Part shown: positions 1 through 64,000 of the stretch, piece by piece
How the letters are laid out: each line of letters opens with the position of its first letter
How positions within the stretch are numbered: the first letter of the stretch is position 1
Origin: Streptosporangiaceae bacterium NEAU-GS5
Lineage (GTDB): Bacteria; Actinomycetota; Actinomycetes; Streptosporangiales; Streptosporangiaceae
DNA: 64,000 nucleotides
Direction: 5' to 3'
Assembly (NCBI GenBank): GCA_017592665.1
Contig: JAGFNW010000001.1
Location: forward strand, 806,001-870,000
The notes under the pieces: generated by a model
The model's database searches: none
What the model saw: only the letters and a program-made list of their open reading frames with translations
Told to the model about the DNA's origin: nothing
Made by a program: the position numbers and the translations under genes

Positions 1-1
1 T

Positions 2-163
2 GCCGAGGTGCGGGAGGTGGCCGGGGCCGACGGCATCGAGGTCGTGCTCGGCCAGCAGCACCACGACGTCAAGAAGGTGACCGTGACGGTCGCCGCCTCG
101 CCGAAGCCGTCGCCGGTGGCCTCGCCCGTCGCGCGTACGGCGACGCAGAATATCTGCCGCTGA
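2..163 (+). CDS. 3' end of an unidentified gene (possibly LytR C-terminal domain of an LCP protein)
   Basis: Only the last 53 codons are inside the window, ending in TGA at 161-163. The fragment reads as a short beta/alpha segment (GIEVVLGQQ, then VKKVTVTV) followed by a Pro/Ser/Ala-rich tail that ends in ATQNICR. That pattern, a C-terminal LytR_C-type fold followed by a Pro-rich tail ending close to a Cys, is seen in actinobacterial LCP (LytR-CpsA-Psr) proteins, which attach polymers to peptidoglycan. The assignment rests on composition and tail only; the catalytic part is outside the window. Codon usage is typical of the genome, so the fragment is very likely coding. Confidence 0.5.
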   Translation, partial: AEVREVAGADGIEVVLGQQHHDVKKVTVTVAASPKPSPVASPVARTATQNICR

Positions 164-187
164 TTGTCGGGTATGGGTGGGATGGTG

Positions 188-1255
188 ATGACCATGGAAA
201 CCCTCACCACCCGCCGGCTGAACCGCGCGACCCTGGATCGTCAGCTGCTGCTCACGCGCGCCGGCCTCGGTCCGGTCGCCGCGGTCGAGCGGCTCCTGGC
301 CATGCAGGCCCAGGAGCCGCGGCACCCGTTCACCGGCCTGTGGAGCCGGATCGACGGCTTCCGCCGCGACGACCTGCTTTCGGCTCTGGCCGACGGCACG
401 ATCGTCCGGGCCACGCTCATGCGGGCGACCCTGCACCTGATGAGCGCGGCCGACTACGCCGCCTTCCGGATGGCGCTCGCGCCCGGGCTCGCGCTGGCCC
501 TCGGCCGGGCCGAGATGTTCGACGGCATCGACATGGAGCGGCTGCTGCCCGTGGCCACCGCGCTGCTGAAGGATCGCCCGCGGGACTTCAACGAGCTGCG
601 CGCCCTGCTGGCCGCCGAGTTCCCCGACGCCAACGACCGCGCGCTCGGCTATGCCGTACGCACCCAGTTGCCGCTCGTCATGGTGCCGACCGGCGACCCG
701 TGGGGCTTCCCGGCGTCGGCCGCCTTCACCCTGCCCGCCGAGCTGTCGGCCGAGCCTCGGCTCGAAGAGCTGCTGCGCCGCTATCTCGCCGCGTACGGCC
801 CGGCCTCCTACCAGGACGCCCAGGTCTTCCTCGGACTGAAGGGGCTCAAGGCCGTAATGGGGGCGATGGACCTCGCCACATACAAGGACGAGCGCGGGCG
901 GATCCTGTACGACCTGCCGGAGGCGTCGCTGCCCGAAGAGGACGTGCCCGCGCCGGCGCGGTTCCTGCCCGAGTTCGACAGCCTGGTCCTGGCGCACGAC
1001 GATCGCAGGCGGATCATCGCCGACGCGTTCCGGCCGCAGGTGATCACGAAGAATCTGCGGGTCAAGGCCGTCTTCATGTGGGACGGCTTCGCGCGCGGCC
1101 TGTGGCAGTGGGATCTCAAGCGGGGCACGGCGACCGTGCGGATGACCCCCTTCGAGCCGCTGCCGCCCGCGGCGATCGACGAATTGACGGCGGAAGCCCA
1201 AGACCTGGCGAGGTTCCTCGCGCCGGATGCTTCGTCCTACGATGTGGTGATTTGA
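188..1255 (+). CDS. Winged-helix DNA-binding protein, AlkZ/YcaQ-like DNA glycosylase candidate
   Basis: A protein of about 355 residues of the HTH_42 (DUF1006) superfamily, which includes the DNA glycosylases AlkZ and YcaQ that open bulky alkyl adducts and interstrand crosslinks. The sequence shows the usual N-terminal opening (TTRRLNRATLDRQLLL) and, near residues 40-42, the segment MQAQEP. Its Gln-Ala-Gln fits the Q-x-Q catalytic motif of the AlkZ branch rather than the Q-x-D of YcaQ. Several starts are possible between TTG 164 and ATG 194. ATG 188 is chosen because GGTGGGA lies just upstream; ATG 194 is nearly as good. No biosynthetic cluster for a DNA-damaging compound is seen nearby, so a self-resistance role is not supported by context. 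Many relatives are annotated only as winged-helix proteins. Confidence 0.8.
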   Translation: MTMETLTTRRLNRATLDRQLLLTRAGLGPVAAVERLLAMQAQEPRHPFTGLWSRIDGFRRDDLLSALADGTIVRATLMRATLHLMSAADYAAFRMALAPGLALALGRAEMFDGIDMERLLPVATALLKDRPRDFNELRALLAAEFPDANDRALGYAVRTQLPLVMVPTGDPWGFPASAAFTLPAELSAEPRLEELLRRYLAAYGPASYQDAQVFLGLKGLKAVMGAMDLATYKDERGRILYDLPEASLPEEDVPAPARFLPEFDSLVLAHDDRRRIIADAFRPQVITKNLRVKAVFMWDGFARGLWQWDLKRGTATVRMTPFEPLPPAAIDELTAEAQDLARFLAPDASSYDVVI

Positions 1256-1302
1256 TCCGGTGTGGGGGTTCGCTCCCTGGGATCACTACGGGAGGGCCAG
1301 AC

Positions 1303-2127
1303 GTGTCCGAGGTGGAAACGGCGCCTAAAGGAATCGATCCGTCCAAGCCCAGCATCTCCCGTGTTTATGACTACATGCTGGGCGGCAAGGACAACTTCGC
1401 CAGCGACCGCGCGGTCGCCAGGATGGCCCTGGAAGTCGCCCCCGACGCGCCCGAGTCCGCCGCCGCCAACCGCGAGTTCCTGGCCCGCGTGATCCACCAC
1501 CTGGCCGGCGAGTGCGGCGTCCGGCAGTTCATAGACATCGGCTCCGGCCTCCCCACCAGGGGAAACGTGCACGAGATCGCACAGCTGGTCGCACCCGGCG
1601 CGCGCGTGGTCTACGTCGACAACGACCCGATCGTGCTGGTCCACGGCCGCGCCCTGCTGGCCACCGACGACAGCACCCTCGTCATCAACGCCGATCTCCG
1701 CCGGCCCGCCTCCATCGTCGACCACCCCGGGGTGCGGGAGCTCATCGACTTCGATCAGCCCATCGGGCTGCTGATGCTGGCCATCCTTCACCACATAAAG
1801 GACGAGGAAGACCCGGCCGGGCTGACCAAGGCGCTCAAGGACACCCTGCCATCCGGTAGCTACCTCGCCATCTCGCACTTCCACAACCCCGGTGAGGCCC
1901 GGCCTGAGGACTCGGCCCAGGCGCTGGCCGCCGAGAAGCTGTTCAACGAACATCTGGGCACCGGCCGCTGGCGCACCCGCGAGGAGATCCTCGCCTACTT
2001 CGACGGCATGGAACTCCTCGCGCCCGGCCTCGTGCCCATCCCCGACTGGCGCCCTCGCGACGACGACTGGGCCCGCCCCGGCATCACCTACCACACCTTC
2101 GTCGGCGCGGTGGCCCGCAAGCCCTGA
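1303..2127 (+). CDS. SAM-dependent methyltransferase, DUF574 (Methyltransf_19) family
   Basis: 274 residues from GTG 1303, with GGAGGG at 1291-1296 as ribosome binding site. The opening PSISRVYDYMLGGKDNFASD is the hallmark of the actinobacterial DUF574 S-adenosyl methyltransferases, which exist in many paralogues per genome. The SAM-binding loop is FIDIGSGLPTRGN, followed by the acidic end of strand 2 (VVYVDNDPIVLVHGRALL). The substrate of this family is unknown; some members sit in natural-product clusters, but nothing around this one points to such a cluster. Length and motifs are complete. A GC-rich imperfect hairpin followed by TTT comes just after the stop and may end the transcript before the AraC gene. 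Confidence 0.93.
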   Translation: MSEVETAPKGIDPSKPSISRVYDYMLGGKDNFASDRAVARMALEVAPDAPESAAANREFLARVIHHLAGECGVRQFIDIGSGLPTRGNVHEIAQLVAPGARVVYVDNDPIVLVHGRALLATDDSTLVINADLRRPASIVDHPGVRELIDFDQPIGLLMLAILHHIKDEEDPAGLTKALKDTLPSGSYLAISHFHNPGEARPEDSAQALAAEKLFNEHLGTGRWRTREEILAYFDGMELLAPGLVPIPDWRPRDDDWARPGITYHTFVGAVARKP

Positions 2128-2193
2128 AACCCGGGCGACGGCCGCCGGGCTTTCGGCTGGGGTGAACCTGGGCCTGTCGGCGATACTGATGAA

Positions 2194-3045
2194 ATGCCGA
2201 GCGAATACCTGCGATGGCGGCCGTCAGCGGCGCTGCGGCCCTATGTCGCGTGGTTCAGCGGCTACCGCGAGTCCGACATCCCGCCCGCGACACACCGCGG
2301 CCTCCCGTCGCCGTATCTCACGATGATCGTCACCCTGGACGATCCGCTGGTGCTCACCGCGCACTCCGACGGCAGCGTCGGCCGCCGCGCCTACGACACC
2401 TTGATCGGCGGCCTTCACGTACGTCCCGCGCTCATCGTCCACGATGGACGCCAGTCCGGCATCCAGTTCGCCGTCACCCCGCTCGGCGCCCGCGCCCTGC
2501 TCGGACTCCCCGCCGGGGAGCTGTCCCACATCGACGTCCTCGCATCCGACGTGCTCGGCTCCTTCGCCCTCGAGCTGCGCGAACGCGCCCTGGCCGGAGC
2601 CGGATGGACCAGCGTCTTCCAGGCCGTCGAGCGTGCCCTCCTCAGCCGCGTCACTGATCTGTCGCTGCCGCCCGAGGTGGCGTACGCGTGGCGGCGCATC
2701 CTGGTGGAGCGCGGCCGGACCCCGGTCGAGCATCTGGCGGCCGAGGTCGGCTGGAGCAGCCGCCACCTGCGGCAGCGCTTCCGCGCCGAGATCGGCCTCG
2801 GCCCGAAGGAGGCCGCCCAGGTGGTCCGCTTCGACCACGCGCGCCGCCTGCTCCTGGAGCGGGCCTCGAGCGGCGAGCCCTACACCCTGGCCAGCGTCGC
2901 GAGCGACTGCGGCTACTACGACCAATCCCACCTGGACCGGGAGTTCGCCGCCTTCGCCGGCTGCCCGCCCACCCGCTGGCTGGCCGAGGAGTTCCGAATC
3001 TTCCAAGCCATGGACATCGCGTCTGGGGAACAGTTGCGTACATGA
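2194..3045 (+). CDS. AraC-family transcriptional regulator
   Basis: 283 residues. The N-terminal part (LRWRPSAALRPYVAWFSGYRE) matches the ligand-sensing domain often found in front of actinobacterial AraC regulators. The C-terminal 100 residues carry the two helix-turn-helix motifs: HLAAEVGWSSRHLRQRFRAE, then LASVASDCGYYDQSHLDREF ahead of the conserved FAGCPPTRW. The stop TGA overlaps the start of the VOC gene (ATGA at 3042-3045), so the two are translationally coupled. The VOC protein is therefore the most likely regulatory or metabolic partner. The ligand is unknown. Confidence 0.93.
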   Translation: MPSEYLRWRPSAALRPYVAWFSGYRESDIPPATHRGLPSPYLTMIVTLDDPLVLTAHSDGSVGRRAYDTLIGGLHVRPALIVHDGRQSGIQFAVTPLGARALLGLPAGELSHIDVLASDVLGSFALELRERALAGAGWTSVFQAVERALLSRVTDLSLPPEVAYAWRRILVERGRTPVEHLAAEVGWSSRHLRQRFRAEIGLGPKEAAQVVRFDHARRLLLERASSGEPYTLASVASDCGYYDQSHLDREFAAFAGCPPTRWLAEEFRIFQAMDIASGEQLRT

Positions 3046-3476
3046 CTGAAAGCACAGCCGCGAACACGCCCGACGACGCCCCGCCGCCGCAGGTGTGGCC
3101 CACCACCAAGGCCCACGACGCCCGTGGCCTGATCCGGTTCCTGGTCGAGGCCTTCGGCTTCGAGGAGACCGCCGTCTACGGCGAGGGCGACCGCGTCGAC
3201 CACGCCCAGCTGTCCTGGCCCGAAGGCGGCGGCGTCATGCTCGGATCCATCCGCCCCGACGACGATGAGTGGGCCGCCACGCCCGGCACCCTGAGCGCGT
3301 ACGTCGTCACCAGCGACCCCGACGGCCTGCACGCCCGCGCGGTCGCCGCCGGCGCCCGCGTCATCCGCGAGCTGAGCAACACCGACTACGGCTCCCGCGA
3401 CTTCGCCGCCCTCGACCCCGAAGGCAACCGCTGGTACTTCGGCACCTACCGCGGCGAACCCCGCAAAAAGCCCTAA
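3042..3476 (+). CDS. VOC-family (glyoxalase/bleomycin-resistance fold) protein
   Basis: 144 residues starting at ATG 3042 inside the stop of the AraC gene. It shows the paired beta-alpha-beta-beta-beta units of the vicinal oxygen chelate fold: LIRFLVEAFGFEETAVY with AQLSWPEGGGVMLGS in the first half, and LSAYVVTSDPDGLHARAVAAGARVI with YGSRDFAALDPEGNRWYFGTY in the second. The closing D-PEGNRW-FGTY motif is typical of the PhnB/glyoxalase-like branch. Whether it is an enzyme or a binding or resistance protein cannot be read from the sequence. Coupled expression with the AraC regulator suggests a small-molecule response. Confidence 0.93.
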   Translation: MTESTAANTPDDAPPPQVWPTTKAHDARGLIRFLVEAFGFEETAVYGEGDRVDHAQLSWPEGGGVMLGSIRPDDDEWAATPGTLSAYVVTSDPDGLHARAVAAGARVIRELSNTDYGSRDFAALDPEGNRWYFGTYRGEPRKKP

Positions 3477-3575
3477 GGCTCCGCCCACGTTTCCTGCCCA
3501 CGTGCGCGCCCCCTTGTCCGGCGCGCCTGTCCGACTGGCATGCTGGGAGGCCAGCAAACCCCCGGGAGATCAGTT

Positions 3576-3860
3576 ATGGCACAGCCGCTTGGCGCCCAGC
3601 CCGCAGTCCGGCAGACCCCGCTCAGCACTGACGAAAGGGTGCGGGCCGAAGCCAACTTCGTCCCCCTCGTCGCCGAGCATCTCACCAGCAGCGGGCGCTT
3701 CAGGGTGAGCGCCGACACCCCCGAGATGGTCGAGGTGTTCCAGGCCGTGGCCCGCAAGGTCGGTGAGCGGCTGCAGCGGCCCGTGGTCAGCTACGCCAAC
3801 GGCCGCTACATCGTGATCACCTTCGCCGAGAACGCGCCCCAGGCCATTCACTCCGCGTAG
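3576..3860 (+). CDS. Small conserved-looking hypothetical protein
   Basis: 94 residues from ATG 3576 with GGGAGA at 3564-3569 as ribosome binding site. I do not recognise the family. The sequence is soluble and has no signal peptide or membrane segment. After a disordered start (QPLGAQPAVRQTPLS) it predicts two helices (RVRAEANFVPLVAEHL and MVEVFQAVARKVGERL) and a beta hairpin (PVVSYANGRYIVITFAE). Codon third positions are strongly G/C and the frame fits the neighbours, so it is very likely coding. It lies alone between the VOC gene and the TetR gene, which is on the opposite strand. Confidence 0.75.
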   Translation: MAQPLGAQPAVRQTPLSTDERVRAEANFVPLVAEHLTSSGRFRVSADTPEMVEVFQAVARKVGERLQRPVVSYANGRYIVITFAENAPQAIHSA

Positions 3861-4015
3861 GAGTAAGCGCGGACGAGTGGTCGGCCGTCACTCTCTGAAA
3901 CGCCTATGACGTCGCCGTGTGGACGTGGGCCCTCACGTCGATCCTCGGGCCGCCTGCCGTGCATCTGGTTCTGGCCGTTGTGGCGCTCTCCGGACGTAGG
4001 CCCCGGGTCCCGCTG

Positions 4016-4633
4016 CTATGGAAGATCGCGGCGTACGTCACGGCCCGGCGCGAGCTGGGATCGGAGATGCGTGCGGAGGATGGCGGCCATGTCGAGGTGG
4101 CGGTGGCCGAGCAGCCACTGGATCTGCAGGCCGTCCATGAGCGCGACGAACTGCCGCGCCGCCGTAGCGGGCTCGACGTCCGGGCGTAGCAGCCCGTCGG
4201 CGCGGGCCTGGCCGTAGGCGAGCTCGACCGCGCGCACGGTCCGTTCGTAGCGCTGCACGAAGAACGCGTGCGCGGGGTGGTCGGCGGCGGTGGCCTCGGC
4301 CGACAGCACGGTGAACAGCTCGACGATGCCCGGCCGCGTGGCGTTCAGCGACGCGAGATCGACCAGGGCGTGCAGGACGCCGAGGCCGGTGCGGCCGTCG
4401 AGCAGCTGCGCGCCGTCGACCTCGTCGCGGTGCTCCAGCACGGCCAGCAGCAGCGACTGCTTGGTCGGAAAGTGGTGCAGCAGGCCGGGATGGGACAGGC
4501 CGCATCGGGTGGCGATCTCGCGCAGCGACGCGCCCCGATAGCCGGCCTCGCCGAACATCGCCATGGCCTGGTCGAGGATCTGGCTCCGTTTCGCGCGGCC
4601 TTTGGCGTAGCCGCGTCCGGCCTCTACGGTCAC
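4016..4633 (-). CDS. TetR-family transcriptional regulator
   Basis: 205 residues from GTG 4633. The N-terminal helix-turn-helix is clear: RSQILDQAMAMFGEAGYRG, then LREIATRCGLSHPGLLHHF with the closing PTKQSLLLAVLEHRD. The C-terminal half is the usual variable ligand and dimer domain with a BetI/TetR_C-like stretch (ARQFVALMDGLQIQWLLGH). It diverges from an MFS gene across 79 bases that hold an 18-base inverted repeat, the standard arrangement of a repressor controlling itself and an efflux pump. The ligand cannot be inferred. Confidence 0.93.
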   Translation of the reverse strand: MTVEAGRGYAKGRAKRSQILDQAMAMFGEAGYRGASLREIATRCGLSHPGLLHHFPTKQSLLLAVLEHRDEVDGAQLLDGRTGLGVLHALVDLASLNATRPGIVELFTVLSAEATAADHPAHAFFVQRYERTVRAVELAYGQARADGLLRPDVEPATAARQFVALMDGLQIQWLLGHRHLDMAAILRTHLRSQLAPGRDVRRDLP

Positions 4634-4641
4634 CCACAGAA

Positions 4642-4659
4642 ACCTACCAGGTGGTCGGT
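4642..4659. promoter_or_regulatory. Candidate TetR operator between the TetR and MFS genes
   Basis: Imperfect inverted repeat ACCTACCAG / GTGGTCGGT with no spacer; 7 of 9 positions pair (ACC-ACCA--TGGT-GGT). It begins 9 bases upstream of the TetR GTG start and lies about 55 bases before the MFS start. Binding here could block both transcripts. Assigned from symmetry and position only. Confidence 0.6.
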
Positions 4660-4712
4660 TTTTCGGTTACGGTGAATGGACCGGCGAAACGAGCATCCGA
4701 CCTGGAGCACTC

Positions 4713-5888
4713 ATGGGGACGACGCACGCTCTGCCCATCTCCACCGGCCTTCGCCGCGCGCGGATCGCGACCGGGGTGATCTTCGGCGTGCATGGCGCGG
4801 CGGCCGGCACTTTCGCCGCCCAGGTGCCATGGGTGGCCGCCCACGTCGGAGTGGGGGTCGGAGGCCTCGGAGTCGCGCTGCTGATGCCCGGCATCGGCGC
4901 CCTGCTGGCCATCCCGGCGTCCGGCCGCCTGGTGCACCATGTCAACCTGCGCTCCCTGACGCGGGCCCTGATCCTGGCGTGGTGCGCGGCCCTGCTGTTG
5001 CCCGCGCTGCCGACCTCGCTCGTGCTGCTCTGCGCCGTCCTGGTGCTGTTCGGCGCGACGGCCGGGCTGGCGGACGTGGTCATGAACGCGCACGCCGTGG
5101 TCGTCGAGGAGCGTTACGGCCGGTCGGTGATGTCGGGCATGCACGGCTGCTGGAGCGCCGGCGGCCTGGCCGGCTCGGCCGGAGCCGCCCTGGCCGTACG
5201 GATCACGCCCGACGCCCGGCCGCACTTCCTGCTCACCTCGGCCGTGCTCGCCGTGATCACCGTGGTGGCGAGTTCGTGGCTGCTGCCGCACCGACCGGCC
5301 CCGGAGGTCGACGCGCCGCCGGCCTTCGCGCTGCCGTCCCGCGGCGTGCTGCTGATCGGCCTGATCGGGTTGTGCGCGGTGTTCGCCGAGGCCTCGGGGC
5401 TCGACTGGTCGGCGGTGTACGTGCACACGGTGCTCGGCCATCCGGCCAGCGCGGCGGCCCTGACGGTGGCGACGTTCTCGGTCAGCATGGCCGCCGCGCG
5501 GTTCGCCGGAGACGGCGTGGTACGCCGCATCGGGCCGGCGGCCACCGTCCGCCTGGCCGGGCTCTGCGCCACCGTGGGCGCCCTCGGCGTGGTGCTCACG
5601 CGCGACATCGTCCTGGTGGTCGCCGGTTTCGCGCTCATCGGCGCCGGGATCGCCGTGGTGGTGCCCCTGGTGTTCGCCACCGCGGGGCGCATCGGCCCGC
5701 ATCCCGGCCGCAGCATCGCCGGTGTCGCCGGCATCGCGTACGGCAGCGGCCTCATCGCCCCCGGCGTGATCGGCGGCATCGGCGAGCTGACCTCGCTGAC
5801 GACCTCGTTCGCCCTCGTCGCCGTGCTCACCGCGGCGATGGCCGCCGGGGCCACGGCCCTGCGCCCTTCGGTCAGGCAGGGCCGCTGA
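4713..5888 (+). CDS. MFS transporter
   Basis: 391 residues with about twelve hydrophobic segments. The first is ATGVIFGVHGAAAGTFAAQVPWVAAHVGVG in pieces, typical of small MFS exporters of the YbjJ/FucP-like branch that open with G--F--W-P. The cytoplasmic loop after segment 2 has the shortened RLVHHVNLRSL form of motif A. GGAG at 4703-4706 is the ribosome binding site for ATG 4713. Divergent from a TetR gene, so probably induced by the compound it exports. Its last 17 bases overlap the 3' end of the convergent histidine kinase gene. Confidence 0.92.
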   Translation: MGTTHALPISTGLRRARIATGVIFGVHGAAAGTFAAQVPWVAAHVGVGVGGLGVALLMPGIGALLAIPASGRLVHHVNLRSLTRALILAWCAALLLPALPTSLVLLCAVLVLFGATAGLADVVMNAHAVVVEERYGRSVMSGMHGCWSAGGLAGSAGAALAVRITPDARPHFLLTSAVLAVITVVASSWLLPHRPAPEVDAPPAFALPSRGVLLIGLIGLCAVFAEASGLDWSAVYVHTVLGHPASAAALTVATFSVSMAAARFAGDGVVRRIGPAATVRLAGLCATVGALGVVLTRDIVLVVAGFALIGAGIAVVVPLVFATAGRIGPHPGRSIAGVAGIAYGSGLIAPGVIGGIGELTSLTTSFALVAVLTAAMAAGATALRPSVRQGR

Positions 5889-7140
5889 CCACGCGGCGAC
5901 GGTCCTCCTCGGCCGGGTGCCGCAAGAAGATCGCGAACGTGGCCGGCCGTGGCTTGATCAGCTCCAGACGGCCTCCGTCGGCGGCGACCAGAGCCCGCGC
6001 GAGGGTCAGGCCGAGGCCGGTGCCGCCGCCACCGCTCACGTTGCGTTCGAAGACGCGGGTGCCGAGCTCGGCGGGGATGCCAGGACCCTCGTCGCCTACC
6101 TCTATCACGACCGATTTGTCCGAGCTGGTGGTCTTGATGATGAGCTGTCCGGCGCCGTGCTGGAGGGAGTTCTCCAGCAGCGTCGAGACGACCTGGCTGA
6201 GGCCGCCGGTCGTGGCGAGAGCGCGCAGCCTGCGCTCGCCACGGAGGTGGATGGTCCGCTGGACCCGCTTGAACGCCGGATCCCACTCGGTGATCTGCTG
6301 ATCCAGGATCTCGTCGACGTCGATCGGCTCGGCCTGGGCATGGCGCTGCCGCCGGGCCGCCGCCAGCAGCTCGTCGATGACGGCCGTCAGGCGTTCGGCC
6401 TGGATGATGGCGGCCTCGCCCTCCTCCCGCACCACCGCGGGGTCCTTGGCCGCGGCCACGATTTCCTCAAGACGCATGGTCAGGCCGGTCAGCGGGGTAC
6501 GTAGCTGGTGGGAGGCATCCGTGGCGAACTCGCGTTCCCGGCTGAGCAGGTCGGAGATCCGTACGGCGCTGCGATCCAGGACTTCGGCGACGCGGTCGAG
6601 CTCGGGGATCCCATATCGATGCTTGCTGGGGCGGGCGTCACCGGACCCCAGCCGCTCCGCGATCTTTCCGAGGTCTTGGAGCGGCAGGGTCAGCCGCCGG
6701 GATGTCACGATGGCGAGTCCTACGGCCACGCCGAGCGCGGCCAGCGCGAGCGCGGTCGTCAGCAGGAGCCGGGCGCGGATCTCCCGCTGGATCTGCGCCG
6801 AGTCGCGGGAGATGCGGACGTAGCCGTTCTCTGACCGGGCCTCCTCGATGAGCTGCCGGTTGGCCGGGGGATCCGTGCCCACCACGATCGGCGGATTGCC
6901 GCGGACGAACACCTGGATATAGCGGTCGGGGTAGTTCTTCTCCAGCTGCTTGGGGTCGATCGACTGTTCCTGGCTGACGGAATACTCCAGGCCGATCAGC
7001 AGCCGGGTCGCCTCCGCGCGCAGTTCCTGGGCGGCCTCGTCGTTGATCAGCCGCACCACCACCACGCCAAGCGGCACTCCAAGCAGGAGCACCGCGATAA
7101 CGGCGACCAGCAGCGTTGAGGAGAGCAGGCGTCTCCGCAT
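5872..7140 (-). CDS. Membrane sensor histidine kinase
   Basis: 422 residues. A transmembrane segment at about 5-29 is followed by a short extracytoplasmic domain of some 85 residues, a second membrane segment near 125-148, a HAMP linker (RRLTLPLQDLGKIAERLGSGD), the HisKA box (FATDASHQLRTPLTGL, phospho-accepting His) and the HATPase domain with N box (LENSLQHG), G1 (VGDEGPGIP) and G2 (GGGTGLGLTLARAL). It acts on the response regulator encoded 4 bases upstream in the same operon. The sensed signal is unknown. The gene ends inside the last codons of the convergent MFS gene. Confidence 0.96.
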   Translation of the reverse strand: MRRRLLSSTLLVAVIAVLLLGVPLGVVVVRLINDEAAQELRAEATRLLIGLEYSVSQEQSIDPKQLEKNYPDRYIQVFVRGNPPIVVGTDPPANRQLIEEARSENGYVRISRDSAQIQREIRARLLLTTALALAALGVAVGLAIVTSRRLTLPLQDLGKIAERLGSGDARPSKHRYGIPELDRVAEVLDRSAVRISDLLSREREFATDASHQLRTPLTGLTMRLEEIVAAAKDPAVVREEGEAAIIQAERLTAVIDELLAAARRQRHAQAEPIDVDEILDQQITEWDPAFKRVQRTIHLRGERRLRALATTGGLSQVVSTLLENSLQHGAGQLIIKTTSSDKSVVIEVGDEGPGIPAELGTRVFERNVSGGGGTGLGLTLARALVAADGGRLELIKPRPATFAIFLRHPAEEDRRRVVSGPA

Positions 7141-7144
7141 CTAT

Positions 7145-7813
7145 TTATTCGCGCTCGAAGCGGAAGCCGACCCCTCGCACGGTGGTGATGTAGCGGGGCT
7201 TGGCGGCGTCGTCGCCGAGCTTGCGGCGCAGCCACGAGATGTGCATGTCGAGGGTCTTGGTGGAACCCCACCAGTTGGTGTCCCACACCTCGCGCATGAT
7301 CTGCTCACGCGTGACCACCTTGCCCGCGTCGCGGACGAGGACGCGCAGCAGGTCGAACTCCTTGGTGGTCAGGTGGAGCTCCTTGTCGCCCATCCAGGCG
7401 CGCCGGGAGTCGGCGTCGATCCGGACCCCCTGGACGACGGGGGTCTCGCTGGTGCCGCGCCGGAGCAGCGCGCGCACCCGGGCTAGCAGCTCGGCCAGCC
7501 GGAAAGGCTTGGTCACATAGTCGTCGGCGCCGGCGTCGAGCCCCACCACCGTGTCGACCTCGTCGACGCGTGCGGTGAGGATCAGGACGGGGGTGCCGTG
7601 TCCTTCGGCTCTGATCCGGCGGGCGACCTCGAGGCCGTCCATTTCCGGCAGGCCAAGGTCAAGAACGATCAGGTCGACGCCGCCCGACAGGGCCCGCTCC
7701 AGGGCCTGTGGGCCGTCGGGGCTCACCTCGACCTGGTAGCCCTCGCGGCGCAGGGCGCGCGCGAGCGGCTCCGAGATCGAGGTGTCATCCTCGGCTAGAA
7801 GTACGCAGGTCAT
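7145..7813 (-). CDS. OmpR/PhoB-family response regulator
   Basis: 222 residues. The receiver domain has the acidic pair at D9/D10, the phosphorylation site D52 (LIVLDLGLPEMDG), the conserved Thr near 80 and K102 (DDYVTKPF). The C-terminal winged helix shows LHLTTKEFDLLRVLVRDAG and SWLRRKLGDDA. First gene of the two-gene signalling operon with the kinase 4 bases downstream. It lies close to purK-purE, as similar two-component genes do in other actinomycetes. The 140 bases upstream hold no operator I can name. Confidence 0.97.
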   Translation of the reverse strand: MTCVLLAEDDTSISEPLARALRREGYQVEVSPDGPQALERALSGGVDLIVLDLGLPEMDGLEVARRIRAEGHGTPVLILTARVDEVDTVVGLDAGADDYVTKPFRLAELLARVRALLRRGTSETPVVQGVRIDADSRRAWMGDKELHLTTKEFDLLRVLVRDAGKVVTREQIMREVWDTNWWGSTKTLDMHISWLRRKLGDDAAKPRYITTVRGVGFRFERE

Positions 7814-7952
7814 GGAGCGATCGTAGGACCTTAGGCGATCGTTTCCCGGGCGCAGCGCGCGGTTTGACTTGTCGTTGACCCATCAATTGACCTGGGCAAA
7901 CACAACTAAAGGGGGGAATATCGCGGTAAAGACTCCCGGCCTGCGGGGCCCG

Positions 7953-8435
7953 TCAGTCCTCCGACGGGGGCTCGGCGTACCGCTGGAGATAGAGCGCCTC
8001 GCCCAGGGTCTCCATCAGCGCGAGCTCGGTCTCCAGATAGTCGATGTGGTGTTCCTCGTCCTTGAGGATCTCTTCGAAGAGCAGCGCGGAGACGATGTCG
8101 CCACGCTCACGCATCAGGGCGATGCCGGGCTTGAGCCGCTTGACCACGCCAAGCTCCAGATCCAGGTCGGACTGCAACTGCTCCTTGACCGTCTGCCCCA
8201 CGTGCAGGGTGAACAGCTTCTGGTAGTTGGGCAGCCCTTCGAGGAAGAGGATGCGATCGGTGAGCTTCTCGGCGTGCTTCATCTCATCGATCGACTCGTA
8301 GCGCGTGTGGCTCGCGAGCTTGGTGTAGCCCCAGTTCTCCTGCATCTTGGCGTGCAGGAAATACTGGTTGATCGCGGTTAGCTCGGACGTGAGCTGCTCG
8401 TTGAGCAGCGCGATGATCTCTTTGTCGCCCTGCAT
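7953..8435 (-). CDS. bfr: Bacterioferritin
   Basis: 160 residues, full length. It stores iron as a ferric mineral in a 24-mer shell and uses haem between subunits. All the diagnostic residues are at their standard numbers: ferroxidase ligands E18, E51, H54, E94, E127 and H130, and haem-ligating M52. The gene lies 13 bases downstream of the bacterioferritin-associated ferredoxin gene and is probably co-transcribed from the promoter region that holds iron boxes at 8656-8723. Confidence 0.98.
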   Translation of the reverse strand: MQGDKEIIALLNEQLTSELTAINQYFLHAKMQENWGYTKLASHTRYESIDEMKHAEKLTDRILFLEGLPNYQKLFTLHVGQTVKEQLQSDLDLELGVVKRLKPGIALMRERGDIVSALLFEEILKDEEHHIDYLETELALMETLGEALYLQRYAEPPSED

Positions 8436-8448
8436 ATACCTGGGGCCC

Positions 8449-8628
8449 CTATGCCGTAGTGATCAGGTCTTCTGACCGCTTCAGCATCGCACAGATCTTC
8501 CGCACGCAGGACGCGCAGTCACCGCCCGCACCCGTGGTGTCGCGGACCTGCTTGGCACTACGCGCACCGGACGAGATGCAGTCGTGCACCTCGTTCTCGG
8601 TCACCGCGCGGCAGACGCAGACGTACAT
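8449..8628 (-). CDS. bfd: Bacterioferritin-associated ferredoxin, (2Fe-2S)-binding
   Basis: 59 residues from ATG 8628 (MYVCVC). The four cluster ligands C4, C6, C38 and C41 have the C-x-C...C-x2-C spacing of Bfd, which docks on bacterioferritin and passes electrons to the haem to release stored iron. An in-frame upstream start at 8658 would overlap the iron box and add ten residues not found in the family, so the internal ATG is preferred. First gene of a bfd-bfr operon. Confidence 0.95.
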   Translation of the reverse strand: MYVCVCRAVTENEVHDCISSGARSAKQVRDTTGAGGDCASCVRKICAMLKRSEDLITTA

Positions 8629-8655
8629 AGGGTGGCGGCTCCTCAACACCTCTGG

Positions 8656-8723
8656 CATAGGTTAGGCACACCTAAGATAACCCATGTTGCTTAGGCTTGC
8701 CTATGTGAGGTGAGGCACACCTT
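8656..8723. promoter_or_regulatory. Cluster of DtxR/IdeR-type iron boxes upstream of bfd-bfr
   Basis: ATAGGTTAGGCACACCTAA at 8656-8674 agrees at 16 of 19 positions with the DtxR/IdeR consensus TTAGGTTAGGCTAACCTAA. A second copy at 8705-8723 (TGAGGTGAGGCACACCTTG) agrees at 13 of 19 and repeats the core AGGCACACCT. A weaker TTAGGCTTGCCTA lies between them. The cluster sits right before bfd, and the cyclase gene on the other side ends at 8734, so the target is the bfd-bfr operon. In related bacteria an iron-bound regulator at such boxes activates storage genes. Confidence 0.8.
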
Positions 8724-8733
8724 GCCTAAGCTT

Positions 8734-9813
8734 CTACGTCTTTCGCCTGATCACGTACGGCTGGACCACGCCAAGACCGCGCGCGGGACGCCGGCGAATG
8801 CGCACGACATCGACCTCAGGCGTGCCGGCGAGCGCCTCGGCCATGTCGGCGTCGGCCACGATGGCCCCCGGCCGCGCGATCGTGGTGAGCCGCGACGCCA
8901 GATTGACGGTCGTGCCGAAAACGTCGCCCATGGCCGGCAGCACCGGACCGTAGGCCAGGCCGATGCGGATCTCCGGCCCGTCGCCGTCCCGCTTCAGCTC
9001 GTCGACAAGGTCGAGCGCAATGAGCGCGGCCCTTTCCGGGCTCGCGGCCGTGAAGAGCACCTCGTCGCCCAGCGTCTTCACCAGACGGCCGTCATGGCCG
9101 GCGATGACGTCCGAGGCCCGGGCCTCGAAACCTTCCACGAGGTCGGCCAGCGCCATCTCGTCCAGGTCGCGCGCCACCGACGTGAACGACACCAGGTCGG
9201 CGAAGCCCACGGCCATCGTCAGCCGCGTCGGCAGCACGTCGTCTCCGACCTCCGCCAGGGACACCAGCCGGCCGGCCGCCGCCGCCAGCTGTGACCGCCA
9301 CACGTGCACCAGCGTCTGCTCGAAGTCAGGGAGCAGTTCCTCGGCCATCTCCATGACCCGGGCCAGGTCGTCGTCGGTCGGCGGATGGCGCGGGTCGAGC
9401 ATGGCCCCGATCATGATCTCCGCCTGCCACTGCGCCAGCCTCGCCGTCGTACGGCCCAAGGCCCTGGCCATCCGGATCACGGTCCGCTCGTCGAGCAGCC
9501 CCCGGTCGAGCATCCCCTGCGTACGGCGGAGCGCGTCGAGATCGGCGTCCGCGAACGCCGTCGCGTCGTCGGAGAGCGTGGCGAAGCCGAGCGCCCGCCA
9601 GATGCGCTCGGCCAGCTCCTGCGGCATGCCGGCGGCCTCGGCCACCTCGCGCCGCGTATACCGGGGCGGCGGCCCGAGAAACAGCCGCCGCATGTCCTCG
9701 GCGTCCGGCCGCCGCCCTGTTTCCCTGCGAGGCCGCACGTCGCGGGCCGGGCGCTGCTCACCGGTGGCCTCTTCACGAGCTCCCCGCTCGCTCCTGTCTC
9801 CAGCCACCGGCAC
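8734..9813 (-). CDS. Class III adenylate/guanylate cyclase with N-terminal regulatory domain
   Basis: 359 residues, soluble. The C-terminal half is a class III cyclase homology domain: metal-binding VGFADLVSFT, HDGRLVKTLGDEVLF with the purine-contact Lys and second-metal Asp region, and GPVLPAMGDVFGTTVNLASRL. The N-terminal half (RYTRREVAEAAGMPQELAERIWRALGF onward) resembles the helical autoinhibitory domain of the pH-responsive mycobacterial cyclase Rv1264. It should make cAMP from ATP; guanylate specificity is not excluded. Start assigned at 9813, with an Arg/Glu-rich first 40 residues that may be shorter in vivo. Confidence 0.92.
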   Translation of the reverse strand: MPVAGDRSERGAREEATGEQRPARDVRPRRETGRRPDAEDMRRLFLGPPPRYTRREVAEAAGMPQELAERIWRALGFATLSDDATAFADADLDALRRTQGMLDRGLLDERTVIRMARALGRTTARLAQWQAEIMIGAMLDPRHPPTDDDLARVMEMAEELLPDFEQTLVHVWRSQLAAAAGRLVSLAEVGDDVLPTRLTMAVGFADLVSFTSVARDLDEMALADLVEGFEARASDVIAGHDGRLVKTLGDEVLFTAASPERAALIALDLVDELKRDGDGPEIRIGLAYGPVLPAMGDVFGTTVNLASRLTTIARPGAIVADADMAEALAGTPEVDVVRIRRRPARGLGVVQPYVIRRKT

Positions 9814-9830
9814 GCCCTCCCGGCTTGTTG

Positions 9831-10343
9831 CTACCGTCCGTCGATGTTTCCGTCCGAGGCATCCTCAACCAGGCGGAACAGCTCCTGCCGCACCAACTGG
9901 ATCTTGGGGATGTCACGCAGCCGGATCTCACCCTCGTCCGAGGCGGACTCCACGGTCAGCGTGCCGCAGCCCAGGATCCGCTCGAGCAGCCGCTGGTCGG
10001 AGTTGACGCTGTTGACCTTGGCTAGCGGGATGTCCTCGTCCTTCTTGTTGAGGACGCCCGTGCTGATGTTGAACCGGTGCGAAGTCAACGTATATGACGT
10101 GGTCTTCCATCGGAGATAAGGGATGAACGACAACAGCGTCAGCGCGACCACGCTGACCACGGCGACCGTGATCCGCGCGATCCCCGAATACTGATAGTCG
10201 GACGGAATGAAGTAGATCGCGGCGCTGGACGCAGCGATGATCACGATAAGTGCGAGGAAGGGCACTATGAGGCGCTTCCAGTGCGGATGGAACGAATGGA
10301 CGATTCGTTCGCCTTCGGTCAAGTGTTGATCGGCCAGACCCAT
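9831..10343 (-). CDS. Membrane protein with bacterial PH (bPH2/YdbS-like) domain
   Basis: 170 residues from ATG 10343. A short N-terminus (LTEGERIVHSFHPHWKRL) leads into two membrane segments (about 20-45 and 55-75), then the bPH2 domain: SYTLTSHRFNISTGVLNKKDEDIPL and LERILGCGTLTVES. These small proteins are widespread in actinobacteria and have no settled function. It diverges from purK with 54 bases between starts, and the cyclase gene follows 17 bases downstream on the same strand. Confidence 0.9.
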   Translation of the reverse strand: MGLADQHLTEGERIVHSFHPHWKRLIVPFLALIVIIAASSAAIYFIPSDYQYSGIARITVAVVSVVALTLLSFIPYLRWKTTSYTLTSHRFNISTGVLNKKDEDIPLAKVNSVNSDQRLLERILGCGTLTVESASDEGEIRLRDIPKIQLVRQELFRLVEDASDGNIDGR

Positions 10344-10383
10344 ACGGGAAATCGTGGCACGCAGACAGCCCTCCCCGCGACGG

Positions 10384-10389
10384 TAACCT
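10384..10389 (+). promoter_or_regulatory. -10 element of a likely leaderless purK promoter
   Basis: TAACCT fits TANNNT and ends 8 bases before the purK GTG at 10398. No purine-rich ribosome binding site precedes that GTG. Together these suggest a transcript that begins at or next to the start codon. Confidence 0.5.
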
Positions 10390-10397
10390 GAGCTCTT

Positions 10398-11519
10398 GTG
10401 ATAGTCGGAATCGTGGGGGCCGGTCAGCTCGCCCGGATGAGCCAGCAGGCGGCGATCGCGCTCGGTGTCGAGCTTCGCGTCCTCGCCGCCGATCAGGACG
10501 AGAGCGCCGCGAAGGTCATCGTCGACACGTGCGTCGGCGACTACACCGATCTGGCCGATCTCCGGACCTTCGCCAAGGGCTGCGACGTGGTCACCTTCGA
10601 CCACGAGCACGTGCCCACCGAGCACATCCGCGCCCTGATCGACGAGGGCGTCGCGGTCCACCCCGGCCCCGACGCGCTGATCCACGCGCAGGACAAGGCG
10701 GTCATGCGCGAGCGCCTGACCGCCATGGGCGCGCCGTGCCCGGCCTGGGCGCGTGTCGCCTCGGTGGCCGACGTCGAGCGGTTCGCGGGCGAGCACGGCC
10801 GGCCCGTGGTCCTCAAGGCGGTCCGCGGTGGCTACGACGGCCGCGGCGTGTGGGTCGTCCGCACGGCCGATGAGGCCGCCGAAGTCCTCGGTCACGGCAT
10901 CGAGCTCCTCGCCGAGCAGTTCGTGCCGTTCGAGCGGGAGCTGGCCGTGCTGGTCGCCCGGTCGCCGCACGGGCAGGGCGTGAGCTACCCGGTCGTCGAG
11001 ACCGTCCAGGAGGACGGCATCTGCGTCGAGGTGATCGCGCCCGCGCAGGGCCTGGATCCCGAGCATGCCGCCGACGCGCAGCGGCTCGCCCTGAGCATCG
11101 CCCGCGAGCTGGAGGTCACCGGCCTGCTGGCCGTCGAGATGTTCCAGACGAGCTCGGGTTTGGTGGTCAACGAGCTGGCCATGCGCCCGCACAACAGTGG
11201 CCACTGGACCATCGAGGGCGCCCGCACCTCGCAGTTCGAGCAGCACCTGCGCGCCGTGCTCGACCTTCCGCTCGGCTCCCCCGCCCCGGCCGCGCCCGTG
11301 GTCGTGATGGCCAACCTGCTCGGCGGTCCCGATCCCGACGTGCTCGGACGCTACGAGCACGTGATGGCCAACGACCCCGGCATCAAGATCCACTACTACG
11401 GCAAGGACGTGCGGCCCGGCCGTAAGATCGGGCACGTCACGGCGCTCGGCGCCGACCTCGACGAGGTCCGTCCCCGGGCCCGCCACGCCGCCGTCTGTCT
11501 GAAGGGGCCGCTCGATTGA
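10398..11519 (+). CDS. purK: 5-(carboxyamino)imidazole ribonucleotide synthase
   Basis: 373 residues from GTG 10398. ATP-grasp enzyme of purine synthesis that turns AIR and bicarbonate into N5-CAIR. The N-terminal [12 protein letters not shown], the ATP-grasp segment [15 protein letters not shown] and the closing [17 protein letters not shown] with SQFEQHLRA are all PurK hallmarks. It overlaps purE by 4 bases (TTGA), so the two steps of AIR carboxylation are translationally coupled. Confidence 0.98.
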
Positions 11520-12001
11520 TCGGCATCGTCATGGGCAGCGACTCCGACTGGCCCGTCATGCGGCCGGCCGCCGAAGCGCTGGCCGAGTTCGACGTCGCCT
11601 ATGAGGCCGATGTCGTCTCCGCGCACCGCATGCCCGACGAGATGATCGCGTACGGCAAGCAGGCCGCCGGCCGCGGCCTCCAGGTGATCATCGCGGGCGC
11701 CGGCGGTGCCGCCCACCTGCCGGGCATGCTGGCCTCGGTCACGCCGCTCCCGGTGATCGGGGTGCCGGTGCCGCTGAAATACCTCGACGGGATGGACTCT
11801 CTGCTGTCGATCGTGCAGATGCCGGCCGGGGTGCCGGTGGCCGCGGTCGCCATCGGCGGCGCGCGCAACGCGGGGCTGCTGGCCGTACGGATCCTCGCGG
11901 CCGGCGACCCCGCGCTGCGCGCGCGGATGGAGCGATTCCAGGTCGAGCTGAAGGAGCAGGCCCACGCCAAGGGCGCGGCGCTGCGCCGGTCAGGCGCCTG
12001 A
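11516..12001 (+). CDS. purE: 5-(carboxyamino)imidazole ribonucleotide mutase
   Basis: 161 residues from TTG 11516, which overlaps the purK stop. Moves the carboxyl group of N5-CAIR to make CAIR. Class I PurE motifs are complete: [23 protein letters not shown] with the catalytic His, [14 protein letters not shown], and PVIGVPVP with [14 protein letters not shown]. The TTG start is dictated by the need to keep [11 protein letters not shown] at the N-terminus; no other start is available in frame without losing it. Confidence 0.98.
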
Positions 12002-12022
12002 CGGCGATCGGACGCTCACCGG

Positions 12023-13162
12023 TCAGGCGCTCGACGGGGCCCAGATGACCAGGCCGAGGCACATCTCGTCGCTGGTGCCGTCACCCCACACCACATATCG
12101 GGCCGGCTGACCCTGCAGGGCGGGCAGCTTGCTGCGCAGGCTCGCGTCGTGCGTGCACGTCACGCGGAGGGTGTCACCGGCCTTCACCTCGAGCGGCGAG
12201 GACAGCGGGCGGATGGACTGCGCGTCGAAGTCGTAGTTGGGGATGTCGAGCAGCGTGTGCGCCTGCGGCGTGCCCGGGTTGAGCTCGATCTTGATGGCCC
12301 GGCCGAGCAGGTGCATGTGGCCGGCCACCGCGTAGACCGTGCCCGAAACCGGCACCTGCTGGTCGCAGTGCTGCGTGTTCCCCGGTGTGGGGTGGCCGCA
12401 GCCCTGGGCGAGCTGGTCCGCCATCTCCCCGATCTCCCGGCCGAAGCGCTTGGCCACGTCCTTGACCGCCGCGGCGCGGTCGCACAGCGGGCCCGACTCC
12501 TGTGGCGTACAGGGAAGCTCGATCGGCGCGGGAAACTGCTCCGTGTTCAGTGCCGTGAACCCGGACGAGCCGCCGGTGAGCCGCAGCCGGATCGACGACT
12601 GGTCGGAGGCGCCCTTCTCGGCAAGCAGGTTGTAGTGGACCTGCATGACGAGCTTGCTCCCGGCCGGCATCGGATAGCCGATCTTCTGCGTGAACAGCGT
12701 CTCGTTGGCGCCCGGCGCCCAGTGGCCGACCCACTGGTCGTTGTCCACGCCCGAGTCGCCGAAGCAGGTGTAGCCCTCCTGCGCGTCCTGGGCGTCGAGC
12801 TGCTGCGCCTTGGCCGCCTCGGCCGCGTCGACGCGGTAGATGATCGCGTGGTGCACGATGTCGGTGTTCTGCGGCAGGAACTGGCTGCCGGTCAGAAAGG
12901 CCGACCCGGTCAGACCTGGGTCGAGCACGAAACAGCGGTATTCGTCGGTGCCCCCCGAGGGCGCGACCGGAGTGTACGGCGCAGGCAGCTTGAGCGTGAC
13001 GAACCGCTCGCCTTCCCGAAGCGGCGCGGCCGCCGGGATCGCCTGGGCGCTGTGCAGGGCGGCGTGCCCACTCGTCGGCGTCGCGTTCTCCCGTACGGAA
13101 CACGAGGTGATGAGCGCGATCGCGACGAGAGCCACGCCCAATCCAGTCAGCCAGCGTTTCAT
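12023..13162 (-). CDS. Copper type II monooxygenase-like (PHM/DBH-like) lipoprotein
   Basis: 379 residues from ATG 13162, with GAGG 8 bases upstream. The signal peptide ends in LITS-C21, a lipobox, so the mature protein is probably membrane-anchored outside the cell. The sequence carries the six copper ligands of the ascorbate-dependent monooxygenases: H104, H105 (IVHHAIIY) and H176 (MQVHYN) for one site, H282 and H284 (AGHMHLLG) and M367 (DEMC) for the other. In animal PHM the equivalents are H107, H108, H172, H242, H244 and M314. Eight or more further Cys suggest disulfides. The substrate in bacteria is unknown. An upstream ATG at 13198 would place 12 extra residues before the signal peptide and is less likely. 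Confidence 0.85.
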   Translation of the reverse strand: MKRWLTGLGVALVAIALITSCSVRENATPTSGHAALHSAQAIPAAAPLREGERFVTLKLPAPYTPVAPSGGTDEYRCFVLDPGLTGSAFLTGSQFLPQNTDIVHHAIIYRVDAAEAAKAQQLDAQDAQEGYTCFGDSGVDNDQWVGHWAPGANETLFTQKIGYPMPAGSKLVMQVHYNLLAEKGASDQSSIRLRLTGGSSGFTALNTEQFPAPIELPCTPQESGPLCDRAAAVKDVAKRFGREIGEMADQLAQGCGHPTPGNTQHCDQQVPVSGTVYAVAGHMHLLGRAIKIELNPGTPQAHTLLDIPNYDFDAQSIRPLSSPLEVKAGDTLRVTCTHDASLRSKLPALQGQPARYVVWGDGTSDEMCLGLVIWAPSSA

Positions 13163-13246
13163 GGAGCAAGCCTCGCCCCGCGGGCGTTGATCGTTCATCC
13201 GCCCACGGACTGAACCGCATACTCCATTCGGCTGACGGTGTGAGTC

Positions 13247-14554
13247 CTACGGACGACCGAGAGCGCGGTAGTGCCAGCCCGCCGAACGCCACGTCTCCGC
13301 GTCCAGCGCGTTCCTGCCGTCGACCATGTTCCGTACGCTGACCACGGCGCCGAGCTCCTCGGGGTCGAGGTCGACGAACTCCTGCCACTCCGTCAGAAGG
13401 AGTACGACGTCCGCGCCGCGGGCGGCGGCGAGGGCGCTGTCGGCGTAACCGAGCGTGGGGTGCATGCGGCGCGCGTTGGCCAGGGCCGCCGGGTCGTAGA
13501 TCGTCACCCGGCCCCCCTCCTGACCGATCGTCACGGCCACGTCGAGCGCCGGCGAGTCGCGGATGTCGTCGGAGTTGGGCTTGAAGGCCGCGCCGAGCAC
13601 GCCGACCGTACGCTCCCGGAACGAGTTTCCGACCAGCTCCCTCGCCAGGTCGACCATCCGGGCGCGGCGCCGCATGTTGATGGCGTCGACCTCGCGCAGG
13701 AACGTCAGCGCCTGGTCGGCGCCGAGCTCGCCGGCGCGCGCCATGAACGCCCTGATGTCCTTGGGCAGGCAGCCGCCGCCGAAGCCGAGGCCTGGGTTCA
13801 GGAACCGGCCGCCGATCCGCTCGTCGTACGACAGGGCCGTGGACAGCTGCTTCACATCCGCGTGAGCGGCCTCGCAGACCTCGGCCATGGCGTTGATGAA
13901 CGAGATCTTCGTGGCCAGGAAGGCGTTGGCGGCGCTTTTGACCAGCTCGGCCGTCGGGTAGTCGGTCACCACGGTCGGGACCTCGCCGAGCGGCGCGTAC
14001 ACATCCCGGAGGATCTTCTCGGCCCGGTCCGACGCGACGCCGAACACGATCCGGTCGGGGTGCAGGGTGTCCTGCACGGCGAAGCCCTCGCGCAGGAACT
14101 CCGGATTCCAGGCCAGCTCGACGTGGGGGCCGGCGATGCGGGCCAGCCTGCCCGCGAGCCGCTCGGCCGTGCCGACCGGCACCGTCGACTTGCCCACGAT
14201 GAGGCATTCGCGGGTCAGATAGGGAGCCAGGGAGTCGATGACCGAGTCGAGGTAGGAGACGTCGGCCGCGTACTCGCCCTTCTTCTGCGGGGTGCCCACG
14301 CACACGAAGTGGACGTCGCCGAACTCGGCCACCTCCTGGTAGGACGTGGTGAACCGCAGCCGCCCGTTGGCCAGATTGCGCTGAAGGATCTCCTCCAGGC
14401 CCGGCTCGTGAATGGGCAGCTCGCCCCGGCGGAGTCGCTCGATCTTCGCGGCGTCGACGTCGAGGCCCAGCACCTCGAAGCCCAGCTCGGCCATGCACGC
14501 CGCGTGAGTCGCGCCCAGATAGCCGGTCCCCAGAACCGTCAGCCTGTACGGCAC
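13247..14554 (-). CDS. UDP-glucose/GDP-mannose dehydrogenase family protein
   Basis: 435 residues from GTG 14554, with GGAGGG upstream. NAD-dependent four-electron oxidation of a nucleotide sugar to its uronic acid. The Rossmann loop GTGYLG is at 9-14, the substrate Glu region AWNPEFLREG near 150-157, and the catalytic Cys is C262 in GFGGGCLPKD. The C-terminal UDP-binding domain has GAAFKPNSDDIRDSPALDV. It stands alone without glycosyltransferases, so the exact sugar (UDP-glucose is most likely) and the polymer it feeds are not determined. Confidence 0.95.
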   Translation of the reverse strand: MPYRLTVLGTGYLGATHAACMAELGFEVLGLDVDAAKIERLRRGELPIHEPGLEEILQRNLANGRLRFTTSYQEVAEFGDVHFVCVGTPQKKGEYAADVSYLDSVIDSLAPYLTRECLIVGKSTVPVGTAERLAGRLARIAGPHVELAWNPEFLREGFAVQDTLHPDRIVFGVASDRAEKILRDVYAPLGEVPTVVTDYPTAELVKSAANAFLATKISFINAMAEVCEAAHADVKQLSTALSYDERIGGRFLNPGLGFGGGCLPKDIRAFMARAGELGADQALTFLREVDAINMRRRARMVDLARELVGNSFRERTVGVLGAAFKPNSDDIRDSPALDVAVTIGQEGGRVTIYDPAALANARRMHPTLGYADSALAAARGADVVLLLTEWQEFVDLDPEELGAVVSVRNMVDGRNALDAETWRSAGWHYRALGRP

Positions 14555-14643
14555 GGCCGCTCCCTCCGTCTGTCGTTTCCGGAACCGTATGGTATCGAGC
14601 GAGTCAACTACCCCATGCGCCGACCTGGGCAAACCCCTCTCGA

Positions 14644-14661
14644 TGCTACCCGTTGGTAGCA
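14644..14661. promoter_or_regulatory. Perfect 18-base palindrome, candidate TetR-type operator of the acyl-CoA dehydrogenase gene
   Basis: TGCTACC-CGTT-GGTAGCA: two perfect 7-base arms around 4 bases. It ends 16 bases before a -10 element and so covers the -35 region. Perfect symmetry and position are typical of operators of TetR-type fatty-acid catabolism repressors. The regulator itself is not in the window. Confidence 0.65.
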
Positions 14662-14677
14662 ATGTATTCGGACGTCC

Positions 14678-14683
14678 TATCAT
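14678..14683 (+). promoter_or_regulatory. -10 element of the acyl-CoA dehydrogenase gene, likely leaderless
   Basis: TATCAT (TANNNT) ends 6 bases before ATG 14690. No ribosome binding site precedes the ATG. The operator-like palindrome at 14644-14661 would sit over the -35 region. Confidence 0.5.
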
Positions 14684-14689
14684 TCGGCT

Positions 14690-15853
14690 ATGAGCTTCCC
14701 TCTCTACGCGCCCGCCGAAGAGCACCAACTGCTGCGGGAGACGGTCCGGGCCCTCGCCGACGAGAAGATCGCCCCGCGCGCCGCCGCCGCGGACGAGAAC
14801 GAGGAGTTCCCCTACGAGGTCTACAAGGACCTCGTCGCCGCCGACCTGCATGCCGTACACGTGCCCGAGGAGTACGGCGGGGCCGGTGCGGACGCGCTCG
14901 CCACCGTCATCGTCATCGAGGAGGTGGCCAGGGCCTGCGCGTCGTCGTCGCTCATTCCGGCGGTCAACAAGCTCGGCACGGTCCCGCTGCTGCTGTCGGC
15001 GTCCGAGGAGCTCAAGCGCCGCTACCTGACCCCGGTCGCGGCCGGTGACGCCATGTTCTCGTACGCGCTCAGCGAGGCCGAGGCCGGATCCGACGCCGCC
15101 GCCATGCGCACCCGCGCCGTACGCGACGGCGACGACTACGTGCTGAACGGCGCCAAAATGTGGATCACCAACGCGGGTGTGTCGGAGTATTACACCGTCA
15201 TGGCCGTGACCGACCCCTCGGCCGGCCCCCGCGGCATCTCCGCCTTCGTCGTCGAGAAGAACGACGACGGGGTCTCCTTCGGGCCGAAGGAGAAGAAGCT
15301 CGGCATCAAGGCATCTCCCACACGACAGGTCATCCTCAACGACGTGCGGATCCCCGCCTCCCGCATGATCGGCGCCGAGGGCACCGGCTTCAAGACGGCC
15401 CTCGCCACCCTCGACCACACGCGCATCACCATCGCCGCCCAGGCCCTCGGCATCGCGCAGGGCGCCCTCGACTACGCCATCGGCTACATCAAGGAGCGCA
15501 AGCAGTTCGGCAAGCCGGTCGCCGACTTCCAGGGCGTCCAGTTCATGGTGGCCGACATGGCCATGAAGCTCGAGGCCGCACGCCAGCTCACCTACGCGGC
15601 GGCGGCCAAATCCGAGCTGGCCATCCACGGCACGCGCGTCAAGGACCTGACGTTCTTCTCCAGCGCCGCCAAGACCGCCGCCTCCGACGCCGCCATGGAC
15701 ATCACCACCGACGCCGTCCAACTCCTCGGCGGCTATGGCTACACCCGCGACTTCCCCGTGGAACGCATGATGCGCGACGCCAAAATCACCCAGATTTATG
15801 AAGGCACGAACCAGATCCAGCGCATGGTCATGGCCCGCCAGCTGCTGAAGTAG
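14690..15853 (+). CDS. Acyl-CoA dehydrogenase
   Basis: 387 residues, the usual length. FAD-dependent alpha,beta-dehydrogenation of acyl-CoA. Flavin and substrate motifs are ALSEAEAGSDAAAM and MWITNAGVSEYYTVMA; KERKQFGKPVADFQGVQF and LLGGYGYTRDFPVERMMRD follow. IYEGTNQIQRMVMARQLL carries the catalytic Glu in the position of short-chain and medium-chain enzymes. The chain-length preference cannot be read safely; the closest pattern is the butyryl-type or branched short-chain group. It is transcribed alone and probably controlled through the palindrome upstream. Confidence 0.96.
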   Translation: MSFPLYAPAEEHQLLRETVRALADEKIAPRAAAADENEEFPYEVYKDLVAADLHAVHVPEEYGGAGADALATVIVIEEVARACASSSLIPAVNKLGTVPLLLSASEELKRRYLTPVAAGDAMFSYALSEAEAGSDAAAMRTRAVRDGDDYVLNGAKMWITNAGVSEYYTVMAVTDPSAGPRGISAFVVEKNDDGVSFGPKEKKLGIKASPTRQVILNDVRIPASRMIGAEGTGFKTALATLDHTRITIAAQALGIAQGALDYAIGYIKERKQFGKPVADFQGVQFMVADMAMKLEAARQLTYAAAAKSELAIHGTRVKDLTFFSSAAKTAASDAAMDITTDAVQLLGGYGYTRDFPVERMMRDAKITQIYEGTNQIQRMVMARQLLK

Positions 15854-16175
15854 CCGCCGACCGTCTCCAGTGGTCAACTGGCACAGGGCACGAGCCGCCG
15901 GGTCGGCAGATTGCCGATGTCGGTCCAGCTGGTGCCCGTGCCGCCATTTGCGCGAGCGCGCGAAAACACCCGCCATTCATGCCCGGCGCGACGCGCGATA
16001 TGACCTGGCCCTAAAGCCGTGTGGAACCCTTTGAAAGGGTCGTGCTCCACCACAACAAACCCGCCGTCTTAAGAAAGAACGTCCTCTGGGCACCGTGACT
16101 TCTTGAGGACGGGATATTACATTGGCTTCGACCCACCTCGTTACCAGGCTGACGGCGAACGCGAGGGGCCAAAGG
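15854..16175. other. Noncoding stretch with palindrome and possible gene remnant
   Basis: About 320 bases between the acyl-CoA dehydrogenase and the NLR module. ACCCTTT-G-AAAGGGT at 16026-16040 is a perfect 7+1+7 palindrome, flanked by GTGGA and TCCAC that could extend a stem. On the minus strand, bases 15885-16010 read as an open C-terminal tail (GTSWTDIGNLPTRRLVPCAS, then stop) with no start or body upstream, perhaps the stump of a deleted gene. The sequence marks a junction between ordinary and accessory DNA. Confidence 0.4.
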
Positions 16176-16607
16176 ATGAACGACGACATCGTTCAACTTG
16201 TAGCTGATCTGTCCCCATATGTTACTGGGGCGGTCGCGGCTTACGGGAGTGCCGTGCTCAGCAGAATCGAAGACGACGCTGCTGACGCCAGTGTGGCCTG
16301 GGGGCGAAGAATACTGCAACGCATCTTCGGCACCGCAGACCCGGACGCGGCTCCGGATCCGATAAGGGAGCTGGCCGAAGATCCGAACAGCGCCGATCTC
16401 CAGGCCGCCCTGCGCGTGACAATCCTGAGATCCCTGCGCGAGGACGCCGATCTCGCCGAAGAGATTCGGCGCATGGCCAGAGACGCACGAAGCGAAACAA
16501 ACGCGGGCCGCGACGCGTTCAATATCACCGCCACCGCCTCCGGCCAAGCGCAACAGGCTGTTCAGGGCAAGGGAACGCAGGAGAACACGTTCCGAAGAAA
16601 TCCATGA
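16176..16607 (+). CDS. Small NLR-associated protein with C-terminal amyloid-like motif
   Basis: 143 residues from ATG 16176, with GAGGGG 9 bases upstream. The N-terminal 40 residues (DIVQLVADLSPYVTGAVAAY, then GSAVLSR) are helical and rich in Gly/Ala; the middle holds the pattern IRELAEDPNSADLQAALRV-ILRSL, common in actinobacterial effector-associated proteins. The last 20 residues contain QAQQAVQGKGTQENTF (124-139). The same spacing occurs at residues 21-36 of the NLR three genes downstream, with 10 of 16 positions identical. A C-terminal motif on a small effector matched by an N-terminal motif on an NLR is the known layout of bacterial amyloid signalling pairs. The effector activity is unknown; membrane perturbation by the N-terminal helix is an inference. 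An in-frame TTG at 16122 is a less likely start. Confidence 0.75.
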   Translation: MNDDIVQLVADLSPYVTGAVAAYGSAVLSRIEDDAADASVAWGRRILQRIFGTADPDAAPDPIRELAEDPNSADLQAALRVTILRSLREDADLAEEIRRMARDARSETNAGRDAFNITATASGQAQQAVQGKGTQENTFRRNP

Positions 16608-16692
16608 TCGATGTCCGCTGAAACTCGGTGGATCGTCCAAGGCAAGCCCACCACTCACCCACTGGGGTGCAGGACTTTGCATGGAGGGCACC

Positions 16693-16935
16693 ATGTTCAA
16701 GAGACGAATCGGCCCGCACCCGCACCAAGGAGGAGGAAACGGGAGCGCCAGCGCGAACAACTGCCCGGACATCTGGGAGCTCAATTCAGGAGACTTCGCC
16801 GTAATCGGTGTCGAGCAGACGGCGGAACTGAAGCCACACCTTCCACCCGACGCCTTCCTCGACCCGGGAGAAGGCATCGTCGTATTGCCGCGACATGTCC
16901 TGATCAAGGCACGCGAGAGCATTCCTTTGAAGTAG
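16693..16935 (+). CDS. Small uncharacterised protein of the NLR module
   Basis: 80 residues from ATG 16693, with GGAGGG at 16683-16688. After a basic Gly-rich start it has a compact domain beginning CPDIWELNSGDFAVIG and running through LPPDAFLDPGEGIVVLPRHVLI. I recall similar small proteins next to DUF6879 genes in streptomycetes but know no function. There is no signal or membrane segment. It lies 85 bases after the amyloid-motif gene and 107 bases before the DUF6879 gene, probably in one operon. Codon use is more A/T-rich than in the housekeeping neighbours. Confidence 0.75.
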   Translation: MFKRRIGPHPHQGGGNGSASANNCPDIWELNSGDFAVIGVEQTAELKPHLPPDAFLDPGEGIVVLPRHVLIKARESIPLK

Positions 16936-17042
16936 GCTTATCCCGCTCAATGCAGGAATCCGGCGTCAGCGCGTCTCGTTTGGAGATCGATGAGATGCGC
17001 TGCCGCCAGGTAGACCATAAACCGCTTCAAACAGGAGTCAGC

Positions 17043-17642
17043 ATGGCACTTTATCCGTCTGCCGGATATCGCCGATTGAGCATTGCATCGGGCGGGGTCG
17101 ACGACTTCATGAGATACTTCGAAGAGCTACGAACGCGCTGGATCAAAGTCGAATTCTTGCAAGAATACGACGAATCTGGATTTTCCGGCTATGAGGCGTT
17201 CAAGAAGGGGAACCACGCCGAAGCCGAGCGCCTGGTGAAAGACATGGTGCGGGGGCAGCGGCGGATATACTCCCATGCCCGAAAGTATGATGTCTCCATG
17301 ACTCGGATCCGCGTCTATCAGCTTCCATTGAGCAATTATCTCACCCATTACGAATTCGCCGCCTACTTGGCCGACATAGAATGCGGCGAGGACATCCGCT
17401 TCCTGGACTCGAGTGAAGTCAGTGAGATCTTGACGGGAACGAGGATATCCGACTTCGTGGTGTTCGACGACAAGAAGGTCATCACCCTGATCTACGACCT
17501 CGAGACAAGGTCGCTCAGGGAGGCACGTCTCATCGAGCATCCCGACCTGGTCAGGCGATATACGAATATCGCCGACCAGTTCATTGAGAAGTCCATTCCC
17601 ATGCTCGAGAGTCCGGCCTATCTGAACTCCGTCTCCGTGTAG
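17043..17642 (+). CDS. DUF6879 family protein
   Basis: 199 residues from ATG 17043, with AGGAG about 8 bases upstream. Typical DUF6879 features are WIKVEFLQEYDESGFSGYEAF, then the basic segment RRIYSHARKYDVSMTRIRVYQLPLS, and a C-terminal domain that reads FVVFDDKKVITLIYDLE. The family is common in streptomycetes and relatives beside HTH or small regulatory genes; its biochemical role is not known. Here it sits between the 80-residue protein and the NLR gene, 26 bases before the latter, so it is probably part of the same functional unit. Confidence 0.85.
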   Translation: MALYPSAGYRRLSIASGGVDDFMRYFEELRTRWIKVEFLQEYDESGFSGYEAFKKGNHAEAERLVKDMVRGQRRIYSHARKYDVSMTRIRVYQLPLSNYLTHYEFAAYLADIECGEDIRFLDSSEVSEILTGTRISDFVVFDDKKVITLIYDLETRSLREARLIEHPDLVRRYTNIADQFIEKSIPMLESPAYLNSVSV

Positions 17643-17668
17643 ACGGCCCCGAAGGTCCAGGTGACAAC

Positions 17669-19933
17669 GTGGAGCAGGACGGGCCCCCGTCTCGGACGTC
17701 GGCCGATCAGAATGCCCATGCCTGGGATCAGGCGCAGCAGGCGGCTCAGCGATCCGGCATTCAATACAATGTCTTCGTCAACGCGGCACAGGCCCGCTCG
17801 GTCGCCGTCGCCGCTCCGTCTATCGCGGTCCCACAGTTACGCATTGCCTCACATCTGCTGCGCGGCAGGGACGACCTTCTAGAAGACCTGCACGACCTAT
17901 TGGCCGGCACGAGCCGGGTCGGTGGTGACCTGTTCACACGAGTGACCGTGCTTTATGGCATGGGCGGCGTCGGCAAGACCACGTTGGCCCTGGAGATAGC
18001 CCACCGGGCGATCTCCAACCACACCAAGGTCTGGTGGATCCCCGCAGACGAAGCCGACGGGATGCGGGCCGCATTTTATGCCCTGGCATTCTCCCTGGGA
18101 GCCAGGGCCGAGGATTTCGATCGCGCGCATCCTGCGGACGTGCTGTGGAAGCATCTCAACTCCCTGAATTATCCCTGGCTCTTGGTCATCGACAACGCCG
18201 ATGATCCCGGTGCTCTCGGCAGTTCCCAGCGAGGCGTACAAGAGGGGACAGAATGGCTCCGACCACCCCAAGCCGCCCAGAGCAACATTATCGTGTCCAG
18301 TCGAAATGGCCGCCCAGAGCGGTGGGCCTCGTGGCTGAGAATGTGCCATGTGCCTCCACTCAATGTGAGCTCGGGGGCACAGGTCCTTATGGACCTCGCG
18401 CCCGGTGCGGGAATTCGGGACGAGGCCGCTGCCTTGTCGGCTGCGCTCGGAGGAGTGCCTCTCGCGCTGGAGCTTGCCGGCAGATACCTCGCGTCGGTCG
18501 CGACGGATCCTTTTCCACGGAAAGACTCGCCAAGATCATTCTCGGCGTACAGGAATACCTTCGACAGACGATTAGGGCCGTTTGAAATGTCTGCTCAGAC
18601 ACCGGGCGAATCACCGAACGACCGACGCGCCCTGACGACGACCTGGGAGATGTCCCTGGATCTGCTAGAAAGTCAGGGGCACAATGCGGCACGCCCTTTG
18701 CTCAGGCTGCTGTCCTGCTGCGGTCTTTCCCCCATACCATATCGAGTCATCGTAGAACCACAGGTCCTGCGCCGCACCGGCCTGTTTCCCGACGCCACGC
18801 CGGAGCGGATCGGGACTTCGTTGCGCGCGCTGGCCGGGCTGGGCTTGGTCACGCTCGATCTCACTGATGTGATCCAGGAAAACGCCGCCGCCGTGGACGA
18901 GTGGGGCTACCGGCTCACCATGCATCCACTTGTTCGCGCCGTCACCCGAAGAAATCTCCAGAGCGAGGGAAGACTGGGCGAATACTCGGCCATCCTTGCG
19001 CAAACCCTGAACGAGGTCAGCGAGGCGCTCGATCCCGCCGATGCATCGGAATGGCCGAGGTGGTCCTCGTTGGCTCCGCACTGTTTCGCCGCGCTGGATC
19101 TCGTCACGCAGCATGACCCATCCGACATCGAGACCGTGCGAATCGCACTCATCTCAGCGGAGCGGGCCGCCTGGTATCGATACATGGCCGGGCAATACGT
19201 GCAGGCGTCCGCAGATTACCGACTCATCCTGGACGTCGCTGAGAGGCTCCTCGGAAGCGGCAGTCCAGAAGCCCTGTCGACGTCCAACAACTTCGCCCGA
19301 GCCGTGCGGGAAGGCGGCGACAACCGCGCGGCCGAGCAGATGCTGCGGTCAACGCTGACCATCGGCAGAAGCTCGCTGGGCCCGCGCCACCCCATCCTGC
19401 TCAGCACCCGTCTCAACCTCGGCCGCACCCTCCGTGAGGCCGGCCAGGTCTCCACCGCCGAGACCGAGCTTCGAGACCTGCTGCTCCTGGCGACCGATGT
19501 GCTCGGCGCGCAGCATCCGGACACCATAGCCACAGCGCTCAACCTGGCCGTCTGCCTGAGGCAACAGGAGCGCTTCGGCGATGCCGAGACCGCCTATCGA
19601 AAGGCGCTCCACGACTGGAGAAAAGGGCACTCCGAGGTCGATCTGACTACCTTGGACATTCGCTTCGAGCTGGCAGAGACGCTGCAACAACAAGGTGATC
19701 TTGACGGTGCCGAGCGAGAGCTGCGAGAAGTTCTCGCGGTCGCCACCGAAACCTATGGAGAGACCCATCCGAATACGCTGACCATCAGACACGGTCTGGC
19801 CACCGTTCTGAGGGCATCGGGTCGCACCGCGGCAGCCGACAGCGAATTGCGTGAAGTGGTGCGCCTCAAACGGGGTCGGCTCGGGGCTGAGCACCCCCTT
19901 TCCAAGGCCGCAGAGGCCGAATTGGGCCAGTAG
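17669..19933 (+). CDS. NB-ARC ATPase with TPR repeats (NLR-like, STAND protein)
   Basis: 754 residues from GTG 17669. Residues 21-36 (QAQQAAQRSGIQYNVF) repeat the C-terminal motif of the protein encoded at 16176. The NB-ARC domain has its P-loop at 97-105 (GMGGVGKTT, K103), Walker B around 171-178 (LLVIDNAD) and the GxP motif in GGVPLALELAG. A winged-helix region follows, and the C-terminal 240 residues are TPR repeats of the LG--HP-T---- type, the sensor arm in such proteins. STAND proteins oligomerise on ligand binding; bacterial members act mostly in phage defence and other conflicts. Two in-frame TTA codons (residues 57 and 302) could make translation depend on the rare Leu tRNA that controls late growth in streptomycetes. 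The ribosome binding site is weak. Confidence 0.93.
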   Translation: MEQDGPPSRTSADQNAHAWDQAQQAAQRSGIQYNVFVNAAQARSVAVAAPSIAVPQLRIASHLLRGRDDLLEDLHDLLAGTSRVGGDLFTRVTVLYGMGGVGKTTLALEIAHRAISNHTKVWWIPADEADGMRAAFYALAFSLGARAEDFDRAHPADVLWKHLNSLNYPWLLVIDNADDPGALGSSQRGVQEGTEWLRPPQAAQSNIIVSSRNGRPERWASWLRMCHVPPLNVSSGAQVLMDLAPGAGIRDEAAALSAALGGVPLALELAGRYLASVATDPFPRKDSPRSFSAYRNTFDRRLGPFEMSAQTPGESPNDRRALTTTWEMSLDLLESQGHNAARPLLRLLSCCGLSPIPYRVIVEPQVLRRTGLFPDATPERIGTSLRALAGLGLVTLDLTDVIQENAAAVDEWGYRLTMHPLVRAVTRRNLQSEGRLGEYSAILAQTLNEVSEALDPADASEWPRWSSLAPHCFAALDLVTQHDPSDIETVRIALISAERAAWYRYMAGQYVQASADYRLILDVAERLLGSGSPEALSTSNNFARAVREGGDNRAAEQMLRSTLTIGRSSLGPRHPILLSTRLNLGRTLREAGQVSTAETELRDLLLLATDVLGAQHPDTIATALNLAVCLRQQERFGDAETAYRKALHDWRKGHSEVDLTTLDIRFELAETLQQQGDLDGAERELREVLAVATETYGETHPNTLTIRHGLATVLRASGRTAAADSELREVVRLKRGRLGAEHPLSKAAEAELGQ

Positions 19934-19938
19934 CCGCA

Positions 19939-20838
19939 TCATCCGAGCAGGCGAAGGCGCTGCGAGGCGACGCGGAGGGTGATGGTCTGGCCCCACGACA
20001 GAGTGAGGTGGTCGGTCTCGATGCCGTCGCCGAAGGCGACCAACCCGTCGGATTCGACGGTGACGGCCAGTTCCCCAGATACGTCGAGGAGGCCCTGGGT
20101 GAGGCTCGTGCCGGTGGAGGGCGAGGGCCAGGCCTCGCGGACGAACCAGCACAGCGCGGCGGCGGCCGGGGCGGGCAGGGGCAGCGGGCTGGCCCGCTCC
20201 AGCCAGGCGGAGCGGCACCAGCCGGTGGCGCCCGTGCCGGTGCCGACGAGGATGCCTGAGGAGCCCTGCCGTTCGCTGTTCCCTTCGGCCACGCGGAGGG
20301 AGTAGCGGGCGGTCTGGTGGCCGGAGTGACCGATATAGATCTCGTTCAGCGCGAGGAGCCGCTGACGGTCGTCGCTCACCGCCTCGACCATGGTGCGAGA
20401 TTCCACGCCACCATCCACGCCACGCGACACGGCGGCGGCCAGCAGCGGTCCGGCGGCCTGCGGCGGATGCGGGACCAGCACGCCGGGGTTGCGGGTCGGG
20501 TCGGGGTTGATGCCGATCACCGGCTGCCCGTCGAGATACTTGGCAACGTTGGCGACCAGGCCGTCCTGGCCGACGATCACGACGATGTCGTCGGGCGCGA
20601 ACAGGAACCGGTCAAGGTCGTCGCGCTCCACGCTGCCGCGCCGCCAGTCGACCGGAATGGCGGCGCTGACGGCCGACAGCGCCCGCTGCTGCGCCGCGTG
20701 GCGGGCGTCTATTTCGCCGAGATCGCGGCCCCGGGTGGACAGGAAGAACGCGGCCTGCCCACGGGTGCCGTGCCGGGCCAGCAGCTCCTCCAGCTCGGTA
20801 CGCCGGTGGACCAGGACCGCCCTGGGCGCGAGGCTCAC
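19939..20838 (-). CDS. NAD kinase-like protein (ATP-NAD kinase superfamily)
   Basis: 299 residues. The NAD kinase core is recognisable: VIVGQDGLVANVAKYLDGQPVIGINPDP, where the canonical GGDG is GQDG (90-93), then ALNEIYIGHSGHQTARYSL in the place of the NE motif, and SGILVGTGTGATGW. The changed glycine and the drift around the NE motif leave open whether it still phosphorylates NAD. It starts inside the last codons of the SPFH gene (4-base overlap), so the two proteins are made together. Confidence 0.8.
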   Translation of the reverse strand: MSLAPRAVLVHRRTELEELLARHGTRGQAAFFLSTRGRDLGEIDARHAAQQRALSAVSAAIPVDWRRGSVERDDLDRFLFAPDDIVVIVGQDGLVANVAKYLDGQPVIGINPDPTRNPGVLVPHPPQAAGPLLAAAVSRGVDGGVESRTMVEAVSDDRQRLLALNEIYIGHSGHQTARYSLRVAEGNSERQGSSGILVGTGTGATGWCRSAWLERASPLPLPAPAAAALCWFVREAWPSPSTGTSLTQGLLDVSGELAVTVESDGLVAFGDGIETDHLTLSWGQTITLRVASQRLRLLG

Positions 20839-21866
20839 CGCGACTCCCGGTCCTCCCCCGCCGCCGACCCGCCGTTTACACCGAGCCGGGTCAGCAACGG
20901 GGTGATCAGGTCAGGTGTGAGCACCAGGTTCTCGATCCGAGGCAGGGCACCGGCCAGCTCCCGGACCGCCAGCCCGAGCAGCGTGGCGTCCCTCAGGTCG
21001 CGGTAGGCCGCCAGCCGCGCGGCCTCGGCGGCACCTTCCGCCTCACCGGCAAGCCGGGCGACCACCGCGCGGGCCTGGCCGAGGCGGTGTTCGCGGTCGG
21101 CCTGCGCCTCGGTCTCGATCCGGCCGGCCGCGGCGGCGTCCTCGGCCTCGCGGCGCGCGTTCGCCCCGCGCTGGGCCACCAGTTGCTCCTCGCGCCGGGC
21201 CAGCTCGATCTGGCTCTGCAACTCGTTCTCGCTGATCGCGCGCTCTCGTTCGACCGCCACGGCGCGCCGCTCGTAGGTCGCCTTGTCGGCGGCCTGCTGC
21301 ACCTGCTCGCGAGCGGGTGTACGCAGCGCCTTCTCCACCTCCGGCTCGGGGCGGACGGCGACCACCCGGACGCCGATCACGGCCAGCCCGGTCCCGGCAA
21401 GCCGGGCGTCGTCCGCCAGCCCTTCGGCGATCCGCTCTCGTACGGCGGTCATCCCAGCGGTCAGCGAGTCAGTGAGCGAAGTACGGCCCAGCAGGTCGAG
21501 AGCGTACTGCTGGGCGGTCTCCGTGAGCAGTCCGGCGAGTTGCTCGAGGGGCGTGCCGTTCCACAGGCCCGTGTTCGGGTCAATGGAGAAGTCCACCCGC
21601 TGGGCGGCCAGCGCCGGGTCGGCCACCCGATAGGTGATCGAGGCCTGCACCGCGACATCCTGAAAGTCACTGGTCCGGGCGTGGAACACCAGGGGCAGCT
21701 CACGGTCGTCCACCGGGATCTCCGATAACACCGCGGTCAGCGGCCGGAACCAGAAGGACAGCCCGGTGCCCTCGCGCACCACCTTGCCGCGCCGCATGTG
21801 CCGTACATGGACCGTCGCCGTGCCACGCAGATGCCGCAGCCCCGGGACGCTGGTGATATGCGCCAT
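20835..21866 (-). CDS. SPFH/Band 7 domain protein
   Basis: 343 residues from ATG 21866, with AAGGAG 8 bases upstream; an overlapping GTG at 21872 is too close to that site. The SPFH domain covers roughly residues 15-190 (RRGKVVREGTGLSFWFRP, then VQASITYRVADP), followed by a long charged coiled coil (ATYERRAVAVERERAISENE, then EEQLVAQRGANARREAE) and a C-terminal helix. No N-terminal membrane segment is obvious, so membrane contact may depend on the SPFH domain. SPFH proteins scaffold membrane microdomains. The partner is a NAD kinase-like protein, an unusual pairing. Two inverted repeats sit in the 95 bases upstream. Confidence 0.9.
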   Translation of the reverse strand: MAHITSVPGLRHLRGTATVHVRHMRRGKVVREGTGLSFWFRPLTAVLSEIPVDDRELPLVFHARTSDFQDVAVQASITYRVADPALAAQRVDFSIDPNTGLWNGTPLEQLAGLLTETAQQYALDLLGRTSLTDSLTAGMTAVRERIAEGLADDARLAGTGLAVIGVRVVAVRPEPEVEKALRTPAREQVQQAADKATYERRAVAVERERAISENELQSQIELARREEQLVAQRGANARREAEDAAAAGRIETEAQADREHRLGQARAVVARLAGEAEGAAEAARLAAYRDLRDATLLGLAVRELAGALPRIENLVLTPDLITPLLTRLGVNGGSAAGEDRESR

Positions 21867-21878
21867 GATCACATCTCC

Positions 21879-21930
21879 TTATCGTCTCCATGACGATAAG
21901 GGAGGTATCACATTCTCGTCAATATGACGA
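21879..21930. promoter_or_regulatory. Two TCGTC-N5-GACGA operators upstream of the SPFH/NADK-like operon
   Basis: TCGTCTCCATGACGA (21882-21896) and TCGTCAATATGACGA (21916-21930) are two copies of the same inverted repeat, 34 bases apart. The first extends to TTATCGT/ACGATAA (21879-21899) and ends next to the ribosome binding site. Two identical half-site patterns in a promoter-sized gap strongly suggest a dimeric regulator. The regulator is not identified. Confidence 0.7.
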
Positions 21931-21961
21931 TTACAGCCGGAGTCGGTCCGCGTTACGGCGG

Positions 21962-22375
21962 TCAGGCTTCCTTTTCCCAGTCCACGTAGCCGATGACCTC
22001 CTGGCCGGGAAACGAGGGGTGGCCGAACGGCGCCGAGCGGACCGAGAGCGTGCGTCCGTCGAATGTGAAGTATCGGACTTGTTCGGTGCCGACCCAACTC
22101 GGATCCCAGGCGCCGTCCACCAGTGTGACGATCTTGTCGCCGTCGATCGACCACCTGCCCGTGTAGGCGATCATCGATTTGTGCAGCGCGGCCGGATCGG
22201 CACCCGACGCGGCGCGAGTGCGGGCGTCGGAGGTGAGCAGCGAGATCAGGCGACCGGTCGACTCGAACACCGCGTATCCGAACGGTTCGGCACCCAGCAC
22301 ATCGAGACGATCGCCACTCTCCTGCGCCACGAAGTAGGAGGACACGAGCCGCCATGTGCCAATGAAATCCACCAC
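21962..22375 (-). CDS. Lipocalin-like domain protein
   Basis: 137 residues if started at GTG 22375, where AGAGG lies 8 bases upstream and the family's opening FIGTWRLVSSYF falls at the N-terminus. The lipocalin_5-like barrel then shows YAVFESTGRLISLLTS, SMIAYTGRWSIDGDKIV and the closing WVGTEQVRYFTFDG. An upstream GTG at 22465 would add 30 residues with no homology signal. The function is unknown; members are small beta-barrel binding proteins. There is no signal peptide with the chosen start. Confidence 0.8.
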   Translation of the reverse strand: MVDFIGTWRLVSSYFVAQESGDRLDVLGAEPFGYAVFESTGRLISLLTSDARTRAASGADPAALHKSMIAYTGRWSIDGDKIVTLVDGAWDPSWVGTEQVRYFTFDGRTLSVRSAPFGHPSFPGQEVIGYVDWEKEA

Positions 22376-22602
22376 GAGTCGACCTCTTCGCTGTGAGATA
22401 CCGCTAAGGAAGCCATCCTCCCGCACGGTCACGGGATCTTCCTTCGCGCATACCTGGACTGCCACGGGTTGCGGCAGTCACGGGGTTCGGGCGGGGATCG
22501 CGCTCAGGCCCGAAGGATCACTGTTTTCATCGGCAACGCTGCACAATCGAAAGCGGCTCATTCATCGGATTCCGTGCTCCGATCCTGACCGAAGGCGGCA
22601 AG

Positions 22603-23115
22603 ATGCATAAGCGAAGGCTCGTCATCACCGCGATTATCACCGGGATAGGCGGGGCCGTCGTCGGCGCGTCCCTCGTGCTTCTGATCACCGTGTTCCATGG
22701 GCCCGCCGATGCGTCGGCCGGGTTACGGCCGGTGGCCATGGCTTCCAGTACGGCCCCCGTCTCGTCGCCTTCTCCGGCCGCGACACCGCAACGGCCGGCG
22801 CAATGCCTGCCCGCGCAAGAGGCCCAGGGCCCGCGGTTCGTCGACGGGCTCAAGTGGGCGGCGGCATTGCTGTTCGGCGTCGCCGTGCTGGGCTTCCTCG
22901 GCAGCTTGACCATCCGCACCGCGATCGCGGCCGTGACGGGGGTCGTTGCCGCCGGACTGACGATCACCTGGATCGTCTTCTTCTTCTCGGCGATCATCTC
23001 GGGGTTCGCCGCCGAACTGTCAGCGCTCGTCGCGAACCTGGCGTTCGCCCCGGTCGTCCTCGCCTTCTACGCCTATGCCCTCGGCATGGCGCTCGGCCCC
23101 GGCTCGCGCGGCTGA
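22603..23115 (+). CDS. Hypothetical membrane protein
   Basis: 170 residues. A first membrane segment at about 7-29 (LVITAIITGIGGAVVGASLVLLI) is followed by a Ser/Pro/Ala-rich linker of 40 residues, probably outside, and three further hydrophobic segments at about 83-105, 108-135 and 140-162. I do not recognise the family. Codon use is normal. It stands alone between a lipocalin-like gene on the opposite strand and a convergent gtrA-like gene 16 bases away. Confidence 0.7.
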   Translation: MHKRRLVITAIITGIGGAVVGASLVLLITVFHGPADASAGLRPVAMASSTAPVSSPSPAATPQRPAQCLPAQEAQGPRFVDGLKWAAALLFGVAVLGFLGSLTIRTAIAAVTGVVAAGLTITWIVFFFSAIISGFAAELSALVANLAFAPVVLAFYAYALGMALGPGSRG

Positions 23116-23131
23116 GGACACGCCGGGTGGG

Positions 23132-23617
23132 TCAGCGGGAGGATATCGGGCCCGTCTGGGCGCCTTCTGGCTCCAGCGGCGGCAGATCCGGCGCCAGGAA
23201 GACCCACTTCTTGTACGACCAGAAGCGGAACAGGGTCCCCAGAACCAACCCGATGAACTGGGCGATGTTGTAGCTCACCGGGTCGTGCCGGTCCAGACCG
23301 TATTCGACGAAACTGATGACGAGCATCGAGATCAACAGGCCGATGCCGTTGAGCATGAAGAACACCGTGTAGGACTTGGCCACGCCGCTCTGCTCGCGGT
23401 GGCGGAAGGTCCAGAACCGATTGCCCAGATAGGCGAAGGTGGCCGCGATGAGCGTGGCGATCACCTTGGAGGTGTTGGGCCCCAGGCCGACGCCGAACCT
23501 GAACAGGTTGGTGCCGCCGAAGTCGATGACGAATGCCAGCGCGCCGACCGTGCCGAACTTGACCAGCTCATGGAAGAGGTGGGCGAACCGCTCGTAGGCG
23601 CGTCGGATAACTCGCAC
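23132..23617 (-). CDS. GtrA-family membrane protein
   Basis: 161 residues from GTG 23617. It has four membrane segments with the family signatures LVKFGTVGALAFVIDFGGTNLF at the first and FAYLGNRFWTFRHRE after the second, then LGTLFRFWSYKKWVF at the last. GtrA-like proteins are thought to move lipid-linked sugars or support glycosylation of cell-wall polymers. No glycosyltransferase lies next to it here. Confidence 0.93.
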   Translation of the reverse strand: MRVIRRAYERFAHLFHELVKFGTVGALAFVIDFGGTNLFRFGVGLGPNTSKVIATLIAATFAYLGNRFWTFRHREQSGVAKSYTVFFMLNGIGLLISMLVISFVEYGLDRHDPVSYNIAQFIGLVLGTLFRFWSYKKWVFLAPDLPPLEPEGAQTGPISSR

Positions 23618-23827
23618 GGCTCGTACGGTCCTTCCAGTCTGGGGTGGATCCGTTCCAAGCGTACCGGCCCGCGCGAGAGCAGGAGGGCCGACCGTACCCC
23701 AAGGTGCCCCTAACCGCCCACAACCATGAACGGTTCAACAAATATCGTCTTATCTGCTGCAATTCGATGGTCTGAACTACTACGCTCCCTGCGACCAGGA
23801 TCACGGTGTTCTGGAGTGGAGGCGCTG

Positions 23828-24772
23828 GTGGCACCGAGGGTCCGGATCGTGGCAGCCGGACTGTGCGCGGGACTGAGTCTCGCGTTCGTGTCGGCATGCG
23901 GATCCGAGCCTGCCCTCCCATCGGCCGGAACGCAGGACGCGCCCGCCGGGCAGCAGCCCGACCTCACCCTCGTCACCGCGCGGAACGCCTTCGCCCGCCT
24001 CAAGGACCTGGACGACGCCTGGAAGAAGCGGGACTGCACCAAGATCGAGTTCATGACGACCGACGCCGAGAGCACGCTCGGCGGGCGCGTCTGCCAGGCC
24101 GCGCGCAACGGCCGCGCGGCCCCTTCGATGCCGCTGTACGACGACGTGACCTACTACCTGCCCCGCGACGGCGACTGGTTCGCCGCGCTGGCCCAGAAGC
24201 CCTCGCCCGCCTACTTCGTCTTCGCCTACGCGGGCGACGACTGGCGGCTGGCCGCCGGGCCCATCCCCGTGGTCGGCAAGGCGCCGAAGATCGACGACGG
24301 AGTGGTGCCCAGCGGCGACTCCGACACCGAGATCAAGGCCACGCTGGTCCCCCAGCAGTATCTGACCTACCTCACCGACCCGGCCGGGGTCAGCGGCGTC
24401 CGCTTCGCCTCCGGCGACCCGATGAGAGACCTGTTGAGCGAGCTGATCCGCAACCCCCTCCGGGTCAGGCCCGACCGGGTCGGCAGCGACGTCAGCCTGA
24501 TCGCCGGCCCTTCGCGCGCCCTGCTGCTGCCCGGCAACGCCGCCCTGGTCTTCCACGCGCTGAAGCTGGTCATCACGCAGAAGGCCGGACCTGGGCGGTC
24601 GAAGCTGGCTCATCCCCTGCGCAGCGCGGCCGACATCAAGGCCTTCACCGGCAAAACCCACCCCGACAAGATCGTGTCCACCGAACTGCTCCTGGTCGCC
24701 ACCCGGATCTCCTCGGACAACGCGATGACGACGATCGGCTTCAACCGGATCGTGTCCGACATCACTTCCTAG
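23828..24772 (+). CDS. Putative lipoprotein of unknown function
   Basis: 314 residues from GTG 23828, with GGAGG about 5 bases upstream. The signal peptide (RIVAAGLCAGLSLAFVSA-C24) ends in a lipobox. The mature part begins with a Pro/Gln-rich linker, then a domain with DLDDAWKKRDCTKIEFMTTDAE and AYFVFAYAGDDWRLAAGP that recalls extracytoplasmic NTF2-like or SCP-like folds seen in actinobacterial lipoproteins; I cannot name the family. The last 11 bases overlap the convergent birA gene. Confidence 0.78.
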   Translation: MAPRVRIVAAGLCAGLSLAFVSACGSEPALPSAGTQDAPAGQQPDLTLVTARNAFARLKDLDDAWKKRDCTKIEFMTTDAESTLGGRVCQAARNGRAAPSMPLYDDVTYYLPRDGDWFAALAQKPSPAYFVFAYAGDDWRLAAGPIPVVGKAPKIDDGVVPSGDSDTEIKATLVPQQYLTYLTDPAGVSGVRFASGDPMRDLLSELIRNPLRVRPDRVGSDVSLIAGPSRALLLPGNAALVFHALKLVITQKAGPGRSKLAHPLRSAADIKAFTGKTHPDKIVSTELLLVATRISSDNAMTTIGFNRIVSDITS

Positions 24773-25583
24773 GTCGCACGTGGACCACGTCGCCCGCCGA
24801 CAGGACGTGCTCCTCGTCGCCGGCCCGGACGATCAGATGGCCCGCGCGATCCACACCGGTCGCCACGCCGCCGAGGATCCGCTCTCCCGGCAGCTCCACC
24901 CGGACTTCCTGCCCGATCGTGGCGCACGCCGCCAGATAGGCGGGCCGCAGCCCGGACGCCTCCGGGTCGCCCTCGGCCTCCACCCAATCCCGGTAGTGCG
25001 ACTCGATCTCGCGTAGCACGGCCCGCAGCACCGGGTCGCGGTCGACGCAGGCGCCCTCTTCGAGCGCCAGCGAGGTGGCCCGCTCGACCGGCAGCTCGGC
25101 CGTGCGCAGCGACACGTTGAGCCCCATGCCGACCACCACGGCCCCGTCGATCCGCTCGGCCAGCACGCCGGCCAGCTTGCGCTCGCCCACCAGGAGGTCG
25201 TTGGGCCACTTCAGCCGGACGTCCACCTCGGCGAGCCGCCGTACGGCACTGGCCGCCGCGAGCCCCGTCAGCAGGGTCAGCCAGCCTTGCCGTACCAGAG
25301 GGACCTGGGGGCGCAGCAGCATAGAGAAGGTCAGGCCGGCACGCGCGGGGGCCGACCACACGCGGCCCATCCGGCCGCGGCCCGAGGTCTGCGCCTCGGC
25401 GATCAGCACGACGCCCTCGGGCGCTCCGGCGCGGGCCGCGTCGGCGAGGTCGGCGTTGGTCGACCCGGTCCGGTCGACGACGGTGAGCGCGGACCACAGC
25501 GACCCCGGCCGCACGAGCGCCGCCCGCAGCGCGGCCTGCGACAACGGCGGCCGATCAAGGTCGGTGTACGGCGAGCCTGCCAC
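24762..25583 (-). CDS. birA: Biotin--[acetyl-CoA-carboxylase] ligase
   Basis: 273 residues from GTG 25583, which follows a -10 element directly and has no ribosome binding site. Activates biotin to biotinyl-AMP and transfers it to carrier lysines. Motifs: DRTGSTNADLADAARAGAPE, the biotinyl-AMP loop SGRGRMGRVW, KWPNDLLVGERKLAGVL with the catalytic Lys, and GMGLNV. There is no N-terminal winged helix, so it is a monofunctional class I ligase and not a repressor. Its targets likely include the BCCP domain of the protein at 59656 (K542). Confidence 0.96.
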   Translation of the reverse strand: MAGSPYTDLDRPPLSQAALRAALVRPGSLWSALTVVDRTGSTNADLADAARAGAPEGVVLIAEAQTSGRGRMGRVWSAPARAGLTFSMLLRPQVPLVRQGWLTLLTGLAAASAVRRLAEVDVRLKWPNDLLVGERKLAGVLAERIDGAVVVGMGLNVSLRTAELPVERATSLALEEGACVDRDPVLRAVLREIESHYRDWVEAEGDPEASGLRPAYLAACATIGQEVRVELPGERILGGVATGVDRAGHLIVRAGDEEHVLSAGDVVHVRPRK

Positions 25584-25590
25584 GAGGCCA

Positions 25591-25600
25591 AGCGTAATGT
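25591..25600. promoter_or_regulatory. Bidirectional leaderless promoter between birA and the FdhF/YdeP gene
   Basis: On the plus strand TAATGT (25595-25600) lies 7 bases before ATG 25608. On the minus strand TACGCT (25596-25591) lies 7 bases before GTG 25583. The two -10 boxes share the TA at 25595-25596. Only 24 bases separate the start codons and neither gene has a Shine-Dalgarno sequence, so both transcripts should start at the initiation codon. Confidence 0.6.
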
Positions 25601-25607
25601 GAACGTC

Positions 25608-27791
25608 ATGGATCCGAGGAACTGGGCGAGCTGGAAACCGTTCGGCATAGGAGAGCGCAAGCCGAACAATTACCTGGAGTTGTGGAAGGCCTTCCAGTCG
25701 GTGAAGGGCAATCGACGGTATGCGTGGCGGATCCTGACCCAGGGCACGTGCGACGGATGCGCGCTCGGCACCCGCGGCATGCGCGACTGGACCATGGACG
25801 AGGTCCACCTCTGCAATATCCGGCTGCGCCTGCTCCAGTTGAACACCATGCCCGCGCTCGACGTGTCGCTCCTCCAGGACGTCGGGAAGCTGCCGAAGAA
25901 GAGCCGCGACCTGCGCGACCTCGGCCGGCTGGCCTATCCGATGATCAGGCGCGCGGGCGAGCCCGGATTCACCCGGACAACGTGGGAAGAGGCCCTCGAC
26001 ACGGTCGCCCCCCGCCTCAACGGGCGCATCGCGGCATATCTGACCAGCCGCGGCATGCCCAACGAAAACTACTTCGCGGCCCAGAAATCGATCCGCGCGC
26101 TCGGCACCAACTCGATCGACAACGCGGCCCGCATCTGCCATTCGCCGTCGACGGTCGCGCTCAAGCAGACGATCGGCGCCGCCGCCACGACCTGTTCCTA
26201 CACCGACTGGATCGGCTCTGATCTGATCGTCTTCATCGGATCCAATCCGGCCAACAACCAGCCGGTCGCGATGAAGTATCTCTACCACGCCAAGAAAGAG
26301 GGCACCCGGATCGCGATGGTCAACGCCTATCGCGAGCCCGGCATGGAGCGCTACTGGGTGCCGTCCAACGTCGAGTCGGCACTCTTCGGCACCAAGATCA
26401 CCGACCATTTCTTCGGCGTCAACGTCGGCGGCGACATCGGTTTCCTCAACGGCGTGCTCAAACACCTCATCGAGAACGACTGGCTGGACCAGGAGTTCAT
26501 CGGCGGGCACACCACCGGCTTCGAGGAGGTCAGGCGGGCGGTCGCGGAGCAATCATGGGAGGACTTGGAGGCGCTGTCCGGGTCCACACGCGAGCAGATG
26601 CTGGAGCTCGCGCGGCTGCTCGGCGAGGCGCGCTCGGCCGTGCTCGTCTGGTCGATGGGGATCACCCAGCACTCCTACGGCGAGGACAACGTCCGCTCGA
26701 TCGTCAACCTCGCGCTGGCCAGGGGCTTCGTGGGCCGCGACCACTGCGGGCTGATGCCCATTCGCGGGCACAGCGGCGTGCAGGGCGGCGCCGAGATGGG
26801 CGCGTACGCCACGGGCCTCCCCGGTGGCCTGCCCGTCACCCCCGAGAACGCGGCGCGCTTCACCGAGCTGTGGGGCTTCGAGGTGCCCACCACCCCCGGC
26901 CTGACCGCCACCGACATGATCGACGCGGCGCACGCGGGCGAGCTCGACGTCATGATCTCCTCGGGCGGCAACTTCCTCGAGGTGCTCCCCGACCCCGCCT
27001 ACTGCCGGGAGGCGCTGGCGCGCGTGCCGCTGCGCGTGCACATCGACATCGTGCTGTCGTCCCAGATGATGGTCGAGGGCGAGACGGTCGTGCTGCTGCC
27101 CGCGCAGACGCGCTACGAGATGGCCGGAGGCGTGACGGAGACCTCGACCGAACGCCGGATCATCTTCTCCCCCGAGATCAAGGGCCCGCGCGTCGGCGAG
27201 GCCTGGCCCGAATGGCAGATCTTCACCGAATTGGCGTCCCGGGCGCGCGACATCGACCTGCGCTATCAGGGCACCGGCGAGATCCGTGCCGACATCGAAC
27301 GGGCCGTCCCGTTCTACGCCGGGATCGCCGGCTTGAGCCGCTTCGGAGACAACGTCCAATATGGGGGCCGCCACCTCTGTCCGGATGGGAAGTTCCCCAC
27401 CGCCGACGGGCTCGGCCACTTCTCGGCCGTGCCGCTCCCCGCGCTCGAACGCCCCGACGGCGCGTTCCTGGTCGCCACCCGCCGCGGCAAGCAGTTCAAC
27501 AGCATGATCCACGAGACGGTCGACCGCTTCAACGACGCGACCCGCGAGGCGATCCTGATCAGCGCCTACGACGCCGACCGCCTCGAACTGCCTGATGGCG
27601 CCCGGGTTACGTTGGAGAACATGACCACGGCCGCAACCTTCACCGGCGTGATCGCGCGTGCCCCGCTGACCCCGGGAAACCTGCAGATCCACTGGCCGGA
27701 GGGCAACGTCCTGCTCGACAACGCACGCAGATCCCCCGACGCGCGCATACCCGACTACAACGCCTTCGTCACCCTCCGCCGCACGTCATGA
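25608..27791 (+). CDS. FdhF/YdeP family molybdopterin oxidoreductase
   Basis: 727 residues from ATG 25608; GTG 25599 is possible but lies between the -10 box and the ATG. A member of the molybdopterin (bis-MGD) oxidoreductase superfamily resembling the formate dehydrogenase alpha subunit. An N-terminal Cys pair (C48/C51 in GTCDGCALG) replaces a full 4Fe-4S motif. Further signatures are TSRGMPNENYFAAQKSIRALG, ICHSPSTVALKQTIG, FIGSNPANNQPVAMKYLY and MPIRGHSGVQGGAEMGAYATG. The C-terminal MopB-CT domain contains DADRLELPDGARVTLEN. The physiological substrate of this YdeP-type branch is not settled. It overlaps fdhD by 4 bases. Confidence 0.93.
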   Translation: MDPRNWASWKPFGIGERKPNNYLELWKAFQSVKGNRRYAWRILTQGTCDGCALGTRGMRDWTMDEVHLCNIRLRLLQLNTMPALDVSLLQDVGKLPKKSRDLRDLGRLAYPMIRRAGEPGFTRTTWEEALDTVAPRLNGRIAAYLTSRGMPNENYFAAQKSIRALGTNSIDNAARICHSPSTVALKQTIGAAATTCSYTDWIGSDLIVFIGSNPANNQPVAMKYLYHAKKEGTRIAMVNAYREPGMERYWVPSNVESALFGTKITDHFFGVNVGGDIGFLNGVLKHLIENDWLDQEFIGGHTTGFEEVRRAVAEQSWEDLEALSGSTREQMLELARLLGEARSAVLVWSMGITQHSYGEDNVRSIVNLALARGFVGRDHCGLMPIRGHSGVQGGAEMGAYATGLPGGLPVTPENAARFTELWGFEVPTTPGLTATDMIDAAHAGELDVMISSGGNFLEVLPDPAYCREALARVPLRVHIDIVLSSQMMVEGETVVLLPAQTRYEMAGGVTETSTERRIIFSPEIKGPRVGEAWPEWQIFTELASRARDIDLRYQGTGEIRADIERAVPFYAGIAGLSRFGDNVQYGGRHLCPDGKFPTADGLGHFSAVPLPALERPDGAFLVATRRGKQFNSMIHETVDRFNDATREAILISAYDADRLELPDGARVTLENMTTAATFTGVIARAPLTPGNLQIHWPEGNVLLDNARRSPDARIPDYNAFVTLRRTS

Positions 27792-28624
27792 CCGTGAAGC
27801 GCAAGGGCCCGACAACGATGATCCGGGTCCGCGAGGTCACGGCGGGCGCGGCGCGCGACCGGCGCGACGACCTCGCGACCGAGGAGCCCATGGAGATCCG
27901 CCTCAAGTCCGGCGCCGAGAGCCGGACGGTGGCGATCACCATGCGCACCCCGGGCGCCGACTTCGAGCTGGCCGCCGGCTTCCTCTACGGCGAGGGCATC
28001 GCGGGCCCCGGCGACATCGGCGGCATCGCCTACTGCACGGACGAGGATCTCGCGCCTGAAGAGCGGTACAACGTGGTCACCGTCCACCTCCGCGGCGCCA
28101 TGCCCGACATCGCCCACCTGGAGCGGCATTTCCTGACGTCGAGCGCGTGCGGGGTCTGCGGCAGCAGCAGCCTCGACGCCCTGAAAGACCGCTGCCCGCC
28201 TCTGACGGCCGCCCCGCTGTCCGTGGTCCCCGACGTCCTCTACGGCCTGCCGGAGACGCTACGGGCGGCGCAGGGCGTCTTCGGGCGGACCGGCGGGCTC
28301 CACGCGGCGGGCCTGTTCACCCCGGAGGGCCGGCTGGTGGCACTCCGCGAGGACGTCGGCCGGCACAACGCGGTCGACAAGCTCGCCGGGTGGGCCCTGA
28401 TGAACGGGCTGCTGCCGCTCGACGGCCACCTGCTGCTGGTCAGCGGCCGGGCCAGCTACGAGATCATGCAGAAGGCGCTCACGGCCGGCATCCCGCTGGT
28501 CGCGGCCGTTTCGGCGCCGTCGTCGCTCGCGGTCGACCTGGCCCGCGAGTTCGGCATGACGCTCGTCGGCTTCCTGCGCGGCGAGCGCTTCAACATCTAC
28601 GCCGGGGCCGAACGCGTGACCTGA
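27788..28624 (+). CDS. fdhD: Formate dehydrogenase accessory sulfurtransferase FdhD
   Basis: 278 residues from ATG 27788, overlapping the stop of the oxidoreductase (ATGA). FdhD passes sulfur from a cysteine desulfurase to the molybdenum cofactor before insertion. The persulfide cysteines are C121 and C124 (SSACGVCGSSSLD), at the same numbers as in the E. coli protein. Other signatures are RTPGADFELAAGFLYGEGI, LREDVGRHNAVDKLAG and SGRASYEIMQKALTAGIP. Strict coupling to the FdhF/YdeP gene identifies its client. Confidence 0.97.
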   Translation: MTVKRKGPTTMIRVREVTAGAARDRRDDLATEEPMEIRLKSGAESRTVAITMRTPGADFELAAGFLYGEGIAGPGDIGGIAYCTDEDLAPEERYNVVTVHLRGAMPDIAHLERHFLTSSACGVCGSSSLDALKDRCPPLTAAPLSVVPDVLYGLPETLRAAQGVFGRTGGLHAAGLFTPEGRLVALREDVGRHNAVDKLAGWALMNGLLPLDGHLLLVSGRASYEIMQKALTAGIPLVAAVSAPSSLAVDLAREFGMTLVGFLRGERFNIYAGAERVT

Positions 28625-29064
28625 CCCAGATCCTTGCGCATGAAGATCACGTGCCGCCCGTCCTTGCGGATCTCGCCGACGATCACGTAGCCGCGCCGCT
28701 TGTAGCGGTCGATGTTGCCGGTCATCAGGGCGTTGGTGTAGAGGCGCAGCGCGGGCAGGCCGAGCGACCTCGCCCGCTCCTCGGCGAAGTCGAGCAGCCT
28801 CCGGCCGTGCCCCTGGCCGTGGTGGGCGGGCCGGACGGCCACGTTGTCGACCAGCAGCGCGTCCTTCTCCGGCACCAGCACCACCAGCCCGACCACGACG
28901 TCGTCCGAGGTCAGGACCGTCACCTGAGAGGCGGCGACCCTGGCCGGATAGTCGTCGTCCATGGGCTTGGGCCGCACCCCGATCAGCTCGGCCCACGGCC
29001 GGTAGGCCTCGGCCACGATCGACTCGATCGCGGCGAGATCCTCCGCGGTCGCGGGCCGCAGCAC
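28597..29064 (-). CDS. GNAT-family N-acetyltransferase
   Basis: 155 residues from GTG 29064. The GNAT fold is shown by LRPATAEDLAAIESIV at the start, VGLVVLVPEKDALLVDNVAV for strands 3-4, and the acetyl-CoA loop RPAHHGQGHGRRLLDFAEE (R/Q-x2-G-x-G/A type). The substrate is unknown. The gene starts 1 base after the ppc stop on the same strand and its 3' end overlaps fdhD on the other strand by 28 bases. Confidence 0.93.
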   Translation of the reverse strand: MLRPATAEDLAAIESIVAEAYRPWAELIGVRPKPMDDDYPARVAASQVTVLTSDDVVVGLVVLVPEKDALLVDNVAVRPAHHGQGHGRRLLDFAEERARSLGLPALRLYTNALMTGNIDRYKRRGYVIVGEIRKDGRHVIFMRKDLGQVTRSAPA

Positions 29065-29065
29065 G

Positions 29066-31702
<2,637 letters not shown>

Positions 31703-31775
31703 GTTCGAAGGGTATCGACTCGTCTCAGACAGCCCGAGACCGGTCTCACCAATTGGACTAGACCAATAGGTAAAT

Positions 31776-33320
31776 CTACGTTGGCCGGGCGACGGCCGCC
31801 AGGAGATCGGGCAGCCGATTCCAGCCGACCACGCCGGCCAGGCGCCGGCCGCCGAAGCTCACCAGCAGGCCCCAGAGCACGGCCAGCACGCTCACCCAGG
31901 TGAACCCGACCGCCACGAGCACGACGAACGGCACGGCCAGCAGGCCCGTGCCCAGCATCGCGCCGAACGCCGACACGAACATCAGCCCGCCCTGGCCGGG
32001 CGCGGCGCTGCTGAAGGCGTTCATCCGCTCGGGCAGCGTGTAGGGCGACAGCACGCTCGTGATGGCGCCCGTGCCCAGCGACACGCCGAGCACGCCCCAC
32101 GCGGTGAGCGCGGCCGGCACGGCCGCCCACAGGTCTCCCGCCAGGATGGCCGAGACGACGGAGAGCACGGTCAGCAGCGGGACCGCGATGATCGCGAAGC
32201 CGAGATGCCGCCCGGCGAGGTCGGTGCGCACGTCCCGCTCGCCGGTGAACACCACGGCGTTCATCCACAGCGCGCGCCCGTCGATGCCGAACACGTTGGC
32301 CGCCTGCAACCCGATCATCGTGGCCGCGATCGCGGGCGGCGCGATGGCGAAGACCGATCCCTCGAAGTGCATCGAGAACGCCAGGAATCCGCTCACCACG
32401 ACCGCGCTGATCCAGCCGATCCGGCCGCGCGGCTCGCGGCGCACGTACTTGAGCTCCTTGGCGACCACCGCGCCGAGCATCCCGCTCGGCAGGAATCGCC
32501 CGATCCGCGACCGGCGGACCGACCCCGCCTGCTGGCTCGACGAGTCGGGCGTCACGAGCGCGCGGCGCAGCGCGAGCATCCACAGCCACGCCAGCAGCAC
32601 CACCGAGGCCGCCACGACCACGAGCTCGCCGAGGCCTACCAGGCCGCCGTCGGAGATCGCGTGCGCGGCCATTCCCGGCGGCGTCCAGCGAAGGACGGCC
32701 GCGAGCGAGTCGAGCAGAGCCCGCCCGCCACCAGGGACACCCCGGTTGATGAGCAGATTGGGCAGCTGGCCGGCGACCACCACCAAGACCGCCGCCACGG
32801 CGAGCAGGTCACGGCCACGCCGGCTGCGCAGCACCCCGGACAGCGCCGTGGTGACCGTCCGCGACAGAACCAGGCAGAAGGCGAACACCGCGAGCACGGC
32901 CAGGATGCCGAGCACGATCCCGCCGGCCGTGCGGCCGAGCCCGATCACCGCGCCGAACAGCGCGATCAGCGACGCCAGCGGCCACGGACCGGTCGCGCCG
33001 GCGGTCAGCATGCCCACCGCCAGCTGCCGTGGGGTCAGCGGGAACAGCGCCAGCCGGGACGGGTCGAGCGTCTCGTCCAGCCCGAACGCCAGCAGCGGCA
33101 CGATCGTCCAGGACATGGCGAACGCCGTGAACGCCACGATGCCGATCTCCTGCGCCACGTCGGCGTCGGCCGCCCGCGTCACCGCGAACAGCAGGAAGCC
33201 GAAGAACGCGCAGCACGCCGCGGCGATCATCGAGAAGACGAAGCCGATCTGCTTGGCCGTGTCGCCACGCAGGCTGCCCCGGATGAGCCGCAGCTTCAGG
33301 CGGACGAAGAGCCCAACCAC
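31776..33320 (-). CDS. ABC transporter permease (exporter type)
   Basis: 514 residues from GTG 33320; the start is set by GGAGGGAGGG 5-14 bases upstream. It has about twelve hydrophobic segments arranged as two similar halves joined by a charged segment (VTPDSSSQQAGSVRRSRIGRF). Overlaps the ATP-binding subunit gene by 25 bases, so the two are co-translated as one exporter. The substrate is unknown. Confidence 0.9.
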   Translation of the reverse strand: MVGLFVRLKLRLIRGSLRGDTAKQIGFVFSMIAAACCAFFGFLLFAVTRAADADVAQEIGIVAFTAFAMSWTIVPLLAFGLDETLDPSRLALFPLTPRQLAVGMLTAGATGPWPLASLIALFGAVIGLGRTAGGIVLGILAVLAVFAFCLVLSRTVTTALSGVLRSRRGRDLLAVAAVLVVVAGQLPNLLINRGVPGGGRALLDSLAAVLRWTPPGMAAHAISDGGLVGLGELVVVAASVVLLAWLWMLALRRALVTPDSSSQQAGSVRRSRIGRFLPSGMLGAVVAKELKYVRREPRGRIGWISAVVVSGFLAFSMHFEGSVFAIAPPAIAATMIGLQAANVFGIDGRALWMNAVVFTGERDVRTDLAGRHLGFAIIAVPLLTVLSVVSAILAGDLWAAVPAALTAWGVLGVSLGTGAITSVLSPYTLPERMNAFSSAAPGQGGLMFVSAFGAMLGTGLLAVPFVVLVAVGFTWVSVLAVLWGLLVSFGGRRLAGVVGWNRLPDLLAAVARPT

Positions 33321-34063
33321 GACAGCCCTCCCTCCGGCGCGTCGCCGCGCGCGCCCACCAGCTCCAGGAAGGCCTCGTTGAGCGTACGGCCCTGCCGCAC
33401 GGAGTCGAGGGGGCCCTGGGCGACGATGTAGCCGCGGCTCATCACCGAGACCCAGTCGCAGAGCCGCTCCACCAGATCCATGACGTGGCTGGAGAAGACG
33501 ACGGTCGAGCCGGACTCGGTGTAGCGCCGCAGCACCTCGGTCAGCGTGTTGGCGGAGACGGGGTCGACCCCCTCGAACGGCTCGTCGAGGAAGAGCACGG
33601 CCGGATTGTGCAGCAGCGCCGCGGCCAGGCCGATCTTCTTGCGCATGCCGGTCGAATAGTCGACCACCAGTTTGTCCTGCGCCTCGACGAGATCCATGAC
33701 GCGCAGCAGTTCGTCGGCGCGGCTGCTCACCTCGCTGAGCGGGATGCCGCGCAGCTGCCCGTTGTAGAGCAGCAGCTCGCGGCCGGACAGCCGCTCGAAC
33801 AGGCGCAGCCCCTCCGGCAGCACGCCGATCCGGCCCTTCACGCCGATCGGGTCGGCCCACACGTTGTGGCCGTCGATCTCGACGACTCCCCCGTCCGGAC
33901 GCAGGAGCGTCGTGATCATGCTCAGCGTCGTGGTCTTGCCCGCGCCATTGGGCCCGACGAGGCCCGCGAAACTCCCCTTGGGCACGATCAGGTCGATCCC
34001 CGCCACCGCGACCTGGGGTCCGTACCTCTTGAACAACCCATGGGTCCGCACGGCATTGGTCAT
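33296..34063 (-). CDS. ABC transporter ATP-binding protein
   Basis: 255 residues from ATG 34063. Walker A GPNGAGKTTT, a signature segment YSTGMRKKIGLAAALLHNP, Walker B AVLFLDEPFEGVD and the His switch VVFSSHVMDLVERL. The signature begins YSTGM rather than LSGGQ, common in CcmA/DrrA-like exporters. Energises the permease encoded next. Its start codon lies 7 bases after a TAGAGT -10 box with no ribosome binding site. Confidence 0.96.
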   Translation of the reverse strand: MTNAVRTHGLFKRYGPQVAVAGIDLIVPKGSFAGLVGPNGAGKTTTLSMITTLLRPDGGVVEIDGHNVWADPIGVKGRIGVLPEGLRLFERLSGRELLLYNGQLRGIPLSEVSSRADELLRVMDLVEAQDKLVVDYSTGMRKKIGLAAALLHNPAVLFLDEPFEGVDPVSANTLTEVLRRYTESGSTVVFSSHVMDLVERLCDWVSVMSRGYIVAQGPLDSVRQGRTLNEAFLELVGARGDAPEGGLSWLGSSSA

Positions 34064-34070
34064 GAGCCCA

Positions 34071-34080
34071 ACTCTAAGCT
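34071..34080. promoter_or_regulatory. Bidirectional leaderless promoter between the ABC exporter and acyl-CoA carboxylase genes
   Basis: Plus strand: TAAGCT (34075-34080), 6 bases before GTG 34087. Minus strand: TAGAGT (34076-34071), 7 bases before ATG 34063. The two boxes share the TA at 34075-34076. The start codons are separated by 23 bases and neither has a Shine-Dalgarno sequence. The architecture is the same as at 25591-25600. Confidence 0.6.
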
Positions 34081-34086
34081 TCTGGT

Positions 34087-35667
34087 GTGACAGCTGAGCG
34101 GACGCCCGAGATCGACATCCACACGACGGCCGGGAAGATCGCGGATCTGGAGCGGCGGCTGGGTGAGGCCGCGCACGCCGGCTCGCAGCGCGCGGTCGAG
34201 AAACAGCATGCCAAGGGCAAGATGACGGCCCGCGAGCGGCTGGCGGCGTTTCTCGACGAAGGGTCGTTCGTCGAGTTCGACGAGCTCGCCCGGCATCGGT
34301 CATCCAGTTTCGGCATGGATCGCGAGCGGCCCTACGGCGACGGCGTGGTCACGGGATACGGCACGGTCGACGGGCGGCCGGTGGCGGTGTTCGCGCAGGA
34401 TTTCACGGTGTTCGGCGGCTCGCTCGGCGAGGTCTTCGGCGAGAAGATCGTCAAGGTCATGGACCACGCGCTCAAGACCGGGTGCCCGGTGATCGGCATC
34501 AACGACTCGGGCGGCGCGCGGATCCAGGAGGGGGTGGTCTCCCTCGGGCTGTACGCGGAGATCTTCAAGCGGAACGTGCACGCCTCCGGGGTGATCCCGC
34601 AGATCTCGCTGATCATGGGCCCCTGTGCGGGAGGCGCCGTCTACTCCCCCGCCCTGACCGACTTCGTCCTGATGGTTCAGGAAAAGTCGCACATGTTCAT
34701 CACGGGCCCGGACGTGATCAAGACGGTCACCGGCGAGGAGGTGACCTTCGAGGAGCTCGGCGGCGCGCACACGCACGGCTCGAAATCGGGCGTTGCCCAC
34801 TACGAGGCCACCGACGAGCAGGATTGCCTCGACTTCGCCCGCGCCCTGCTGTCCTATCTGCCGTCCAACAACCTCGACGAGCCCCCCGCGTACGAGATCG
34901 AGGTCGACCTCGAGCCCGACCCCGAGCTGGACACGCTCATCCCCGACTCGCCCAACCAGCCCTATGACATGCACACGGTCATCGAGCACGTGCTGGACGA
35001 CGGCGAGTTCCTGGAGATCCACGCCGGCTACGCGCCCAACATCGTGGTCGGCTTCGGCCGGGTCGAGGGCCGCTCGGTGGGGATCGTGGCCAACCAGCCG
35101 ATGAGCTTCGCCGGCACGCTCGACATCGCCGCGTCGGAAAAGGCCGCCAGGTTCGTCCGCACCTGTGACGCGTTCAATATCCCGGTCTTGACATTTGTTG
35201 ATGTGCCGGGATTTCTGCCGGGAACCGATCAAGAATGGAATGGCATCATCCGGCGCGGCGCCAAACTGCTCTACGCCTACGCCGAGGCCACGGTCCCGCT
35301 GGTCACGGTCATCACCCGCAAGGCGTACGGCGGGGCCTACGACGTCATGGGATCCAAGCACCTCGGCGCCGACGTCAACCTGGCGTGGCCGACCGCGCAG
35401 ATCGCGGTGATGGGCGCGCAGGGCGCCGTCAACATCCTCTACCGGCGCGAGCTGACCACCGCCACCGACCCGGACGCCGAGCGGGCCAGGCTCGTCACCG
35501 AATACGAGGACACCCTGGCCAATCCCTATCTCGCGGCCGAACGCGGCTACGTGGACGCGGTGATCCGCCCGTCCGAGACCCGGCCGCAGGTCGTCCGCGC
35601 CCTCCGCGCATTGCGCAACAAGAGGGCTGTCCTTCCGCCCAAGAAGCACGGGAATATACCGCTATGA
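34087..35667 (+). CDS. Acyl-CoA carboxylase beta subunit (carboxyltransferase)
   Basis: 526 residues from GTG 34087. Transfers CO2 from carboxybiotin to acetyl- or propionyl-CoA. The two crotonase-fold halves show [23 protein letters not shown] with [17 protein letters not shown], and [15 protein letters not shown] with [21 protein letters not shown]. The residue after MGSKHLGAD- fits the PccB/AccD5-type enzymes. The epsilon subunit gene overlaps its stop. The alpha (biotin-carrying) subunit is probably the one encoded 24 kb away at 59656, as alpha subunits are often shared in actinomycetes. Confidence 0.95.
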
Positions 35668-35852
35668 CGCATTTGCGGATCATTCGGGGGGATGCCACCC
35701 CCGAGGAGGTCGCCGCTCTGGTCGCCGCGCTCATGATCACAAAGCGGCCCGCGGACCAGCCTGTACGCAAGGTGGGGAGCTGGAGCGATCCGGCCCGCCG
35801 GATGCGGCGCGAGCTACCAAGCACGTGGCGAGCCAGCGCGTTTCCGCATTAG
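35664..35852 (+). CDS. Acyl-CoA carboxylase epsilon subunit
   Basis: 62 residues, start ATG 35664 inside the stop of the beta subunit (ATGA). The sequence [20 protein letters not shown], followed by a linker and the C-terminal W-DPARRMR segment, is that of the small actinobacterial epsilon subunit, which stabilises the alpha-beta complex and raises its activity. Confidence 0.93.
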
Positions 35853-35951
35853 ATCGGCCGTTCAGGGTGTCAAGTGGCCCAAGAGTTGGGACTATCTAGA
35901 AAAGGGGGAATATAGTCAGCCGATCATCGAGAGCGAGGCCTGGAGGACACG

Positions 35952-36893
35952 ATGGCCATCCCGGACCTCACTGCCCATGCCATGGCTGCGAAGTACGCGG
36001 TCCTTGTTGACGTGGGATATCTCTACGCAGCGGCGGGCGAAGTCCTCCTCAGCGCCAAGGAGCGCAAGGAGTATCGGGTCTCGGCGGACGAGCTGATCCA
36101 GGCCCTGCAGAAGCACGCCCTTGAGCGCATCCCCGGAGAACTGCTCCGCGTCTACTGGTATGACGCGGCCCGCGACCGCGTCCCCACCGTTGACCAGCGC
36201 GTCATCGCCCAGCTCCCCTGGGTCAAAGTACGGCTCGGCAACCTCAACGCCCGCGGCCAGCAGAAAGGCGTGGACGCCCAGATCAGGTCCGACCTCGAGG
36301 CGCTGGCCCGCCATCACGCGGTCAGCGACACCGTCCTGATCGCCGGCGACGAGGACATGGTGCCCGCCGTCGAAGCCGCCCAGGCCTACGGCGTGCGGCT
36401 CCACCTGTGGGGCGTCGAGCCGCCGTTCGGCACCAACCAGGCCGAACGCCTCGTCTGGGAAGCCGACACCGTCGAGATCCTCGGCGCCGAGTTCCTCCGC
36501 CCGTTCTTCCACCGAGCGCCCCAGCCGGTCGCTCCTCCGGCCAACGTCGCGCCGTCGCCCGCCCAGGTCTTCGCCGGCCGCACGGCCAAGCCGATCGCCA
36601 AGTCGCCGACCGGGCAGATCACCAAGCTCGGCCCCAGCCGCCACCACGTCGAGGAGATCGGCGAGCACGTGGCGCAGAAGTGGATCCTCACCCGTGGCCG
36701 CGACAACATCCGCGACCTGCTGCCGGGCCCGATCCTGCCGACCGTCATCGACACCGAGCTGCTCATCGACGCCGAGAAGGAGCTCGGGCACTCGCTGCGC
36801 CCCTATCCGGAGGCCCGGATCTGGCTGCGCGACGGCTTCTGGGCGCGCGTCTACCGCGAGTTCGACCTCGGAGTGGGCATCTCGAGTAAGTAA
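35952..36893 (+). CDS. NYN domain protein (PIN-like RNase fold)
   Basis: 313 residues from ATG 35952, with GGAGG 8 bases upstream. NYN domain at about 14-170: AVLVDVGYLYAAAGEVL with the first catalytic Asp, VYWYDAARDR, KGVDAQIRSDLEAL and LIAGDEDMVPAVEAAQAYG with the closing acidic residues. A Pro/Ala linker follows, then a C-terminal domain (RHHVEEIGEHVAQKWILTRG and ARIWLRDGFWARVYREF) of unknown role, perhaps an RNA-binding domain. NYN proteins are metal-dependent ribonucleases in RNA processing or conflict. A TATAGT -10 box lies at 35911-35916. Confidence 0.9.
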   Translation: MAIPDLTAHAMAAKYAVLVDVGYLYAAAGEVLLSAKERKEYRVSADELIQALQKHALERIPGELLRVYWYDAARDRVPTVDQRVIAQLPWVKVRLGNLNARGQQKGVDAQIRSDLEALARHHAVSDTVLIAGDEDMVPAVEAAQAYGVRLHLWGVEPPFGTNQAERLVWEADTVEILGAEFLRPFFHRAPQPVAPPANVAPSPAQVFAGRTAKPIAKSPTGQITKLGPSRHHVEEIGEHVAQKWILTRGRDNIRDLLPGPILPTVIDTELLIDAEKELGHSLRPYPEARIWLRDGFWARVYREFDLGVGISSK

Positions 36894-36938
36894 AGAGCCG
36901 TGTCTGATTCCCGCCAGCGGAAGGCGGTGAGCAGGACA

Positions 36939-36944
36939 TAGTTT
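36939..36944 (+). promoter_or_regulatory. -10 element of the Ada-AlkA/ogt operon, likely leaderless
   Basis: TAGTTT (TANNNT) ends 7 bases before ATG 36952, and no ribosome binding site lies in between. No clear Ada-type operator was seen in the 58 bases upstream. Confidence 0.45.
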
Positions 36945-36951
36945 TACTTAC

Positions 36952-38319
36952 ATGGAGCTCGATTTCGACGCTTGCTACACGGCGGTGTCGGCCAGGGACG
37001 GACGCTTCGACGGCCGGTTCTACACGGCCGTGACCTCGACCGGCATCTACTGCCGGCCGATCTGCCCGGCCCGCACGCCGGCGCGGAAGAACGTGACGTT
37101 CTACCGCTACGCGGCGGCCGCTGAGGCGGCGGGCTTCCGGCCGTGCCGGCGCTGCCGGCCCGAGCTGTCCCCCGGCGCACCCGGCTGGGACGTCCGCGCC
37201 GACCTCGTCGGGCGGGCGCTACGGCTCATCGACGCCGGAATCGCCGACGAACAGGGCGTGGCCGGGCTGGCCCGGCGGCTGCACGTCACCGAACGCCACC
37301 TGCACCGCCTGTTCGTCACCGAACTCGGCACCGGCCCGCTCGCGGTCGTCCGCACCCGGCGCCTGCTGCTGGCCAAGCAACTGCTGCATGAGACCTCGCT
37401 GCCGGTCACCGAAATCGCGTTCGCCGCTGGATTCGGCAGCGTGCGGCAGTTCAACGCGACAATGAAGGAGTCATACGGCTTCACCCCCGGCGACCTGCGC
37501 AAAACGACAGGCGCGATCCGCGGGGCGTCCGGGCTCACACTTCGGCTCAGCTACCGGCCGCCCTACGACGCGGCGACCATGCTGCGGTTCCTCGCGGCCC
37601 GGGCCATCCCGGGCGTGGAGACGGTCACCGAGACGAGCTACGAACGGGTGATCCGCGGCGGGACCATGACGCTCAAACCCGCCGCCGATCACATCCTGCT
37701 CACCGCCTCGATCGACGACACCCGTCAGCTGGCGGGAGTGGTATCCCGGTGCCGGCGGCTGTTCGACCTCGACGCCGACCCGGAGGCCATCGCCGCGACA
37801 CTCGGCCAGACGTCCCTGGCGCCGTTGCTGGCGGCCCATCCGGGGCTTCGGGTGCCCGGGGCATACGACGGGTTCGAGATGGCCGTGCGGGCCGTTGTGG
37901 GGCAGCAGATCTCGGTCGCCGGGGCGCGGACCATCCTCGGGCGGATCGTCGCCCGAGCCGAGACCGTCGGATTTCCCACCGCTTCAGAACTCGCCAAGAC
38001 CGACCTGACCGGGCTCGGCATGACCAACCGGCGCGTCGCCTCCCTCCAGGCTCTGGCCGAGGCCGTCGCTTCCGACGAACTGGACCTCGACGGCGGCGAC
38101 CCCGCGGAAACGCAGGACAGCCTGCTCGCACTGCCCGGATTCGGGCCGTGGACCGTCGGCTACATCGCGCTGCGCGCGCTTCGCGACCCTGACGCCTGGC
38201 CCGGGGGCGACCTCGGCCTGCGCCGGTCGATGGAGCGGCTCGGCATCGGCGAGGACGAGGTCGAAACCTGGCGGCCCTGGCGCGCATACGCCGCCCTCCA
38301 CCTCTGGAACGGAGTTTGA
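36952..38319 (+). CDS. Ada-AlkA fusion: adaptive-response regulator and DNA-3-methyladenine glycosylase
   Basis: 455 residues. The N-terminal Ada zinc domain has the four Cys in GIYCRPICPA and FRPCRRCRPE, where one Cys accepts methyl groups from phosphotriesters. An AraC-type double helix-turn-helix (ARRLHVTERHLHRLFVTELG, EIAFAAGFGSVRQFN) follows at about 90-180. The AlkA domain makes up the rest, with VRAVVGQQISVAGARTI, the helix-hairpin-helix LLALPGFGPWTVGY and the catalytic Asp in GGDLGLRR. So one protein should both sense methylation and excise 3-methyladenine. Followed by ogt 2 bases later, a complete alkylation-response operon. Confidence 0.96.
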   Translation: MELDFDACYTAVSARDGRFDGRFYTAVTSTGIYCRPICPARTPARKNVTFYRYAAAAEAAGFRPCRRCRPELSPGAPGWDVRADLVGRALRLIDAGIADEQGVAGLARRLHVTERHLHRLFVTELGTGPLAVVRTRRLLLAKQLLHETSLPVTEIAFAAGFGSVRQFNATMKESYGFTPGDLRKTTGAIRGASGLTLRLSYRPPYDAATMLRFLAARAIPGVETVTETSYERVIRGGTMTLKPAADHILLTASIDDTRQLAGVVSRCRRLFDLDADPEAIAATLGQTSLAPLLAAHPGLRVPGAYDGFEMAVRAVVGQQISVAGARTILGRIVARAETVGFPTASELAKTDLTGLGMTNRRVASLQALAEAVASDELDLDGGDPAETQDSLLALPGFGPWTVGYIALRALRDPDAWPGGDLGLRRSMERLGIGEDEVETWRPWRAYAALHLWNGV

Positions 38320-38321
38320 TC

Positions 38322-38807
38322 ATGATCGTTTATCAGGTGCTGCCGACCCCCGTCGGACAGCTCTCCCTCGTCGAGCGTGACGGCGTGCTCGTCGCGGCCG
38401 GCTTCGTCGACCCTTCGACCCTGATCGGACGCCTCGGCGTTGATGGGGTGGTCGAGGGCGAGGCGCAAGCGGCGAGAGCCGTACAGGACTATCTGGACGG
38501 CAAGCTCGACGCCCTCGACCAGATCCCCGTGGAGCAGCCGGGCACCCCGCGCAGGCAGAAGCTGCTCGCGGCGATGCGCGACATCCCCGCCGGCAGCCCC
38601 GTCACCTACGGCGAGCTGGCCGAAATGGCCGGCATGCCGCGGTCGGCGGCCCGCGCGGCGGGCGGCGCCTGCGCCGGCAACCTGATCGCCCCCATCGTCC
38701 CCTGTCATCGTGTGCTGCCGGTGACCGGCGGCTACGGCGGCTACCTCTACGGCGCGAACGTCAAGGAGTGGCTGCTGCGCCACGAGGGCTACCGGACCGT
38801 CGTCTGA
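38322..38807 (+). CDS. ogt: Methylated-DNA--protein-cysteine methyltransferase
   Basis: 161 residues from ATG 38322, with GGAG 7 bases upstream. Repairs O6-methylguanine by transferring the methyl group to its own Cys, which lies in the signature IVPCHRVLPVTG. The preceding helix-turn-helix TYGELAEMAGMPRSAARAAGGACAGN holds the arginine finger. It lacks an N-terminal Ada domain, which is supplied by the upstream gene. The last 19 bases overlap the convergent gene at 38789. Confidence 0.97.
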   Translation: MIVYQVLPTPVGQLSLVERDGVLVAAGFVDPSTLIGRLGVDGVVEGEAQAARAVQDYLDGKLDALDQIPVEQPGTPRRQKLLAAMRDIPAGSPVTYGELAEMAGMPRSAARAAGGACAGNLIAPIVPCHRVLPVTGGYGGYLYGANVKEWLLRHEGYRTVV

Positions 38808-39937
38808 ACCTCCCCGACCGGGACATCCCTGGTCACGGTCGCCTCGACCGGGTCGAAGATGAACGGCACCACCGCGAGGTTGGCGTTGGCCGTCACGGGC
38901 CAGTTGGTCGTGACTGTCAGCGCGTAGACCTTCCGCGGCTGGTCGATCGAGGCGCGTAAGTAGCGGACGCCGCAGGTGAAGGTCCCTCCCTTGGCGTACG
39001 GCTTGCCGGCCGCGCCACAGTTCTCCTTCACCTCGGCCCGGTCGGAGCCGGTGCCCGGGTCGATCGTGATCCCCTTGAGCGTGGCCGTGATGGTCGCGCT
39101 CATGACGCCGGGCAGGGTCGCCGTGACGGACCGGGTGGTCGGCGCGTTGCCGCCCAGCCAGACCCAGGTCGGCAGGTTGACATAGCTCTTGGCATCCGGC
39201 GACAGCTGGACCTGCGGCTCTGGCACGGTCAGCGCGGCCCGGGCGATCTGCAGCAGCTCGTCCACGGTGATCCCGCCCTGCGGGGTCTGCCCCTGCGGCA
39301 CCCAGACGGCGCCCAGCAGATCGGACCAGCAGGACATGCCGCCGGGATCGGCCGAGTTGTAGGCCGGGCTCCACCAGCGGCCGGCCTCGCCCACATGGTC
39401 CTTGAACTGCTTCAGGAACTCCTGGAACTGCTCCTCGGTGCCATGCGGGTGAGTGTGGAACCAGAAGGCGCGCAGATTCTCCTGCGTCTTCAACATGTCT
39501 TCGGCCGACTTGCCCGGCTCATACCAGCAGGGACGCTTGATCCGGTATCCGTCACCCTTGCCGCCGCCGAGGCCGGTGCCGCTGAGGACGATGCTCGAAT
39601 TCTCGAGCTGGACGCCGACCGTGCGACCGTATTGGAAGCCCTCGCCATGCGGCCCACCCGGCCCTGCATATGCCTGACTTGCCGACGGAGCCATGACCAC
39701 GAGCAAAGCCGCCGCCAACCCCACGACCAGCACTTTCACCAGCTTGCTCGGTGTGGCCGGGAGACCCGGCTTTGCCCGGAGCCACCGTTTTGCCAGGAGC
39801 GCTGACATTGCCGGGAGAACCGGTGTTGCCACGAGAACCCGTGTTGCCGGAAGCACCGGTTTTGCCGGGAGCACTGGCTTTGCCGAGAGCACCGGTTTTG
39901 CCGGAACCATCGGGAGCCTCGGGGGGGTCGGCATCAT
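38789..39937 (-). CDS. Secreted or anchored protein of unknown function, last gene of the Tad operon
   Basis: 382 residues from ATG 39937, within the stop of the preceding lipoprotein (ATGA) and 8 bases after AAGGAG. The first 65 residues are an odd run of near-repeats (PVLPAK, PVLPAT, PVLPAM) coded by a 15-base minisatellite. A hydrophobic segment ending in SASQA, a good signal-peptidase site, follows at about 67-88. The mature domain has aromatic-rich segments (NLRAFWFHTHPHG, GRWWSPAYNS, LPTWVWLGGNAP) and two conserved-looking Cys regions. I do not recognise the fold. The long leader before the signal could mean that the true start is further inside (for example the Met before SALLAKRW). 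Confidence 0.72.
   Translation of the reverse strand: MMPTPPRLPMVPAKPVLSAKPVLPAKPVLPATRVLVATPVLPAMSALLAKRWLRAKPGLPATPSKLVKVLVVGLAAALLVVMAPSASQAYAGPGGPHGEGFQYGRTVGVQLENSSIVLSGTGLGGGKGDGYRIKRPCWYEPGKSAEDMLKTQENLRAFWFHTHPHGTEEQFQEFLKQFKDHVGEAGRWWSPAYNSADPGGMSCWSDLLGAVWVPQGQTPQGGITVDELLQIARAALTVPEPQVQLSPDAKSYVNLPTWVWLGGNAPTTRSVTATLPGVMSATITATLKGITIDPGTGSDRAEVKENCGAAGKPYAKGGTFTCGVRYLRASIDQPRKVYALTVTTNWPVTANANLAVVPFIFDPVEATVTRDVPVGEVQTTVR
39750..39906. repeat. 15-base minisatellite at the 5' end of the secreted-protein gene
   Basis: About ten degenerate copies of a unit like TTGCCGGGAGCACCG, mostly 15 bases long. On the minus strand in the annotated frame each unit encodes a pentapeptide close to PVLPA; in another frame it reads as Gly-rich GKTGA-type repeats. 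Because 15 is divisible by 3, copy-number changes would keep the gene in frame. Confidence 0.75.
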
Positions 39938-40740
39938 CGGGCACACTCCTTAGCGCGCTCGTCCGGATAGGCGGCATGGCGGAACAACTTGACCCGCCAC
40001 GCCCCGTCGTCCCCCTTGTGCAGCGCCGCGACCTGCAGATAGACCGCGTGGGGAGGCTTGGTCCAGGAGGGCTGCTCGGGCACCGGCGTCCCGGACGTGT
40101 CGGTCAGCTTCAGGCCCGACTCGTCGACGCAGGCGTCCACCTCGGCACCGCTCCCGGTCACCGAGGTCAGGCGCAGCGCGTACACCTTGGCCACGCCCTG
40201 CGCGGACCGCCGCCCGGACAGGAAGCCGCTCACCCACGTGTAGGCGTCACGGCCCGCCTCGTCCTCGACACCGCCGAGGTAGGAGTCGTCGCGGCCGCGG
40301 GTGCCGACGGCACGCCACTGACTGACGTAGCTGTCCACGAGGCTCTGGATGGCCGGATCGCGGGTGCCCGACGGCCACTCGACCTCGACCTGCAGCCCCG
40401 GCGCCGCGACGATGCTCTGCACGCCGTTTCGCACACCATTGCCGCTCGAGCCGATGGAGCCGTTTGAACCGTTTGAACCGTTTGGCCCGTTTGACGCGCC
40501 CGAGCCGCTCGGCCCGTTTGAGCCGTCCGAGCCGTTTGGCGGCGCGCCCGCCGACGCCTGGCCGACGTCCGCGCTCTGACCAGGGTGATATCCCCGGTCG
40601 GCGGGCCCGCACGCGGCCACCAGGCTGATGGCGATCACGGCGTAGAACGCTAGAGGCGCCGGAGATCGCCAATCCAGCGATATGCGCCTACTGATATACC
40701 TCGCGCTCTTTTGAGACCTCACGCTCTTTTGGGATCTCAC
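39934..40740 (-). CDS. Putative lipoprotein of the Tad operon
   Basis: 268 residues from GTG 40740, which overlaps the stop of the LysM-BTAD gene (GTGA). The signal has a 28-residue basic start, then APLAFYAVIAISLVAA-C44 with a lipobox. After it comes a low-complexity linker of Ser-Asn-Gly units (SNGPNGSNGSNGSIG) from a 9-base repeat, then a domain (LQVEVEWPSGTRDPAIQSLV, DDGAWRVKLFRHAAY) of unknown family. The first 36 bases are a near-exact 18-base duplication, each half beginning with GTG, so the start may be 40722 instead. Confidence 0.75.
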   Translation of the reverse strand: MRSQKSVRSQKSARYISRRISLDWRSPAPLAFYAVIAISLVAACGPADRGYHPGQSADVGQASAGAPPNGSDGSNGPSGSGASNGPNGSNGSNGSIGSSGNGVRNGVQSIVAAPGLQVEVEWPSGTRDPAIQSLVDSYVSQWRAVGTRGRDDSYLGGVEDEAGRDAYTWVSGFLSGRRSAQGVAKVYALRLTSVTGSGAEVDACVDESGLKLTDTSGTPVPEQPSWTKPPHAVYLQVAALHKGDDGAWRVKLFRHAAYPDERAKECAR

Positions 40741-43700
40741 GCGTGTCTCACCTGCAATTCGGGGGGAGCCGACCGACGCCAGATGGGGAGCAGCTCGTCG
40801 ATCAGGGATTCGGTCTGCGGGGCCATGCCCCCGCCGTACGGATGGGAGGCGGCCCGGCGGTGCAACGCGTCGACGACGGCCCGCAGCCGGTTGACGTCAC
40901 CGCTCGCATGCGTGGCGCGGAGCAGGTCACGCCACAGGGACTCGTCGTCGCCCGCCAGCAGCAGCCCCGCCCTTGCCGCCGCGACCCCGGCCTCCGCGTT
41001 GCCCTGCGACAGCCGTATCTCGCACAGCCGATGCGCCGCGTCGGCGACCAACGCGGTGATGTCGAATTCGAGGGAGTCGGCGGCAAGCCACGCGTAACGG
41101 TTGTCCGGACGGCCGTTGAGCAGCGGCCCACGGACCAGCCCCAGCGCGTGTTCCAGAGAGTCGGCGTCGCCACGGGCGACCAGCGCCTGGAAGGCCTCCC
41201 AGTCGGTGCGGACCTCCCACCCCAGCCGGAGCCGGCCCGACTCGTCGAGGCGCAGGTTGTGCACGCCTCGGCTGTCGAAGCCCAGCCAGTCGGCGACACG
41301 GGCGATGGTCGCGTCGCGGACCACGGACTGCACGCCGCGCGGCCACAGAATCCCGCCGAGAACCACCGGATGTACGCCCTCGCGGTGCGTGGCCAGATAG
41401 ACGACCAGCTCGTGCGCGATCTCGGCGCGCCCCTCCTCGAGCGGGTTGACCGGGGATATCTCGACGGGGCCGAGAATGCGCACCTCGATGCGCACCGGGT
41501 CGTCCTCGTAGACGGGCGCCGACAGCGGCACGGACAGCGGCTCCCCGTCGGTCCGGTGGGCCGTCCGGAACAGGTCGACGACCGCGTCATAGTGGCGGCG
41601 CGGCAGCAGCTGAGCGGTCACGTCGAAGCCGAGCGCGTCGAGCCGGGCCCGGCCGTCGTCGGTCAGCTCCCACGTCCAGGTGGCGTGCGGCAGATCACCG
41701 GCGATCACGAACCCGGCCGGGATCCGCCGGCCCTTGGCCAGCAGGGCGAGCCTGCGTGCTTCGTCGCGGTCGGGGCGGATCGCGGACAACAGATAGTGCG
41801 GCGGGTGGGCGGGATCGTCCGCGCGACCGTGCACCCGTCCGGTCAGCACGTCGCCATCCGCTTCGTACGCCTCGAAGGCCGGCAACGCCTCGGCCAGGCT
41901 CCCCGCCACCCGGATCCGATCCGGCGCGAGCATGACCAGCTCCTCGCCGAACCCGACCAGCGTGATCAGCATGCGGTCGGACCAGCGATTGGTGGCCAGT
42001 TCGACGGCGAGCGCCGCCAGGGCGGCCGTGGTCTGATTGCCCGTCATCGCGATCACGCCCTGGGCCGCCTCCAGGTCGATCAGGACACGGCCGCTGTCCG
42101 TGGTGCCGAGCGACACCAGCCCCGGATAGGGCGCGGGCACGTCGGCTGCCGCCTGCTCGTCGAGCCGCCGGCCTTCATGGGCCGGCAAACGCCAGATCTG
42201 CCCCTGATCGGCCGCGATCCACGGCTCAGGCGCATATCGGTCGGTGGGATGGATCCAGAGGTCGAGCCCGTGCTTGGACAAATGCACGGCGTACACCGTC
42301 GGAGGCCGCCGATCCTCCTCCGCCAGCAACCGGCCGAGCATCCGCAACGCGGTGTCCAGCAACCGGCTGCCCGGTGCGTCCGACCCCAGCCGCAGCGCCA
42401 CCTCCGCACTGGCCGCATCCCCCCGCGGCCGCGGCACCCGCTGTCCGAACGCCCGCCGCCAAAGCTGCTCTCTACGCCGCCGCCCCAGCACGACCAGCAC
42501 CCCGGCAGCCGCCAGCGAGACCCCGGCCAAGTAATCGACCAAATCCAACCCACCCGCGTCGACCGCGTCTATCGCACCCCCCGCGTTCTCCCGCCCCACC
42601 CCAGTGCCAGCACCCCGCCCACGGTCCTGCCCCACCCCAGCGCCAACGTCCCGCCCGCGGTCTTGCCCCACCTCAGCGCCAACGCCCCGGCCGCCCTGAG
42701 TCCCGTCATGGCCACCGCCCTCGCGCCCACCTTCACGCCCACGGTCCTGCCCCACGCCGGTGCCGACGTCCCGCCCGCGGTCGTGGGCCACCCCAGTGCC
42801 TGCGTCCCGCCCGCCCTGACGACCACCTTCATGAGCGCCCGCCCCGGCACCCGACCCCGCCTTTCCACCCGCGCGCTCATCGACCGCCCCGGCCCCGACG
42901 CGCCCATCCACATCAGCACCGGAACGTCCATCCAGCCCCGCCCCAGCACTCGCGCCGACGCGGCCCGGCGCCTCCGCTCCCTTGTGAAGGCCGGACCCCT
43001 CCACCACACCCGGGCGTGGATTCACGGTCGGATCGGCCGTCGGATCGGCCGTGGGTTCGGCAGTGGGGTTGGAAGTGGGATCCGCCGAGCGATGATCCGA
43101 CGGGCGGTCGGGAAGCGCGGGCTCCGGCAGCTGGACCTTCGGCTTCCTGGTCTCGGACGAGCCGCGATGGTCGGCCGAACGGCTGCGGTCGGGATGAGAG
43201 CCGCCCGACGAACGGTGGTCGGGAGACTCCTGTGGCAACAGAGCCTTGTCAGGGGCCGAGCCGATGAAGCCCGTGTGGCCGTCCGACTCACTGGGCGGAG
43301 CGGGATGCTCCGCCAGCGAGGTATGGCGACTCTCATCGCTCGGGACGACATGCACATTGCGGGCGTCGTCCGGCATGTCGAGCACCCAGCCCGGCCGGAT
43401 CAGATCCGCCATACGCAACCGGCTGCCGTCCGGCTGCTCCTTGTGCTGGTTCAGGTGATAGATCTCGTGGTACCTACGGCCGTCACCCAGACACTTCTCG
43501 GCGATCTCCCACAGGCTTTCGTGGTGGCGGCCGTGCGGAGGCTGGACGACGTAGACCTTCTTGACCTCGCGTACCTGCATCGGAGGCCGATCCGCATCCG
43601 AGCTCACGGCCGCGCTGAGCGCCGTCGTCTGCGGTGCGATGACGGGCGGCGGCGCGGCCATCCGGACCATGGGTATGGCCGTGGCGGTCGCGGTGAACAG

Positions 43701-44720
43701 CAGCAAGACAGCCGAGACCAGCCGGTTGGCGAGGGCCTGCGACCCTCCGGACAGCGGAACTCTGGCGGGCATGCCGATGCGCCGCAGCCCGGCGTACACC
43801 TCGACGATCACGCACAGCAGCAGCTGCAGCCACGCCAGCCAGACGAGCACGATGAGGACCGACACCACGGTTTCGGGCCCCACCTGGCTGGTGAAGAGAT
43901 CCGGATCGAGCAGTTCGCCCGGGACCGGCGGCCCGGCCAAGCGGATCAGCGCGTACGGCACTCCGCCCACGAGCCCGACCAGCGCGAGCAACGCGGCGAA
44001 ACCAGCCAGAACCGTCCCCAACCTCCGCCGGGACCGAATGCGCACCGGCCGCCGCGGACCACGCGACCCCGACCCTTGGCCGAGCGGCCCTCCCTGTCCA
44101 AACGGCCGCTGCTCAAACGGCCGCTGCCCAACCGGCCCCCGCTGCCCAACCGGCCCTCGCTGCCCGGAAGCCCGCTGTCCAGGCGGCCCTCCCTGCCCGG
44201 AAGCCTGGCCTTGCCCGGAAGACTGGCCTTGTCTGGGCTCACGGCCGGACCGCCCTCGCCCACCTGCCGTTTCCTCCCCGGACTCACGCCCAGACCAACC
44301 CTGGCCGACCGGGCCTCGGTCGCCGGGCACGTGGCCGGGCGGTCTCCGCACAGGCCACTCACTGCTCGGTTGCCCTGATGGCGGCTCAGGACGGGTGAAT
44401 CGCTGCTCGGCCATCGGCCTGCCCGGCGTGATCCCTGCAGCCCCTCCGCGCTCATTCGCCGAGGCATCAGACCTGCCGTCCTCCGGCGCCATCGGCCCAC
44501 GGCCGTTCCCTGCGCGATCTCCATGCCCTCCCTCGACGCGCCCATAAGCCGGTGCGCGCTCGTCGGCCCCGCCAGGGGCTGGACGCGCCGCGCCGCGAGG
44601 CCTTCCGGCAACGCCCGAAGCGCCGGGAGCAGGCCAGACCGGCGTATCCTCAGGGCCTGGCAAGAGGTGCTTCGGTGTGCCGGAAGAACCGGCGGGGGGC
44701 TTGCGGGCCAACGTGATCAC
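40737..44720 (-). CDS. Large membrane protein with LysM and BTAD domains
   Basis: 1327 residues. Residues 1-230 are Pro/Gly/Arg/Gln-rich disorder with GQRGPV repeats. Membrane segments lie at about 234-260, 286-312 and 333-352, a LysM domain at 388-450 (VYVVQPPHG, ESLWEIAEKCLGDG, NQHK and WVLDMP), a low-complexity stretch at 450-720 (PTADP and GVGQDRGR repeats), a fourth membrane segment at 729-746, then cytoplasmic-type domains ending in a winged-helix/BTAD module from about 1078. With the N-terminus inside, LysM is outside and BTAD inside, a possible wall-to-cytoplasm signal link. The start is uncertain: Met 103 (44414) is an alternative. It belongs to the Tad operon, 73 bases after the last pseudopilin gene. 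Confidence 0.88.
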   Translation of the reverse strand: MITLARKPPAGSSGTPKHLLPGPEDTPVWPAPGASGVAGRPRGAARPAPGGADERAPAYGRVEGGHGDRAGNGRGPMAPEDGRSDASANERGGAAGITPGRPMAEQRFTRPEPPSGQPSSEWPVRRPPGHVPGDRGPVGQGWSGRESGEETAGGRGRSGREPRQGQSSGQGQASGQGGPPGQRASGQRGPVGQRGPVGQRPFEQRPFGQGGPLGQGSGSRGPRRPVRIRSRRRLGTVLAGFAALLALVGLVGGVPYALIRLAGPPVPGELLDPDLFTSQVGPETVVSVLIVLVWLAWLQLLLCVIVEVYAGLRRIGMPARVPLSGGSQALANRLVSAVLLLFTATATAIPMVRMAAPPPVIAPQTTALSAAVSSDADRPPMQVREVKKVYVVQPPHGRHHESLWEIAEKCLGDGRRYHEIYHLNQHKEQPDGSRLRMADLIRPGWVLDMPDDARNVHVVPSDESRHTSLAEHPAPPSESDGHTGFIGSAPDKALLPQESPDHRSSGGSHPDRSRSADHRGSSETRKPKVQLPEPALPDRPSDHRSADPTSNPTAEPTADPTADPTVNPRPGVVEGSGLHKGAEAPGRVGASAGAGLDGRSGADVDGRVGAGAVDERAGGKAGSGAGAGAHEGGRQGGRDAGTGVAHDRGRDVGTGVGQDRGREGGREGGGHDGTQGGRGVGAEVGQDRGRDVGAGVGQDRGRGAGTGVGRENAGGAIDAVDAGGLDLVDYLAGVSLAAAGVLVVLGRRRREQLWRRAFGQRVPRPRGDAASAEVALRLGSDAPGSRLLDTALRMLGRLLAEEDRRPPTVYAVHLSKHGLDLWIHPTDRYAPEPWIAADQGQIWRLPAHEGRRLDEQAAADVPAPYPGLVSLGTTDSGRVLIDLEAAQGVIAMTGNQTTAALAALAVELATNRWSDRMLITLVGFGEELVMLAPDRIRVAGSLAEALPAFEAYEADGDVLTGRVHGRADDPAHPPHYLLSAIRPDRDEARRLALLAKGRRIPAGFVIAGDLPHATWTWELTDDGRARLDALGFDVTAQLLPRRHYDAVVDLFRTAHRTDGEPLSVPLSAPVYEDDPVRIEVRILGPVEISPVNPLEEGRAEIAHELVVYLATHREGVHPVVLGGILWPRGVQSVVRDATIARVADWLGFDSRGVHNLRLDESGRLRLGWEVRTDWEAFQALVARGDADSLEHALGLVRGPLLNGRPDNRYAWLAADSLEFDITALVADAAHRLCEIRLSQGNAEAGVAAARAGLLLAGDDESLWRDLLRATHASGDVNRLRAVVDALHRRAASHPYGGGMAPQTESLIDELLPIWRRSAPPELQVRHA

Positions 44721-44793
44721 CCCTCCCCGAGCGTGGACGATTTCAGCGTGTCCGCCATCGCGGTTGCGGGCCAGCGACCCGTCACATTCGGCA

Positions 44794-45207
44794 TCACCCG
44801 TCCCCCTGATCGGGGCCCGCCGTCGCGGATGCCACCATCTCGCCGTCGCTGAACCCGAGCGCGGACAGGAAGAACGGCTGCCACGAAACGCTCACCTGGA
44901 CCGTGACCTGATCGATCCCGCGGAGCGTGCATTCGACCATTCGCACGCCATCCGACTGGTTTGCGGTCACGACCTCCTGAGCGCGAGGGCAGGACACGTT
45001 GTCACCAAGGAGCTGGATCCGGCCCGTCGAGCGCAGCGTCTCGACGTCGATCTGGTCGGCCGCGGCACGGGCGCCCTGCTCGGCGATGTCGGCGGCGCGC
45101 AGCCGCGCGTTGATCGCCGCCCCTCCGTCGACCAGGAGTCCGGCCAGCAGGAACACCGCCACCGAGAAGATGACGACGAACACCGACATCGAGCCGCGGT
45201 CGTTCAC
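44794..45207 (-). CDS. TadG/Rv3654c-like pilus-assembly protein
   Basis: 137 residues from GTG 45207, overlapping the stop of the preceding TadE gene (GTGA), with AGGAGGG upstream. The N-terminal RGSMSVFVVIFSVAVFLLAGLLVDGG is a short basic head followed by a membrane helix, as in pseudopilins, but position +5 after Gly is Phe instead of the Glu needed for classical processing. The rest (INARLRAADIAEQGARAAADQID) is the usual extracytoplasmic helix of these minor proteins, followed by a beta-rich tail with two Cys. Confidence 0.87.
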   Translation of the reverse strand: MNDRGSMSVFVVIFSVAVFLLAGLLVDGGAAINARLRAADIAEQGARAAADQIDVETLRSTGRIQLLGDNVSCPRAQEVVTANQSDGVRMVECTLRGIDQVTVQVSVSWQPFFLSALGFSDGEMVASATAGPDQGDG

Positions 45208-45833
45208 TCGACCCTCCTGAACTGCTCCAGGGGGACGACCGAGCTGCCTTCCATCTGCCGTGCCGTGCCGAACCCGAGAAAGTCGAGGTCGAGCTCGCAC
45301 GTGACGCTGGCACGCACGACCCCGCCCTCGCGCCAATCAGTGCCGGACATGCTGACCTGCGGCGGGCACTCCTCGCCCAGCGCCGCTCGAGCGGCGTCCC
45401 GGGCGGCGGCCTCCGCCCCGGAGAGCGTGCGCTGCACGGAGGCGGCGCGCGCGGCGTCGCGGGCCGCGCCGTTCACCTCGCCCTGTGCCTCGACGACCCG
45501 GCCGGCCCCGACCAAGAACATCAGGAACAGCAGGAACACCGGCGCGAGCATGACGGCCTCCACCGTCATCGACCCCCGCGCCCCGGCCGCATGACCCGTC
45601 CCGGCAACATGACCTCGGACGCGCGCAGCCTCACGTCCAACCCCAACGAGGCGGCCTCGAACCCGCACGGCACGATGCCCAAGCCCACGCACACGGAGAC
45701 CCATGCCACGCAGCTGGAGACCCCGGCGGCGCACCCCGATGGGCGCAGCGCAGCCGCCGACCACGCGTCCCGCAGACGCGAGGCCATGACGGATCGCCGC
45801 GCCGATGAAGATGAAGGGGCCGCGGTTGGTCAT
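45204..45833 (-). CDS. TadE-like pseudopilin with long basic N-terminal extension
   Basis: 209 residues from ATG 45833, overlapping the stop of the upstream TadE gene (ATGA), with GGAGGG 8 bases before. About 85 Arg/Gly-rich residues precede the prepilin motif RG-SMTVEAVMLAPVFLLFLMF, with Glu at +5 after the cleavage Gly. The extension is much longer than the usual leader, though the coupled start favours it. A tail with CPPQVSM and an extracytoplasmic beta domain follows. Minor pilin or anchoring role in the Tad machine. Confidence 0.85.
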   Translation of the reverse strand: MTNRGPFIFIGAAIRHGLASAGRVVGGCAAPIGVRRRGLQLRGMGLRVRGLGHRAVRVRGRLVGVGREAARVRGHVAGTGHAAGARGSMTVEAVMLAPVFLLFLMFLVGAGRVVEAQGEVNGAARDAARAASVQRTLSGAEAAARDAARAALGEECPPQVSMSGTDWREGGVVRASVTCELDLDFLGFGTARQMEGSSVVPLEQFRRVE

Positions 45834-46246
45834 TGGCAGCCCTCCGTGCCGTCGTCGGGGCGGAAGCATTCGACCGGGCCGCCGAAGTGGGCGGTGATCG
45901 TGAAGGTCAGCTCGGGGAGGAGGGGCACGACCTGTACGGCGGAGCCGGTCACGTCGACACCGCGCTGGTCACCCTTCTCCCATGCGGTCGCCTTGGCGTT
46001 CTTGAGCAGCTCAGGGCCGATGGCCTGGACGATCTGCTCGGCCTTCGCCTCGGCGGCGTCCTGCCAACCGCTGTCGGCCGGTGCGGCACGCGCCACGCGG
46101 GCGCCCTCGCGCGCGGCCGCATCGGCGACCTGCCGTCCGTGGAACCAGAGCGCCACCTGAACCACCAGCAGGACCACGGCAAGAATGACGGGCATGAGCA
46201 TGGCGAGCTCGATGACCGTCGCTCCACGGTCCTTGCGGGCGCTCAC
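45830..46246 (-). CDS. TadE-like pseudopilin
   Basis: 138 residues from GTG 46246, 4 bases after the Flp pilin gene. The prepilin site is RG-ATVIELAMLMPVILAVVLLV, with Glu at +5. The helix continues ALWFHGRQVADAAAREGARVAR, and the C-terminal beta domain has two Cys that could form a disulfide. Minor component of the Tad pilus. An upstream start at 46297 would extend into the pilin gene and is unlikely. Confidence 0.9.
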   Translation of the reverse strand: MSARKDRGATVIELAMLMPVILAVVLLVVQVALWFHGRQVADAAAREGARVARAAPADSGWQDAAEAKAEQIVQAIGPELLKNAKATAWEKGDQRGVDVTGSAVQVVPLLPELTFTITAHFGGPVECFRPDDGTEGCQ

Positions 46247-46250
46247 GGGG

Positions 46251-46496
46251 TCACTGACCCCCGCTGAACGTGCCACTGCCGTCGCCGCCGCCCCCACCGC
46301 CGCTGCCGCCGAACTTCGACGTGATGTCCGCTTCCTTGCCCTCGACCACCGTCTTGATCAGGGTGGCCAGACCTAAAGCGACCCCCGCGATGATCGCCGT
46401 GATGAGGACCCACTCGACGGCGGAGGCGCCGAGTGAGGGGGCGTTACGGGCACGGTCGATGCGCACATGCAGCATCGCCATCAAATAAGTGATCAT
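46251..46496 (-). CDS. Flp-type pilin
   Basis: 81 residues, starting immediately after the TadC stop. The processing site LG-ASAVEWVLI has Glu at +5 after the Gly, followed by the hydrophobic helix ITAIIAGVALGLATLIKTVV of Flp pilins. The C-terminus is an unusual Gly/Ser tail (GGSGGGGGGDGSGTF). This is the most likely major subunit of the fibre built by the neighbouring Tad proteins. Met codons at 46481 and 46475 are alternative starts that would shorten the leader. Confidence 0.88.
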   Translation of the reverse strand: MITYLMAMLHVRIDRARNAPSLGASAVEWVLITAIIAGVALGLATLIKTVVEGKEADITSKFGGSGGGGGGDGSGTFSGGQ

Positions 46497-47441
46497 CTAT
46501 GACCCCAACATCTTCATCGCAGCCGGAAAACTCAGAAAGATCACGAAGCCGGCGCACAGCAGGAGCTGCGCGACGAGCATGGATTGGGAGCGCTCGCCCG
46601 CTTTGCCCTCGACCTCGGCCAGCTCGCGGCGGCGCAGGGTGGCCGCGCGGGCGGTCAGTGAGCTGCGGACCTTCGCCCCGTCGTCGGCGACCAGGCCGAG
46701 GGCGGCCGACAGGTCGCGTAACTCGTCCACGTTGATCTCGTCGCCGAGTTGGCCGAGCGCCTGCCATGGCGTGATCCCGACGATCCGGGCGTTGGCCAAG
46801 GCCTCGCGGATGCGCTCCATGGCCCAGTTGGCAGAGGCTCCGGAGCCGTTCTGCCCTGACGGGCCGCCCACGGAGACCGCCATCATCAGCGCCTCAGGCA
46901 CGCCTCGGCCTCCGGCCAGGTTCATGGCGACGAGATCGAGGAAGGCTCCGACGGCGTGCCGGAAGTCGCGACGCCGTACGGCCGCGTCGCGGCGGACCTG
47001 GGCGTCGGGCAGGAAGAAGAACACCGCCGCGATGAGCAGCGCCAGCCAGAATGGCAACTGCAACGAGAGCCCCCAGCCCATCAACGCCACCCAGGCGACG
47101 ATGAGCGGGAAGGCGAGCAGCCCCGACACGGCCAGCAACACCTTCGTCGACAGGAACCCCTCGAACGACTTGCCGAGCAGCGTCAGGTCGGCCCTGATCG
47201 ATCGCACCTCCCAGCCGCGGCTGGAGTAGAACCTGGCCATCCGTACGCCGAGGGCCTTGCGGAAGTGGCTGACGCTCTCGTCGGCGGAGACGATCGGCGC
47301 CCGCGGCGCATCCTCTCCTGCACGGGCCGCGTCGATGGCGCTGAGCTGGGCCGTCAATCCCGGCCGAGGCGGGAAGACGGCCCTGAAGAGCAGGAACAGG
47401 CCCAGCCCCAGGACGGCGCCGGCCAGAACACCCGTGTTCAT
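46497..47441 (-). CDS. Tad inner-membrane platform protein TadC-like (T2SSF domain)
   Basis: 314 residues from ATG 47441, overlapping the TadB stop (ATGA), with GGGGAGG just upstream. An N-terminal membrane segment, a cytoplasmic T2SSF domain (FRHAVGAFLDLVAMNLAGGRG and EINVDELRDLSAALG) and C-terminal membrane helices (SMLVAQLLLCAGFVIFLSF). With TadB it forms the membrane platform on which the CpaF ATPase acts. Confidence 0.92.
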   Translation of the reverse strand: MNTGVLAGAVLGLGLFLLFRAVFPPRPGLTAQLSAIDAARAGEDAPRAPIVSADESVSHFRKALGVRMARFYSSRGWEVRSIRADLTLLGKSFEGFLSTKVLLAVSGLLAFPLIVAWVALMGWGLSLQLPFWLALLIAAVFFFLPDAQVRRDAAVRRRDFRHAVGAFLDLVAMNLAGGRGVPEALMMAVSVGGPSGQNGSGASANWAMERIREALANARIVGITPWQALGQLGDEINVDELRDLSAALGLVADDGAKVRSSLTARAATLRRRELAEVEGKAGERSQSMLVAQLLLCAGFVIFLSFPAAMKMLGS

Positions 47442-48292
47442 GATCCTCCCCTGAGCAGCCTGGCGGGCTTGTCGAAGCGGGCGAGCCTGCGCATCCACGC
47501 GAAACCGGCCCCGAACAGCCCTGCGACGACGACCAGCACCGCCTGGCCGAGGACCGAGGTGTATTCGGCCACGTACGAGCGGTTGAAGACGACCAGCAGG
47601 CCGGCGAAGACGAGCGCCGTAATGACGACGATCTGGACGCTGCGCCGCGTGGACCGGCGCTCGGCCTCGACCCTGCGCCGCATGTCGAGCTCTTCGCGGG
47701 CGGCCAGGGCAAGTGCCGACAGAACATCCCGCAGGCCAGGACCACGCAGTCGTGCGTTGAGAATGAGCGCCGCGACCACGAGGTCGGCGGACGGGTCGTC
47801 GAGGTCGTCGGCGAAGATGCGCAGCGCGTCAGGCAGCGGCATGCGCGTGTGCAACCTGTCGACCATGGCCCGCAGATGAGGCTGCAGGGTCGTCGAGGAC
47901 GCCCGGATCGACACCGGGATGGCCTGCTCCAGGCCGGAGGCCCCGGCGATCGTGTCGCGCAAGGACTCGGTCCATGCGGCCAGCGCCTCGAGGCGCCGCA
48001 TCGCGGCCCGTTCTTCGGCCGCGCCACCGGTCAGGCCCCGCCATGCGATGACCAGGAGCACCGACCCGACGGCGACGACCGGCCAGCTCGTGAGCGCGAG
48101 CACGACGACTCCGACGACCACGGCCACACCCGTGCGCGTCGACAGGGAACGCAACAGTTCTCTGCGGCGCGGCCCGTCGTCTGGGGTGGCCGGGCGGGGC
48201 GGCAGGCCGTACAGGCTGAGGAAGAACAGGAACAACCCACCGCCCATGAGGGCGCCGGTCAGCAATGCCAGCGGGTCGAACGGAACGATCAT
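47438..48292 (-). CDS. Tad inner-membrane platform protein TadB-like (T2SSF domain)
   Basis: 284 residues from ATG 48292, overlapping the CpaF stop. Two N-terminal membrane segments, a T2SSF domain (LAAWTESLRDTIAGASGLEQAI and LRIFADDLDDPSADLVVAAL), and two C-terminal membrane segments (VQIVVITALVFAGLLVVF). Partner of the TadC-like protein. Confidence 0.92.
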   Translation of the reverse strand: MIVPFDPLALLTGALMGGGLFLFFLSLYGLPPRPATPDDGPRRRELLRSLSTRTGVAVVVGVVVLALTSWPVVAVGSVLLVIAWRGLTGGAAEERAAMRRLEALAAWTESLRDTIAGASGLEQAIPVSIRASSTTLQPHLRAMVDRLHTRMPLPDALRIFADDLDDPSADLVVAALILNARLRGPGLRDVLSALALAAREELDMRRRVEAERRSTRRSVQIVVITALVFAGLLVVFNRSYVAEYTSVLGQAVLVVVAGLFGAGFAWMRRLARFDKPARLLRGGS

Positions 48293-49584
48293 GACCAGGC
48301 CCCCTCATATCCGAAGGCGGCCAGCTCCTCGAGGCAGGCGATCGGGGCGTGCGGCACGAGGCCCATGCTGGACATCGCGAACACCTCGGACGACAGCACC
48401 CGCCCATCGACTCCAGCGACCTCGCGCACAGAGGAGACGTAGCGCCGCAGGGTGCCACCACGGTTGTAGTCGTTGCGCTTCTCGATGAAGACCACGAAGT
48501 CGATGGCGCCCGCGATCAGCATGTGCGTCGCCTCGACGGGGAGGCGCTCGGTGGCCTGCAGCGCGTACGTGGCGATGCGGTTGAACACTTCCATCGACGA
48601 GTTGGCGTGGATGGTCGACAGCGAGCCGTCGTTGCCCTGGGTCATCGCGTTGAGCATGGTGACGATCTCGTCGCCGAGGACCTCGCCGACGATGACGCGC
48701 GACGGGTTCATCCGCAGTGAGCGGCGGACCAGCTCGGCCATGGTGATCTCGCCCTGGCCCTCGGAGTTGGGCAGGCGCTGCTCGAACGCGACGACGTTGG
48801 GGTGCAGCTCGGGGAACTGGTCGAGGCCGAGCTCCAGCGCTCGCTCGACCGTGATGAGGCGCTCGTTGACGGGGATCTCGTTGGCCAGCGCCCGTAGCAG
48901 CGTCGTCTTTCCAGCGTTGGTGGAGCCGGCGATCATGATGTTCTTGCGGGCGCCGACGGCGGCGGACAGGAAACGCCCCACGTCCGCGGTGAGGGTGCCG
49001 TTTCCGATGAGATCGCTGAGGAAGACCTTGCCGAGACGGGCGCGGCGGATCGAGACGGCGGGCCGTAGGGTGACGTCCATGACGGCCGACAGCCGGGAGC
49101 CGTCGGGAAGCCGCAGGTCGAGCTGGGGGTTGGCGGTGTCGAAGGGCCGGGACGACAGGCCGCTGTAGGCCGCGAGGATCTGGATGAGCTCGACGAGCTC
49201 GTCGTCGGACTCGGCGACCGGATCCCGCATCAGCTCCTGGCCATCGGCGTAGCCGACGAAGACCCGGTCACAGCCGTTGATGTCGATGTTCTCGACCTCG
49301 GGGTCGTCGAGGAGCGGCTGCAGCCGCCCGACACCGAACAGCGCCGCGTGCGTGCCCGCCGCGAGCGCCTCTTCCTCCTCGGCCGTGGGCGGAGTGCGGC
49401 CCGCGCCGATCTCGCCCCGCGCGAACTCCTCCAGCACCTGGGCGATCAGCGCACGCGCGAACTGCCGCTCGTCCTCGCCGCTCATCGACGGCACGCCGCT
49501 GGCCTGGTCGAGCCGCCGCTGGCGGGCCAGCCGGTCGCCGACCTCCTGCCGGAACCGCTTCACCAGCCCGTGGTCAGTGCTCAT
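48289..49584 (-). CDS. Tad/CpaF-type secretion ATPase
   Basis: 431 residues from ATG 49584, with AGGAG 7 bases upstream. Hexameric type II/IV secretion ATPase that drives pilus assembly. Walker A MIAGSTNAGKTTLLRAL, Asp box VERALELGLD, Walker B-like VIVGEVLGDEIVTMLNAM, and the His box NDGSLSTIHANS are all present, preceded by the N-terminal CpaF domain (VENIDINGCDRVFVGY). Overlaps the CpaE-like gene by 11 bases. Confidence 0.97.
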   Translation of the reverse strand: MSTDHGLVKRFRQEVGDRLARQRRLDQASGVPSMSGEDERQFARALIAQVLEEFARGEIGAGRTPPTAEEEEALAAGTHAALFGVGRLQPLLDDPEVENIDINGCDRVFVGYADGQELMRDPVAESDDELVELIQILAAYSGLSSRPFDTANPQLDLRLPDGSRLSAVMDVTLRPAVSIRRARLGKVFLSDLIGNGTLTADVGRFLSAAVGARKNIMIAGSTNAGKTTLLRALANEIPVNERLITVERALELGLDQFPELHPNVVAFEQRLPNSEGQGEITMAELVRRSLRMNPSRVIVGEVLGDEIVTMLNAMTQGNDGSLSTIHANSSMEVFNRIATYALQATERLPVEATHMLIAGAIDFVVFIEKRNDYNRGGTLRRYVSSVREVAGVDGRVLSSEVFAMSSMGLVPHAPIACLEELAAFGYEGAWS

Positions 49585-50314
49585 GCGCGCGCTCCTGCAG
49601 CCGTGCCGACAGCCGTACGGCAAGCTCGCGGGCCGTACGGATGAGCGGGCTACGGTCGAGCCCGCCGCCCCAGCGGCCGCGCAGCAGCTCCGCGCCTTTC
49701 GGGTCGAAGGCGAGGCCGCCGACGAACGCGATGTCCCACCCGGAGACGATCCGGCGCACCTCGTCGATCGACGTCCGGTAGGCCCGGGGATCGGCGATCA
49801 CCACCAGCCCGACCTGTCGTCTGATCAGCGTGAGCCGCTCTCGGAGGTGTGCGACGTGGTCCAGGCTGGGCCTGGTGAACAGGATGATCTGGTCGGCCTC
49901 GGCCAGCAGATCGTTCAGCTCGGGGTGGGCGCCTAGCCGGCCGCAGTCGGCGAGCACGTCGGCGTGCGAGAGCATGGCCAGAGCCCGGCCGAGCGGCCCC
50001 CACATCCAGGTCAGCCCGGACGCCTGCTCCCCGTTGGTCAGCCCGGCGAGGACGTCGAGGCCGCCGACGAGCCGCTGCGTGTGCTCGTAGATCTGGTCGG
50101 GATGCAGCCCGCGCCTGGCCACCGCGCCGAGGCTGAGCAGTCCGCGGGACGGGCTGAGCGTGCCGTCGGCGCCGGGCAGCCGGTAGGCGAGGTCGCCGCC
50201 TGACGGATCGCACTCGGCCAGCAGCACCGGCCGGGGCCACACGGCTCCAAGCGCGGTGGCGGCCGTGGTCACCCCAGGCGCCCCCTTGTCGGCGGCGAGG
50301 ACGATGAGCGCCAC
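49574..50314 (-). CDS. CpaE/ParA-like protein of the Tad locus
   Basis: 246 residues from GTG 50314, 1 base after the SAF gene stop, with GGAGAG upstream. MinD/ParA fold: LIVLAADKGAPGVTTAATALG in the P-loop place, VLLAECDPSGGDLAYRL and QIILFTRPSLDHVAHLRERL. The P-loop reads GAPGVTT, so the catalytic lysine of KGGxGKT is a Val and ATP hydrolysis is doubtful. CpaE proteins place the pilus machine at the pole; a degenerate P-loop is seen in some. Confidence 0.88.
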   Translation of the reverse strand: MALIVLAADKGAPGVTTAATALGAVWPRPVLLAECDPSGGDLAYRLPGADGTLSPSRGLLSLGAVARRGLHPDQIYEHTQRLVGGLDVLAGLTNGEQASGLTWMWGPLGRALAMLSHADVLADCGRLGAHPELNDLLAEADQIILFTRPSLDHVAHLRERLTLIRRQVGLVVIADPRAYRTSIDEVRRIVSGWDIAFVGGLAFDPKGAELLRGRWGGGLDRSPLIRTARELAVRLSARLQERAHEH

Positions 50315-50315
50315 G

Positions 50316-51020
50316 TCAGCTCTCTCCGGGCAAGATCGCGAGAGCGACCTCGCCGGTCGAGGCGTACGCGGCGATGGTGGGCGACAGGGCCGCGTCAACG
50401 ACGATCGTCACGAGGCCGCTGCCTGGACGATCTGGAGAGCCGACGCTGTGCACCCGCGCGCTGGACGCGAGCACGCGTTGCTGGACGGCGCCCGTCCCCC
50501 GGCCGGCGCCGGGCACGTAGATGACCTGCACGACGTCACCTTTGGTGAGCGCGGCCGGTGCCTGGCCCGCCTTGAGGGCGAGCCCGACCAGGGCCTTGCC
50601 GGGGCCGAGCTCTTCGCTGGACGACGTCGTCATGCCTTCGGTGAGCAGCGTGCCCGGAAGCAGCGTCACCGCGGCGAACGTCTTGGCGACCTGGTCTCTG
50701 TAGCGCCAGGCCACATAGTCGATGCCGGAGTCGGCGATCTGCACTTCCTGCAGCGCCTCCGCGGGAATCGCCTGGCCCGCGCCGATCTGCTGGGTGATCC
50801 TGATCGCCGAGACCCGGTCACCGCTTCTCATGATCAGCAATGTCGTGGCCAGCGCGCCGCCGAGGATGAGCAGAACGGCCAGCGCCGCGAGCGCGGGCCT
50901 GCGCTCACGCGGCGGCACGGGAAGCTTCCGTGACGCGGGACCCGACAGGCTGTTCCTGTTCAGGTCGTGAGGGCCCGTCTGCGTACGGCTCTCGCCGGCG
51001 GGCCTGTCGCTGATCCTCAT
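50316..51020 (-). CDS. SAF-domain protein, CpaB/RcpC-like
   Basis: 234 residues from ATG 51020. A cytoplasmic head, one membrane segment near 43-62 (PALAALAVLLILGGALATTLL), and a SAF domain (ITQQIGAGQAIPAEALQEVQI), followed by VTLLPGTLLTEGMTT and the GDVVQVIYVPG strand. CpaB-like proteins support pilus assembly in the periplasm or wall zone. First gene of the 12-gene Tad operon; the promoter must lie in the 630 bases upstream. Confidence 0.9.
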   Translation of the reverse strand: MRISDRPAGESRTQTGPHDLNRNSLSGPASRKLPVPPRERRPALAALAVLLILGGALATTLLIMRSGDRVSAIRITQQIGAGQAIPAEALQEVQIADSGIDYVAWRYRDQVAKTFAAVTLLPGTLLTEGMTTSSSEELGPGKALVGLALKAGQAPAALTKGDVVQVIYVPGAGRGTGAVQQRVLASSARVHSVGSPDRPGSGLVTIVVDAALSPTIAAYASTGEVALAILPGES

Positions 51021-51650
51021 GGGCGGGGGACTCCCAGAAATGATCGTGCCCTTTGATGGGGCCACTTAAATGGGCGGCTTGGATTCCCGAAATTCTTGCT
51101 CATTATGCCGAGCACCCACGGCCACGCTGGCCGAATGTGGATAACCATGCTCATCCGTTAAGGCTCGACCGGCCCGTCGAAGTTTTCCCCATACCCATTT
51201 GTTAGGGCGGCTTCTCGGGGTCGAAATATCGTGATAAATGGAATTCAATTAATTCACTGGAGTCACAGGCGCCCCACGACCGTGAGCAAGCGGTGACGGG
51301 GCGTCGACGGCGAACGACGAGGCCACGAACCCACAGAGTTATCCACAGGCAGCGAGCGGGATGTGAGCGCGACTCGGCCCAAAGGAAGGGTTCTTTGCCA
51401 CGTCATGGCACAACTGCCCACCCGCGCGGCAGGACCGTATCCCATCCCGGCGAGTTATCCACAGGGATATCCACCGGCAGGCTCAGTCATCCACACGATG
51501 AGCGCCACACAGCCCTCAACTGAAACGGCCGTCCACAGGATGCCCACCGGTTCGTCCACAGCCCTACCGATTCAGCAAGACTCGTGGAGGCCGAGAGGAG
51601 GGAGAGCTACGGTGACTGCCCGCAGGCCGCGCCCTTTTGGAGACTGCCCC
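51021..51650. promoter_or_regulatory. Noncoding divergent region with a cluster of DnaA boxes
   Basis: Contains three perfect TTATCCACA boxes: 51136-51144 (minus strand), 51339-51347 and 51455-51463. One-mismatch variants are TCATCCACA (51487-51495) and TCGTCCACA (51552-51560, against the streptomycete form TTGTCCACA); a weaker one is at 51529-51537. A short A+T-rich island (GGAATTCAATTAATTCACTGG) lies near 51240-51260. It separates the Tad operon from the EccC-like gene and must hold both promoters. No dnaA or dnaN is adjacent, so this is not the usual chromosomal origin. Confidence 0.7.
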
Positions 51651-54600
51651 ATGCGGATCATGCTGACCGTGATCAACCGACACGGCACTTCTGAGGCCTT
51701 CCGCGACGTGGTGGTGGAGGGTGACGAGACGAGCACAGTGGCCGGGCTGGCCGCCGCCCTGACCGGGGGCGGACGGCCGAGCAACGTGGTCCGGCTGGCC
51801 CGGGCCCGCGCGCCATATGGGCTCGACGGCGCCGACGGCGGCTCGGTCAGAGCGCCCGAGCCCGAGACCACGCTGTGGCTGGACGGGCGGCCGCTCGATC
51901 CCGATGTCCAGCTGTTCGGCATGCTGCGCGACGGCGACCGGATCGCGCTCGACCCCGAGTCCGCCCACGTCACGCTGGCCGACGAGCCCGACGGCCTGAT
52001 CGAGTTGCGCGTGGTCGGCGGCCCGGACGCCGGCGCGGTTCATCGCCTCGCGCTCGGCGCGCACACGCTCGGGTCCGACCCGGCCTGCACCGTCGCCGTC
52101 CGCGATCCGAATCTCCCGCCCGTGGCCGCCACGATTCGCCTCACCCCGAGCGGCGTGACCGTCTCCCCCGCATCGGCCAATGGCCGTGCCCGGCACACAC
52201 CCGTCCCCCGGGGGAAGCCCGCCCGGTCGCGCTACTCGAAGACGCGCGGCTCAGGGAATGGCGACCGGCCCAGAGGCGACGCCGACCGTCAGCTCGATGA
52301 CGACCAGCGCGCCGGCTTCGAGGATGCGGCAGACCATCTCGGTGCGAACGGCGCCGACCTGCAGGCCGCGCATGACGGCCACGGCACCAGTGGCTGGGCT
52401 GACGCGGACGCGCGGTCGGCCGGCCCGCCCCCCGGAGCCCGCATGACGCTGGCGGGCGAGCCCGTGGACGAAGGGCGCGATTGGACGGAGGGGGCTCTGC
52501 TGACCGCCGGGCGTTCGGCCTTCACCGTGGGCATGGTCGAGCCGCCTGACGCGCATCTCGACGCTCTCCCCGATGGCGGTCTGGCCTACAACCGGCCGCC
52601 GCGCCTGCGGCCACCCGAGCGGCAGCGGCGTCTGGAGGTGCCCGTCGAGCCCAAGCGGTCCGACGGGATGCGCCTGCAGCTACTGGCCGCGCTGCTGCCC
52701 GCGCTGTTCGGCATCGTCCTCGCGCGGGTCACCGGCCAGTGGTATTTCCTGCTCATCGCCCTCATGACCCCGCTGATCATGATCGGCCAATGGGTGGGCG
52801 ACCGTAGACATGGGCGCAAGAAATACCGCCAGGCCGCCAAGGCGTACAAGGAGCGCCTCGCCGCCTTCGAGACCCGGCTCGCGAAGGCTCGCGCCGACGA
52901 CGAGATCGCCCGGCGACAGGCCGCGCCCGATCCCGCCGCGGTCCTGCTGACCGCGACAGGTCCTCGGCGGAGGCTGTGGGAGCGGCGCACCCACGATGAC
53001 GACGCGCTACGGCTCCGCATCGGCCTCGCCGACCTTCGTGCCGACCTCGACCTGGAGCATGAGCGCGGGGCACCTGCGGAAAGCGCGCCGCCCGAGCCGC
53101 CGCTGGCCAGGAACGTTCCCGTGGCGCTCGCGATGCGACGGCTCGGCGTGGCCGGCCTTACCGGCCCCCGGCATGTGGCACTGGGCTGCGCCCGCTGGGT
53201 GGTCGCCCAGGCCGCCACCCTCCACAGCCCACGTGACCTGGCCATCGTCGTGTTGTCGGCCAACCCTGATGGGGCGGAGGGGTGGGATTGGGTGCGTTGG
53301 CTCCCGCACGCCTCTCCCCGGCGTGTGCGGGCCGACAGCGCGGCCCTGGTGGGAGCCGACCCTGACGCGGCCGCGCATCGGGTCGCCGAGTTGGTGGCCT
53401 TGATCACCGAACGGCAAGAGGCGGCGCCCATGTTCGGCGGCAAGCTCGGCGCCGGCCCCTCCGGGTGGGACGACCTCGGCAAGGCGTCATCCCAGCCCGC
53501 TTCCGGCGGCGGGGAGCCAGTCTTCGCCAGCTACGACGAGCGTCCTTACGACGTGCTGGTGATCCTCGACGGCGCCCAGGTGCTGCGCACCCTGCCGGGC
53601 ATGCCGCAGGTCCTCCGCCAAGGCCCTCGCACAGGTGTCTACACGCTCGCGATCGACGACGACCAGCGCCTGCTGCCCGAAGAGTGCGCCACCGTCGTCT
53701 CCTGTTCTCCCGACGGTTCCGTACGGCTCCGCGGCGGCGGGCTGGACGCGCTTGGGGTGATCCGCGGCGATCAGGTGTCCACCTCCTGGGCCGACCGGCT
53801 CGGCCGGGCCTTGGCGCCGCTCCGCGACGTGAGCCGCGAGGATCCCGCCTCCGCCCTCCCGGACGCCGTCCGCCTGCTCGACCTCATCGAGTTGCCGAGC
53901 GGCGCAGACTTCCAATGGGGCCGATCCACGAAGGCCGTCATCGGTGTCGGCCCCGACGGCCCCTACTCGGTGGATCTCAGCGCCGACGGCCCGCACGCTC
54001 TTGTCGCTGGCACGACCGGCGCGGGCAAATCGGAGCTGCTGCAGACCCTGATCTGTTCGCTGGCCGTGGTCAACCGTCCCGACGAGATGACGTTCGTGCT
54101 GATCGACTACAAGGGCGGCGCCGCGTTCAAGGAGTGCGTACGGCTCCCGCACACGGTCGGCATGGTCAGCGACCTCGACGGCCACCTCACGCAACGGGCG
54201 CTGGCGTCACTCGCCGCCGAACTCCGGCGGCGCGAGCGACTGCTGCTCGACGTAGGGGCCAAGGACATCGACGACTACCAGCGCGCAAGGGCCTCGACGT
54301 GGGTCCTGGGAGCCGGCGGCGTGACCCGGTCCGACGCAGCGCTGCCTCCACTTCCACGGCTCGTGCTGATCATCGACGAGTTCGCCGCGCTGGTCGCCGA
54401 ACTGCCCGACTTCGTCGACGGGCTGGTCGACGTGGCCCGGCGGGGCCGTTCGCTCGGCATTCATCTGATCCTCGCCACGCAGCGTCCCGGCGGCGTCGTC
54501 ACGGCCGACATCCAGGCCAACACCTCGTTGCGGATCGCCCTCCGCGTGACCGATGCCCGCGAATCGGCCGACGTCATCGACGGCCCTGAGGCGGCGCTCA

Positions 54601-56597
54601 TCTCCCAGTCCACACCCGGCCGGTGTGTCATCCGTTCCGGCTCTGGGCCGGCGACAGCCGTACAGGCCGCTAGGGTCGGTGGGCGCACGCCCGCGCCAGG
54701 GACCGGCGGCGCGATCCGGGTCACCGACCTCCCGTGGCAGGCGCTCGGCCATCCGGTCCGGTCGACGGACGCCGTCGACACGGCCGACACCGACCTCGCC
54801 CTGCTCGTCGATCGGCTGCGAGAGGCGGCCCGCGACATACCGTCTCAGCCCAGCCCGTGGCTGCCGCCTCTTGCCGACCTGATCGAGCTCGCCGACGCCG
54901 TAGCCCTCCTGCCCGCGGCGACCCCGCCCGTCCGAGAAAAGTCCCATGCCGTCTCCGAGCTCGGCTCCTCCGCGCGCTCCGGACCCCGCCACGCCGCCAA
55001 GCCGGTCGTAAGGGGTGCGCAGCCTAATCGCGACAGCGCCGGCAGCGAATGGGACGGCGAGGTCCCGCCCATCCCATTCGGCGTGACCGACGTCCCGTGG
55101 GAGCAGACGCAGCGAGCTCTCGTCCTCGACGTACGGCATGGCGGACATCTGCTGGTCGCCGGAGCGGCACGCAGCGGCCGTTCGACCGTGCTCCGGACGC
55201 TGGCCGGGTCCATCGCGACCCATGCCTCAGCGGATGACGTCCACATTCACGCCATCGACTGCGGATCCGGCTCGCTGCTGCCGTTGATGGCCCTTCCGCA
55301 CTGCGGCGCCGTCGTCACCCGCGACCAACTCGACCGCGTCGATCGGCTGCTCGCCCGGCTCCGGGGCGAGGTCGGTCGGCGGCAGCAACTGCTGGCCGAA
55401 GCCGGCTACGCCTCACTGGCAGAAGCACGAACATCGGGGCTGCGGCTGCCGTGGCTGATCCTGCTGCTGGATCGGTGGGAGGGGTACGTCGCGGCGTTCG
55501 AGAACTACGACTACGGGCGGCTGCTCGACGCCTTCCTGCAGCTGCTGCGCGAGGGTCCCGCGGTGGGGCTCCGGGCAGTGGTCACAGCAGATCGCTCGGG
55601 CCTGCTCGGCCAGATCTCCACGGTCTTCGAAGACCGGCTGATTCTGCGGCTCGCCGACTCCGGCGACTACGGCCTGGCCGGGTTGCCGACGAAGAGCCTG
55701 CCGTCGGCGATTGCGCCTGGCCGGGCAATGGCCCCCGCCGAGCAGGGCATCGTCGAAAGCCAGATCGCTCTGCTCACCCCGGATCCAGCCGGGCCCGCGC
55801 AGGTAGCGGAGTTGCAGGCGCTCGCCCGCATCGCGCCTCCGCCAGAGGAGCATCGCCCGCTTCGCGTAGACGCGCTGCCCACCCGGATTTCGGCAGACCA
55901 GGCGATGGAGCTCGACCCGGCATTCGACCCTCCCTCACCGCTGTGGGCCCTCATCGGCGCCGGCGGCGACGCACTCGCTCCCCTCGGTCTTGACCTGCTA
56001 GCCCAGGGCCCAGCCGCCGTCATCGCCGGACCAGCCCGCTCCGGACGCTCGTCATGCCTGCTCACGGCCGCCCGATCGCTCCTCCAGCGGGGCACCCCGG
56101 TCCTCATCGTGACCCCACGCCGCAGCCCGCTCCGTGACCTCGCCGGTTCGCCCGGCGTCCTTGCCGTCCTGGACGGAAACGCTCGCTCAGTGGCGGGCGG
56201 CAGCGGCGACGACTTCGGTGGCCTGCCCGGCGCGAAGGATCCGCTCGCCCTGGTGATCGGCTACGAGCGCTACGTCGTGATCGTCGACGACGCCGAGCTC
56301 CTGTCGCCGGAGTCGATGCTCGGCCTGGCTGTGGAAGAAATGCTCCGCGGCGCCCGAGACGGCGAGCACGGCCTCATCATCGCCGGCACCACCGGCGACC
56401 TGACCACCGCCTACCGCGGCTTCACCGCCGAGGCCCGCAAGGCCCGCACCGGCGTCCTGCTGTCCGTCCAAAGCCCCGCCGATGGCGACCTGTTCAACGT
56501 ACGGCTCCCGCGCGGCGCCGTAGGCGGCCCTCCCGGCCGCGGCCTCCTCATCATCTCCGGCACGGTCACCCCCCTCCAAGCCGCCATCCCCACCTAA
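51651..56597 (+). CDS. EccC/EssC-like FtsK-SpoIIIE ATPase of a type VII secretion system
   Basis: 1648 residues from ATG 51651, with GGAG 8 bases upstream; GTG 51612 behind AGGAGGGAG is an equally spaced alternative adding 13 residues. Residues 1-110 look like a ubiquitin-type domain (MRIMLTVINRHG); about 120-175 is a degenerate FHA domain lacking the S-R-x-H motif. Two membrane helices lie at about 344-384. Three FtsK domains follow. Only D1 is canonical, with K793 in GTTGAGKSEL and LIIDEF. In D2 (GAARSGRST, R1177) and D3 (GPARSGRSS, R1466) the Walker lysine is Arg. EccC proteins recognise and export WXG100 substrates; one is encoded at 57915. Confidence 0.93.
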   Translation: MRIMLTVINRHGTSEAFRDVVVEGDETSTVAGLAAALTGGGRPSNVVRLARARAPYGLDGADGGSVRAPEPETTLWLDGRPLDPDVQLFGMLRDGDRIALDPESAHVTLADEPDGLIELRVVGGPDAGAVHRLALGAHTLGSDPACTVAVRDPNLPPVAATIRLTPSGVTVSPASANGRARHTPVPRGKPARSRYSKTRGSGNGDRPRGDADRQLDDDQRAGFEDAADHLGANGADLQAAHDGHGTSGWADADARSAGPPPGARMTLAGEPVDEGRDWTEGALLTAGRSAFTVGMVEPPDAHLDALPDGGLAYNRPPRLRPPERQRRLEVPVEPKRSDGMRLQLLAALLPALFGIVLARVTGQWYFLLIALMTPLIMIGQWVGDRRHGRKKYRQAAKAYKERLAAFETRLAKARADDEIARRQAAPDPAAVLLTATGPRRRLWERRTHDDDALRLRIGLADLRADLDLEHERGAPAESAPPEPPLARNVPVALAMRRLGVAGLTGPRHVALGCARWVVAQAATLHSPRDLAIVVLSANPDGAEGWDWVRWLPHASPRRVRADSAALVGADPDAAAHRVAELVALITERQEAAPMFGGKLGAGPSGWDDLGKASSQPASGGGEPVFASYDERPYDVLVILDGAQVLRTLPGMPQVLRQGPRTGVYTLAIDDDQRLLPEECATVVSCSPDGSVRLRGGGLDALGVIRGDQVSTSWADRLGRALAPLRDVSREDPASALPDAVRLLDLIELPSGADFQWGRSTKAVIGVGPDGPYSVDLSADGPHALVAGTTGAGKSELLQTLICSLAVVNRPDEMTFVLIDYKGGAAFKECVRLPHTVGMVSDLDGHLTQRALASLAAELRRRERLLLDVGAKDIDDYQRARASTWVLGAGGVTRSDAALPPLPRLVLIIDEFAALVAELPDFVDGLVDVARRGRSLGIHLILATQRPGGVVTADIQANTSLRIALRVTDARESADVIDGPEAALISQSTPGRCVIRSGSGPATAVQAARVGGRTPAPGTGGAIRVTDLPWQALGHPVRSTDAVDTADTDLALLVDRLREAARDIPSQPSPWLPPLADLIELADAVALLPAATPPVREKSHAVSELGSSARSGPRHAAKPVVRGAQPNRDSAGSEWDGEVPPIPFGVTDVPWEQTQRALVLDVRHGGHLLVAGAARSGRSTVLRTLAGSIATHASADDVHIHAIDCGSGSLLPLMALPHCGAVVTRDQLDRVDRLLARLRGEVGRRQQLLAEAGYASLAEARTSGLRLPWLILLLDRWEGYVAAFENYDYGRLLDAFLQLLREGPAVGLRAVVTADRSGLLGQISTVFEDRLILRLADSGDYGLAGLPTKSLPSAIAPGRAMAPAEQGIVESQIALLTPDPAGPAQVAELQALARIAPPPEEHRPLRVDALPTRISADQAMELDPAFDPPSPLWALIGAGGDALAPLGLDLLAQGPAAVIAGPARSGRSSCLLTAARSLLQRGTPVLIVTPRRSPLRDLAGSPGVLAVLDGNARSVAGGSGDDFGGLPGAKDPLALVIGYERYVVIVDDAELLSPESMLGLAVEEMLRGARDGEHGLIIAGTTGDLTTAYRGFTAEARKARTGVLLSVQSPADGDLFNVRLPRGAVGGPPGRGLLIISGTVTPLQAAIPT

Positions 56598-56924
56598 TCC
56601 CTGCCAGCTCCACCCATGTGGATCCTTGCCAGCTCCACCCATCATCCTTGCCAGCTCCACCCATCTGGTCGCTCGCTTGTTCTCCGCTGCTGCTGTTCTC
56701 CGCTGCTGCCCACGGCCTCCGATCGTTCCTGCGTGGCCAACGGCGCCGAGGGGCTCGTCCCTGCGCCCAACCGGCCGCGCTTCTGCTTCGCAGGGATGTC
56801 GACGGCGGACCGGAACTGGACCAGTTCCGAACTGACAGCGACGTGTGTGTGGTGTGGTGCCTGCCGCTGCGCCCGTTTATAGCCACAGCGAAAGAGGGCG
56901 GCGCGCATCTTCAAGGCGCACTTC

Positions 56925-57090
56925 ACGGCGCGCGTGTTCACGGCGCACATCCTTCACGGCTCGCGTGCTCACGGCGCTCATGTTCACGGCGCTCATGTTC
57001 ACGGCGCTCATGTTCACGGCGCTCATGTTCACGGCGCTCATGTTCACGGCGCTCATGTTCACGGCGCTCATGTTCACGGCGCTCATGTTC
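56925..57090. repeat. 15-base tandem repeat array
   Basis: Eight perfect copies of ACGGCGCTCATGTTC from 56971 to 57090, preceded by three diverged units (56925-56970, one of them 16 bases). Perfect identity points to recent expansion. All six frames are open across the array. On the minus strand it reads VNMSA repeated, which fits the pentapeptide-repeat consensus; on the plus strand, MFTAL. Confidence 0.9.
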
Positions 57091-57229
57091 ACGGCGCGGC
57101 GTATCGAGACGCTCTGTCGTAAAGCCGTAGACCTGGCGCCGGGTGCCGTGTGTTGCAGCGCGCTGCGGTGTGCGACGGGTGCTCGAAGAGGTGCCCGCCC
57201 CGTGCTGTCGACACGTGCCCGGGCGTGCG

Positions 57230-57311
57230 GATCACACTTGTCGTCCGTGTGACACACGGAGAGCGTTTTGCTCGGACCCGAAAATGTGCCACAGGGACGA
57301 CAAGTGTGATC
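57230..57311. repeat. Inverted repeat element with 17-base arms
   Basis: GATCACACTTGTCGTCC at 57230-57246 and its exact complement at 57295-57311, with 48 bases between. Inside lies a second perfect palindrome, CCGTGTG-A-CACACGG (57245-57259). The size resembles a MITE or a structured RNA or terminator. No transposase is seen nearby. Confidence 0.7.
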
Positions 57312-57914
57312 GCGACCCGCCAACGACGCGATGCCCCCGACCCCCGCGCCGATCCCGAGGGTCGCGCGGGGTGCGCGGGGTGCGCGGGGGCCTTCCGCCC
57401 TCTTTCTCGCCAGCCGCCCCGCAACGGGTCTTCAGCAATCTTCCCGATATGCAGGGCGAAGGCGGCGTGGGGCCGTCGTAGCTGAGATGTCCACTGACGA
57501 CCCGTTTGAGCGCGGGCATGCGAAGGGCCGGGAAGGGGCGGGGCGGGGCGGGGCGGCCAAGGCTCCCGGTGCGCCACTGGTCTGGTCAGGCTGGTCCGCA
57601 TGCGACCGGAACGCCCGTTGGTCCCCGAGTGCTCGGTATGCACTCCGGTGTCAAAGGTGCGGAGGTCTGCAGGGTCCAGTAGGTTCGAGATGCTGGCAGC
57701 TCCAAGGTGCCGGGGCAGCTCCCAGGCACCGGCAGGCCCCACGTGTCGGTGGGCCCCACGTATTGGCAGGCCCAGGTGGTGCCAGGTCCCAGGTGCCGGC
57801 AGGTCCCAGGTGCCGGCACGTCGAGATGGTCGCCCCCGGGGGTCTTCGTTCAGGGGGAGGCCCGTGGGATTGGGCGGGGTGTGCGGGGCCTGGGTGGGGG
57901 TGAGTAGGCGCGGG

Positions 57915-58187
57915 TCAGCGGGTGGCGGACTCGATGTTGGTGCGGTAGGTGTTGATGACCCGGGACGCCTCGTTGAGTTCTTCGGACATGCGCTGGAAGG
58001 CGGCGCGGTAGCTCTGCCAGGCTTCGCGGAAGCGTTCGGCGCCGGTGCCGGTCCATACGGTGCCGACCTTGGAAGCCTCGCGGTCGAGGCTCGCCATCGT
58101 GGCGCGCACCTGGTCCGCCTGCTGGGTGAACTGGGCGGCCATGCTCTGCATCTCCGCCGGGTCGCCGCCGAGCAAACCGTTACTCAT
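57915..58187 (-). CDS. WXG100 (ESAT-6-like) family protein
   Basis: 90 residues from ATG 58187, with AAGGAG upstream. Helix-turn-helix hairpin of two amphipathic helices joined by the W-x-G turn (VGTVWTGTGAERF). The C-terminal helix continues ERFREAWQSYRAAFQRMSEELNEASRVI. Such proteins are exported by type VII secretion. The only type VII component in the window is the EccC-like ATPase 1.3 kb away on the other strand, its probable translocase. Confidence 0.93.
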   Translation of the reverse strand: MSNGLLGGDPAEMQSMAAQFTQQADQVRATMASLDREASKVGTVWTGTGAERFREAWQSYRAAFQRMSEELNEASRVINTYRTNIESATR

Positions 58188-58284
58188 ACGTCTCTCCTTC
58201 ATCGAAGGTCGCCCCCGAGCGCGGGTAGGCGCCCTCAACGTAGACCTCAGCAAGCAGGCGTACTGCGGATATGCAAAGCCGCTA

Positions 58285-58290
58285 TAACGT
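58285..58290 (+). promoter_or_regulatory. -10 element of the SDR gene, likely leaderless
   Basis: TAACGT (TANNNT) ends 7 bases before ATG 58298. A GGAGG does occur in the gap, but it is only 2-3 bases from the ATG, too close for a normal ribosome binding site. Confidence 0.4.
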
Positions 58291-58297
58291 GGAGGTC

Positions 58298-59017
58298 ATG
58301 CGTGATGTTGTGGTGACAGGCGGAGCGACAGGCATCGGCCGCGCGATCGCCGCGGAGTTCCGCAAATCAGGCGACCGAGTGACGATCACCGGGCGGCGCG
58401 AAGGGGTTCTGAAGGAGACGGCCCTGAGCCTCGGGGCACGCTACGTGGCCTTCGACGCGTCCGACCCGGAGGCGGTGACGCGGGTCCTGCCGCTGCTTCC
58501 GGAGAACGTGCACGTGCTGGTCAACAACGCGGGCGCCAACACCAACCTGGAGCACGACGAGCCGGGTGACCTGCGAAGCCTGGCCGAGGCGTGGCGGGCC
58601 AACCTCGATTCCAACCTTCTGTCCGCTGTGCTGGTCACGACGGCGATGCTGCCCCAGTTTGCGCGGAACGGGCGGATCATCAACCTCGGTTCGATCGCGG
58701 CCAGGGGCACGGGCTCCGGCTCGTACGGCGCGGCCAAGGCCGCGCTGGAGTCCTGGACGGCCGATCTGGCCGCCGAAGTCGGGCCTCGGGGCATCACAGC
58801 CAATGTCGTCTCGCCCGGTCTGATCCTGGATACCGAGTTCTTCAAGGGGCGCCTCGATGACGAGGGAGTACGCCGCCGGATCGAGAGCACGCGCAACGGC
58901 CGGGCGGGCTCGCCGCACGACATAGCCGCGACGGTGCGTTTCCTGGCCTCACACGAGGCGGGGCATGTCACCGGCCAGGTCATTCATGTCAACGGTGGAG
59001 CCTATCTCGGGCGCTAG
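58298..59017 (+). CDS. Short-chain dehydrogenase/reductase
   Basis: 239 residues from ATG 58298 (an in-frame ATG at 58271 would add nine residues). NAD(P)-binding loop TGGATGIGRAIA, LVNNAGANTN, catalytic Ser in NLGSIAARG and the Y-x3-K of SGSYGAAKAAL, then NVVSPGLILDTEF and the closing VTGQVIHVNGG. It resembles FabG-type oxidoreductases; the TGRREGVL segment after strand 2 points to NADPH. The substrate is unknown and the gene stands alone. Confidence 0.96.
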   Translation: MRDVVVTGGATGIGRAIAAEFRKSGDRVTITGRREGVLKETALSLGARYVAFDASDPEAVTRVLPLLPENVHVLVNNAGANTNLEHDEPGDLRSLAEAWRANLDSNLLSAVLVTTAMLPQFARNGRIINLGSIAARGTGSGSYGAAKAALESWTADLAAEVGPRGITANVVSPGLILDTEFFKGRLDDEGVRRRIESTRNGRAGSPHDIAATVRFLASHEAGHVTGQVIHVNGGAYLGR

Positions 59018-59070
59018 GTGTCGAAGATAGCGAGAGTGAGGCCTGTGGGTCGCCTTTCGCCGGGTGGTCG

Positions 59071-59420
59071 GAGTTCGGGTCGGGGCTCGGGTCGTGGGTC
59101 GGGGCTCGGGTCGTGGGTCGGGGCTCGGGTCGTGGGTCGAGGTTCGGGTCGTGGGTCGGAGTTCGGGTCGTGGGTCGGAGTTCGGGTCGTGGGTCGGAGT
59201 TCGGGTCGTGGTCGGGGCTGGGGTCTGTGCTCGGGGCTCGGGCTGTGGTCGGGGCTCGGGCTGTGGTCGGGGCTCGGGCTGTGGTCGGGGCTCGGGCTGT
59301 GGTCGGGGCTGGGGTCTGTGGTCGGGGCTCGGGCTGTGGTCGGGGCTCGGGCTGTGGTCGGGGCTCGGGCTGTGGTCGGGGCTCGGGCTGTGGTCGGGGC
59401 TCGGGCTGTGGTTGGGGTTT
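59071..59420. repeat. Two adjoining G/T-rich minisatellites (19-base and 18-base units)
   Basis: From 59071 to about 59220 the unit is GGGTCGTGGGTCGGGGCTC (19 bases, degenerate). From about 59221 to 59420 it is GGGCTGTGGTCGGGGCTC (18 bases, ten to eleven copies with one 19-base variant). The plus strand has almost no A over 350 bases. The 640 bases between the SDR and the biotin carboxylase gene otherwise hold only a GTG start with AGGAAGGGA near the right end. Confidence 0.9.
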
Positions 59421-59655
59421 CGGTGGTTGGGGCTTCGGTAGTTGGGGGTTCGTGGGTAGGCTCCCGGCTCGGAAGGGGCCGGGTCGTACATATATAGGTC
59501 AGGTTTCCGCAGATAGGCCGAAGCGTCGTCGAGCGATCGGCTTCTCGCCGAGAACCGGTAAGCCGGGGCTGGGTGGAAAGCCGGGCACCCGGCGGCGTAC
59601 GGCGAATCAGCAACCGCTTACACTGCCCGATGTGGCTTAGGAAGGGACGACCAGC

Positions 59656-61392
59656 GTGCGCAAAGTGCTGATCGCCAACCGCGGCGAGATAGCGGTGCGG
59701 ATCGCCCGGGCGTGCCGGGACGCGGGCCTCGACAGCGTCGCCGTGTACGCCGACCAAGACCTCGACGCGCTGCATGTGCGCGTGGCCGACGAGGCGTACG
59801 CGTTGCACGGGCAGAGCCCGGCCGACACCTACCTGGCCATCGACAAGCTGCTGGATGTGGCCAAGCGCACGGGAGCCGACGCCGTGCATCCCGGCTACGG
59901 CTTCCTGGCGGAGAACGCCGACTTCGCCGCCGCCGTGCTGGCGGCCGGGCTGACGTGGATCGGGCCGCCGCCGGCGGCGATCCAGGCGCTGGGCGACAAG
60001 GTCCAGGCCCGGCACATCGCGCAGCGCGTGGGCGCGCCGCTGGTCGCCGGCACCCCCGACCCCGTCGCCGGCGTCGACGAGGTGGTCGCCTTCGCGACGG
60101 AGCATGGGCTGCCGATCGCGATCAAAGCGGCGTTCGGCGGTGGCGGGCGCGGGTTGAAGGTGGCCCGGACGCTGGAGGAGATCCCCGACCTGTACGAGAG
60201 CGCGGTGCGCGAGGCGGTCACCGCGTTCGGGCGCGGCGAGTGCTTCGTCGAGCGCTATCTCGATCGGCCGCGCCACGTCGAGACCCAGTGTCTGGCCGAC
60301 ACACACGGCAACGTGGTCGTGGTCAGCACCCGCGACTGCTCGCTCCAGCGCCGCCACCAGAAGCTGGTCGAGGAGGCGCCCGCGCCGTTCCTCACCGACG
60401 ACCAGGTGGCTCTGCTCTACCACAGCTCGAAGGCGATTTTGCAGGCCGCGGGCTACGTCGGCGCGGGCACCTGCGAGTTCCTGGTCGGCCAGGACGGCAC
60501 GATCTCGTTCCTCGAGGTCAACACCCGGCTCCAGGTGGAACATCCGGTCAGCGAAGAGGTCTCCGGCATCGATCTCGTACGCGAGATGTTCCGGATCGCC
60601 TCCGGCGAAGCCCTGGGCTACGACGACCCGGCGCTCCGCGGGCACTCGATCGAGTTCCGGATCAACGCCGAGGACGCTGGGCGCGGTTTCCTTCCGGCGC
60701 CCGGGACGATCACGGCCATGCGCGTCCCGTCGGGTCCTGGTGTCCGTCTTGACTCCGGCTACGAGACCGGGATGACCGTGCCGCAGTCCTTCGACTCGCT
60801 CGTTGCCAAGCTGATCGTCACCGGGGCCACCCGTGAGCAGGCGCTCGAACGCTCCCGGCGCGCGCTCGCCGAGTTCGAGATCGAGGGCATGCCCACGGTC
60901 CTGCCCTTCCACCAGGCCGTCGTCGCCGACCCGGCCTTCGCCGCCGACTTCAGCGTGCACACGAGGTGGATCGAGACCGAGTTCATCAACACGATCCCGC
61001 CGTATTCCGGCCCGGCCGAGGACGCCGAGCCTGCCGAGCGTGACCGGATCACGGTCGAGGTCGGCGGCAAGCGGCTCGAGGTCGTGCTGCCCGCCGTCCT
61101 GGCCTCCCGTACGGAATCCAGGAAAGCCGCCCCCCGGCGGGCGGGCGGGGGGACCAAGAAGGCCGTGGCAAGCGGCGACGCGCTGGTCAGCCCGATGCAG
61201 GGAACGATCGTCAAGATCGTCGCATCGGACGGTGACACGGTCGCGGCCGGGGACACCATCGTCGTGCTCGAGGCGATGAAAATGGAGCAGCCACTCACCG
61301 CTCACAAGGCGGGCACGATCACCGGACTCAGCGCCGCCCCAGGTCAGACGGTCACGGCCGGGGCGACCATCTGTGAGATCAAAGACGCCTGA
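59656..61392 (+). CDS. Acyl-CoA carboxylase alpha subunit (biotin carboxylase plus BCCP)
   Basis: 578 residues from GTG 59656, with AGGAAGGGA upstream. Biotin carboxylase domain: [20 protein letters not shown], the ATP-grasp Gly loop [27 protein letters not shown] and [17 protein letters not shown] Lys/Arg/Gly linker leads to the BCCP domain with the biotinyl lysine K542 in EAMKMEQP. Likely the shared alpha subunit for the beta/epsilon pair at 34087-35852, charged by BirA (24762). No beta subunit lies next to it. Confidence 0.96.
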
Positions 61393-61468
61393 CCGCTTGG
61401 ATAGGGTAGTCGGTCATAGGAACGTTTCCGTGTCGCCATTCGTCATGAAGGGCGAGGAGGCTTAAGCC

Positions 61469-62893
61469 GTGACCATTACCCATCCGCTGGGCCGCGTGGG
61501 CGCCGCCGTAGCGGCGCTGTTCGTCGGCCTGCTCGCGCTATTCGCGCTTTCCCCGGCCGCCGCGCACGCAGCCGCTGCTCCCGCTCCGCCTACCCCGGCG
61601 CAGGTCGTGGCAGCGTGGAAGACGGGGAATCCGCTGTACGTCGTCGATGGCTCCGCGCTCTCCAGCAAGGAGGCGTCGGATATCAGCGACACGCTGAAGG
61701 AATATCGCAACCGCAACATCTACGCGGTGGCTCTGCCTGACGGCACCATCACCACGTCGAGCGCGGCCAGCACCTACCTGAGGTCGCTGTCCAACGCGCT
61801 CCGCGACGCCGGAAAGTCGGAGAACGTCGTAGCCGCGCTCGACGGCAAGACGCTCTTCGCGGGCTCCAACTATGTCCAGGCCGGCCGCCTCGCAAGCCTT
61901 GCCACCGGCGCCAACAAGGACGTCGTGAGCGGGATGCAGGACTTCGCCAAGCGCGTCGACCTCGCCGCGCAGCGTAACCCTGATGCCCTCAAGAACGATC
62001 CGGTCGGCGGCGGGGGCGGCGGCGCCGGTGTCCTGATCGGCATCGGAGCGGTGGCGGTCATCGGAGGTGGCGGTTTGTGGATCATCTCGCGCCGGATGAA
62101 GCGGCAGCGTGAGGCCAAGGCGGCGGCTGAACTCGCCGCCGTGAGCAAGACCGTGGAAGAGGACGTCACAAAGTTCGGTGAGGAGATCACCGCGCTCGAC
62201 ATGGACGTCAGGATGTTGCCGGCGGGCTCCGACACGACGGGCGACTGGCAGCGCGCGCTCGACTCCTACGAGCGGGCCAAGACCGAGCTGGACGCCGTCA
62301 AGCGGCCCGAGGATCTGCGCACCGTGACGGCCACCCTGGAAGACGGGCGTTATGCCCTTGCCTGTGTGAAGGCCCGCGTCAACAACCAGGCGGTGCCCGA
62401 GCGGCGGCCCCCGTGCTTCTTCAACCCGCAGCACGGCCCGTCCGTGCGCGACGTGCGCTGGGCCCCGCCCGGCGGCGCGGCGCGCGAGGTCCCGGCCTGC
62501 GCTATGGACGCCGAGGCCGTCGAGCGCGGCTTCGACCCGCAGATGCGCGAGGTCGTGACGGTAGGCGGCCAGCGCATGCCTTACTGGAACGCCGGCCCGG
62601 CCTACCAGCCCTACGCCTCCGGCTACTACGGCGGCTTCGGCGGCGACCTGCTGACCGGCATGCTGGTCGGCACGCTGCTCGGCAGCTCGTTCGGCGGCTG
62701 GGGTTACGGCGGCGTGGGCGGCTACGGCTCCGGCTACGACGCCGGCTACCAGCAGGGCGTCGAGTCCGGCGGAGGTGACTTCGGCGGCGGCGGAGACTGG
62801 GGCGGCGGTGGCGGCGACTTCGGCGGCGGAGGCGGTGGCGACTGGGGTGGCGGTGACTTCGGCGGCGGCGACTTCGGCGGCGGAGATTGGTAA
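61469..62893 (+). CDS. TPM-like membrane protein with Gly-rich C-terminus
   Basis: 474 residues. An N-terminal signal (AALFVGLLALFALSPAAAHAA) precedes an extracytoplasmic domain with the alpha/beta pattern of TPM phosphatase-like proteins (VAAWKTGNPLYVVDGSALSS, IYAVALPDGTITTSSAA). A membrane helix (GAGVLIGIGAVAVIGGGGLWII) lies near 185-205, then a cytoplasmic coiled region and a segment with CFFNPQHGPS. The last 60 residues are Gly-Asp-Phe/Trp units (GGGDFGGGDW). The function is unknown; similar proteins in actinobacteria occur as solitary genes. Confidence 0.85.
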   Translation: MTITHPLGRVGAAVAALFVGLLALFALSPAAAHAAAAPAPPTPAQVVAAWKTGNPLYVVDGSALSSKEASDISDTLKEYRNRNIYAVALPDGTITTSSAASTYLRSLSNALRDAGKSENVVAALDGKTLFAGSNYVQAGRLASLATGANKDVVSGMQDFAKRVDLAAQRNPDALKNDPVGGGGGGAGVLIGIGAVAVIGGGGLWIISRRMKRQREAKAAAELAAVSKTVEEDVTKFGEEITALDMDVRMLPAGSDTTGDWQRALDSYERAKTELDAVKRPEDLRTVTATLEDGRYALACVKARVNNQAVPERRPPCFFNPQHGPSVRDVRWAPPGGAAREVPACAMDAEAVERGFDPQMREVVTVGGQRMPYWNAGPAYQPYASGYYGGFGGDLLTGMLVGTLLGSSFGGWGYGGVGGYGSGYDAGYQQGVESGGGDFGGGGDWGGGGGDFGGGGGGDWGGGDFGGGDFGGGDW

Positions 62894-62910
62894 TCCGGCC
62901 CGCCCTGCGA

Positions 62911-63091
62911 TCCGTTCTGCTGGTCAGCGGTCCATCATGAAGTGCGTTCCGCTGGTCAGTAGTCCCATCATGAAGTGCGCTCTGCTGGTCAGCGGTCCAT
63001 CCTGAAATCCGTTCCGCTGGTCAGTAGTCCCATCCTGAGACCCGTTCCGCTCGTAAGCGGTTCGTTCTGAAATCCGTTCCGCCGCAAGCGG
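62911..63091. repeat. Degenerate 33-base tandem repeat
   Basis: Five to six copies of a unit like GTTCCGCTGGTCAG, then AGTCCCATCATGAAGTGC, mostly 32-34 bases, alternating between two subtypes (GGTCCATC and AGTCCCATC). It follows the TPM-like gene and lies in a 365-base gap. In one minus-strand frame it spells an 11-residue repeat, but there is no start signal and the other frames are equally open. Confidence 0.8.
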
Positions 63092-63148
63092 CGACCGGCC
63101 CTTTCGCCCAGGTGACCGGTCGATCCGTCTCCTTGCAGCAGAGCATCT

Positions 63149-63182
63149 CGAGACCCCGGTGGCACATGCCCCCGGGGTCTCG
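63149..63182. terminator. Perfect 11-base GC-rich hairpin
   Basis: CGAGACCCCGG (63149-63159) and its exact complement CCGGGGTCTCG (63172-63182) with a 12-base loop. It lies between the TPM-like gene and the pentapeptide gene, so it probably ends transcription from the left. No T-run follows, as is usual in high-GC actinomycetes. Confidence 0.65.
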
Positions 63183-63258
63183 GGCATTTCAAGCGACCTG
63201 TAAGCCGACGTGTAAGCCGACGTGGGAGACTCTGGGCGTTCCCTCCAGGAGGCACCCC

Positions 63259-64000
63259 TTGCGTCGTTTCATCCCCCTCGTCTCCCTCGTTTCCCTCGCC
63301 CTGCTCGCCGTACTCTCCCCGGCCGCGCATGCGGCCGCGGCCGCCGCAGCGCCCTGTAAGCCCGGCAGTGGACCGAATCTCCGTGGCAAGAATTTCACCA
63401 GCGGATCTCTCCCCGCCTCACTGCGCTGCGCCGACCTGACCGGCGCGAAGCTGGACGGCGTCGACCTGACGCAGAAGGATCTGACCGGGGCGATCCTGCG
63501 GAACGCCTCGCTGACGGAGGCAGACCTGACGCAGGCCTACCTGGAGTACGCCGACCTCCGCGGCGCCGATCTCACCGAGGCCGACCTCGGCCAGTTGCGG
63601 GCCAAGCAGGCCGACCTGCGCAAGGCGATCCTGGTCGACGCGGACGCCGGCCAGGCCGAGTTCCCCCACGCCGACCTGTCGGGGGCCTTCCTGACCCGTG
63701 CCGTGCTCACCCAGGCCAACCTCACCGACGCCAAGCTGGTCGACGCCGACCTGCGCGAGGCCAACCTCACCCAGGTCAAGGCCCGCACCGCCGACTTCAC
63801 CCGGGCCAAGCTCAACGGGGTCTCGGCCACCTCGGGCTCGTTCCAGCACGCCACCTTCGTCGACGCCGACCTGACGAAGGGCAAGTTCACCGTCGCCGAC
63901 ATGCAGGGCGCCGACCTCACGGGCGCGATCGTCGAAGGCACGTCGTTCACGATGGCCCAGGATCTCGATCTCACCGGCGTACGGGGTGAAGGGTCCGACC
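63259..64000 (+). CDS. Secreted pentapeptide-repeat protein (3' end outside window)
   Basis: At least 247 residues from TTG 63259, with AGGAGG 6 bases upstream. A signal peptide (LVSLVSLALLAVLSPAAHA) is followed by PCKPGSGPNL and then A(D/N)LxX pentapeptides from about residue 55 (GADLT, EADLT, QANLT, DADLR, TADFT), interrupted briefly near 110-130. Pentapeptide repeats form a right-handed square beta-helix. Export distinguishes this one from the cytoplasmic gyrase-protecting type. The reading frame is still open at base 64000. Confidence 0.9.
   Translation, partial: MRRFIPLVSLVSLALLAVLSPAAHAAAAAAAPCKPGSGPNLRGKNFTSGSLPASLRCADLTGAKLDGVDLTQKDLTGAILRNASLTEADLTQAYLEYADLRGADLTEADLGQLRAKQADLRKAILVDADAGQAEFPHADLSGAFLTRAVLTQANLTDAKLVDADLREANLTQVKARTADFTRAKLNGVSATSGSFQHATFVDADLTKGKFTVADMQGADLTGAIVEGTSFTMAQDLDLTGVRGEGSD

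Follow-up and report, generated by a model that had tools for sequence, protein, structure and literature searches.

The non-coding gap of 630 bp between a divergently oriented tad (pilus) operon and an eccC-like gene of a soil actinobacterium (Streptosporangiaceae) harbours an array of DnaA boxes which is a family-wide example of the known DnaA-box clusters outside oriC, at a locus for which we found no description. We class it with these clusters because reviews report such clusters, analogous to datA, from Streptomyces coelicolor and Bacillus subtilis and because its anatomy is similar to that of datA. DnaA is the protein which starts the copying of the chromosome. The role we tentatively favour, while falling short of conviction, is that of a chromosomal DnaA-binding array outside oriC which withdraws DnaA from oriC.

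Boxes and genes in and around the gap

The window, i.e. the whole stretch of 64 kb that was analysed, shows the following features at this locus (all boxes are compared with TTATCCACA unless stated otherwise):

50316..51020, minus strand: opening gene of the divergent tad operon, taken as CpaB/SAF-like from its position, without Pfam match
51136..51144, minus strand: tad-side box, perfect TTATCCACA, outside the conserved array
51190..51279: AT-richest part of the gap, 43% GC
51339..51347, plus strand: box A, distal box of the conserved array, perfect TTATCCACA
51455..51463, plus strand: box C, proximal box, perfect TTATCCACA, 116 bp from A (117 bp in Acrocarpospora)
51467..51475, plus strand: box D, weak, ATATCCACC, two mismatches, 3 bp past box C
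51487..51495, plus strand: box E, TCATCCACA, one mismatch, 32 bp past C (likewise 32 bp in Acrocarpospora and Herbidospora)
51529..51537, plus strand: weak box, CCGTCCACA, two mismatches; the corresponding stretch of Acrocarpospora has GTGTCCACA
51552..51560, plus strand: box TCGTCCACA, which differs from TTGTCCACA by one mismatch
51608..51613, plus strand: TACGGT, -10-like element of eccC, 43 bp ahead of the ATG
51651..56597, plus strand: eccC-like gene for an FtsK/SpoIIIE ATPase (type VII secretion)
57915..58253, minus strand: WXG100 gene downstream of eccC

In total, the gap contains three perfect boxes and four weaker ones, most of them belonging to one co-oriented array in which box A is followed after about 116 bp by C and, 3 bp further on, by D, then by E and the weaker boxes. 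The counterpart of box D is identical in Acrocarpospora and reads TTACCCACA in Herbidospora. The FtsK/SpoIIIE ATPase gene is taken to encode a type VII secretion ATPase since a WXG100 gene is located downstream of it, while the divergent tad operon includes a CpaF-type T2SSE ATPase. The eccC reading frame is open back to 51363, yet relatives share the start at 51651 (MRI...) and in many of them stop codons immediately precede it, which rules out a coding explanation and shows the boxes to be non-coding. A structured RNA was discarded as there is no Rfam match at the locus, and a scan of the locus for consensus sigma-70 promoters and terminators returned none. The AT-rich stretch is a possible candidate for a tad promoter or for unwinding-prone DNA. 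Downstream of eccC, dense short tandem repeats are present at 56922-57097, 59078-59417, 62767-62885 and 62910-63082 with units of 15, 18, 15-39 and 32/65 bp, respectively.

Exactly three perfect boxes occur in the window, all of them in the tad-eccC gap, and the number of boxes with at most one mismatch (eight) is reached by none of 100 shuffles. A genome-wide count, proposed along with the original prediction, yields 50 perfect boxes against 13 occurrences of the reversed control word in the genome of the window (9.96 Mb, 127 contigs), and at this rate three boxes within 425 bp are expected with a frequency of 4e-5 per genome. Chance is hence excluded as the source of the cluster. What had been predicted, namely three perfect boxes with close variants in non-coding DNA, a very low chance expectation and a position away from dnaA, is borne out; the dnaA gene resides on another contig (C44:133336-134880) with boxes of its own on both flanks. 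The box at 51136, however, had been grouped with the cluster but lies outside the conserved array, and the conserved order, orientation and spacing of the array had not been part of the prediction.

A similar box density in other intergenic regions had been named as an observation which would speak against the cluster. Other box pairs do exist in this genome but they are few: besides eight close same-strand pairs, a single further perfect triple is present. The latter comprises three perfect TTATCCACA boxes, accompanied by GTATCCACA, inside 113 bp (C51:102434-102546). On the same contig, eight sites with a TCCACA core are found within about 230 bp (C51:230321-230554), inside or beside a reading frame named by eye as a ROK-like regulator. 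At C49:33319, C58:15220 and C73:281517 box pairs of the same orientation are exactly 18 bp apart, one of them between two genes whose translations, judged by eye, are FmdB-like and methylthioadenosine phosphorylase-like; these three pairs perhaps constitute a DnaA regulon. In three complete relatives of similar genome size 11-22 perfect boxes are found versus the 50 of the genome of the window.

Conservation and history of the array

The comparison with relatives is based on 80 loci encoding eccC relatives, which were chosen irrespective of any boxes. The tad-eccC order is identical in all relatives with a flank of sufficient length, and the array is found in the matching gap of Acrocarpospora, Herbidospora, Streptosporangium, Planomonospora, Planobispora and Sphaerisporangium, in all of which the position of box A relative to the proximal boxes is kept. 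Versions of it are also present in one Planotetraspora (A-T 1434) and in a further genus (g5), so that, including that of the window, nine genera possess the array. Since eight other genera keep this row of boxes in the matching place, it resembles a genuine control element more than a chance cluster.

The spacings between successive boxes amount to 116, 12 and 20 bp in the window, 99-111, 12 and 20 bp in Herbidospora, and 98, 19, 12 and 20 bp in Acrocarpospora. In Streptosporangium, Planomonospora and Planobispora three co-oriented boxes are observed, with 89-102 bp between the distal and the middle one and 19 bp between the middle one and the third; Sphaerisporangium shows spacings of 98-100 and 19 bp. 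Across 13 aligned arrays of the Streptosporangium group the mean pairwise identity is 0.97 in the box columns versus 0.56 in the spacers and 0.52 in the flanks, values which are somewhat inflated as some of these arrays came from a pattern search, a bias from which the 80 fetched loci are free. Between genera, conservation does not extend to the spacers around the boxes. In 79 upstream regions 22 perfect boxes are present, whereas permuted words occur 0.05 times on average. Thus, boxes beyond chance expectation lie in non-coding DNA and both their sequence and their arrangement are kept in relatives, as is characteristic of DnaA-box clusters outside oriC.

The loss of the boxes in relatives with the same gene order had likewise been considered a counter-argument, and it is observed in part: while nine genera keep them, they are lost in Microbispora, Microtetraspora, Actinomadura and most of genus g4. 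Comparison of the regions upstream of eccC in tad-eccC loci also revealed no array in the other Planotetraspora, Spongiactinospora and Rhizohabitans. In genus g4, which comprises many large genomes, the array is absent and one member harbours a different box pair. Planotetraspora kaengkrachanensis and P. mira possess an additional tad-eccC locus which has diverged to about 50% identity and is devoid of the array. Such absences in several genera sharing the gene order are what one would expect of a functionless array present by chance or neutral inheritance. This explanation is nevertheless scarcely credible given the difference in conservation between box columns and spacers, the excess of perfect boxes over permuted words and the statistics of the window.

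The array pattern was furthermore searched in 341 genomes of the family, with the reversed pattern as control. A match is found in 83 of them for the former and in none for the latter. Comparing coordinates and sequences between searches, we assigned 33 matches in array-bearing genera to eccC, four to oriC or oriC-like places and two to other places, i.e. about one per genome; outside oriC, the array thus has a single main place. In one genome, array and eccC are located on separate contigs. Most of the remaining matches belong to genus g47 and, judged by their sequence, look oriC-like.

On a tree of EccC proteins (fasttree) four changes are required to explain the distribution of the array. 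According to the best reading, the array was already present in the ancestor of the main Streptosporangiaceae clade and was subsequently lost in Microbispora, Microtetraspora and most Planotetraspora. The window branches with Acrocarpospora and Herbidospora, although with a support of only 81%. These data bear on the suggestion that the boxes are a remnant or cryptic replication origin, derived for instance from an integrated element. The AT-rich stretch near box A would suit an unwinding element of such an origin. Yet, synteny of the tad-eccC-WXG100 neighbourhood extends through the family, the array is ancestral on the tree, the spacers around its boxes vary between genera, the list of open reading frames contains no initiator gene beside it and, in the genome of the window, it is not next to dnaA or dnaN, as an origin would be. 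We consider this explanation very improbable. Among the roles originally proposed, the remnant origin accordingly falls on account of synteny and ancestry, whereas titration of DnaA and DnaA-controlled transcription stand because the cluster is real, non-random and conserved.

DnaA as the probable binder

Among the 9-mers that are most frequent in the dnaA-dnaN gaps of 12 genomes of the family are GTTATCCAC and GTTGTCCAC, which identifies the word of the array as the family's own oriC motif. In three complete chromosomes TTATCCACA is concentrated near dnaA (median distance 0.21 of the half-chromosome, KS p = 1e-6) while the reversed control word is not (median 0.54, p = 0.49), and close box pairs are likewise concentrated around dnaA in four chromosomes (p = 3e-7). 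A concentration of boxes near oriC, which is also observed in E. coli (PMC12371093), is the pattern predicted by initiator titration. In relatives with both on one contig the array is 1.06-1.40 Mb away from dnaA and lies within the box-rich third of the chromosome without being adjacent to dnaA. Boxes C and D, being 3 bp apart, agree with the spacing of 2-3 bp within box pairs that is preferred by E. coli DnaA (PMC11317965).

From these features of sequence we infer that DnaA probably binds to the array. A footprint alone does not name the protein which binds it, and some other protein might recognise a word resembling TTATCCACA. We regard this as improbable, though, since the word of the array is that of the family's own oriC, around which it is concentrated, and since Herbidospora has weak variants such as TTACCCACA in its array as well as in its oriC.

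The distance between boxes A and C varies in steps: within Streptosporangium it shifts by about 11 bp, from 118-120 to 108-110 bp, and within Herbidospora from 110 to 99 bp. For 15 lineage values, which are not independent of each other, a Rayleigh test gives p = 0.002 at a period of 10.5 bp, with 9.5 bp fitting slightly better. Steps close to one helical turn are suggestive, but only suggestive, of a looping of the array.

DnaA withdrawal and control of eccC as possible roles

According to the reading which we tentatively favour, DnaA would load at box C and its neighbour D, spread from there to E and the following boxes and contact DnaA bound to box A about 100-120 bp away, giving rise to one nucleoprotein complex. 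After duplication of the site by the passing replication fork, the array would withdraw, and perhaps inactivate, DnaA, and this would restrain re-initiation at oriC as described for datA of E. coli and for the clusters of S. coelicolor and B. subtilis. Two observations count for such a free-standing site. The array of two Sphaerisporangium species, S. perillae and S. fuscum, is separated from eccC by a lipoprotein gene (Lipoprotein_15 in S. perillae) and, in the former species, also from tad by cutA; yet it is intact with its spacing of 98-99 and 19 bp. In addition, Planotetraspora sp. A-T 1434 possesses the array without a -10-like motif. Against DnaA withdrawal stands the fact that whole clades live without the array.

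Nearly as likely, since the distance between array and eccC hardly varies in most genera, is a role of DnaA as transcription factor of eccC, which it would activate or repress, tying secretion to the state of replication. The boxes of the array all point towards eccC, the last one being located about 95-130 bp ahead of the start codon and preceding a conserved -10-like element by about 50-90 bp. The distance from array to eccC is 213-312 bp in all cases but Sphaerisporangium and Planotetraspora A-T 1434 while that on the tad side ranges from 300 to 1209 bp, which points to eccC and argues against a free-standing site. A -10-like motif at -35 to -44 is present at 22 of 24 array-bearing loci compared to 6 of 29 array-less ones. 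Moreover, DnaA is known as a regulator of transcription (PMC11317965, PMC8203912). On the other hand, the array of Sphaerisporangium, 504-1071 bp away from eccC and twice behind an inserted gene, is still intact, Spongiactinospora possesses the -10-like element without the array, the reverse of Planotetraspora A-T 1434, and the tree reduces the co-occurrence of both to only four independent pairs, for which a sign test gives p ~0.5. A strict tie of the array to eccC is thus weakened by Sphaerisporangium and partly restored by the -10-like element and the distances. A role as tad promoter element was rejected as the distance on that side varies fourfold and other genes intervene.

We therefore rank withdrawal of DnaA slightly ahead of control of eccC, and a dual role is quite possible. 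That a looped, ancestral and family-wide DnaA array makes expression of the type VII secretion ATPase, and thereby perhaps the development of hyphae or spores, dependent on replication and withdraws DnaA as well is conceivable, but as a whole rather unlikely.

Among known systems, the cluster of S. coelicolor (Smulczyk-Krawczyszyn et al. 2006, cited in PMC5742627 and PMC4585315) is likewise actinobacterial, consists of boxes outside oriC and is reported to repress untimely initiation, as are the clusters of B. subtilis (Okumura et al. 2012, cited in PMC5742627); two reviews describe both as analogous to datA (PMC5742627, PMC4585315). The S. coelicolor cluster is described as close to oriC (PMC4585315), in contrast to the 1.06-1.40 Mb observed in relatives with the array. 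Those of B. subtilis are several loci close to oriC. In datA, conserved sites are separated by variable spacers and comprise a consensus box, one with a single misfit and an essential one with two misfits (PMC5835720), and the relative distance from oriC is roughly constant (PMC4585315). The anatomy of the array is similar, by which we do not claim shared ancestry. At DnaA-regulated promoters of E. coli, paired boxes with 2-3 bp between them precede genes (PMC11317965). C and D resemble such a pair, but the present array is the larger cluster and includes a distal box at about 100-120 bp. For its part, datA requires an IHF site between its boxes 2 and 3 and promotes the hydrolysis of DnaA-ATP. 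Actinobacterial IHF is not known to have a sharp consensus. The literature searched contains no case of DnaA regulating a type VII secretion gene and nothing relevant on DnaA in Streptosporangium, and we know of no report linking the S. coelicolor cluster to a tad-eccC gap.

DnaA sites outside oriC have been shown to restrain initiation in a few model bacteria only. In a family of hyphal actinobacteria, one conserved array offers a defined target for testing both initiator titration and the control of a secretion gene by DnaA, and its conserved spacing provides a natural data set for the formation of DnaA complexes away from oriC.
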